Origin: Spirochaetes bacterium GWB1_36_13 | Lineage (GTDB): Bacteria; Spirochaetota; GWB1-36-13 | NCBI GenBank assembly: GCA_001829155.1 | Contig: MIAO01000096.1 | Location: forward strand, 1 to 43,083 | Direction: 5' to 3' | Length of the DNA: 43,083 nt | Shown here: piece after piece, positions 1 to 43,083 of the stretch | How the letters are laid out: each line of letters begins with the position of its first letter | Position numbering within the stretch: position 1 is the first letter of the stretch | Position numbers and translations under genes: made by a program | The notes under the pieces: model-generated | Told to the model about the DNA's origin: nothing | Database searches by the model: none | Seen by the model: the letters and a program-made list of their open reading frames with translations, nothing else

Positions 1-105
1 AACTCGGGCAGCGATAGGTTAGAAAAACTTGCAAATAAAATAACCCAAAAAATACTGCCACAGAAAAAAATCCCTCCCGTTTTTCAGAAGACAGGTCGGT
101 CATGA
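1..105 (+). CDS. Possible C-terminal fragment of a protein truncated by the window edge (…NSGSDRLEKLANKITQKILPQKKIPPVFQKTGRS*)
   Basis: Frame 1 open from base 1 to TGA at 103-105; no recognised family. Confidence 0.3.
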   Translation, partial: NSGSDRLEKLANKITQKILPQKKIPPVFQKTGRS

Positions 106-114
106 TTGAGTTTT

Positions 115-396
115 TTAACCCTCCGGCTTTTTAACTTCTTTTTCAGGAATGATGATTTGATAATCATAAGCAATCGAATTATTGCGGTAAACCTTACGGA
201 CATCATCTCTGTGCCTGGAAAAAGTGCATCCCGGCGCTTTTGAATCTTCATTGCCGCAGCACTGCCATCCTTTTTTATGATCCCCCTCTGTGTCAATGTC
301 ATAAGGGAAATAAAACTGGGGATGGTATCGGCAGGAATCCGAATGATTGTCTTCATCCCGATAAAATTTTCCGCAGTAACCACAAAATCTTTCCAT
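115..396 (-). CDS. Small Cys/His-rich protein with a CHORD-like zinc-binding pattern
   Basis: 93 aa; C-x2-C … SCRYHPQFYFP … KGWQCCGNEDSKAPGCTFSRH, resembling the CHORD pattern (YHPG…W-CC…GC…H). Confidence 0.6.
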   Translation of the reverse strand: MERFCGYCGKFYRDEDNHSDSCRYHPQFYFPYDIDTEGDHKKGWQCCGNEDSKAPGCTFSRHRDDVRKVYRNNSIAYDYQIIIPEKEVKKPEG

Positions 397-472
397 TTTT
401 TTATCCTACCCAGATTGGTAAAATTAAAAATAACAAAAAAAGACTGTTTTAAAAAATATCTTTTTCTGCAGG

Positions 473-1123
473 TTATTTATGTTTAATTTTTGAGGAAAAG
501 CTTAATATTCTTTTAGAATTGTGCCAAGCTTTAAAGGCATATTGTTCAAGATCTAAATGAATTGAAAATGCTTGTTCTATATCTTTTATTAAAATTTTTT
601 CACCCTCATTGCCTTTTGAATTAAATATTGTGCCTTTATAATTAACATTGATTGATTTATAGGTATAATATGCACCATTATAATGAACTATAGCATTTCG
701 GATATAATAAAACAAATCCAAATTTCTTTTTTCTTCATCTGAAAAACCGAATGAATTCTTTTTATAATCAACAGATATATCATTTTCTGATAATGAATAA
801 TTTTTCTTGGTTAAATCTTTGATTATTTGCTCAAAGCAAATCCATGATGATATAATTAATGAGCTGACAATATCATCTAAAAAATTATGAAATAACTCAT
901 TGTTACCTTCAATTAAAGCTTTTTCAAATAAATTATAATCTTTTAATTTTTCCTTAAATGATCTACTATTTTCTTTTGGTACTGAAAAAGTAAACTTTTC
1001 TCCATTTGAATTTAAAGTAACAAATAATAGTTTTGTAAAAAAAACTGATTTAATGGATTCAAAATATCCAGGAACTTTCGCTTCATCTAAATTTGTTACA
1101 GTTTCTATTTTATAGTTTTTCAA
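473..1123 (-). CDS. HEPN-domain-like protein (candidate RNase/toxin)
   Basis: 216 aa, TTG start with GGAGG upstream; R-N-x3-H motif in FYYIRNAIVHYNGAYY, matching the HEPN Rx4-6H signature. Confidence 0.6.
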   Translation of the reverse strand: MKNYKIETVTNLDEAKVPGYFESIKSVFFTKLLFVTLNSNGEKFTFSVPKENSRSFKEKLKDYNLFEKALIEGNNELFHNFLDDIVSSLIISSWICFEQIIKDLTKKNYSLSENDISVDYKKNSFGFSDEEKRNLDLFYYIRNAIVHYNGAYYTYKSINVNYKGTIFNSKGNEGEKILIKDIEQAFSIHLDLEQYAFKAWHNSKRILSFSSKIKHK

Positions 1124-1168
1124 ATATCCTCCAAAAATTGGAGCGTGTTGAATTTGCGCTGTGTAATT

Positions 1169-1390
1169 TTAAGCATAAGCTAATTTGCGGCATTTAGGGA
1201 TGGGAATTTCTCTGCCAAGATCCTTTGCTGTTTCTATCCATTCACTAATAATTAATTCAACATTTTTTAAAGTTTCTTCATAAGTAAAGCCATCTGACAT
1301 ACAACCAGCTAATTCTGGTACTTCAGCAATATATCGATTGTCTTCTCCACTCCAATAGATAATAATTTCATATTTATAATTTTGATTCAT
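1169..1390 (-). CDS. hicB: HicB-like antitoxin
   Basis: 73 aa; YxxxxYWSGEDNRYIAEVPELAGCMSDGFTYEETLKNVELIISEWIE typical of HicB N-domain; 4-bp overlap with hicA. Confidence 0.85.
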   Translation of the reverse strand: MNQNYKYEIIIYWSGEDNRYIAEVPELAGCMSDGFTYEETLKNVELIISEWIETAKDLGREIPIPKCRKLAYA

Positions 1391-1641
1391 AGACTGCCTC
1401 CTAACTTATAATCAATAATAATTTTTCTAATTTGTTTCACTTGATATGCTTTTGCATTTTTACTTTCAGGTTGAATGTTGATAATTTCATCAATATTTTC
1501 TTTTGTGAAAATATGATGGCTTCCCTTTATTCTTAATGAAAACCCTAAATGTTGAAGAAGATGGCATAATTCATGAAAATCAATATTCTGGTCTGCATTA
1601 CCACTCAAAATTTTTACTAAAAATTTCTCTAATTTGCTCAA
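1387..1641 (-). CDS. hicA: HicA-like toxin
   Basis: 84 aa; LGFSLRIKGSHHIFTKE matches the HicA dsRBD-like fold with GSHH motif; directly upstream of hicB. Confidence 0.85.
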   Translation of the reverse strand: MSKLEKFLVKILSGNADQNIDFHELCHLLQHLGFSLRIKGSHHIFTKENIDEIINIQPESKNAKAYQVKQIRKIIIDYKLGGSL

Positions 1642-1976
1642 AAAAATACCTGTTTTTTATAGTTTAATTTATGAAATATAACATTTTTTTTTAAAAATCT
1701 AAAATTACACGGCATTATTATTAATGTTCCCGCCTTCGCTGGAAAGAAAGAGTGCGGGGATAATAAGGCTGTTTTTTTAGGATTTTTTATTTAGTTGATT
1801 GAAAAATAATGATATTAATCTTAAAACTCATTTTTTTTTCGTCTGTGGGTAAAAAAAATCAAGGTTTTTGAACTTGAAATCTGAGTTTTTTAGATTGAGT
1901 TATAATAAAACATTGAATTTTAAGTCTGTTGTTTTTAGATTTAATGAACAAAAAAAAGAGTTTTAAAAGGGTGCAG

Positions 1977-2801
1977 ATGGAAAGTTTTTTTATTGCCGGC
2001 GCCGGATTGATGGGCGGATCTCTCATTAAGGCTTTGAGAAAAGCTTATCCTCAATCTATCATTCGGGCAGGGGTCAGAAAACCGGATCAATATCCGGAAT
2101 TGAAAAACTGGACAGACGGTGTGTTTGCACTGGATCAAATTCCTCTCATCAAAGAAAAAACCATTGCCGTGATTAATACGCCGGTCTATACTATTCCCGA
2201 TCTGGCAGAAATTCTTGCCGGAAAACTGACTCAGGACTCGATTATCACAGATGTCGGCAGTACAAAACAAGGAATTACAGAAGCATTGAAGGGAATTAAG
2301 AATTTTATCGGTTCCCATCCCATGGCGGGAAAAGAAAAGGCTGGATTTGAGCATTCCGATCCCTCTATTTTTATAGATAAAACAGCCGCAATCTGCCCTT
2401 ATGATTTTCATCAGGAAGAAATGATTTTGAGGCTGGAAAAGTTTTGGCAGTCCATCGGAATGAAAACAATCCGGATTGCACCTTCGGAGCATGACTGGGT
2501 CACGGCTTATTCCAGCCACCTGCCGCACGCTTTGAGTTTTATTTTCGGCGCGCTTGGGAAAAACGAAAAAATGGATTTAAAAGGAATCTACGGCAACAGT
2601 TTTCTTGAGTTTAGCCGGATCGGAAAATCGGAGGAAGAGATATGGATTCCTATTTTTCAATCGAATAAAAAAAATCTTGTGGTTTTGATTGAAAAATTTA
2701 TTAAATTTCTTTATCGTTTTCAGGAAACTTTGGAAAATAATCAGCCTGAAGAGATAAAAAAACTGATCGAGGATTCAAAAGAATTTTTAAAAACTATTTA
2801 A
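1977..2801 (+). CDS. tyrA: Prephenate dehydrogenase (TyrA family)
   Basis: FIAGAGLMGGSLIKAL NAD-binding motif, DVGSTK, GSHPMAGKEKAG; ORF track opens at 1929 but ATG 1977 best fits the Rossmann start. Confidence 0.85.
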   Translation: MESFFIAGAGLMGGSLIKALRKAYPQSIIRAGVRKPDQYPELKNWTDGVFALDQIPLIKEKTIAVINTPVYTIPDLAEILAGKLTQDSIITDVGSTKQGITEALKGIKNFIGSHPMAGKEKAGFEHSDPSIFIDKTAAICPYDFHQEEMILRLEKFWQSIGMKTIRIAPSEHDWVTAYSSHLPHALSFIFGALGKNEKMDLKGIYGNSFLEFSRIGKSEEEIWIPIFQSNKKNLVVLIEKFIKFLYRFQETLENNQPEEIKKLIEDSKEFLKTI

Positions 2802-2812
2802 AAATAGTTTTT
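2789..2812 (+). terminator. Rho-independent terminator-like hairpin overlapping the tyrA stop codon
   Basis: AAAAACTATT-TAAA-AATAGTTTTT perfect stem with U tract. Confidence 0.55.
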
Positions 2813-2856
2813 GATATAAGATTAAATCTTTAAAGAATTTAAAAAGAGAAGAGAGG

Positions 2857-4623
2857 ATGTTTATGAGCTCACAAGACTTTAAATCGATGCTGGAAGCAAG
2901 TTATGAGGAGAACCAGCTTCCTGAAATCGGAAAAATCATTAAAACCACTGTCATTCAGATTACGGACAAAGAAGTGATTCTGGATGTCGGATCAAAAAGT
3001 GAGTCAAGCATTGGTTTGAATGAATTCAAGACTCCGCCGAAAGTAGGGGAGGAGATTGAAGTCTTTGTCGAAAAATCCGGTGAAAATTATGTAAAAGTTT
3101 CCTTTGCGAAAGCTTCTGAGAAAAAAGCTTTTGCTATGGTGAAAAATGCTTTTCAAAGTAGCGAATCAGTTGAAGGAAAAATCACTGAGGTGGTCAAGGG
3201 CGGCTTTAAGGTTCTTTTAGAAGAATTTATTCAGGCTTTTTTACCCCTTTCTCAGCTTGATTTAAACCGGATTGATGAAAAACAGCTGGATCAATATAAA
3301 AATAAAGCCTATCAGGTAAAAGTGATCAAGTTTGAGGACAAGGGAAGAAACATTAATATTGTTGTATCCCGTATTCCTCTTTTAGAGATAGAAAAAAATA
3401 AAAAAGTTTCTGTTTTCTTTCAGGAAAATAAAATTGGGGATGAAGTCAAAGGAAAAGTGGTCAAAATTAATCCTAAAAGCGTCATCGTTGAAATAGAAGG
3501 GCTTTTGACAGGTCTGATCCGAATCGGGGATCTTTCATGGGACAGAATTGAAAAACCTGAAGATGTGGTCAAGAATGGGGAAAGCCTCAATCTCAGAATT
3601 ATTAAAATGGATCCTGAAAAGAATGAAGTTCTTCTCAGTTTAAAAGATATGAAACAAGACCCTTGGGTTGATTTTGCCAAAAAACATCAGGAAGGCGATG
3701 TGATTCGGGGAGAGGTTGTTAAGATTCATCAGAATAAACAGGTTTTTGTGAAGGTTGAAGAAGGAATCGACGGATTTATCCGTTTTGAAGACCTTTCATG
3801 GAGCAAAACAATCAGAAGAGCAGATGAAGCGGTTGAACTGAATGCTATGATTGATACAAAAATCCTTGAAATCAACCCTGAAAGAAAAAAACTCCTTCTG
3901 GGATTAAAACAAATGCAGGGCGATCCATGGAATACAATTGATGAAAAATATCCAAAAGGAAAAAAAGTCAAGGGAAAAATCCTTGATATTAAAGATTTTG
4001 GTGTTTTTGTTGAACTTGAAAACGGTATTGAAGCTCTTCTTCATAAAAACGATATTGACTGGAACCTGAATAATTCAGACCTTACAAAATACAATGTAGG
4101 CGATGAAATTGAAGTGATTATCACAAATGTCAATAAAAAAGAAAGAAAAATCAGCGTGGGCATCAAACAGCTTTTCGACAACCCATGGGATAATTTTGCT
4201 TCTGAATACCCAAAGGGAAGCATTATTAAAGGGAAAGTAAAAGAAATTAAAGAAAAAGACCTGATTATCGAGTTTGAAAACCAGATTGAAGGATCACTTT
4301 ATATCCGTGAACTGGAGAAAAAAATTGAAAATCTTTCTGATCATTATAAAATCGGAGATGAAGTCGAGGCTATGGTTATCGATATCAATCCTAAAAAAAG
4401 CTATCTCAAACTTTCTATTCGGGAAATGGTGAAAAGAGAAAGAGAAAAAGATTTAGAAAATTATATCAATCAGACCGAAGAAGTTGAATCGATGAGTTTT
4501 GGAGATCTTCTTGGAAATAATCTGGACAAAATCAAAAATAAAATCCAAAAAAATGCCAAGATTCAAGAAGAATCAAAAACTGTTCAAAATAAAACAAAAT
4601 CCGAAGAACCGAAGGAGCAGTAA
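2857..4623 (+). CDS. rpsA: 30S ribosomal protein S1
   Basis: 588 aa; repeated S1 domains (GDEVKGKVVKINPKSVIVEIEGLLTGLIRIGDLSW etc.). Confidence 0.93.
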   Translation: MFMSSQDFKSMLEASYEENQLPEIGKIIKTTVIQITDKEVILDVGSKSESSIGLNEFKTPPKVGEEIEVFVEKSGENYVKVSFAKASEKKAFAMVKNAFQSSESVEGKITEVVKGGFKVLLEEFIQAFLPLSQLDLNRIDEKQLDQYKNKAYQVKVIKFEDKGRNINIVVSRIPLLEIEKNKKVSVFFQENKIGDEVKGKVVKINPKSVIVEIEGLLTGLIRIGDLSWDRIEKPEDVVKNGESLNLRIIKMDPEKNEVLLSLKDMKQDPWVDFAKKHQEGDVIRGEVVKIHQNKQVFVKVEEGIDGFIRFEDLSWSKTIRRADEAVELNAMIDTKILEINPERKKLLLGLKQMQGDPWNTIDEKYPKGKKVKGKILDIKDFGVFVELENGIEALLHKNDIDWNLNNSDLTKYNVGDEIEVIITNVNKKERKISVGIKQLFDNPWDNFASEYPKGSIIKGKVKEIKEKDLIIEFENQIEGSLYIRELEKKIENLSDHYKIGDEVEAMVIDINPKKSYLKLSIREMVKREREKDLENYINQTEEVESMSFGDLLGNNLDKIKNKIQKNAKIQEESKTVQNKTKSEEPKEQ

Positions 4624-4625
4624 AA

Positions 4626-5312
4626 ATGGGGCATCACAGGACTGGTAAACAGGATTTTCTTATTGAAAAAATCGGGATATTTGTGAAACAGACTCTTTTG
4701 AAAAGAAAAGTGTTTAATTGGATGCTATTAGCGCTTCTTGTCGTAGTCGTCGTCGCAATTGCGGTTGTCATTGTCCGTGAAAATCACAGAAAAGAAGTGA
4801 AAGCTCTTTATACAGCCGGATTTTACAAATACAAAGAAATCGGAAATCAATTGGATGATACCAATAAGGCGAGAGCAGGCGCGGCTAAGGCTGAGCTTGA
4901 AAAAGTCATTGAAAAAGGATATCAATTCCCAGAGTATTATCTTGCTCAGTTTAATATAGGAAATATTTACATTTTCCTCAATGAGCCAGATAAAGCAAAG
5001 AAATATTTTCAAGCGGTTGAAGAAGCGGATAAAGATTTTTTTGTCCGTCCTAAAGCAATGCTGGGTCTGGCAAGAATCTTTCAAAATGAAGGAAATTACG
5101 AAGAAGCTTTAAAAATCTATGAAAGAGTCTTGAATGATTATCAGGACTACAATCAGGATTTTGCCCATTATCTCATGGGAATCTGCTATGAGAAGAAAGG
5201 CGAGATTGATAAAGCTGTTGAAAATTATAAAAAAATACGGGAAGATTCATCTTATAAGGCAGAGGCTGATAAAAGCCTTGAGATTATTGAGAAATTAAAC
5301 CAGCTGAAGTAA
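4626..5312 (+). CDS. Membrane-anchored tetratricopeptide repeat protein
   Basis: N-terminal TM segment (MLLALLVVVVVAIAVVIV) followed by TPR motifs. Confidence 0.75.
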   Translation: MGHHRTGKQDFLIEKIGIFVKQTLLKRKVFNWMLLALLVVVVVAIAVVIVRENHRKEVKALYTAGFYKYKEIGNQLDDTNKARAGAAKAELEKVIEKGYQFPEYYLAQFNIGNIYIFLNEPDKAKKYFQAVEEADKDFFVRPKAMLGLARIFQNEGNYEEALKIYERVLNDYQDYNQDFAHYLMGICYEKKGEIDKAVENYKKIREDSSYKAEADKSLEIIEKLNQLK

Positions 5313-5314
5313 AA

Positions 5315-6586
5315 ATGATCACGGTTTTTGAGGATAAGGAAAAATTTTATCAATGGGTCTCTCACGAGCGGCTGGATTTTGAAAAAGAAAATGAAACTGT
5401 AAGAAAGGTTATTCAAGAAGTCTATCAAGACGGCGATACTGCGGTTCGTAAATATACCAAACAGTTTGACGGAATCGAAATTGAAAACTTTCGTGTCAGC
5501 GATGAAGAAAGGAAAAAACTTCTTTCTCAAGTGGAACCGAAAGTTTTTGATATTCTGGAACAGGCAAAAAAAAATATCACTGAGTTTCATCAGGCACAGA
5601 AACAGCATTCCTGGCATTATGAAAATGAGGGAAGATTTTTAGGGCAGCTGGTCAGACCGATTGAAAAAGTCGGTCTCTATGTACCGGGAGGCAAAGGCAA
5701 TTATCCTTCTACTGTTTTAATGACAGCGATTCCAGCAAAGGTGGCGGGAGTGCCTGAAATCTATATGACCACTCCTCCCAAAAAAGACGGAAGTCTTTCC
5801 CCTGTCAATATTGCGGCGGCAGAAGTCTGCGGAATTAAAGATGTTTTCAAAATAGGCGGGGTTCAGGCTGTTGCGGCTTTCGCCTACGGTACAAAACAAA
5901 TTCCTAAAGTTTATAAAGTAGTGGGGCCGGGAAACAGTTTTGTGACGCTTGCTAAAAAATACCTTTACGGCACGATTGACATCGATTCTCTGGCAGGGCC
6001 TTCAGAGGTAATGATTCTAGCGGATGAAACCTCCAATCTGCAATATATTGTGGCAGATGCTTTAGCTCAGGCTGAACATAGTGAAGACGCAGCTTCCATG
6101 ATACTTCTTCCAAATAAAAAATTGGCAGATGCTTTTATTGTAGAGCTTGAGAAAATGCTTGCACTTTCTCCTCGAAAAGAAATCCTCTTGGATTCAATAC
6201 AAAAACACTCTTCCGTCATTCTTTATAAAAATATGGAAGAAGCGGTTGAAATTATGAATGAATACGCTCCTGAACACCTTGAGATTATGAGCGCAAAAAT
6301 ATCTTATCAGGAAATTGCTCAAAAAGTAAAAAATGCCGGCGCTATTTTTATTGGAGATTATGCTCCTGTAGCTTTGGGCGATTATTTTGCAGGTCCGAAT
6401 CACACGCTCCCCACCAGCGGGACAGCTAAATACGCGTCTCCTTTAGGTGTTTATGATTTTGTCAAATATACTTCAATCATTCAATATTCACGGGAACGGT
6501 TTGAAAAAGAAAAAGAATCGATTGCCGCATTGGCGGAGCTTGAAAGTTTTTATGAACATGCCAATTCAATCAAAATCAGAAAATAA
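5315..6586 (+). CDS. hisD: Histidinol dehydrogenase
   Basis: 423 aa; VGLYVPGGKGNYPSTVLM, VVGPGNSFVTLAKKYLYGTIDIDSLAGPSEV, QAEHSEDAASMIL, PVALGDYFAGPNHTLPTSGTAKYASPLGVYDF. Confidence 0.95.
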   Translation: MITVFEDKEKFYQWVSHERLDFEKENETVRKVIQEVYQDGDTAVRKYTKQFDGIEIENFRVSDEERKKLLSQVEPKVFDILEQAKKNITEFHQAQKQHSWHYENEGRFLGQLVRPIEKVGLYVPGGKGNYPSTVLMTAIPAKVAGVPEIYMTTPPKKDGSLSPVNIAAAEVCGIKDVFKIGGVQAVAAFAYGTKQIPKVYKVVGPGNSFVTLAKKYLYGTIDIDSLAGPSEVMILADETSNLQYIVADALAQAEHSEDAASMILLPNKKLADAFIVELEKMLALSPRKEILLDSIQKHSSVILYKNMEEAVEIMNEYAPEHLEIMSAKISYQEIAQKVKNAGAIFIGDYAPVALGDYFAGPNHTLPTSGTAKYASPLGVYDFVKYTSIIQYSRERFEKEKESIAALAELESFYEHANSIKIRK

Positions 6587-6600
6587 ACTGGAAGTTTTTT

Positions 6601-7401
6601 ATGCCTTATACAAAAATAAACGGATTGGATTTTTACTATGAAATAACCGGAAAAGGAAACCCGGTTATTTTTATAAATGGAATTTTTGCGACTACTCTTC
6701 ATTGGGGCTATCAGGTCAATGCTTTGAAAAATGATTTCAGGGTCATCACTTTCGACGGCAGGGATCAGGGGCAGACCCAAAGACCTACAAAAGATTATGT
6801 GTTTCAGGATCATATTTCTGACTTGAAAGGTCTGATGGACAACCTGGGCATTGAAAAAGCCGATATTGCGGCTATTTCTCATGGGAGCACAGTGGCCGGA
6901 CAGTTTGCCTCTCAGTATCCTGAAAAAGTAAATAAACTGGTTTTAATCAGCGGAATCGCTGATTTTGACCCGATGACCCGGGATATTTTCAAATTTATCG
7001 CTTCCTGTCTTGAAGAACAAAGCCTCGCTGAATTTTATAAAACTCTCATGCTTTTCGGCTGCGGAGAAGTGTTTTACGCAAAAATAGCGGATAAATTAGA
7101 TTTATTGGCCGATGATTTTGCAAAACGCTTTGATCATAACCGAGATATCCCTCACCGCCTGATTCGTGCCGCCCGGGCAGGACAGCTTCCTTTTACCAAA
7201 AAACTTGCGAATATTACTGCGCCTACCTTGGTAGTTGCGGGACGGTATGACCGCTACATTAATTTATCCAGAGCTTTTCATCTCAAAGAAAATATCAAAA
7301 ACTCGAAACTCGTTATTATCGAAGAATGCGGACATACGGTCAATATTGAAAAACCTGAAGAATTAAACCAAGTTCTTTTCGATTTTTTAAAAGATTCTTA
7401 A
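6601..7401 (+). CDS. Alpha/beta hydrolase
   Basis: VIFINGIFAT oxyanion region, nucleophile elbow-like AISHGSTV, terminal ECGHTVNIEKPEELN. Confidence 0.85.
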   Translation: MPYTKINGLDFYYEITGKGNPVIFINGIFATTLHWGYQVNALKNDFRVITFDGRDQGQTQRPTKDYVFQDHISDLKGLMDNLGIEKADIAAISHGSTVAGQFASQYPEKVNKLVLISGIADFDPMTRDIFKFIASCLEEQSLAEFYKTLMLFGCGEVFYAKIADKLDLLADDFAKRFDHNRDIPHRLIRAARAGQLPFTKKLANITAPTLVVAGRYDRYINLSRAFHLKENIKNSKLVIIEECGHTVNIEKPEELNQVLFDFLKDS

Positions 7402-8586
7402 ATGCTTGAAAACTTCACTAGACGACAGAAAATAAACTATTTTTTAATCCTTTTTGGAGCCGGGTTTCATTTTTTGGTTCTGGCTTATTTCTGGCACCTG
7501 CCCCGTTTTGTTCTTTCAATCGGCGGGAACGAAAGTGATTTTGGATTGATACTGGGAATGACCGCTTTCCCTATTTTTCTTTTTTCCCCTGTTTCAGGCT
7601 ATCTTTCGGATCGTATCTCACCTAAGATTCTGATTCTTTCAGGTATTTTTTTGGCAGCAGGAAGCTCTTTTGCTTTTCTTTTGATTGAAAGAATCTCTAT
7701 TTGGATCTATATTCTCAGGATTCTCCAAGGATTAGGGCACGCCTTTGTTTTTGCGCCCGCATTGGGGCTTTTATCAAAAATGATTCCTGAAAAAAATAAA
7801 GCAGAGGGATTGGGTTATTTTGCGGTAGCCATCCAGTCAGCCAATACAGTGGGCAGTCTTTTAGCGAGCCGCATGCTGGATAAAGGAGTCTTTGTTTTTT
7901 TTACGACAGCGGCTTTATCGGGGGCTGTTTCATGGATTTTAATGAGTTTTGTTAAAATAGAGAAAGAAGAAAAAAAAGCTGAAATTCATAGGGATGAAAA
8001 AAAATCATGGCTGAATACCGTTTTGCAGAAAAAATTTCTTTCAGGATATATCTTGATTCTTTTTTTAGGCGGGATGTTTGGAACCGTTCTCCAGTTTTTG
8101 CCCGCTTTTTTTGATTCTCTTTATCAGAAAAATGAAATTTCAAATCCTCTCCACTCTTCTTTTTTTCTTACCACCGCAATGGCTTTAATTGCCTTAAGCC
8201 GGGTTTTTTTGGGTAAAATGACCGACCGTGTCGATAAGGTGAAAATTACCCGTATCAACTTTGTATTTTTATCCATCAGTGTTTTTCTGATTTCGTTGAT
8301 TTACAATCCTCTTTCTGCTGTCGGCATCGCCTTGTTTTTCGGGGCAAGCTACGGTCTTCTTTATCCTGTTTTAAACGCTTTGGTTTTGATGCGCTCGGAT
8401 ATCAAAGACAGGGGAAAGGTCTCAGGGGTTTTGACCATGCTTTTTGATACGGGGTTCAGCGCTTTTGCTTTTTTAAACGGAATGCTGGTTTTTCATTACG
8501 GCTACAAACTGATGTTCAGTGCGCTGGCAGGGCTGATGGTTTTAGGTTTTTTCATTTTTACTTTTCTGGAGAGAAAAAAAGCGTAA
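7402..8586 (+). CDS. MFS transporter
   Basis: ~12 hydrophobic segments; GYLSDRISPK and GKMTDRVDK MFS loop motifs; starts directly after the hydrolase stop. Confidence 0.85.
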   Translation: MLENFTRRQKINYFLILFGAGFHFLVLAYFWHLPRFVLSIGGNESDFGLILGMTAFPIFLFSPVSGYLSDRISPKILILSGIFLAAGSSFAFLLIERISIWIYILRILQGLGHAFVFAPALGLLSKMIPEKNKAEGLGYFAVAIQSANTVGSLLASRMLDKGVFVFFTTAALSGAVSWILMSFVKIEKEEKKAEIHRDEKKSWLNTVLQKKFLSGYILILFLGGMFGTVLQFLPAFFDSLYQKNEISNPLHSSFFLTTAMALIALSRVFLGKMTDRVDKVKITRINFVFLSISVFLISLIYNPLSAVGIALFFGASYGLLYPVLNALVLMRSDIKDRGKVSGVLTMLFDTGFSAFAFLNGMLVFHYGYKLMFSALAGLMVLGFFIFTFLERKKA

Positions 8587-8757
8587 CGGTTTAGAAATAA
8601 AATCTATTTTTATTTTATTTTTTTTGGTAAATTTATATTTTACAAATGATTGAAAGGAAGTTTATTCTATACAAAAAAGTTTTTAAATTGTCCTTTTTTG
8701 TAATAATACAAAATTGAATCATGGATGATCTATTATATTGATTATATTGTTTTTAGA

Positions 8758-8778
8758 TTCCCCGGTCAAGCCGGAGAA
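8758..8778. repeat. REP-like extragenic hairpin (TTCCCCGG-TCAAG-CCGGAGAA, followed by TGACA)
   Basis: Near-perfect stem (7/8); resembles the GATTCCC…GGGAATGACA unit also seen at 15508-15530. Confidence 0.55.
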
Positions 8779-8824
8779 TGACAAAAGTGATGATAAAAAA
8801 ACGGAGAAATTATATTTTGTTTAG

Positions 8825-8920
8825 TCAGGCTGTCGATTATTATTTAAATTAACTCGGATTCTAATAAACTTACAAATATCAATGATAACAAGGTATAGTT
8901 TTCAATAATCGACAGCCTGA
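8825..8920. mobile_element. MITE-like element, copy 1 (96 bp)
   Basis: Perfect 17-bp TIRs TCAGGCTGTCGATTATT … AATAATCGACAGCCTGA, shared with copies 2 and 3. Confidence 0.75.
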
Positions 8921-8956
8921 GTATAGAATGAAATGATTTTAAATTGCAATAATTTT

Positions 8957-8994
8957 TGCCAAGAAGGGTAGGTTTAAACCTACCCTTCTTGGCA
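8957..8994. repeat. Perfect 38-bp palindrome upstream of flhB
   Basis: TGCCAAGAAGGGTAGGTTTAAACCTACCCTTCTTGGCA equals its own reverse complement. Confidence 0.9.
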
Positions 8995-9008
8995 GAAAAA
9001 CAATTTGC

Positions 9009-10172
9009 TTGAATGCTTTTTTTCTGGGGAGGGGGAAGTTGGAGCAATTCTTGAAATATCCATTTTTAGAATCTTATTACTTTGATCTTCAGCTTTTTGC
9101 CGCCAATCCTGAGGATGAAGGACGGACAGAAGAGGCGACTGAAAAAAGAAAGAAAAAATCAAGGGAAGAAGGGCAGGTTGCCAAGTCTCAGGATTTTATT
9201 TCATCGCTCGTGTTTCTTTTTTCTTTCTGGACGCTCTGGCTCATGGCGCAGTTTATTTTTCTGACCCTGAAAAACCTCATGGCAGACAGTTTTAAGGCAA
9301 TCAATAAACCTTTCAGTTTCAACGATGTCACTTCTTATATCGGGGATTTTTCCCTGACATTCTGGAAACTGACGGGACCTATTTTTCTCACGGCTGTTGT
9401 GGTCGGGATTTTTGCCAATGTGCTTCAGGTCGGATTTATGTTCAGCACCAAAATCATTCAGCCTAAATTCAACCGGATTTCATTCACCTTTGAAAAACTC
9501 CGTGAAAAAATATTTTTTTCTAAACAAATGATGTTTAATCTTTTATTTTCAATTGTCAAAGTAGTGATTTTGGGAATCATTTTTTATATTATTATCAAGG
9601 CGGATATTAAAGAAATTATCAATATGGCGGATTATGGGATTGAACAGTCTCTCGCCGTTATATTAAATACAGCTTTAAAAATGTTTAATGCGGCGGGAAT
9701 TTTTCTTCTTTCGATCAGTATTCCGGATTATCTGATTAAAAAGAAGCAGCATGCAGATTCTTTGAAAATGAGCAAACAGGATATTAAACAGGAATATAAA
9801 GAGGAAGAAGGAGACCCGATGATCAAAGGGTATATCCGGGATATGTACAATAAAATGCTTTCCAAAGCCAGTATCCGCAAAACAGTGCCGGAAGCAACCG
9901 TTGTTATTACCAACCCGACTCACTTTGCGGTAGCAGTCAAGTATGACCCGGTTTCGTTTCCGACTCCTGTGGTGATTGCAAAAGGCGAGGATGACGAAGC
10001 TCTCTTGATTCGTCAGATTGCATTTGAAAATGATGTGCCGGTAGTGGAAGACAAGCCTTTGGCTCGAAGTCTTTATAAACTGACCAATGTGGGAGATGAA
10101 ATCCCTTCTGAGTTTTTCAGTGTCATTGCGACTCTTCTGGTCAATGTCGGTGCGATTAAAAATACAGCATAA
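9009..10172 (+). CDS. flhB: Flagellar biosynthesis protein FlhB
   Basis: EGRTEEATEKRKKKSREEGQVAKSQDF N-terminus, 4 TM, autocleavage NPTHFAVAVKYDP; start is TTG-type (9009, 9039 or 9051 all in frame). Confidence 0.93.
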   Translation: MNAFFLGRGKLEQFLKYPFLESYYFDLQLFAANPEDEGRTEEATEKRKKKSREEGQVAKSQDFISSLVFLFSFWTLWLMAQFIFLTLKNLMADSFKAINKPFSFNDVTSYIGDFSLTFWKLTGPIFLTAVVVGIFANVLQVGFMFSTKIIQPKFNRISFTFEKLREKIFFSKQMMFNLLFSIVKVVILGIIFYIIIKADIKEIINMADYGIEQSLAVILNTALKMFNAAGIFLLSISIPDYLIKKKQHADSLKMSKQDIKQEYKEEEGDPMIKGYIRDMYNKMLSKASIRKTVPEATVVITNPTHFAVAVKYDPVSFPTPVVIAKGEDDEALLIRQIAFENDVPVVEDKPLARSLYKLTNVGDEIPSEFFSVIATLLVNVGAIKNTA

Positions 10173-10315
10173 TTTCAATATAGACATTAGATTAAAAGTT
10201 TGATAGAATGATTGAATGAAGAATCTATAAAATTGGTCTAAATTATGAAAAATGATTTAAAATCAGTTTGATTTTTTTATCGAAATTGAGCTGGATGATA
10301 AAAAGCGGGGGGGCT

Positions 10316-13300
10316 ATGTTTCAGAACTCTTTTCATTTAAAAAACGCTTCAGAGATTGAAAATTTTTATCAATTTTTAAATTTTCTGGATGAATTTGTTT
10401 TTATCCTGAATGAAAAAGGAATGATTCTTTTTTCTAATCAATTTATCAACGACAAATTAGACTATGCTGAAAATGAGCTTTTAGGTCAGTCTGTTGAAAT
10501 TCTTCATCAAGAAAAAGATTTGGAAGAGCTCCGTGTTAATCTCAAGAATATTTTTTCAAAAAAATTACTGAAATGCGATTTGTCTCTTCTCTCGAAAAAA
10601 GGTGAAAAGTTTTTTGTTGAATCAAAAATATTTTTAGGAAAAATAGAAGATAAAAAAGTGATTGTCTGTCTCAGTAAAGATATGAGTGAAATTAAAAAAA
10701 TTGAAGAAACTCTCAAAAAAAGCGAGGAAAGGTGGAAATTTGCCCTCGAAGGAAGCGGCGATGGAATCTGGGACTGGAATATACAAACAGGAGAAGTCTT
10801 TTTCTCAACTCAATGGAAAAAAATGCTCGGATTTGAGGAAGATGAGATAGAGGGAAGTCTCGAAGAATGGGAAAAAAGAGTCCATCCCGATGATCTTAAA
10901 AAGGTTTTTCAGGATATTCAAAAGCACTTTGACGGGATATTGCCCTATTATCATAACGAACACAGGGTGCTCTGCAAGGACGGAAGTTATAAATGGATTT
11001 TAGACAAGGGAATGGTAGTTGAGAAAGATGAAAAGGGAAAACCTCTGCGGATGCTCGGAACCCACTCGGATATTACTGATAAAAAAAATGCTGAGCTCCT
11101 TTTTTATGAAAGAGATCGAAGGTATAGAGGAATTTTTGATCATTCAGATGACGGTATTTTTTTGATCCGTATTGATGAAAATAAAAAATTTATTTATGAA
11201 GAAACCAATCGTTCTCATCAGCTTAAAACCGGAATTTTGCCTGAAATGATTCAAGGTAAAACTCCAGAAGAACTCTTACCACAGGATATGGCTCAACAAT
11301 TAATAGAAAATTATCAAAGATGTTTACAACAAAAAAAACCAATTATCTATGAAGAAGAATTGGTTTTAGCCGCAGGAAAAAGAATATGGCTGACCCAATT
11401 AGTGCCCATCCCTAATTCTTCATCGGAAATTGATCTCATTGCAGGAATTAGTTTAGATATTACAGAAAGAAAAGAAAAAGAACAAAAAATTAAAGAAATA
11501 TCACTTGAAAATCAAAGGGTTTTTGAATATGCGATCAATTTAAGCTGTGTTGCGGGATTTGACGGGTATTTTAAAAAACTCAATCCGGCATGGGAAAAAC
11601 TTCTGGGATGGACTATTTCTGAGATGATGAGCCGTCCTTGTATTGAATTGGTTCATCCTGACGATGTAAAAGCGACTTTAAAAGCAGCAGAGGGGCTTGT
11701 TGAAGGAAAAAATATCATCAGTTTTGAAAACCGCTACAAAGCTAAAGACGGAACCTATAAATGGCTTTTGTGGAACTCGACTTTTGATATGGAAAAAAGC
11801 CTGATATACGCCTCTGTGATTGATGTTTCCGATCGGAAACTGGCGGAAGATGAGAAAAGCAGGGAAGACCGTTTATTGACTTCGATCGCTGAGACTCTTG
11901 CCCTCCTTTTAATGAGTAAAGACTTGAATGAGGTGATCCAGGACTGTTTCCGTATCATCGGAGAAGCCTCTCATGTAGATCGGATTTATTTATTTGAAAG
12001 CAATTATAATTTTGAAATGCAGGAATGGACTGTCAGCCAAAAAAATGAATGGACAGGATCCGGCATTATTCCCCAAATTGACAATCCCGATCTCCAAAAT
12101 GTCCCTTTTCATGCGCTTCCGCTTTTTATGGAAAAACTTTTAAACCGTCAGACTATTGCCGGTCTGGTCAAAGATTTTGAACCTGAGCTCAAAGATTATC
12201 TCGAGCCTCAGCAAATCCTTTCAATCATTATTATTCCCATTTTTATTGATGAGCTTTTTTGGGGTTTTGTCGGTTTTGACGAGTGCAAGTATGAAAGAAA
12301 CTGGTCAAATGCCGAGCAGGCAATTCTTCTCTCCTTTGCTTCTTCTGTTTCTGCCGCGATTAAAAGAAATCAGTCTGAAGCGGAAATCCTTAAATCGAAA
12401 GAAATCGCTGAACGGGCAAACCGTTCGAAAAGTGAATTTCTGGCTAATATGAGCCATGAAATCAGGACTCCGATGAATGCTATTTTAGGTTTTTCTGAAA
12501 TCCTCAAAAAACACATATCAGAAAAAAAGCTTTTGGATTATATCAACGGGATTATTTTGAGCGGCAATAACTTGCTCGATTTGATCAATGATGTCTTGGA
12601 TCTTTCTAAAATAGAAGCGGGAATGATGCATATCGAATACGAAGCAGTCGATCTTTATGCCCTTTGTTATGAAATGAAACAGATTTTCGAAATTAAAATG
12701 ACAGAAAAAGGATTGGTTTTTGACATTGAGATTCATTCCCAGCTTCCCAAAAAGGTGATTCTTGATGAAATCAGAGTGAAGCAGATTCTTTTGAATCTGA
12801 TCGGCAATGCGGTGAAATTTACTTCAAGAGGAAGGGTGAGTTTAATCGTTTCTACCGAATTTTTAGATCAAATGCAAAGTGAAATCAATTTGATAATGAC
12901 TGTAAAGGATACGGGTATTGGTATTTCTCAAAACCAGCAGGAACTGATTTTTCAAGCTTTCCAGCAGCAGGAAGGTCAGAAAAATAGTTATGGAGGGACG
13001 GGGTTAGGTCTTACTATCAGCCGGAGACTTGCTGAATTGATGGATGGAAAAATTTCAGTTGAAAGCGTTTTGGGAGTTGGCTCTTCTTTTCATGTTTGCA
13101 TTCCTCATGTCAAGGTCGCGTCGATCAAAGAAACTTCCATTTCGGAAAATGCGGAAAATGAAGAAGAAATTGAATTTGAAGAGGCAAATGTTCTTTTGGT
13201 GGAAGATATTGAGACCAACCGGAAGGTTGTCAGAGGATTATTGGAAGATTATCATCTCACGATTCTTGAAGCTCAAAACGGATTGGAAGCTCTTAAGATT

Positions 13301-13834
13301 CTTGATTTTTTTAAACCCGATGTCATTTTAATGGACATACAGATGCCTCTTTTCGATGGATTTCAGACAGCTGAAAAGATCAGAAAAACCCCTCAGCTTA
13401 GAAAAATACCGATTATCGGGTTGAGCGCTCTTTATACTGAAAATGATAAAGAAAAAATTGAGACGCTTTTTGATGATTTTATGAAAAAACCTGTGCATGA
13501 AAAAGATTTGATCCGATATCTTTCAAAATATCTTCATTATCAAAAAAAAGAAAAAAATGACAAACAGATAGAGCGAGTGGATAAACTCATTCTTTCTGAA
13601 GAAGAGACTCAGATGGTCAGTGAAAATTTTAAAAAAGAATGGAATGAATTGAAAAACGGTATGGCAATTTCAAAAATCATGGATTTTGCAAACCGTTTGA
13701 AAGTATTCTCGAAAGAGAAGGACTTAGAAAACTTGGTTTCTTATTCAGAAGAAATATTTGAAGAAGCCGATAGTTTTAATATAGGAAAAGTTAAAGAATT
13801 GCTGGATGCGTTAAAAAAAATAATGGGAGAATAA
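10316..13834 (+). CDS. Hybrid sensor histidine kinase: multiple PAS domains + GAF-like + HisKA/HATPase + receiver
   Basis: [24 protein letters not shown]-box, [14 protein letters not shown]-box, receiver LLVEDIETN…[12 protein letters not shown] track opens at 10268. Confidence 0.9.
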
Positions 13835-13835
13835 A

Positions 13836-14951
13836 ATGGAAAACCTGACCGAAATTTTAGTGGTAGATGATCTGATTGAAAACATCAAGGTAATCGGAAA
13901 TATCTTGAAAATGAATGATTATAAACTATCTATTGCCATGAATGGAAAGGAAGCGTTGTCTTATCTGGAAGACCATTTCCCTGATTTGATTCTTTTAGAT
14001 GTCACTATGCCGGAATTAAATGGTTTTACGGTTTGCGAAATGATAAAAAAAAATGAGAAGCTGAAAAATATTCCCGTTATTTTTCTGACGGCAAAAGTTG
14101 AATCAGAAGATATTTTAAGGGGGTTTCAGGCGGGAGGTGTGGATTATATTACCAAGCCTTTCAATCATGATGAGCTTTTATCGAGGGTCAAGACTCATAT
14201 CGAGCTTAAAAAATCAAAGGATCTGATTCTGGAGCAGAATGAGAAACTGGAAAAAATGAATCAGGAAAAAAATAAATTTTTTTCAATTATCGCGCATGAT
14301 ATCAGGAATCCTGTAACAGCTATTTTTGGTTTTGCGGATCTTTTAAAAAATAAAATCAATGAGATGAGTGATCAAGAAAGAAAAAAAAGTATTGATATTC
14401 TTTATCAGTCTTCTGTACAATTGGCTGATCTTATCGAGCACCTTTTAGACTGGGTGAAAATGCAGATCAATAAAACTGATTTTAAGCCTGTTTTATTTTT
14501 CCTGAAAAAAGAAGTTTTAAAAGTTTTTCAGTTTCAGCAGTTGCAGGCAGATATGAAAAAAATCAAGCTGTATGAAAATATTTCTGAAAATACGGAGATA
14601 AAAGCCGACTTAAATATGTTTCGTTCTATTTTGATCAATCTGGTTTCCAATGCACTGAAATTTACTCCTGAAAACGGAGAGGTAAAGGTAGAGGCGTTTT
14701 CTGATGAAAAAGAATTGAGAGTATCGGTGATGGATAATGGAATAGGGATGGAGCCTGAAATCATCAATAAACTTTTTCAACTCGGTTCCCAGCATACCAC
14801 CTGGGGAACAGCGGATGAAAAAGGAACCGGGCTCGGACTTTTATTATGCAGGGAATTTGCTGAAAAACATGGAGGAAAAATCGAAGTGAAAAGCGAGAAA
14901 GGGAAAGGGAGCACCTTTAGTCTGGTACTCCCTATTGTAGCCAAAAAATAA
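13836..14951 (+). CDS. Receiver-histidine kinase (REC-HisKA-HATPase)
   Basis: ILVVDDLIEN…LILLDVTMP…FITKPF-type receiver (DYITKPF), then FFSIIAHDIRNPVTAIFGFADLL and GTGLGLLLCREF. Confidence 0.9.
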   Translation: MENLTEILVVDDLIENIKVIGNILKMNDYKLSIAMNGKEALSYLEDHFPDLILLDVTMPELNGFTVCEMIKKNEKLKNIPVIFLTAKVESEDILRGFQAGGVDYITKPFNHDELLSRVKTHIELKKSKDLILEQNEKLEKMNQEKNKFFSIIAHDIRNPVTAIFGFADLLKNKINEMSDQERKKSIDILYQSSVQLADLIEHLLDWVKMQINKTDFKPVLFFLKKEVLKVFQFQQLQADMKKIKLYENISENTEIKADLNMFRSILINLVSNALKFTPENGEVKVEAFSDEKELRVSVMDNGIGMEPEIINKLFQLGSQHTTWGTADEKGTGLGLLLCREFAEKHGGKIEVKSEKGKGSTFSLVLPIVAKK

Positions 14952-14954
14952 ATT

Positions 14955-15370
14955 TGAAGCACGGCATACGGCATCATAAAAAAGACCTGCGCTTGCTATG
15001 AGAAATGCGTTATTCCCCACAGAATCGACGGTTTCAATATTTCCTGCATACATAGCGGCAATAAGCGGAGTTCGATACCATGAGTATGCGCCCATCGGTC
15101 TTGTGCTGTAGAGATTAATGTTAATGCCTTTTGCATTCAGAAGCATTTTTACTATTTCAATATCAACCTGTTTATTTCCTGCAGCTTCTACTAAAACAGT
15201 ATCCTCATGTTTGACATTAACATCATGTCCTTGTTTGATAAGAAGGGCTACTTTTGCCGCATCATTTTTCCAAACAGCTTCGATGAGTGGGGCAACGGCA
15301 CCGCTCAACAAGTTTTGACTGAAAAAAGAAAAGAAATGATTAGAAAGACTTTTATAAAATATTTTTTCAT
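14955..15370 (-). pseudogene. Ankyrin-repeat protein remnant (frameshifted signal-peptide start, apparent internal deletion, 3' truncation)
   Basis: APLIEAVWKNDAAKVALLIKQGHDVNVKHEDTVLVEAAGNKQVDIEIVKMLLNAKGININ ankyrin repeats; upstream ATG MKKYFIKVFLIISFLFSVKTC* is out of frame with LLSGAVAPLIEA; 3' side runs into the antisense of the neighbouring kinase gene. Confidence 0.6.
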
Positions 15371-15392
15371 GATTTCCTCGATATGAGATTAT

Positions 15393-15615
15393 TCAGGCTG
15401 TCGATTATTATTTATACTAAACTAATTATAAAATGACCGCCTGTCATTCCGGTTTTTGTTTGCAAAAGATCGGAATCTGTTATTTAAAATACTTATTGTC
15501 AATAGATTCCCGCCTTCGCGGGAATGACAAAGAAAATATAAAAACGGTCAAAATAAATTTGTTTTAGTATAACAAGATGGTTGATGGAAATAATTTTCAA
15601 CAATCGACAGCCTGA
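15393..15615. mobile_element. MITE-like element, copy 2 (223 bp), with nested TGTCATTCC…GGGAATGACA palindrome core
   Basis: TIRs TCAGGCTGTCGATTATT / CAACAATCGACAGCCTGA; flanked on both sides by TTAT. Confidence 0.8.
15508..15525. repeat. REP-like hairpin TTCCCGCCTTCGCGGGAA inside MITE copy 2
   Basis: Inverted repeat TTCCCGC/GCGGGAA (overlapping center CTTCG). Confidence 0.65.
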
Positions 15616-15766
15616 TTATTTCTTCTTCCGCCCATTCTTTATCCCTTTCCGTCATGGGCTCGTCTCCTTTGTTCCAGTTTTTAAAACCGTAGGCAAGACA
15701 TCCCAGTCCCGAAAAAATAGTGAGTAAATATACTATTCCAATCGAAAAGTCTGTGAAACCAAGCAT
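15548..15766 (-). pseudogene. Small symporter-accessory-like membrane protein whose C-terminus is read into MITE copy 2
   Basis: MLGFTDFSIGIVYLLTIFSGLGCLAYGFKNWNKGDEPMTERDKEWAEEEII resembles symporter small accessory proteins; following RLSIVENYFHQPSCYTKTNLF is encoded by the MITE right end. Confidence 0.6.
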
Positions 15767-15887
15767 GTATCCTCCATTTTAAGCATAATTTTATTCAAAT
15801 ATAGTATCATTTTTTTCTAAAAAATAATAATTTTGTATATATTTACTATTAATAAATATTTTCTTAACTTTTAGGGAGAAAGAGGAA

Positions 15888-17318
15888 ATGGAAGAAAAAA
15901 AGAAACAGGAAAATCCGTTGGTAAAAAAATATAAATCTTCATGGGAATTGATTGAAGAAGAAGAAAAAAAAATTGTTGATCTTTTTGGAGAATCTTATAT
16001 CGATTTTATATCTTATTCAAAAACTGAAAGAAAAGCAGTTGAATTCAGCCTGAAACTGGCTCAGTCCAAAGGCTTTCAAGATATCAATACGAAAAAAACT
16101 CTGAAAGCGGGAGATAAGGTTTATTTCATAAACCGGGCTAAAAATATTTTATTGGCTGTGATTGGAAAAGAACCTTTAGAAAAAGGATTTAATCTTTTAG
16201 CGGCGCATGTGGATGCTCCCAGACTGGACTTGAAACCCAATCCGCTTTATGAAGATTCGGGAATGGCTTTATTAAAGACCCATTATTACGGCGGAATCAA
16301 AAAATATCAGTGGGCAGCTATTCCTCTGGCTCTTTATGGAGTGGTGATTAATCAAAAAGGCGAAAAGATTGATATTAATATCGGGGATGATCCGAATGAC
16401 CCAATTTTTTATATCAGCGACCTTCTCATTCATCTGGCTAAGGATCAGATGAAAAAATCTCTGGATGAGGGTATTTCCGGGGAGGATTTAAATGTTCTTT
16501 GCGGTTCGATCCCTCTGGTTGGAAAAGAAGATGAGAAGAAACCGGAAAATCCGATTAAAGAAAATATTTTAAATATTTTAAACCAGAAATACGGCATTAC
16601 GGAAGAAGAGCTGGTGGGAAGCGAGTTTGAAATTGTTCCGGCAGGGCTTGCCCGTTATGTCGGATTTGACAAGAGTCTGATCGCAGGATACGGACATGAC
16701 GACAGATCCTGTTCTTTTGCTTCTCTTCGTGCTGTTTTGGATTTAAAAGAAGTACCAGACCGGACATCTTTAGTGCTTTTAGCCGATAAAGAAGAGATAG
16801 GAAGCTATGGAAACACCGGTCTGGAAAGCGATTTTCTTTCTTATGCCGTTCTTGAGCTCATGGATAAAAAAGAAAACAGGGCGGATATTCTTTCTTTAAA
16901 AAGAGTTTTGAAAAATTCAATGGCGATTTCAGCGGATGTTGGGGCGGCAGTTGATCCAAACTATCCGGGAGTCGAAGATAAAAAAAATGCCTGCTATCTT
17001 TCCAAGGGCGTTATTTTAAAAAAATATACGGGTTCCCGTGGAAAATCTGGGGCAAGCGATGCAAATGCTGAATTTATCAGCATGATGAGAAATCTTTTTA
17101 CTTCCAATGAAATCAACTGGCAGACCGGCGAACTGGGAAAAGTGGATCAGGGCGGCGGAGGCACAGTGGCTTTTCTTCTGGCTAAAATGAACATGGATGT
17201 ACTGGATGTAGGACTACCGGTTCTTTCCATGCACGCTCCGACTGAAGTGATCGCAAAAATAGACTTGTATATGGCTTATAAAGCTTATAGAGTCTTTTTG
17301 GAAAAAGCCGGTTGTTAA
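15888..17318 (+). CDS. M18 family aminopeptidase
   Basis: NLLAAHVDAPRLDLKPNPLYED, DKEEIGSYGNTG, YGHDDRSCSFA, MHAPTEVIAKID. Confidence 0.92.
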   Translation: MEEKKKQENPLVKKYKSSWELIEEEEKKIVDLFGESYIDFISYSKTERKAVEFSLKLAQSKGFQDINTKKTLKAGDKVYFINRAKNILLAVIGKEPLEKGFNLLAAHVDAPRLDLKPNPLYEDSGMALLKTHYYGGIKKYQWAAIPLALYGVVINQKGEKIDINIGDDPNDPIFYISDLLIHLAKDQMKKSLDEGISGEDLNVLCGSIPLVGKEDEKKPENPIKENILNILNQKYGITEEELVGSEFEIVPAGLARYVGFDKSLIAGYGHDDRSCSFASLRAVLDLKEVPDRTSLVLLADKEEIGSYGNTGLESDFLSYAVLELMDKKENRADILSLKRVLKNSMAISADVGAAVDPNYPGVEDKKNACYLSKGVILKKYTGSRGKSGASDANAEFISMMRNLFTSNEINWQTGELGKVDQGGGGTVAFLLAKMNMDVLDVGLPVLSMHAPTEVIAKIDLYMAYKAYRVFLEKAGC

Positions 17319-17342
17319 GCTGCTCTGAAATTTAGGAGCCTC

Positions 17343-19832
17343 ATGAATATCAAAAGCCTGAAAGCAAAGATTTCATTTATTGGATTTCTCTTTTATTCTT
17401 TTATATTTTTATTTTTCAGCCTGACTTTTTATTACCTTCTTTCTCAGAGTATTAAAAAAAATATTTCAGACACCCAGTTTCAGATGATTTCCCAAATTGC
17501 GTTTGATATTGAAAATAATCTTCAAATCAGGATATCAGCTTTAGAAAGGGTTTCAAAAATTTTTTCAAAAAAAAATATTAAAAATCAGAAAGATTTAAAT
17601 TTATTTTTACTTGAAAGAGAAGGAACCGGGACACTTTTTAATGGGCTTTTCATAGCTGATTTAAAAGGAAGACTTCTGGTTCAGGCTCATTTCAGCAATC
17701 CGCTAGATTTAGAATTAATTTTTGAAGAAAAATTTGTTTCTGAAATTCATAAGACTCAAAAAACTGTAATTTCCACTCCTTTTATTGAAAAAAATTCAAA
17801 CATGCCTTCTATTATTATTGGCACTCCGATTTTTAACTCTCAAAAAGAGATTGCAGGAATTATTGGCGGCGCTATGGATCTTTTTCAGAATGAACTATTT
17901 CAGGAAATGAACAATATTCATATTGGAAAAAAAGGCTATATGTATCTTTTTGATAAAGAGAAAAGGCTGATAGTCCACTGGGATAAAAAGAGGCTTCTGA
18001 CAAAGGTTCCAGACGGAGCCAATAAAGGTATAGATATGGCGGTAAATGGCTTTGAGGGAACAGTTGAAAATCAAAACTCTTATGGATTAAAAGCATTGAC
18101 TACCTTTAAGAAATTGAAGATGAAAGACTGGATTTTAGGGAGCAATTACCCTATTGAAGAAGCTTATGAGTCTGTTGAAAAATTGAAAGAAATTTTTTAT
18201 CTGATTTTTTTAAGTTCCCTTCTTTTTTTTCTAAGTTATTATCTGCTGATTCGAAAATACCTTTTTCCTCTTTCCAATCTGACCGATCATTTTAAAAAAC
18301 TTCCTGAAACAAACTGGGAACAACGGTATTTTCAATACTCAAAAAAAGATGAAATCGGCTATCTTTCAGAGGCTTTCAATCAGATGATTGATAAACTTCA
18401 AACTTCGGAAGAAGAAATCAGAAAACTTTCCAATGCGGTGAACCAGTCTCCTGTCTCAATTGTGGTAACAGATATCAATGGAAAAATCACTTTTGTCAAC
18501 CCCAGTTTTGAAGATATTACAGGATATCCGATTGAGGAAGCGATGGGAAAAAATCCGAATATTCTAAAATCGGGTAAACATGACGATGAATTTTATCAGG
18601 AAATGTGGAATACGATTTCTAATGGAAAGACATGGCAGGGAGAAATCTGCAATAAGAAAAAAGACGAGTCTTTGTATTGGGAAGATGCGACCATTTCTCC
18701 AGTCAAAAATAATGAAGGAGAAATTACCCATTATATTGGCGTGAAAAGAGATATCAGTAAAGAAAAGGAAACGGAAGAAAAACTGCGCATTTATACATTG
18801 ACGATTGAAAAAGAACTGACTGAAAAAAGAAACGCTTTGTTGAACGCTCAGAAAATTCAAAGAAATTTAAATCCTCAGCAGATTCCTGTTTTTGAGAAAT
18901 TCAATATATCAGCTTTTTATCTTCCCTCTGAGGAACTGGGAGGGGATTTTTTTGATGTCCGTGTGATAGGCGAAAAACTGGTCATTATTCTGGGGGACTG
19001 TGAAGGGCATGGGCTGGAAGCCGCTTTAGACAGTGTGCTGACGAAGGCTATCTGCGACCGGTATTACAGTCTTTTTGAAATTGCCCGCACTGATATTTTT
19101 CTTCAGGCAGTCAATAATGATATTCTGGAATATTTTAAGGGAGAAAAATTTTTAACTCTTTTTGCGGCTGTCATTGATTTGGAGACAAACGAGTTGTTTT
19201 ATTCCAGCGCCAATGCTGAAATTCCTTTTCTGATACGGAAAAACAAAGCTTTTTTATTGGAAAGACCGGAGGGATTTCATATTGGTTTTGAAGCAAATAT
19301 GAATTTTGAAAGAAAATCTATCCGTTTGATGGAAAATGATAAACTGGCTTTTTATTCCGATTCTGTGCGGGAAATGATGTCGAAAGACCTTGTTCCTTTC
19401 GGTCTCGAAAATCTTGAGAATATTTTCAGCCGTTTTATCCATTCTCTTCAGACTGATTTAGCTCTTTTTCTATCAGAAGTGAAGAGTTTTTATGGACGAT
19501 TCCCTTTAGAGGATGACACCACTCTTGTTTTTATTGAGTATAAAGGGGGAAGTCTCTGGAAAAAAGAGGTTGAAAGTCAAAAAGAAATCAATGAGCTGAT
19601 CCATCATATTTTTGAATTGTTCTATCAATATAATTTTCCTGAGCAGAAAAAAACTCCTTTGCTGGAGTTTCTGAAGTTAAATCTAAAAACAGGAGTGAAA
19701 ATTAATTTTTCTATTCATTTTAAAAAATTATGGATTAAAATAGAATCTTATGAAAAAAAGTTTTCTGTTTTTGAAATTGAAAATCAATCTAAAAAAACAA
19801 ATTTTGAATTAACCAATTCTTTTCATTTTTAA
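17343..19832 (+). CDS. Cache-type sensor + HAMP-like + PAS + SpoIIE/PP2C-type serine phosphatase
   Basis: N-terminal TM, extracellular sensor, second TM; PAS (LSNAVNQSPVSIVVTDINGKITFVNPSFEDITGYP); SpoIIE core LGGDFFDVRVIGEKLVIILGDCEGHGLEAA and LEDDTTLVFIEY. Confidence 0.88.
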   Translation: MNIKSLKAKISFIGFLFYSFIFLFFSLTFYYLLSQSIKKNISDTQFQMISQIAFDIENNLQIRISALERVSKIFSKKNIKNQKDLNLFLLEREGTGTLFNGLFIADLKGRLLVQAHFSNPLDLELIFEEKFVSEIHKTQKTVISTPFIEKNSNMPSIIIGTPIFNSQKEIAGIIGGAMDLFQNELFQEMNNIHIGKKGYMYLFDKEKRLIVHWDKKRLLTKVPDGANKGIDMAVNGFEGTVENQNSYGLKALTTFKKLKMKDWILGSNYPIEEAYESVEKLKEIFYLIFLSSLLFFLSYYLLIRKYLFPLSNLTDHFKKLPETNWEQRYFQYSKKDEIGYLSEAFNQMIDKLQTSEEEIRKLSNAVNQSPVSIVVTDINGKITFVNPSFEDITGYPIEEAMGKNPNILKSGKHDDEFYQEMWNTISNGKTWQGEICNKKKDESLYWEDATISPVKNNEGEITHYIGVKRDISKEKETEEKLRIYTLTIEKELTEKRNALLNAQKIQRNLNPQQIPVFEKFNISAFYLPSEELGGDFFDVRVIGEKLVIILGDCEGHGLEAALDSVLTKAICDRYYSLFEIARTDIFLQAVNNDILEYFKGEKFLTLFAAVIDLETNELFYSSANAEIPFLIRKNKAFLLERPEGFHIGFEANMNFERKSIRLMENDKLAFYSDSVREMMSKDLVPFGLENLENIFSRFIHSLQTDLALFLSEVKSFYGRFPLEDDTTLVFIEYKGGSLWKKEVESQKEINELIHHIFELFYQYNFPEQKKTPLLEFLKLNLKTGVKINFSIHFKKLWIKIESYEKKFSVFEIENQSKKTNFELTNSFHF

Positions 19833-19862
19833 AACAGAATTTGATAAAAGAAAAACATTTAT

Positions 19863-20032
19863 TCAGGCTGTCGATTATTATTGAAATTAACTCGGACACT
19901 GAGCGGAGTCGAGGTGTCACTTCGGCTGTGCTCAGTGACCGTACGGCTACGATAATAACCAAAACAAAGCTATTAAAGATTGAATCAGTAAAGAGAATTG
20001 ATGGAAATAGCTTTCAATAATCGACAGCCTGA
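19863..20032. mobile_element. MITE-like element, copy 3 (170 bp), with a CACTGAGC…GCTCAGTG hairpin core
   Basis: Perfect 17-bp TIRs TCAGGCTGTCGATTATT/AATAATCGACAGCCTGA; flanked on both sides by TTAT; inner imperfect stem 19897-19937. Confidence 0.82.
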
Positions 20033-20082
20033 TTATTTTATATTTCAGTTTATTATAAATAATTTATAAAAGGGACAATGGC

Positions 20083-21426
20083 ATGAACCTAAAAAAAATA
20101 TTTTCTTTTTTATGTTTCCAAATTGATGAAACGCAAAATAATTTCAGCCTGAAAGATTATGAAGAGTACAGGAAAAAAAAGCTGATCAGTCTTTTTACTT
20201 TTATCTTTTCATTCTATCTTCTTTTTTACAGTTTTATCGATATATTTATTCTGAATCATGTCTTATTCGGAATTTTTCTTTTTACAGCCTTAATATTTGG
20301 TATTCTTAATTTTATTTTTTTTACAAAAAAGATGATTCAAAGAGAAACCGCTTCCAATGTGATTATTTCTTTTTCTTTTGTTATTTTCTCAAGCCGTTTT
20401 TATCAAGGCGGAATTGAAGCTTCAGGGATTTTCTGGATGTTTTTATTCCCGATTTTATCTTTTTTTTTAAAGGGAGGGAAAAAAGGGGTTTTTCTGACAC
20501 TGCTTTTATTTTTTACAAACCTGATTCTCTATTTCTGTTTTCAGGATGAAAATCATCTGAAATATCCTTTAAAATACACTATTATTGCTTTTTCGGTCTA
20601 TCTTTTGTCGGCCGGTTTTTCTTTTTTTTATGAATATTCTTTAAAACAGTATTTTTATTTGATCGAAGTAAAAACCGCAGAGCTTGTCAAATCAAAAAAA
20701 CAAACTGAGGATGCAAGGGAAGAACTTCTTAAAACCAATCAAATCAAAGATAAAATGTTTACAGTCATATCTCATGACCTTCGGGGATCTTTAGGAAGCA
20801 TTAAAAATTTTGTCAGCTATCTGATATCAGACCCTTCCTATGCTCAGGAAAAATTAAGCGATTCTTTGAATCTGATTCTTTTAGGGTGCAATACAACTTA
20901 TGATCTTTTAAATAATCTTTTGGAATGGGCGAAAATGCAGATCAACCGGGTGGAGTATCAGCCGTCTGATTTTTTAATCAATGATTTGATTAAAGACAAT
21001 TTTGCCCAAAATCAAGCTGCTTCCATCTCGAAATCAATCAGTCTGGTTTTTGAGAACTCTCAAAATTTCTGGGTTTATGCGGATAAAAATATGACTGATC
21101 TTATTTTAAGAAATCTGATTATGAATGCGCTGAAATTTACTCCTCACGGAGGAAGCGTCAAAGTTGAGGTTCAGGAAAAAGAAGAGGGTGTAGAAGTGGC
21201 AGTGCGGGATACGGGGATTGGAATGTCTCCTGAAATGATTGATAAATTGACTCGAAATGAAAATTGTGAGAGCCATCTGGGAACGGATGGGGAAAAAGGG
21301 GCAGGAATAGGGCTTTCTCTTTCTAAAGAGTGTGCGGAAAAAAATAGAAGCAGGCTTTTGATAGAGAGTGAAAAAGGAAAGGGAACCCGTATTTTCTTTT
21401 TATTAAAAAAATCATCTTATGTATAG
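20083..21426 (+). CDS. Membrane sensor histidine kinase
   Basis: ~5-6 TM segments; MFTVISHDLRGSLGSIKNFVSYL H-box; DTGIGMSPEM, GAGIGLSLSKECAEK. Confidence 0.88.
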   Translation: MNLKKIFSFLCFQIDETQNNFSLKDYEEYRKKKLISLFTFIFSFYLLFYSFIDIFILNHVLFGIFLFTALIFGILNFIFFTKKMIQRETASNVIISFSFVIFSSRFYQGGIEASGIFWMFLFPILSFFLKGGKKGVFLTLLLFFTNLILYFCFQDENHLKYPLKYTIIAFSVYLLSAGFSFFYEYSLKQYFYLIEVKTAELVKSKKQTEDAREELLKTNQIKDKMFTVISHDLRGSLGSIKNFVSYLISDPSYAQEKLSDSLNLILLGCNTTYDLLNNLLEWAKMQINRVEYQPSDFLINDLIKDNFAQNQAASISKSISLVFENSQNFWVYADKNMTDLILRNLIMNALKFTPHGGSVKVEVQEKEEGVEVAVRDTGIGMSPEMIDKLTRNENCESHLGTDGEKGAGIGLSLSKECAEKNRSRLLIESEKGKGTRIFFLLKKSSYV

Positions 21427-21445
21427 CTAAAAAGAGGAGAAACAA

Positions 21446-23761
21446 ATGGAAAAAGCAGTTTTAATTACCCAGTGTCTTCAAAATGATTTTGTCGAACCCA
21501 TTGATAAATATGATCCGCTGCCCAACATGCTTCATATAGGCTACAGTGAGGCGAAAAGGCTGATGGGGGAAAATCTTTCCGATTCTCCGGTTCATTCGGT
21601 GATTGACTGGGCGTACCGGATTTCTGAAAAAGACCTTGCTATTATTCATATCAGGGACTGGCACGATTCTTCAGATCATCTTCAGGAAGAGCATTTAACC
21701 CTTTTTGGGGAACACTGCCTGAAAAACACAAGGGGAGCGGAATTTGTTTTTAAAAATCAAATGCTTCCGGGAAGAAAAGATTTTATTGTCAATGCTTCCG
21801 GAATCAATGATTTTATCGATACCAATCTTGAGGAAATCCTTTCAGGCTATCAAAATCAAAAAATGAAAATCGGGCTGATGGGAGTCTGGACCGAGGCAAA
21901 AATCCTTTTTCTCTCTTATGAATTAAAATCCCGTTATCCTTTTTTTGAGATCGGGCTTTGCAGCGCATTGACCGCCAGTTCGTCCCGGGCTACTCATTTT
22001 AATGCTTTGGATCAGATTAAAAACATTCTGGGCATCCGCATCTTTTCATCAGTGGGAGATTTCACCACTTTTCTGGGCAATTCTTTACCAGATATACAAA
22101 CCAAGTTAAAGGGAAGAGAGAATTCTATCCAGATTGACCTCGATCCTCCCTTTTCCATATCGGAAACAGATAAAAAGATTCTGGCCTATCTTTTTAAAGA
22201 CTGCCGGAAAGTGGAACTGAAATCTCTGGACGGCGGTTTTTCAGGGAATCTGGTTTTGAAAGCGAAAAGTACCGATATTTTGGGGCATAAGCAGGTGCCT
22301 ACAGTCATTAAAATCGGGCAGAGAAACTTGATTTCAAAAGAGAGGATGTCTTTTGAAAAAATTCAGGAAGTTATGGGAAACAATGCCCCCAATATCGTGG
22401 ATTCAGTTGAGCTGGAAGACAGGGGAGGGATCAAATACCGTTATGCTTCGATGCTGGATACTCAGGTCAAAACTTTTCAGGATTTTTATGAGCAGGATGG
22501 AAGTCAGTCAAAAATCAGCCAGTTTCTGGATATTGTTTTTAAGGATCATCTGGGGAGGCTTTATGAAGCCAGTGAGTATGAAAAGCTCAATCTTTTAAAT
22601 TATTATGATTTTCAGGCAAAGTATGCTCCGTTTGTGCGGAAAAATGTGGAAGCGGTGATAGAAAAAAAAGCCGGTCAGGAGACAATTGAAATTATTCCGG
22701 GGAAAGTGATTCCCAATGTCTGTTCCTTTTATGAAAAAGACTTGCTGACTTTAAAAGAATATACGGCTGAAACCCATTACATGGCTTATCTTCACGGTGA
22801 TCTCAACGGAAAAAATATTATCATTGATCATCAATCCAATGTCTGGCTGATTGATTTTTTTCATACCCACAGAGGGCATATTTTAAAAGACTTGATTAAA
22901 ATGGAAAATGATATTCTTTATATCTTTACTAAAATCAATTCTTTAGAGGAATTGCAGGAAGGGCTTCTTCTGACAGATAAACTTTTGAATATTCATGATT
23001 TGAAGCCGATTCTTCCAAAAAAGTGGATGGAAGAGTTTAAGTTTCCTCAAATTAAAAAAGCGTTTCTCTCGATTCGAAAGCTGAGATCATTTTACGCTGA
23101 CTTGATTCAGACAGACCGTGATCCCTATCAGATTTATACAGGATTGATGCGTTACGCTATGCATACGCTTTCTTTTGATGAGTCAAACCTGTTTCAAAAA
23201 AAATGGGCGCTTTATACTGGAAGCCTTTGCGCGGAAAAAATTAAAAATTCAATTTATGCTTCAAAAAAGCTGAGGATTGATTTTCTGACTCTTCCTAAAA
23301 GTGCGAAAGGAAAAATCGGGCTGACACTGCTTCCGGGTAGAAAAGACAAAGAGAGGATGATTTACGATGATTTAGAGGTTTTGAAAGAAAATCAGATTAC
23401 CCATATTGTCTGCCTTCTCACAGAAGATGAAATGGTTCGTTTTGGAGTGCCTGATTTAAAAAAACAGTATGCGGAAAAAGGGTTTGAAGTTTATTATTTT
23501 CCTATTCTGGATCAGGGAATTACCGAAAAAGTTTTGACCCATTCGTTATTTGACTGGATAGAGAATGCATTGGAAAATAAAAAAAATATTTTAATTCACT
23601 GTGTAGGCGGATTGGGAAGATCGGGGATGATCGCTGCGGCGTTTTTAAAAAACAGATTCGGGTTTTCACCGGAAGAGGCGATCTCAACGGTAAGGAAAAC
23701 CAGAGGGGAAAGAGCGGTTGAGACTCGATCCCAGGAACAGTTTGTCTATGATTACGATTAA
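21446..23761 (+). CDS. Tripartite fusion: isochorismatase-like domain + APH-like kinase domain + dual-specificity/tyrosine phosphatase
   Basis: N-term LITQCLQNDF and GVWTEAKILF…GLCSALTASSSRATHFNAL; middle LDGGFSGNLVLKAK…VIKIG and HGDLNGKNIIID…LIDF; C-term FPILDQG and HCVGGLGRSGMIAAAF. Confidence 0.8.
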   Translation: MEKAVLITQCLQNDFVEPIDKYDPLPNMLHIGYSEAKRLMGENLSDSPVHSVIDWAYRISEKDLAIIHIRDWHDSSDHLQEEHLTLFGEHCLKNTRGAEFVFKNQMLPGRKDFIVNASGINDFIDTNLEEILSGYQNQKMKIGLMGVWTEAKILFLSYELKSRYPFFEIGLCSALTASSSRATHFNALDQIKNILGIRIFSSVGDFTTFLGNSLPDIQTKLKGRENSIQIDLDPPFSISETDKKILAYLFKDCRKVELKSLDGGFSGNLVLKAKSTDILGHKQVPTVIKIGQRNLISKERMSFEKIQEVMGNNAPNIVDSVELEDRGGIKYRYASMLDTQVKTFQDFYEQDGSQSKISQFLDIVFKDHLGRLYEASEYEKLNLLNYYDFQAKYAPFVRKNVEAVIEKKAGQETIEIIPGKVIPNVCSFYEKDLLTLKEYTAETHYMAYLHGDLNGKNIIIDHQSNVWLIDFFHTHRGHILKDLIKMENDILYIFTKINSLEELQEGLLLTDKLLNIHDLKPILPKKWMEEFKFPQIKKAFLSIRKLRSFYADLIQTDRDPYQIYTGLMRYAMHTLSFDESNLFQKKWALYTGSLCAEKIKNSIYASKKLRIDFLTLPKSAKGKIGLTLLPGRKDKERMIYDDLEVLKENQITHIVCLLTEDEMVRFGVPDLKKQYAEKGFEVYYFPILDQGITEKVLTHSLFDWIENALENKKNILIHCVGGLGRSGMIAAAFLKNRFGFSPEEAISTVRKTRGERAVETRSQEQFVYDYD

Positions 23762-23763
23762 TT

Positions 23764-23792
23764 AAAAAACGCTGTGAGTCAGCGTTTTTTTT
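23764..23792 (+). terminator. Rho-independent terminator
   Basis: AAAACGCTG-TGAGT-CAGCGTTTTTTTT immediately after the fusion gene stop. Confidence 0.85.
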
Positions 23793-23930
23793 AGGCGGGT
23801 TCTAAAAATTAAATTTTTCTGTCATTTCAAACAAAGTGAGAAATCTTAATGTATTGATATATTAATAAAGATTTCTCTTCGCTTTGCTCATCGAAATGAC
23901 AATTTTCTTTATTTTTAGAACTGCCCTTTA
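23793..23930. mobile_element. Second MITE-like element family with long imperfect terminal inverted repeats
   Basis: GGCGGGTTCTAAAAATTAAATTTTTCTGTCATTTC … GAAATGACAATTTTCTTTATTTTTAGAACTGCCC, with inner AGAAATCTT…AAGATTTCT. Confidence 0.65.
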
Positions 23931-24668
23931 GTCTTCCAAAATTTCTTTTTCAAGTTTTTTCATTTTAGCAAGACAGTAGTTTTCTTCTGTCAGTTCTTTT
24001 TCATTGACGGGAAGCTTGATGCCTGTTCTGAGTATCTCTAGCGCTTTTTGATTTTCTCCTGCGTCAAAGAGAGCTTCGGCATAATAAAGATAGGTAAATC
24101 TGAGTTTTTTGCTGATTGCCATGGCTTTTTCAAAATATTTTAATGAAAGGTCGTCGTCTCCAAAACTGATAGGCCATCCCGGCGCTTTAGAATAAAGCCG
24201 TCCCAATACCATGAGGGCAAAACCGTTTTGATAATCTGGGGATTTTTTCTCGATCCATTCAAAAACTTCTTTTGCTTTTTCTATATAGGATAGGCTTTTG
24301 TTTAACTGAGCAAGCTCTGCATAGGAAATTCCCAAAAGAAGATGAGCTTCCATTCCGTTTGGATTCAGAGAAATCGCTTTTTGCGATGCTTTTGAAGCTT
24401 TTAAATAAAAATCTTCTTTTTGATCCTTGTCTTTTTCAAAGAATTTTGCATAAAAATTGGATGAGTAGGCGAATAAACAAAGGGACTCATAATCTTTTTC
24501 CTGAGATTCATAGGCAGCTTGATGAAATATTTTCATAGCTTCCAAAGCTTTTTCAGGCGAATGCCTTTTTTCCCACAATTGCTTTCCTTTTAAAATGAAC
24601 GGTTCTTTCTCTGCGAAAATAAAAAGATTGGTCATGAGCAAAAGCAATGGCAGTATTATTTTTTTCAT
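23928..24668 (-). CDS. Secreted/periplasmic tetratricopeptide-repeat protein
   Basis: Signal peptide MKKIILPLLLLMTNLFIFA and TPR-like helices (NPNGMEAHLLLGISYAELAQLNKSLSYIEKAKEVF). Confidence 0.75.
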   Translation of the reverse strand: MKKIILPLLLLMTNLFIFAEKEPFILKGKQLWEKRHSPEKALEAMKIFHQAAYESQEKDYESLCLFAYSSNFYAKFFEKDKDQKEDFYLKASKASQKAISLNPNGMEAHLLLGISYAELAQLNKSLSYIEKAKEVFEWIEKKSPDYQNGFALMVLGRLYSKAPGWPISFGDDDLSLKYFEKAMAISKKLRFTYLYYAEALFDAGENQKALEILRTGIKLPVNEKELTEENYCLAKMKKLEKEILED

Positions 24669-24896
24669 GATAAAATCCTCTTTTAGGTATTTTTTTTAAA
24701 GCTTTTCTTTTATAAAAATAACATGTTTTTTTTAAATTGAATGATTTATTTTCATTGAATTGAGTATTTTTTTATTAAATTTAATATGCTGATATTTTTA
24801 TTTAGAAATTTAATTTTTTGATTCTCCAGAAATCATTTACAATAAAGAGTAATTTTAATAAAGAATATCACGCTGAAAAATTATAAAGGAAGTTTA

Positions 24897-26477
24897 ATGG
24901 AAAACTTAGAAAAATTCAGAGCGCTCGGACTGTCTGAAAATGTAATTGAAGCCTTAAAAATAAAAGGTTTTGAAGAACCGAGCCCGATTCAGGAACTCAC
25001 CATTCCTCTCTTACTGAACGGCGAAAAGGATATTATCGGACAAGCTCAGACAGGTACAGGTAAAACAGCCGCGTTTGGTCTTCCGCTGATTGAAAGAATC
25101 GAAGAAAAAAATGAAACAGTTCAAGCTCTTATTTTGGTTCCGACACGGGAACTGGCTATCCAGGTAGCAGAAGAGATTCACTCTCTCAAAGGAAAAAAAA
25201 GACTCTATATTACTCCGATTTACGGAGGTCAATCCATTGATCAGCAGATCAAAAAATTAAAAAGGGGCGTTCATATTGTCGTTGGAACTCCGGGACGGAT
25301 CATCGACCATATCAACCGCAAAACGCTTAAATTGGCTAATCTTTCTTATGCTATTCTCGATGAAGCGGATGAAATGCTGAATATGGGATTTATAGACGAT
25401 ATCAAGGAAATATTAGGTCATACTCCTGAAAATAAAAGAATGCTTCTTTTTTCTGCAACCATGCCGGATGAAATCATGATGATTGCGCGAAAATATATGA
25501 AGGATTACGAAATTGTCCGCGTGCAGAAAGAAACTCTGACCACAAACCTGACAGATCAAATCTATTTTGAGGTTTCTCATAATGACAAATTTGAAGCGCT
25601 CTGCCGGATTATCGATATAGAGTCAGAATTTTACGGACTGATATTTTGCCGTACCAAGATTGATGCGGACCAGATTTCAAACCAGATGATTGAGAGAGGC
25701 TATGATGCCGAAGCGCTTCATGGTGATATTTCGCAGTTTCAAAGAGAAAATATCTTGGCGAAGTTTAAAAAGAAGAGAATCAATATTCTAGTTGCGACCG
25801 ATGTTGCGGCAAGAGGAATTGATATCAATAACCTGACCCATGTTATCAACTACTCGCTTCCTCAAGACCCTGAGTCTTATGTTCACAGGATAGGAAGAAC
25901 TGGAAGAGCTGGAAAAGAAGGAACAGCGATTACTTTCGTAACCCCTGAAGAATACCGGAAACTGGTTTTTATCAAAAGAATTTCCAAGACAGAAATCAGA
26001 AAAGAAAAACTTCCGAAAATACAGGATGTGATTAATGCCAAGAAAACCCGCATTAAAAATAAAATTTTAAGTATTCTTGAAAATGGTGAATATGAAGATT
26101 TTTCAGAAATTGCGAAAGATATTCTGGAAGGAAAAGAAGCAGAACAGGTTTTAGCGTCTGTTATGAAGCATTTTTTTGAAGATGAGCTGGATTTAAACAG
26201 TTATAATGAGATTCAAGATGTTTCTGTCAATACAAAAGGAAAAAGCCGTCTTTTCGTTGCGATGGGAAAAATGGACAATATGACTCCAAAAAAAGTGGTT
26301 GATTTTATCAAACAAGAAGCGAAAATTGATGAAAATAAAATCAGAGATGTCAAAATCTTTGAAGCTTTCTCTTTTATTACGGTTCCTTTTGAAGAGGCTG
26401 AAATTATTTTAAGAGCCTTTAAATCGAAAAACAGAGGCAGAAGACCGATTGTAGAAAGAGCAAAAGAAAAGAGATAA
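24897..26477 (+). CDS. DEAD-box ATP-dependent RNA helicase with DbpA-like RNA-binding domain
   Basis: AQTGTGKTAAFGLP, PTRELAIQ, DEADEML, SATMP, HRIGRTGRAGKEG; C-terminal SRLFVAMGKMDNMTPKKVVDFI. Confidence 0.94.
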   Translation: MENLEKFRALGLSENVIEALKIKGFEEPSPIQELTIPLLLNGEKDIIGQAQTGTGKTAAFGLPLIERIEEKNETVQALILVPTRELAIQVAEEIHSLKGKKRLYITPIYGGQSIDQQIKKLKRGVHIVVGTPGRIIDHINRKTLKLANLSYAILDEADEMLNMGFIDDIKEILGHTPENKRMLLFSATMPDEIMMIARKYMKDYEIVRVQKETLTTNLTDQIYFEVSHNDKFEALCRIIDIESEFYGLIFCRTKIDADQISNQMIERGYDAEALHGDISQFQRENILAKFKKKRINILVATDVAARGIDINNLTHVINYSLPQDPESYVHRIGRTGRAGKEGTAITFVTPEEYRKLVFIKRISKTEIRKEKLPKIQDVINAKKTRIKNKILSILENGEYEDFSEIAKDILEGKEAEQVLASVMKHFFEDELDLNSYNEIQDVSVNTKGKSRLFVAMGKMDNMTPKKVVDFIKQEAKIDENKIRDVKIFEAFSFITVPFEEAEIILRAFKSKNRGRRPIVERAKEKR

Positions 26478-26487
26478 GGAGAAGGAA

Positions 26488-27744
26488 ATGAATCTTTTCA
26501 AAAAAGCTTTTCTGGTCATAGTTCTTTTTCTGGCTTTTGGTTTATTTGCCAAAAACAATTCAAAAGCCTGGCTGAAAATAAAAAGCTTTCCTCTCAATGC
26601 CGCTATTCTGATTAATGGAGAGCCCAAGAAATTTTCACTGGAAGAAGAAACAACCAAAAAGATTTATTTAGAAAAAGGAAAATACACTCTCTCGTTCACT
26701 GCTGAAGGGTATTATGATAAAACTCTGACGGTTTTGCTGGATCAGGAGGTATTTCTTGAAAATAAACTTGAAAAAAAAGATTCTCACCTTGCTTTACTCA
26801 AAGAAATTGAAACTGGAAAACAGCCGAAATCGATTGCGTTTACTCCCGACGGGAACTATCTTGTCGTGCCTCTTTTAGATGACAACGGAGTGGATATTAT
26901 TTCTGTCCGGGATCTGAAAAAAATCAAAAGAATTGAATTTCCTGAAAAATATGCTTCCAAAAAAGGTTTTGTCGAATCTGCTTTTTCGATTCAGAAAAAT
27001 GAACTCTGGATATCCCAGATGTGGGCGAATGTGATTCATGTGATTGATTTAAAAGATTTTTCCTATAAAAAAACGATTCAAACCGGCGGAAAATTCAGCA
27101 AAGTGATTCTTTTTTCAGATAATGAAAAAACGGTTTTTGTATCAAACTGGATTTCAGAAGATATTTCAGTGATTGACACTGAAAATTACAAACTGATCAA
27201 AAAAATCAAGACAGACGGTATTCCCCGCGGTATGCTGATGAGTCCTGACGGGAAATATCTTTATGCGTGTATTTTCGATAAAGGCAAAATTGAGAAAATT
27301 GACCTTGCCACGGGCAAGACGATCAAAGTTTTATCTCCGGGAAGCGCTTTAAGGCATGTGGTGGCAGATAAAAGTAAAAATCTTTTTTATGCGTCGGCCA
27401 TGGGCAGCGGGCAGATTATAGTCGTTTCTTTTCAAAACGATAAAGTGATTAAAAAGATCAAGGTAGGGGACAAACCGAATACGATTCAGCTTTCTGCTGA
27501 TAAAAAGTTTTTGTTTATTTCAACCCGCGGTCCGAATAATCGGAAATCTTATCTTTTGAAAGGTCCCATATTTGGAAAAGTATTTGTCATGAACACAGAA
27601 AACTTTGAAATTAAAGATTGGATCTGGGGAAAAAATCAGCCCACCGGTCTGGATGTTTCTCCTGATAATAAATACCTTGCTTTTACAGATTTTCTGGATC
27701 AAAATATTGAAATTTACGCCATAAAACCAGATTTATGGAACTAA
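26488..27744 (+). CDS. PEGA-like + YVTN-type beta-propeller protein, secreted
   Basis: Signal peptide; AWLKIKSFPLNAAILINGEPKKFS…; repeated PKSIAFTPDGNYLVVP / PRGMLMSPDGKYLYACIFD / PNTIQLSADKKFLFIS blades. Confidence 0.82.
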   Translation: MNLFKKAFLVIVLFLAFGLFAKNNSKAWLKIKSFPLNAAILINGEPKKFSLEEETTKKIYLEKGKYTLSFTAEGYYDKTLTVLLDQEVFLENKLEKKDSHLALLKEIETGKQPKSIAFTPDGNYLVVPLLDDNGVDIISVRDLKKIKRIEFPEKYASKKGFVESAFSIQKNELWISQMWANVIHVIDLKDFSYKKTIQTGGKFSKVILFSDNEKTVFVSNWISEDISVIDTENYKLIKKIKTDGIPRGMLMSPDGKYLYACIFDKGKIEKIDLATGKTIKVLSPGSALRHVVADKSKNLFYASAMGSGQIIVVSFQNDKVIKKIKVGDKPNTIQLSADKKFLFISTRGPNNRKSYLLKGPIFGKVFVMNTENFEIKDWIWGKNQPTGLDVSPDNKYLAFTDFLDQNIEIYAIKPDLWN

Positions 27745-29879
27745 TTTCCGAAAGCAGGCGATTCTTGAAAAGAGATTCGGAACTCAGTTCCGTTTTCTCT
27801 TTTTATGGATATTTCTCCTCCTATCTGAGAAGTAAAAAGATGAACCAAATTTAACCCAAATCCTTTTGAATGCAAAGGATCGATTTCATCTGGCATTCCG
27901 ATTCCATTGTCTTTAATGATCAATTCCATTTTATTTTCAGCTGTTTTTTTAAGGCTGATAAAAATCTGGGGGTTTTTGTGATCGGAAAAAGCGTATTTGA
28001 AAGAATTGGTAATGAGTTCATTGACAATAACCCCGAGGGGAAAAAGAATCTGGTTATCAAAGTAAAAATCCCCTATTTCTTTTTTTATTTCATAACTGGA
28101 ATGAATATGAAGGGTTGCCGTAATTTCCTCAATCAGGCTGTTAAAATAGTCTTCTGTAGAGATGTTTTTATAGTCTGTGGTCCGGTAGAGTTTATCGTAA
28201 ATCACCATCATGCTTAAAATTCGGTTTCTTGCGTCAAGAAGGGCGGAAGACGCATTGGAATCTGGGAGCATGCCGGCTTGAATGTAAAGAAAATGAGCGA
28301 TCGTATTCATATTGTTTTTGATTCTGTGATGAACCTCTTTTAAAAGAGTTTCTTTTTCCAAAAGAAGATTTTTTACTTTTTCTTCAGCTCTTTTTTTTCC
28401 TGTAATATCTTTGATTGAGCTTAAAAGCCGGATAAAAGAGCTTTCCGGTTCTTTTATCACATAAATATTGTTATGAATCCAGCGGGTTTCACCGTTTTTA
28501 GTTTGAATTCTCAGCTCTGCTGAAATATCCTTGCCTTTTTTTAATTCTTCAATCCCTTGATAATATTTTTGAAGATCATCAGGATGAACAATCTTTGCCC
28601 ATTTTTCAAATGAAGAAATTTCTTCAGCAGTGTATCCGTATTGATCTAAAACTTTTCCAACGATCCATTCCCTGACAATTTTTCCATCCGGATAAACCAG
28701 AGAAGAACTGGCCGCATCGCTGGTCATTTCTGAAAGGAGTTTATAGCGTTTCTCGCTTTCTAAAAGCGCTTTTTCTGTTTCCTTGTAATCGGTAATATCA
28801 ATGGCAAATCCGCCAATAAGAGGGGTTTTCCCTTCTCGGTGAATGGAAAACTTGGTTGTTTCAAAAATTCTTTTTATGCCGTTTTTATCTGGAATCGTTT
28901 CAATTGTTTGAATCAAGCCTTTTTCGAGTGCGAGTTGATCATTGTTTAGCATAGCCCGGGCTATTTTTTCTGGAAATGATTCAGGAAAATCTTTGCCTAT
29001 TGGGAATTCACCCATTATTTCACTAAACTTTGGATTAATATAGAGAGTTTCACTTTTACTGTTTTTCAAAAATGAAATAAAAGGGATGGATTCCATGAAT
29101 TTCATAAACTGATCACGGCTTTCTTGTAAACTTTCCTCGTATTTTTTTCTTTCTGTCATATCTCTCAAGAATGACTGGTAACTCCCGTCTGACATCATTT
29201 TCGAGTGCATTTCTACAGTAATCATTGTTCCGTCAGATCTTAAAAGGTTTCTTTCGGCAATAACAGTTTCGCCTTTTTGAATCAAGTCATAGCGCAGAGG
29301 TTTTTCTTCTAAAACATTTTCTGGAAAAAGTGAAAATATCGGTTTCCCGACAACTTCTTCTTTTTTTTTACCCAACATTTCAAGAATCTTTTGATTTGCT
29401 TCTGTAATAATTCCCTGATGATTTCCGAATAAAACTCCATCTACAGCCAATTCAATCATTTCATAAAAAAGTTTCTGGCTGGAAACAGTTTTTTGATGAG
29501 CGGTAAAAAGTTCAAAAGCCATTTCAATTGAAGATAAAAGAACAAAATCTCCTGAATTTTTGATCACATATCCATACCGGGTAATGCTTTTGACTTTTTC
29601 AACCGTTTCTTTTTCAGAGTGGGAGGTCAGAAAAACAATGGGAATATTGATCATTTCAAGGATTTTCTTTGAGGTTTGAGGACCGTCCATCCCAGAACCT
29701 AAATTAATATCCATGAGAATAAGGTCAATTGCAGTATGATCTTGAATTAATTTTAAAGCTTCTTCGCCGCTGGAGGCGGTAATAACTTGATAACCGTTTT
29801 TTTGAAGCATTCTGGATTCAGCTAAGGCAAGAATCTTTTCATCTTCTACAAGAAGAATGGTTTTAGATAGTAATATCAA
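27741..29879 (-). CDS. REC-PAS(n)-HisKA_2/HATPase sensor histidine kinase
   Basis: ILLVEDEKILALAESRML receiver, several PAS (FLRDMTERKKYEESL), LLKEVHHRIKNNMNTIAHFL HisKA_2 motif, DNGIGMP and GFGLNLVHLF. Confidence 0.9.
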   Translation of the reverse strand: MILLSKTILLVEDEKILALAESRMLQKNGYQVITASSGEEALKLIQDHTAIDLILMDINLGSGMDGPQTSKKILEMINIPIVFLTSHSEKETVEKVKSITRYGYVIKNSGDFVLLSSIEMAFELFTAHQKTVSSQKLFYEMIELAVDGVLFGNHQGIITEANQKILEMLGKKKEEVVGKPIFSLFPENVLEEKPLRYDLIQKGETVIAERNLLRSDGTMITVEMHSKMMSDGSYQSFLRDMTERKKYEESLQESRDQFMKFMESIPFISFLKNSKSETLYINPKFSEIMGEFPIGKDFPESFPEKIARAMLNNDQLALEKGLIQTIETIPDKNGIKRIFETTKFSIHREGKTPLIGGFAIDITDYKETEKALLESEKRYKLLSEMTSDAASSSLVYPDGKIVREWIVGKVLDQYGYTAEEISSFEKWAKIVHPDDLQKYYQGIEELKKGKDISAELRIQTKNGETRWIHNNIYVIKEPESSFIRLLSSIKDITGKKRAEEKVKNLLLEKETLLKEVHHRIKNNMNTIAHFLYIQAGMLPDSNASSALLDARNRILSMMVIYDKLYRTTDYKNISTEDYFNSLIEEITATLHIHSSYEIKKEIGDFYFDNQILFPLGVIVNELITNSFKYAFSDHKNPQIFISLKKTAENKMELIIKDNGIGMPDEIDPLHSKGFGLNLVHLFTSQIGGEISIKRENGTEFRISFQESPAFGN
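27768..27804 (+). terminator. Terminator-like hairpin for the beta-propeller gene, lying inside the 3' coding end of the convergent kinase
   Basis: AAAAGAGATTCGGAAC-TCA-GTTCCGTTTTCTCTTTT followed by T. Confidence 0.6.
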
Positions 29880-29971
29880 ATAAAAATCCTAATCAAGTCA
29901 TTTCTTTTTTCAAACTTTAAATTTAAATATAAAGAGAAAATAAAACAAAAAAGAACCTATCTATTACAGAT

Positions 29972-30020
29972 AAAATAGCAAATGAGCGAACTCCTGTACC
30001 GGGCGGAGTAAAGCTATTTT
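29972..30020 (-). terminator. Stem-loop downstream of the HD gene (possible terminator, minus strand)
   Basis: AAAATAGC … GCTATTTT outer stem with inner ACTCC/GGAGT pairing. Confidence 0.4.
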
Positions 30021-30028
30021 GACAAATG

Positions 30029-30820
30029 TTAAAAACATTTCGCTGCTTTGTTCATAAATTCCTGAAAGGAAGCAAAAACTTCTTTTTTTTCGGGAGAATC
30101 AGGCAGGGCGGAAAAAATTTTGTCAAAAAGTTTTCTTTCATCCGCCAATTTCAGAGTAATGGGGAAATACACATTAAATATCCAGCTTAAATGATAGACA
30201 ATAATATCGTTGACTGTTTTTCTGTCTTCGATTTTGATGCACTCGTTTTTCTTAAAACTTTCCACAACAAAGGGGCTGTACTTTCCGTTGTCTAAAAGAC
30301 CGTATTCTAAAGCAGGATTTTTATTGTTTCTGCGCTGCTCGTAATAATAATCTGCCAGTACTCTCCAGATATCAAGTTTGTCTGAATCACGGAGAATCTT
30401 TGAAAAAAGCGTTGTTTTTTTGGGTGCGTCCAAAGGAATTTCATAGCGGTTATGATAAAGTATGGCATCTAAAATCAAAGAAGATTCTTTTTCTGACAAA
30501 TGACTTAATACTGAATCTTTTCTTAAAATAGTGACAGAAAGTTCAGCGTGATTGGCGGAAATTCTATCCAGAAAGGTCTGGTATTGGTAAAATTGCTGAA
30601 ATCGTCCCAGATCATGAAAAAGAGCCGTTGTTTTGGCAAGAAAAAGCTCTTCATGGGAAAAAGAAAGAAAATCAGCAATCTGTTCTGCGTTTTTAATAAC
30701 TTCATAGGTATGCAGCTCTTTCAGGGTAAAATTTTCTTCAACAAGAGGGGGAGTATTGGGATAAGAATTCCGGTGGTTTTGAAACCATTTGAGATAATTT
30801 TCAAATAACGCGTTTTTCAT
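30029..30820 (-). CDS. HD-domain phosphohydrolase-like protein
   Basis: AKTTALFHDLGRFQQFYQYQTF HD motif; HNRYEIP, RDSDKLDIWRV. Confidence 0.85.
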   Translation of the reverse strand: MKNALFENYLKWFQNHRNSYPNTPPLVEENFTLKELHTYEVIKNAEQIADFLSFSHEELFLAKTTALFHDLGRFQQFYQYQTFLDRISANHAELSVTILRKDSVLSHLSEKESSLILDAILYHNRYEIPLDAPKKTTLFSKILRDSDKLDIWRVLADYYYEQRRNNKNPALEYGLLDNGKYSPFVVESFKKNECIKIEDRKTVNDIIVYHLSWIFNVYFPITLKLADERKLFDKIFSALPDSPEKKEVFASFQEFMNKAAKCF

Positions 30821-31356
30821 TTTTCTGAGATGACCAGTCCTGTATAAATTTCTATTGTGATATCAGGATTTTTCCATGCGTCTGAATCCATCCCGCCTTT
30901 TTCGGCAAGGGAAGACATAAAATCTTCAAGATCGGGAATCTGTTCCCATACTTGAGGAAGATAGGTGCTTTTGTGATAACCTTTTGAAAGAACAACTCCG
31001 TGTTTACCCGGCACAATATCAGAAAGAGAGGCTTTTTGAAGCGGAGAAAGAACTGTGACTTCCAAATCAATCTGATCGTATTCGTTTTTTTTAAGGGAAG
31101 TAAAACGCGGATCTTCGAAAGCGGCTGCAAGCGCCATTTTTGGAATCCCTTCTTTCAGAGGATAGTATCCGATAATATTTCCAATACAGCCCCGTAAAGC
31201 GTTTTTTTTATGAAGGGTTACAAAAATGCCGGAGATTTCGTTAAAAACAGGGTCTTGGGAAAAAACTTTGATTTTGGATTCTCCAAACAATGCTTTTTCT
31301 ATTGTTTCACGGGCAAGTTTAAGAATTTCTTTTTGTGTGTCAATGCTGATTGTCAT
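30817..31356 (-). CDS. AMMECR1-domain protein (AmmeMemoRadiSam system protein A type)
   Basis: GIFVTLHKKNALRGCIGNI (LRGCIG hallmark), AAAFEDPRFTSLKKNEYDQIDLEVTVLSP; 4-bp overlap with HD gene. Confidence 0.92.
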   Translation of the reverse strand: MTISIDTQKEILKLARETIEKALFGESKIKVFSQDPVFNEISGIFVTLHKKNALRGCIGNIIGYYPLKEGIPKMALAAAFEDPRFTSLKKNEYDQIDLEVTVLSPLQKASLSDIVPGKHGVVLSKGYHKSTYLPQVWEQIPDLEDFMSSLAEKGGMDSDAWKNPDITIEIYTGLVISEK

Positions 31357-31372
31357 TGTTCTGCCTTATTTA

Positions 31373-31406
31373 AAAAAAGAGCAAAGGAAAAATCCCCGGC
31401 TCTTTT
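31373..31406 (-). terminator. Rho-independent terminator of the GyrI-like gene
   Basis: On minus strand AAAAGAGC-CGGGGATTTTTCCTTT-GCTCTTTTTTT. Confidence 0.65.
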
Positions 31407-31434
31407 AATAAAAAAAATATAAATAGCCTTTTGA

Positions 31435-31929
31435 CTACTTTTTTTTAATTGGAATCGAAATTTCAGTAATCAAGTCTTCTTCTTTCGTGTTTACCGGAGA
31501 ATTCAAATAAGCCTCAATCAGAAAATTTTCAGCCAGAGTATATTCAGAGTTTTTAGCGATCCAGTCTCTTAATGCCTGATAGGCTTTCATTTTCTCAGCC
31601 GCATAGTAAGGTCCTTTATAGGTTACCTGCGCAGAGGCATTATGAGAAAGAACCATTTTTTGAAATCCTTCTGTTGCATTGGTTTCATTTTTAACCGGCA
31701 CGCAGACTGCTGCCCTGCATTTTTCCACAGGAGTATCTTTGGGATTATCATAATAAATAGCCATAATTGCTCCAACCAATTCAGAAGAATTTTTCGCCGC
31801 CCATGCGAAACATTCCTGAAAAAGTTCTCCCAATTCCCAATAAGGTCCGGTTTTCTCTTTAAAAATCACTGAGACAGGATTTAAACTTTTGACTGTAACT
31901 TGATATTCACCCATCTTTTCTCCTCTCAA
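31435..31929 (-). CDS. GyrI-like small-molecule/effector-binding domain protein
   Basis: YQVTVKSLNPVSVIFKEKTGPYWELGELFQECFAWAAKN…AIYYDNPKDTPVEKCRAAVCVPV…VTYKGPY; likely start at the internal MGEYQV. Confidence 0.85.
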   Translation of the reverse strand: MRGEKMGEYQVTVKSLNPVSVIFKEKTGPYWELGELFQECFAWAAKNSSELVGAIMAIYYDNPKDTPVEKCRAAVCVPVKNETNATEGFQKMVLSHNASAQVTYKGPYYAAEKMKAYQALRDWIAKNSEYTLAENFLIEAYLNSPVNTKEEDLITEISIPIKKK

Positions 31930-31991
31930 TTTTTAATTAAAATACAATTTTTAAATCTAATCAAATTTTTCAGATTTGTATAATCTTTTTC

Positions 31992-32201
31992 ATGAGAAGA
32001 AGAGATTTTCTGAACCGGAAAACTGCTCTTGCGGTTTCCTTGCTATGGTGTGATCTATACTTTGAAATAAAGATGATTTATGGACAAAGAGGGATGACGG
32101 AAACAGTTCATTTAAAAAAATACAATTCTTTCAATTTTAGTTTACTTTTTATCCTTTTTTATCATAAATTTATGTATGAAAAAAGTAAAGAGGGAGAATA
32201 A
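31992..32201 (+). pseudogene. Possible remnant of a Tat-exported protein (signal peptide only)
   Basis: MRRRDFLNRKTALAVSLLW resembles a twin-arginine signal (RRDFL), then non-descript sequence to the next gene. Confidence 0.3.
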
Positions 32202-32209
32202 AGAGAGTT

Positions 32210-32884
32210 ATGAGAGATATTTTCAGAGAAGGGAAAAAGGTTTTCCTATTGTCAGGAATTCTTTTTCTGGGTTTTGGAGTTTTATGGTATTTTCAAAGAG
32301 TGTCCCAATGGGGGATTGTTTTTTTGATTTTAAGCTTATTGATGATTTTTCTTTTTGGATATACGATCTTTTTTTTAAGGGTGCCGAGAAGAAAAACCAA
32401 GATTGATCCTGACCTAATCTATGCTTCGGCAGACGGCTTTGTTATGCTTATTGATGAAGACTGCGAAGCTCCCGCATTTTTGGAAGGCAGAGTGCAAAAA
32501 GTATTAATTTTCATGCATGTTGCCAGTATGCACTGGAATCTATCTCCGATAGAAGGAACTGTGGAATATGAAAAATATCAGAAGGGAAGCCTGAAAAATG
32601 TCATGAAAGAATCTTCCTGGCAGACCAATGAGCACCAGTTGATTGGAATTGAAAATAAAGAAAAGAATATAAAAATTTTAGTTTCTATGATTGCAGGTCT
32701 TATTGCAAGAAGAATCCGGTTTTTTAAAAAAACAGGCGATGCTTTGAAACAGGGAGAGACAATGGGATTAATTAAATACGGGTCTGCCAATATGATTTTT
32801 ATTCCGAAGGATTTTGAAATTGTAGTCAAAAAAGGGCAGAAATCAAGAGCTGGGTTAACAGTTGTGGCAAGGAGAAAAAAATAA
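32210..32884 (+). CDS. psd: Phosphatidylserine decarboxylase (short/archaeal type)
   Basis: MHVASMHWNLSPIEGTVEY…GLIKYGSANMIFIPKDFEIVVKKGQKSRAGLTVVA with GS autocleavage site; adjacent to pssA. Confidence 0.85.
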   Translation: MRDIFREGKKVFLLSGILFLGFGVLWYFQRVSQWGIVFLILSLLMIFLFGYTIFFLRVPRRKTKIDPDLIYASADGFVMLIDEDCEAPAFLEGRVQKVLIFMHVASMHWNLSPIEGTVEYEKYQKGSLKNVMKESSWQTNEHQLIGIENKEKNIKILVSMIAGLIARRIRFFKKTGDALKQGETMGLIKYGSANMIFIPKDFEIVVKKGQKSRAGLTVVARRKK

Positions 32885-33654
32885 TGATGAAGAGAATGAT
32901 ACCGAGTATCGTCACTTTTTTAAACCTGTTTTGCGGTTTTTTATCGATTTATTATTCCAATCAAATTGGAAATAATAATCTTTTCGCTTTAACCATATCG
33001 TCAATGGCGATTATGCTGGCGACTATTTTTGATCTTCTGGACGGAAGGCTGGCAAGAATTTTAAAAGTAGAGTCCAATATCGGGAAAGAGCTGGATTCGT
33101 TTTCAGATTTAATCACTTTTGGACTGGCTCCGGCATTTCTTTTTTTAAACTTTTTCCAATACCTGCTTTTCCAGAAAGGAATAGTTGTTTCTCCTGTCAT
33201 TATTATTGTGTTTAGTTTTATTTATACCATTACTGCCGCGATGAGACTGGCAATGTATAATATCAATACAAATCCGAATGAGAAGGTAGAGTATTTTACC
33301 GGAATGGCATCGACTTTTGCCGGAATCAGCGTAGCCGGACTGATCGGATTTAATTATATTCCAACCCTGGTGGATGACTGGTGGATAAAAGACTTTTATT
33401 TGTTTCAATTGCCTGGAAATCCTGTTTTTTATGCGGTGTTTTATCTCTTTTTTGCATTTTTAATGGTTTCAAAAGTAAAATATAAAAAATCTTCTACAAT
33501 GCTTTTTAATTTTAAGGGCGGAATAGGGTATATTTTATATAATGTTGGATTTTTTGTATTCCTGATTTTCGCTTTCAGGTATTTTATTATTGTGATGGTG
33601 ATTACTTATACGATTATCCCGGTTTTTAGAATATTTAAAAAGAAGAAGGCATGA
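32884..33654 (+). CDS. pssA: CDP-diacylglycerol--serine O-phosphatidyltransferase
   Basis: CDP-alcohol phosphotransferase motif DGRLARILKVESNIGKELDSFSD; multiple TM. Confidence 0.9.
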   Translation: MMKRMIPSIVTFLNLFCGFLSIYYSNQIGNNNLFALTISSMAIMLATIFDLLDGRLARILKVESNIGKELDSFSDLITFGLAPAFLFLNFFQYLLFQKGIVVSPVIIIVFSFIYTITAAMRLAMYNINTNPNEKVEYFTGMASTFAGISVAGLIGFNYIPTLVDDWWIKDFYLFQLPGNPVFYAVFYLFFAFLMVSKVKYKKSSTMLFNFKGGIGYILYNVGFFVFLIFAFRYFIIVMVITYTIIPVFRIFKKKKA

Positions 33655-35246
33655 CCAGAAAAGAAAAACGAAAAAAGATTATTCAGAAATACCTGCGCTG
33701 GCTTCCGAAACGGAAGATTAATTTAAGTATTTTAGGCGGAGTTCTTTTCTTTTTCACAACTCCTCCTTTTAATCTCTGGATTCTGGGATTTTTTCTTTTC
33801 ATTCCTTTTTTTATGATTGAAGAAGAAGAGGAAAACTGGGGCAAAATATTTATTTACGGCTGGATATTTGGTCTGGTCATGTATTTTACCAGTTTTTTCT
33901 GGCTGGTCGATACGATTCAGATTTTTGGGGGCTTGCCTTATACAGCTTCTATTTTTGTCTATATATTTTTCTGTCTTATTTTTGCCCTGAAGTATGCGTT
34001 TTTTTTCTGGATCGCAAAAATGTTCCGTACTTACGGAATTCCAAAGTTTTTATCTTACGGCAGCGCTCTTTTGATTGTTGAAATTTTTTATCCTGAAATA
34101 TTTCCTTTTTATGTGGGCAATTCCCAGCTTGCAAACTACTATTTTATCCAAATCATAGACGCTGTAGGAATCAAGGGGATGAGTTTTATTCTGGTTTTAT
34201 GTAATTCATTGATTTATGATTTTATTTTTGCCAGAAACCGAAAGATTATGCTTATTTTAGCCAGTCTTGTTTTTATGGTTTACAGTTATGGAATTATTCG
34301 TGTGATTCAGATAAAAGAACATCAGAGCAAGGCTCCTTTTCTTAATATCGGGATAATTCAGCCGGATACTCCTTTTATTACTTCGATCACACAGACCACA
34401 TTAAGAATGATTGATCAAACCGTATTGGAGCAGACAAGGAATCTGATTGAAAAAGCAGGAGAAGACAAACTTGATCTGATTGTGTGGCCTGAGTCGGCTA
34501 CTCCTTTCCAAATTTCTGAGGGGGCGTATGCGGATCAGTTTCTTCTTTCGGAAATGAAAAAAATCATTGAGAAAGAGAAAGTAGGGTTTATCTTCAGCGA
34601 GATTGATTTGGATGCTTATTTTAAAGGGAAAAATCTTTACAGCACTGCGACAATCATGGGAACGGACGGAAAAAAACTCGACTCTTATAATAAAATTTAC
34701 CTTCTTCCATTTGGGGAATACCTGCCGTTGGGGGGATTTTTTCCATCTCTTTACAACCTCTTCCCCCAAGTAGGAAAATTTCAGTCTGGAACTGAAATCA
34801 AGAATTTCCAGTTTAAGGGAATAAACCTTTCTCCTCAGATATGTTATGAGATTATTAATCCTGATCTGGTGAGGAAATTTGTGAGGAAGGGAGGAGATGT
34901 TATTATCAATCTGACCAACGACAAATGGTTTGGGCAGACCAATGCCAGTCTTTATCACCTCTGGCTTTTGGTACCGCGCGCTATTGAAAACCGGGTGCCT
35001 TTAGTCCGGGCAACCAACAGCGGGATTTCTGCGGTCATTGACCAGACAGGCGAGATGATTGCCGGACCTACCGATATATTTGTCAAAGACATCCTTTCGG
35101 CAAAGGTTTTTATTGTGAAAAGGATTTTTGGTCTTTATTCTTATATTGGAGATTTTCTCTTAATTTTTATTATTCTTTTCAGTCTTTATCTTGTTTATAA
35201 AGATAAATACATCTACAAAACCCATCTTCAGTTTCCAAAATCTTGA
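33651..35246 (+). CDS. lnt: Apolipoprotein N-acyltransferase
   Basis: N-terminal TM cluster then nitrilase domain: IVWPESATPF, YNKIYLLPFGEYLPLG, SPQICYEI, NLTNDKWFG. Confidence 0.93.
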   Translation: MTRKEKRKKIIQKYLRWLPKRKINLSILGGVLFFFTTPPFNLWILGFFLFIPFFMIEEEEENWGKIFIYGWIFGLVMYFTSFFWLVDTIQIFGGLPYTASIFVYIFFCLIFALKYAFFFWIAKMFRTYGIPKFLSYGSALLIVEIFYPEIFPFYVGNSQLANYYFIQIIDAVGIKGMSFILVLCNSLIYDFIFARNRKIMLILASLVFMVYSYGIIRVIQIKEHQSKAPFLNIGIIQPDTPFITSITQTTLRMIDQTVLEQTRNLIEKAGEDKLDLIVWPESATPFQISEGAYADQFLLSEMKKIIEKEKVGFIFSEIDLDAYFKGKNLYSTATIMGTDGKKLDSYNKIYLLPFGEYLPLGGFFPSLYNLFPQVGKFQSGTEIKNFQFKGINLSPQICYEIINPDLVRKFVRKGGDVIINLTNDKWFGQTNASLYHLWLLVPRAIENRVPLVRATNSGISAVIDQTGEMIAGPTDIFVKDILSAKVFIVKRIFGLYSYIGDFLLIFIILFSLYLVYKDKYIYKTHLQFPKS

Positions 35247-35271
35247 GTTTATGAAAGAAGGAGCTTTCTCA

Positions 35272-36399
35272 TTGCAAAACAGGGAATTATATTATTTAAC
35301 AAAAAAAGAAAAAAATACAAAAGCCAGGCTGGGTGAACTCCGCCTTGCACACGGAGTGGTGCAGACTCCTGTTTTTATGCCGGTCGGGACAATCGGCACA
35401 GTCAAAACCATGTCTTCCATTGAGATGGCGAAAATCGGGTATGAACTGATTTTGAATAACACTCTTCATCTTTTTTTGAGACCCGGGCTGGATATTATTA
35501 AAGAGTTTAAAGGGATCAAAAATATGATCCGCTGGAATAAAAACCTTTTGACTGATTCTGGGGGCTATCAGGTCTTCAGTCTTTCTGATTTTCGGCACAT
35601 CAATGATGATGGAGTTATTTTTAAAGATCCTATGACAGGCTCAAAGCATTTTTTTAACCCGGAAATTGTGATTGATATCCAAAAAATCATCGGCTCAGAT
35701 ATTATTATGCCCTTAGATGAGTGTACGCCCACAAGCGTAGATAAATCCTACTCGAAAATAGCAAAAGACAGAACGACCCGCTGGGCAAAACGCAGCAGGG
35801 ATTATATCAAAACAATAGAAGACCCGCCTTTCTTGTTTGGAATTACTCAGGGAAACATGTATGAAGATTTAAGAAAAGAAAGTATTTTAGAACTTGTTGA
35901 CCTCGATTTTGACGGATATTCGATCGGTGGACTGAGTGTGGGGGAAAATAAGGAAATAATGTATTCAATCACCGATATTTCCACTGCTATCCTGCCGGAG
36001 AACAAAGCCCGGTATCTGATGGGGGTAGGGAGTCCTGAAGACCTTGTGGAGACCGTAGGGCTTGGAATTGATATGTTTGATTGTGTGATGCCCACTCGGA
36101 ATGCGCGAAACGGTTCTGTTTTTACCCATTTTGGAAAAATGAATTTAATCAATGCAAAACATAAAACTTCTCAACTTCCAATTGAAGAAGGATGCCCTTG
36201 TTTTGCCTGTCAAAACTATTCGAGAGGATATATCCGTCATCTTTTTAAAACCAGAGAAATGCTCGGCTATCAGCTTGCAACCGTTCATAATCTCACCTAT
36301 ATTTTCAATCTGATGAAAGAAATCCGGAAAGCGATTGAAGAAGACCGTTATCCAATGTTTAAAAAGAAGTTTTACGAGCTTTATTTTCATAAAGAATAA
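35272..36399 (+). CDS. tgt: tRNA-guanine transglycosylase
   Basis: VQTPVFMPVGTIGTVKTM, LTDSGGYQVFSL, GGLSVGE, MGVGSPEDLVE, FDCVMPTRNARNGSVFT, zinc CPCFAC; TTG 35272 preceded by AAGGAG is the likely start (track opens at 35191). Confidence 0.94.
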   Translation: MQNRELYYLTKKEKNTKARLGELRLAHGVVQTPVFMPVGTIGTVKTMSSIEMAKIGYELILNNTLHLFLRPGLDIIKEFKGIKNMIRWNKNLLTDSGGYQVFSLSDFRHINDDGVIFKDPMTGSKHFFNPEIVIDIQKIIGSDIIMPLDECTPTSVDKSYSKIAKDRTTRWAKRSRDYIKTIEDPPFLFGITQGNMYEDLRKESILELVDLDFDGYSIGGLSVGENKEIMYSITDISTAILPENKARYLMGVGSPEDLVETVGLGIDMFDCVMPTRNARNGSVFTHFGKMNLINAKHKTSQLPIEEGCPCFACQNYSRGYIRHLFKTREMLGYQLATVHNLTYIFNLMKEIRKAIEEDRYPMFKKKFYELYFHKE

Positions 36400-36437
36400 A
36401 AATTTTCTACACGCACTTTGTGAATAAACCGGTAATA

Positions 36438-36471
36438 GAGGTAGGGAACAACGATCGTTGTTCCCTACCTC
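36438..36471. repeat. Perfect 34-bp palindrome between convergent tgt and greA
   Basis: GAGGTAGGGAACAACGATCGTTGTTCCCTACCTC equals its own reverse complement. Confidence 0.9.
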
Positions 36472-36479
36472 AAATCCAA

Positions 36480-39254
36480 TTAACCTTTATAAGGTTTGAT
36501 ATCTAAAATTTTAATATGGACATCTTGTCCGCCGATTTCTACATTAATATCCTGATTTTTCTTTCCACCCAGCATTGCTTTTGCAAGTGGAGAATTGTAG
36601 GCCAGAATATGTTTCTCTTCGTTGGTGTCCCAGAAACCAAGAATAGTATAAGATTCTTTTTTAGCGTTTCTTTCTATCTGAACCGTTGTTCCCGGAGTAA
36701 CTTCTTCACCGGAAATCTGACTTAAATCAATAATTTTTGTTTTATCGATCAATTCCTGAAGGAATTTTATCTGATTGTTTAAAGTGCTTTCTTTTTCACG
36801 GGCAGCCTGATACTCGGCATTTTCCCGAAGGTCGCCTTTCTGTCTGGCTTTATCGATTTCAACAACATTTTTCGATTTTTCAATATTGAGTTCTTCGATT
36901 TTTTTTCTTTGTTTATTAAAGCCGTCTTCACTGGACCAGATTATTCTTTCGTCAAGATAATCAATAATAACATGAGAAATTAGATCGTCTTGTGATTTGA
37001 CTTCTTCAACATGCGGAAGTTTCTTTAAAATCTGGCGAATCAGTTCATTTTTTCCTGTTTTTCCTTTGTTGGTGGAAATCAAGCCGGATGAGTTTTTAAT
37101 CAAATGATAAATTTTAACAATATAATCTTCATCCTGATGAGAAACTACAAAATCAATAAAAGAAGTAGGCTCACCCTCTTCCTGATCGATCAATTCTCTG
37201 AAAAGAATATCGGTGGCGGTATTTAAAATATTTTTTGCTTCGGGAGTGGAAATAGAAGGGGTAAACCAGTTGAGTTTTTTCTGGTTCATCAGTTTTCCAA
37301 TGGTATCGATCCGATAAAGAATTTCGATATAGAGATCTTTGAGTGAAAATTGATAGGTTCTGTAATCTCCTTCAATCATTCTCTCAAGGCACCACATGGT
37401 AATATAAGGATTCATCTTGAATTTATTGTGAATTGTATCTTCTACCAGTTCCTTCATATCTTCGGGAGAAAGATGAAGAGAGAGTTTTTCCATGATATGG
37501 GGAGCCAGCTGACCTCGGTCAATCCAGAAAATTTCCTGAAGCACTGTTTCACATTCAGGAAGTTCTTTTTCAATATAATTGATGATTTCTTTTTTATAAT
37601 CAGCTTTATAATTATGGAGAAGGGTTTTAATCAGGTTGTCTTCGTCGTTAAAAATACTGAAGGAATATTCGATTTCCCCGACATATTTTTTATTGGTTCT
37701 GAAAAGTCTTTTTAAAAGAATAAAAGAAATCAGCTGCTCATGAAAATCAAATCTCGGGTTTTGAATCGTATCTTTAAAGTATTGCACCATTTCTTTAAAT
37801 TCATCTGCAAATTCTTCAATTAGGTCGGATTCCTTGATAAATTCCTCATAAATTTTGACCTTATCGTCAAATTTCTTGGTCTGATGGAAGCTGTTGATCA
37901 ATTCTTCTTCGTATGAAAGTTTAATGTCTCTTAAGATGTATTTCGGTCGTCCTTCTTTGATCATACCGATATTGGATTCTTCTTTCAGATAGGTTTTAGC
38001 ATTGTTCCACCACTTGTTCCATTCATTGGTATTAATAATATCCGGTACCAGTTCATCTTTAAAATTGTCGATACTGAGTTCTTTATCAGGAAAACTCTTT
38101 AAAATAGCGACCAGAATTTTCTTCGCTTCTTCTTTGGAATGGATGTTTCCGATTTTCTTTTCTTTTTTCAAGACCCAGATGTGTTCCGGGGTAAGCGGCA
38201 TTAAAGACTTGAGAGCCATGATATAGCTCATTTTATGGTTGATTTTTCCGTCAAAAATCAGATAAAAATCTTCTCCCTTGATTTCCTGAATCTTACCGAT
38301 TCCCCATGTTTTATGGTAAATATAAGAATCCTGATCAAAAAGAATTTCTTTTTCAAATTTTTTGATTGAGTTTTCAATTTTAGATTTAGGATCGTTTAAT
38401 CCTGAATTTTTCATACAAATTTCAAGCTGAGTTGAATTTTTGTATTTTTCACGGTAAAGGTCAATTAATCTGGATCTGATTTTTTGGTTAAAAGGTTCTT
38501 TGACCAGCATGTTTTTGGCAACAAAAATCGCTTCTTCAATTTTTTCGACACCTTCCAGTTCATCCAGAAGGGAAAGCATCAGATTATGGGAAAGTTCTTG
38601 ATTGTTGTCTGCAATAAAAGAAGCTATGTTTTGAAAAAAATGAATTTCTTCGGGGATTTCGCTGACTATTTTTTTCCAGATCGTCTCCAAAAGTGAAAAT
38701 TGTTTGCTTTTAGCGTATCTTCTTAAAGCTGATTTGAAATATTTCAGAGCAAGAACAGGGTCTTTTTTTTCGTAGTATTCAGCCAGTCTTTTTGCCAAAT
38801 CTCCGTTTTCTGTGTCGATGGCAACCAGTTTTTCGAGTATTTCATATTTTTCTTTTTCTTTTTCTTTCTTGAAATTATCATAAATATGGAGAAGAAGTTT
38901 GTAAGCGTAAATGCTTTCTTCATTCTCAATGATTTTATTTAAAATCGTTTCAACGACCGACCATCTTTTATTGTCCTTAAATATTTCAACCAGATGAATT
39001 AATGAGTCCGTATTCTCTTTGTCATCGATTTTATAAGACAAAAGACCGAGAATATAAAGACCTGTAATGCTTTTAGGGGAATTTTTAACAAAATCAAGAG
39101 TAATTTGATGGGCTTCCGTTTCTTTTTTTTCGTTAATAATAGATTTTAATAGATTTTCTAAATCATCAGACTCTTTTTTTCCGAAATTTTCTATAGTAGA
39201 ACGAGTCCATTGTTCTTCTTTTAATTTTTCTTGTAATTCTTTTAAGATTGCCAT
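36480..39254 (-). CDS. greA: Transcription elongation factor GreA with long TPR-like N-terminal extension (spirochaete type)
   Basis: C-term KGDLRENAEYQAAREKESTLNNQIKFLQELIDKTKIID…GTTVQIE…YNSPLAKAMLGGKKNQDINV; ~750-aa helical N-terminus. Confidence 0.92.
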   Translation of the reverse strand: MAILKELQEKLKEEQWTRSTIENFGKKESDDLENLLKSIINEKKETEAHQITLDFVKNSPKSITGLYILGLLSYKIDDKENTDSLIHLVEIFKDNKRWSVVETILNKIIENEESIYAYKLLLHIYDNFKKEKEKEKYEILEKLVAIDTENGDLAKRLAEYYEKKDPVLALKYFKSALRRYAKSKQFSLLETIWKKIVSEIPEEIHFFQNIASFIADNNQELSHNLMLSLLDELEGVEKIEEAIFVAKNMLVKEPFNQKIRSRLIDLYREKYKNSTQLEICMKNSGLNDPKSKIENSIKKFEKEILFDQDSYIYHKTWGIGKIQEIKGEDFYLIFDGKINHKMSYIMALKSLMPLTPEHIWVLKKEKKIGNIHSKEEAKKILVAILKSFPDKELSIDNFKDELVPDIINTNEWNKWWNNAKTYLKEESNIGMIKEGRPKYILRDIKLSYEEELINSFHQTKKFDDKVKIYEEFIKESDLIEEFADEFKEMVQYFKDTIQNPRFDFHEQLISFILLKRLFRTNKKYVGEIEYSFSIFNDEDNLIKTLLHNYKADYKKEIINYIEKELPECETVLQEIFWIDRGQLAPHIMEKLSLHLSPEDMKELVEDTIHNKFKMNPYITMWCLERMIEGDYRTYQFSLKDLYIEILYRIDTIGKLMNQKKLNWFTPSISTPEAKNILNTATDILFRELIDQEEGEPTSFIDFVVSHQDEDYIVKIYHLIKNSSGLISTNKGKTGKNELIRQILKKLPHVEEVKSQDDLISHVIIDYLDERIIWSSEDGFNKQRKKIEELNIEKSKNVVEIDKARQKGDLRENAEYQAAREKESTLNNQIKFLQELIDKTKIIDLSQISGEEVTPGTTVQIERNAKKESYTILGFWDTNEEKHILAYNSPLAKAMLGGKKNQDINVEIGGQDVHIKILDIKPYKG

Positions 39255-39269
39255 AAAAATTCCTCTTTT

Positions 39270-40178
39270 CTAAATTTTTAATTTCTGGTAAATAACGGGA
39301 TCTAAAATTTCCAAAGCTTTTAAATTTTCTTTGATCAACTCAGGCTTGTTCTGAGCCAAATAATAATCTATTTTAAAAAGATTAAGTCTTAACAGGTTTA
39401 AAAGATCCTCTTTTTTTTTGGAACGATTGTATTTATTCTCAAAAACCTGGATTCGTTTATCCATTTCGCTTGTTTCCTGCAAAGACAATTCTCTCTTGAT
39501 CTTAAAAAAACCTCCTGTAATACCGCTGATTCCAATCCATTGCAGTAAGTTCTTCAGTTCAGGCATTTTACCTGTCTTGTTATAATTCTTCTTATAATAG
39601 TATAGTATTTTTTCTATAAAATCAGAATTTACATCCCATAAATTTAATACAGAAGGGTTCATAAAAAAAGCTTCTCTGTAGCAAAGGAGCGCTTTTTCAA
39701 TTTTTTTTTCAGAAAAATACATTTTTCCGAGGATTCCCCATGGTTCAGATTGTTTTGGATAATGCTTGACCAGGCTGACTAAAAATGAAAAAGCGGCTTC
39801 GTTTTTACCGATTCCCAAAAGACTTCTGGCAACCCCCATTTTTACTGAAAAAGGATTTTTATCCAAAGGGTTGACAGGGGTGAGGTTGACCCTGGCGTAA
39901 ATTTTTTTCATAATATGAAAAGAAGCAGCGTCTATCAATTGTCTGGGGGGAGTAATGGATTTCGAGTAAATTTTTTCAAGGAATTTGTCCCAGACTGTAA
40001 TAGGACTTTCAGCGCTTTGAATCTCTTTTTCATTTTTCATCCAGTAGTTTGCGATATCCAGTCCCCAGTCCAAAATTTCAGCTTCTTCCAGATTGTTATG
40101 ATAATCATAAAATATTTTTTCGTTTATTTCAATAAATTGTCCCTGTTTTAAAAGTTCAACAAGTTCATTTTCAATCAT
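39270..40178 (-). CDS. TPR-like hypothetical protein, co-directional with greA
   Basis: 302 aa; EPWGILGKMYFSEKKIEKALLCYREAFFMNPSVLNLW TPR motif. Confidence 0.75.
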   Translation of the reverse strand: MIENELVELLKQGQFIEINEKIFYDYHNNLEEAEILDWGLDIANYWMKNEKEIQSAESPITVWDKFLEKIYSKSITPPRQLIDAASFHIMKKIYARVNLTPVNPLDKNPFSVKMGVARSLLGIGKNEAAFSFLVSLVKHYPKQSEPWGILGKMYFSEKKIEKALLCYREAFFMNPSVLNLWDVNSDFIEKILYYYKKNYNKTGKMPELKNLLQWIGISGITGGFFKIKRELSLQETSEMDKRIQVFENKYNRSKKKEDLLNLLRLNLFKIDYYLAQNKPELIKENLKALEILDPVIYQKLKI

Positions 40179-40638
40179 GATTTTTTTCTTCCTCTATCGA
40201 TTCAAGCAAAAGAAAACTTCCGTCAAAGTCTTTTCCAAAAGATTCAAGATTTCTTTGAATGACAGAACTTTTTTCTGTCTCGAAAAATTGAAACTCACCC
40301 ATTCTCAAGACTTTTAAAGAATAGGGAAGAGGAGAATCTGTATCTTGATAAAAAAAATCAAGAGTATAGCGGAGCTGTCCTTGATTATTGTAATATTCTT
40401 TTTTTATCAGTCTTTTTAAGTGATCGTAAAAATATTTGACCGATTCTGTTATTCCCAGGTCTTCTACACGGCTGGTCTGAGAAACCAGAGTAGAATCCTG
40501 ATAAAGAAATTCATAACTGCCGTAATATTTTTTTAAAAACCGTTTTTTTTCATAAACAGTGATCAGAGAAAGCTGGTTGGAATCATAAAAATAGTAATAA
40601 ATAAATTGATTCTCAATTTTTTTAATTTTCTTTTGCAT
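40171..40638 (-). CDS. Hypothetical protein with antigen/YD-repeat-like strands
   Basis: 155 aa; 8-bp overlap with downstream gene; YYDSNQLSLITVYEKKRFLKKYYGSYEF… FYDHLKRLIKKEYYNNQGQLRYTLDFFY. Confidence 0.65.
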   Translation of the reverse strand: MQKKIKKIENQFIYYYFYDSNQLSLITVYEKKRFLKKYYGSYEFLYQDSTLVSQTSRVEDLGITESVKYFYDHLKRLIKKEYYNNQGQLRYTLDFFYQDTDSPLPYSLKVLRMGEFQFFETEKSSVIQRNLESFGKDFDGSFLLLESIEEEKNHD

Positions 40639-40780
40639 TTTTTACTCTTTTTAGATTTAAAAAGTGGTATATATTTTATTTTAGATTTCAAAAAATTAAT
40701 TAATACTATTAAAATTTAAGGAATTAAAAATTAAAAAAAAATTATATTTTTTAAATATCCTGAGAAGAATTGAGGAAACG

Positions 40781-42814
40781 ATGGAAGAACAAAGTATTTT
40801 AAACGAAATGGAAGATTTGATTTTAAAAATAAATCATCACAATTTTCTTTATTATGTCGAGGCAAAGCCTGAAATCAGCGATCTGGAATACGACCGTCTG
40901 TTTGACCGCCTTGTGTTTCTGGAAAAAAAATATTCCCATCTCAAAAAAGACTATTCGCCTACAGGAAGAGTCGGAAGCGATACGGACAATCAATTTCCTG
41001 AAATAGCGCATACGATTCCTGTTTTGAGTCTGGATAAGATTTACAACGCTTCTGACCTTTCCAAATGGCTTGAAAAAACTCAGGAAAAAACGGATCAAAA
41101 AATATCTTTCAGCATTGAGCCCAAGATTGACGGGTTTTCGGTGGCGCTTTATTATAAAAATGGAGTTTTATCCCATATTGTCAGCCGTGGAAATGGGAAC
41201 ACAGGCAATGATTTAACTGAAAATATCAAAACAATAAAATCCATTCCGTTAAAACTTTTATCTCCTATCGATCTGGCGGTGAGGGGCGAGGTCTATATTG
41301 AAAAAGAAGATTTTTTGAAATACAATCAGAAAATGGGGAATGTCTATGCCAATCCCAGGAATTTTGCAGCGGGAAGCGTACGGAGAAATAAAAGCAGTGA
41401 AGTGGGTAAAATTCCTTTAAAAATCTTGGTTTATGATGGATACAGCGAAAGTTTCGAGGCTCATTCCAATGAAGAAATGCACTCATTTTTAATCCAAAAC
41501 CTTTTTCCTCTCAACCCTGAGATTCTTTTTTTCAATTTTGAAAACAAAGAAAAAGTCTTGACTTATCTTTCTGAAATAGAAGAAAAAAGAAAAAACCTCC
41601 AGTTTGAAATAGACGGGCTGGTGATTAAAGTCAATGAATATCAGTACCGGGAAGAGCTGGGCTATACGGCTCACCATCCCCGATGGGCAGTTGCCTATAA
41701 GTTTGAAGCGCCCCAGAATATTTCTAAAGTGATGGGTATTCAGATCAATGTGGGGCGGACGGGGCGGATCACTCCTTTAGCCTTGATTGAACCCGTTAAA
41801 ATAGGGGGAAGCACTGTTTCCAGAGCCACTTTGCATAATCAGGAATATATTAATTCGTTGGAGCTGGCTGTCGGGGATACGGTGATTGTATCCAAAAGGG
41901 GAGAGATTATTCCCGCAATTGAAGAAGTAGTGGAAAAAGGCGAGGGAGAAATTTTTAGTCTTCCTGACCGCTGCCCTGAGTGTGAATCCAAACTGATGGA
42001 AAAAGGGGCGCATCTTTTTTGCGTGAATCCTTTCTGCAAAGCAAGAATGAGGGAAAAACTCGCCTATTTTGTGCAGGTAATGGATATTGAAAATTTTGGA
42101 AAAGAAACCGTTAAACTTCTTTTTGAAAAGAAAATCATAGAAAATATTCCGGATATTTACTATTTAAAAGAATCTCATCTTATTAATATGGAAGGATTTG
42201 GAGATAAAAAAACACAACTGATTCTAGAAGGAATCAAAAAAAGCCTTGAAAACCCCTATGAAACGGTTTTTACTGCCTTGGGGTTTGATGAAATCGCCGT
42301 AAAAGTGATTCAAATTTTATCGTCCAACGGTCTGGATTCTTTTGAAAAAATTATTGACGCCGCAAAAAAAAATGACCCTGAAATATTTTTAAAATTCCAT
42401 GGAATCGGGAAAAGCACGGCTGAATCCATCATCAGGGAGTTTAATGATATAAAAAATATCAATCTGATTGAAGAGTTTGAAAAGATTGGACTGAAAACGG
42501 AAGATGAAAAAGAATCGAGGATAAAATTTTCTGAAAATTTAAAAAACACTGTCTGGTGCGTAACCGGAAGTTTTGAAAATTTCAAGCCGCGTGAAAAAGC
42601 TCTAGAACTCATCTTATCTCACGGCGGAAGCGTGAGTGAAAGCGTGACCAAAAGAACCACCCATCTTCTGAAAGGCGAGGGAGGGGGAAGCAAAAATGAA
42701 AAAGCTGCCAAGCTGGGAATCAAAATTGTAAGTGAAACTGAATTTCTAAAAATGCTTTCCAATCAGGAAGAAGATTTGCCCCAAAAAGAAAACTTTTTTG
42801 AAAGCTTGTTTTGA
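40781..42814 (+). CDS. ligA: NAD-dependent DNA ligase
   Basis: SIEPKIDGFSVAL (KxDG), NVGRTGRITPLA, CPECESKLMEKGAHLFCVNPFCKAR zinc finger, C-terminal BRCT (TVWCVTGSFENFKPREKA). Confidence 0.97.
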   Translation: MEEQSILNEMEDLILKINHHNFLYYVEAKPEISDLEYDRLFDRLVFLEKKYSHLKKDYSPTGRVGSDTDNQFPEIAHTIPVLSLDKIYNASDLSKWLEKTQEKTDQKISFSIEPKIDGFSVALYYKNGVLSHIVSRGNGNTGNDLTENIKTIKSIPLKLLSPIDLAVRGEVYIEKEDFLKYNQKMGNVYANPRNFAAGSVRRNKSSEVGKIPLKILVYDGYSESFEAHSNEEMHSFLIQNLFPLNPEILFFNFENKEKVLTYLSEIEEKRKNLQFEIDGLVIKVNEYQYREELGYTAHHPRWAVAYKFEAPQNISKVMGIQINVGRTGRITPLALIEPVKIGGSTVSRATLHNQEYINSLELAVGDTVIVSKRGEIIPAIEEVVEKGEGEIFSLPDRCPECESKLMEKGAHLFCVNPFCKARMREKLAYFVQVMDIENFGKETVKLLFEKKIIENIPDIYYLKESHLINMEGFGDKKTQLILEGIKKSLENPYETVFTALGFDEIAVKVIQILSSNGLDSFEKIIDAAKKNDPEIFLKFHGIGKSTAESIIREFNDIKNINLIEEFEKIGLKTEDEKESRIKFSENLKNTVWCVTGSFENFKPREKALELILSHGGSVSESVTKRTTHLLKGEGGGSKNEKAAKLGIKIVSETEFLKMLSNQEEDLPQKENFFESLF

Positions 42815-43058
42815 ATTATTGAAAAATAGAACTATGGTTTCAAACCTGAAATAAAGCCGGATGGGGAAAGCCTCTCTCGTGGGGTATCAAATGCAATGAT
42901 TTTAAAAATTTTGGGGTGAAAAAAAAACAGATTTTGTTTCTGGATAATCTCTGTATTATTTTTTATCAAAACAGAAATTGATTTAAGAAAAGACTCCGCC
43001 TGCTGGATAAACTATAAAACGGGATTTTTATTTCGTAAAACCCCATCGGATTAGAAGG

Positions 43059-43077
43059 ATATACGAAATTCGTATAT
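43059..43077. repeat. Operator-like palindrome at window end
   Basis: ATATACGAA-A-TTCGTATAT, 9-bp perfect arms. Confidence 0.5.
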
Positions 43078-43083
43078 ATGGAG

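Follow-up and report, generated by a model that had tools for sequence, protein, structure and literature searches.

A spirochaetal protein joining a nicotinamidase-like domain, a TCAD9 kinase and a KAP-like phosphatase: a candidate one-chain phosphorylation switch

The window analysed here, meaning the whole 43,083-nucleotide stretch of contig MIAO01000096.1 from Spirochaetes bacterium GWB1_36_13, contains a gene for a 771-residue protein in which a reading of the sequence alone had proposed three fused domains. The gene and the elements around it are as follows.

20083..21426, + strand: gene for a membrane histidine kinase (MASE6-like, HisKA, HATPase_c), 19 bp upstream of the tripartite gene
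21434..21439, + strand: ribosome-binding-site-like GAGGAG, read in the sequence
21446..23761, + strand: tripartite gene, 771 aa, open reading frame with ATG start (Pfam, AlphaFold, Foldseek; orthologues in 28 genomes)
21446..22081, + strand: N-domain, residues 1-212, nicotinamidase/isochorismatase fold
22163..23263, + strand: TCAD9 kinase domain (APH fold), residues 240-606 (Pfam, alignment, AlphaFold, Foldseek)
23270..23755, + strand: KAP/CDKN3-like dual-specificity phosphatase domain, residues 609-770 (Pfam, alignment, Foldseek)
23764..23790, + strand: terminator hairpin with T run (folding -12.6 kcal/mol, z -2.8)

The open reading frame was confirmed as one chain with three domains, each backed by profile searches, AlphaFold and Foldseek, and the motifs quoted in the sequence-only reading were all recovered: GGFSG at residues 263-267, HGDLNGKN at 450-457, FPILDQG (containing D689) and HCVGGLGRS (containing C719 and R725). 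The gene does end at a terminator, as had been proposed; the hairpin was found by folding and was not listed by a terminator pattern scan, probably because the T run merges into the A/T part of the stem. Pfam annotation shows the surroundings in the window to be housekeeping genes. The gene had also been described as following a sensor kinase, which is correct as to the 19-bp gap and shared strand, and the two genes are probably co-transcribed in the window. Elsewhere in the window (36480-39254, - strand) lies a 924-aa GreA/GreB protein in which about 770 residues N-terminal of the GreA part have no Pfam match.

Against Pfam, the 771-aa protein matched TCAD9 (1.3e-58), CDKN3 (6e-16), DSPc (1e-11) and Isochorismatase (2.2e-5). 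The AlphaFold model, built with 24 orthologues as input, had a mean pLDDT of 86.3, and Foldseek searches of the PDB with it retrieved KAP (TMt 0.87), PncA nicotinamidases (TMt about 0.75) and APH(3') (TMt about 0.5-0.57). The profile and structure comparisons suggested at the outset thus support each of the three folds, with the Isochorismatase profile just under its cut-off (25 bits, a weak match, against 27 bits). Invariance of residues was judged on an alignment of the 24 orthologous proteins. Mean column identity was 66% for the N-domain, 60% for the kinase and 53% for the phosphatase. In close pairs where it could be computed, dN/dS was about 0.03-0.17 in all three domains, and all three are under purifying selection.

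The N-domain had been called a cysteine-hydrolase-fold domain. The fold is upheld by Foldseek and by profile matches to 3hb7 (4e-8) and 1ilw (1.5e-6), while the catalytic cysteine is not: the positions of the canonical Asp/Lys/Cys triad hold C10, A117 and K152. The DxQxDF motif reads CLQNDF, which places C10 at the position of the catalytic Asp, and K152 occupies that of the catalytic Cys, both when the domain is aligned with nicotinamidases and cysteine hydrolases of known structure and in an HHalign comparison with spirochaete family members. A117, which is about 90% conserved, corresponds to the catalytic Lys in the alignment to 3hb7 and is the least certain of the triad assignments. Both C10 (codon 21473-21475) and K152 (codon 21899-21901) are invariant across the 24 orthologues, as are D71, H73 and H90, which align to D52, H54 and H71, the metal ligands of the Pyrococcus enzyme. 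By residue correspondence, then, the N-domain has a PncA-type Asp-His-His set, and how C10, K152 and the metal site lie relative to one another is predicted from alignment. Judged by these residues, the domain departs from the canonical cysteine hydrolases. That it is the best-conserved part of the protein despite the lost triad suggests a binding or regulatory role, and the ligand-sensing function first proposed for it remains plausible. In genome G000 (93% complete) the tripartite N-domain is the sole Isochorismatase-family match, so that no canonical nicotinamidase was found there.

The central domain belongs to TCAD9 (Ternary complex associated domain 9, PF19974), scoring 199.7 bits against a gathering cut-off of 40 with both ends of the profile covered. 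Invariant among the 24 orthologues are K289, E304, the GGxSG loop, HGDLNGxN (H450, D452 and N457; codon of D452 22799-22801) and D470, and the domain has the HGDxxxxN motif, later Asp, beta3 Lys, helix-C Glu and APH-like fold of an APH-fold kinase. When modelled alone with AlphaFold (pLDDT 90.9), its nearest folds included APH(3'), the best, as well as ethanolamine kinase and homoserine kinase. Only 12 residues separate D470 from the invariant D482-L483, and there is no long activation loop. The description of an APH-like kinase is therefore sound in motifs and fold, with the family name corrected to TCAD9. This family has been named together with vWA-MoxR-VMAP systems in a figure legend (PMC10910872), and a few active APH-like kinases have been noted among NTP-dependent ternary conflict systems (PMC7159879).

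The C-terminal domain combines an HCX5R loop and a general-acid Asp with a KAP-like fold, and scores 59 bits against PF05706 (cut-off 20.7). D689 (general acid, codon 23510-23512), C719 (nucleophile, 23600-23602) and R725 (23618-23620) are invariant in the 24 orthologues. Its nearest relative is KAP/CDKN3 (31-32% identity, TMt 0.84-0.87). When 72,556 plasmids and 50,697 phages were searched, the phosphatase part alone found relatives, which speaks against these elements as carriers of the tripartite gene. On the Leisingera thetidis plasmid NZ_CP109792.1 (L084:3998-5566) a KAP-like phosphatase region starts a protein annotated as an ADP-ribosylglycohydrolase, with AAA ATPase, WYL, PD-(D/E)XK nuclease and UvrD genes as neighbours.

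The window genome is spirochaetal: the flagellar sheath protein FlaA, not known outside spirochaetes, scored above cut-off in 11 of 11 sampled genomes and in 0 of 14 controls. Across Spirochaetota the tripartite gene was found in 28 of 395 genomes, representing 6 families and 15 genera, always in single copy and at 45-59% identity. Twenty-five carriers gave one full-length match; in one (G069) the match consists of two pieces of a single 819-aa frame, and in two (G200, G206) it is split over contigs. An N-domain profile search returned the same 28 genomes and no free copy, the domains being separated only at contig ends. Moreover, wherever TCAD9 is matched strongly and over its full length in the phylum, the protein is the tripartite fusion; the few weaker matches differ. 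Full-length orthologues across the phylum indicate that the frame did not arise by chance, and the phylogenetic profile shows the architecture to be fixed in these genomes, not a one-off. In the two families examined, presence follows genera (g26, 4/4; g76, 5/5; g85, 3/3; g48, 0/4), and this, together with the single copy, is the pattern of a physiological regulator. A gene tree puts the window copy with those of family f6 (support 93/90), although the window genome is placed in another family, and the one genome of the same order lacks the gene. The grouping and this absence make an old transfer possible.

Twenty orthologue neighbourhoods were clustered and annotated, and no constant neighbour was found; conservation is confined to within genera. 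In genus g26 (4 genomes) a Bat-type operon of MoxR, DUF58 and vWA genes follows the tripartite gene immediately, with no change of strand:

L036:7891-15120: MoxR-DUF58-vWA region beside the tripartite gene (same region in L037, L041 and L042)

In family f30, DUF58 is present in 13/13 carriers against 2/9 non-carriers, and in the phylum as a whole it occurs in 324/394 genomes. It is missing from carriers G055, G069 and G146, which rules out the MoxR/Bat operon as a general partner. The MoxR-type NTPase and vWA partners of a ternary conflict system are absent beside the window gene and were seen only in g26, and a defence-system search with PADLOC gave no match. Other TCAD9 proteins also occur in the phylum. 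Genome G221, which carries the tripartite protein, also encodes a 1330-aa TCAD9-nSTAND1-dCache protein with an intact HGDLNPEN (L098:4129-8121), a canonical conflict-type TCAD9, and a 1513-aa TCAD9-AAA protein (L096:1856-7832) whose gene comes immediately after one with an adenylate/guanylate cyclase domain. A 1295-aa protein resembling this TCAD9-AAA protein is found in G185 (L097).

Because intact opposing active sites have been kept in one chain over long evolution, we suggest that the protein is best read as a self-contained bifunctional switch, in which a kinase and a phosphatase act on one substrate and the N-domain serves as sensor; we give this reading a probability of about 0.48. The APH-fold TCAD9 kinase would phosphorylate the substrate, and the KAP-like phosphatase to which it is fused would remove that phosphate. 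The N-domain, with its metal-site residues kept, would bind a small ligand or report redox state through Cys10, and its sensing would shift the balance between kinase and phosphatase. In favour of such a switch, the catalytic residues of both kinase and phosphatase are invariant in the 24 orthologues, the architecture is fixed and dN/dS is low in all three domains. From the active-site residues both activities may be predicted; that they act on one substrate under the control of an N-domain ligand, we infer. We favour a small molecule over a protein as substrate, given the short stretch after D470, which is as in APH-type kinases. A narrower version, which we regard as doubtful, is a metabolite-gated kinase/phosphatase: a former nicotinamidase, with the metal site kept and the catalytic Asp and Cys now Cys and Lys, would sense a pyridine or carboxamide metabolite (for example an NAD precursor), or redox state through Cys10-Lys152, and thereby set a phospho-signal not yet described for spirochaetes.

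Several observations weigh against the switch. No conserved neighbour points to a substrate. The nearest relative of the phosphatase, KAP, is known to act on a protein (CDK2), and kinase-domain sequence profiles also reach the protein kinases GCN2 and RIO2 weakly. The last two would instead fit an auto-regulated protein kinase, in which the phosphatase domain dephosphorylates the attached kinase or the protein target of that kinase, so that the output is protein phosphorylation: the substrate of KAP is itself a kinase. We consider this somewhat unlikely, since the fold is nearest to small-molecule kinases and the short segment after D470 leaves no room for a typical activation loop.

The invariance of C10 and K152 might alternatively reflect an active site that has been rebuilt. 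In that case the protein would be a trifunctional metabolic enzyme, the N-domain working with Cys10, Lys152 and a metal, and the three domains acting on one metabolite in sequence or in opposition. The invariance of C10, K152, D71, H73 and H90 goes beyond purely structural need and the N-domain is the best-conserved part, which speaks for such chemistry. Against it, the canonical Asp, Lys and Cys have all been replaced and no pathway genes recur beside the tripartite gene, and we judge this explanation unlikely.

Membership of a TCAD9-type NTP-dependent conflict (defence) system is improbable. The kinase does fall in PF19974, which has been linked to vWA-MoxR-VMAP systems, a TCAD9-nSTAND1-dCache fusion occurs as well in G221, and in g26 the gene directly precedes a MoxR-DUF58-vWA operon; but the protein itself has no STAND, vWA or effector domain, it is single-copy and steady within genera, its surroundings in the window are housekeeping, PADLOC found nothing, and the three carriers without DUF58 show that the MoxR/Bat link is not general. 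Finally, it is highly improbable that the protein is the output module of the upstream histidine kinase, which is close by and on the same strand in the window, as no histidine kinase adjoins the orthologues with an annotated upstream gene, so that it is not a conserved partner, and the protein has no receiver domain.

If the bifunctional switch is correct, a single gene would supply sensor, writer and eraser of a phosphorylation signal, their order unchanged in several spirochaete families. TCAD9, so far chiefly a name attached to conflict systems, would gain a link to ordinary regulation in the cell, and the protein would offer a compact system for testing directly how a ligand controls opposing activities and how a hydrolase is reused as a sensor.

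Opposing phosphorylation and dephosphorylation on one polypeptide are found in PFK-2/FBPase-2, HPr kinase/phosphorylase and AceK. The logic is alike, whereas the domains are probably unrelated and include no sensing pseudo-nicotinamidase; the window protein is thus a known logic realised with a new combination of domains. The open-access papers searched yielded neither a characterised protein with this architecture nor any paper joining nicotinamidase-like, TCAD9 and KAP-like domains, in keeping with what had been supposed from the sequence. Taken singly, each domain has known relatives. PncA nicotinamidases and isochorismatase-like hydrolases (PDB 1ilw, 6a8l, 3o90, 3hb7) have the fold and the three metal-ligand positions in common with the N-domain, but possess the catalytic Asp, Lys and Cys where the window protein has Cys10, Ala117 and Lys152. 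The kinase domain is shared with other TCAD9 family members, but here it is flanked by a nicotinamidase-like domain and a phosphatase and is not part of a ternary system, whereas other Spirochaetota TCAD9 proteins are fused to nSTAND1-dCache or AAA domains. APH(3') and other APH-fold small-molecule kinases have the same fold (TMt 0.5-0.57), HGDxxxxN, later Asp and short post-Asp segment, but at 12-16% identity they give no ground for calling the window protein a resistance enzyme. The NCBI hypothetical protein PRK12361 (NF009025), which has a dual-specificity-phosphatase-like region, matches the phosphatase region locally (1.4e-10, 40 bits against a cut-off of 505) and does not match the kinase or N-domain. 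NMA1982 is a bacterial phosphatase whose closest structural relative is human CDKN3; it has been studied as an enzyme in its own right (PMC10716126), and its loop is CX4R whereas that of the window phosphatase is CX5R. Human KAP/CDKN3 (PDB 1fpz, 1fq1) has the same fold and the same catalytic Cys, Arg and Asp as the window phosphatase, but is a separate protein, whereas in the spirochaetes this phosphatase is fused to a kinase.
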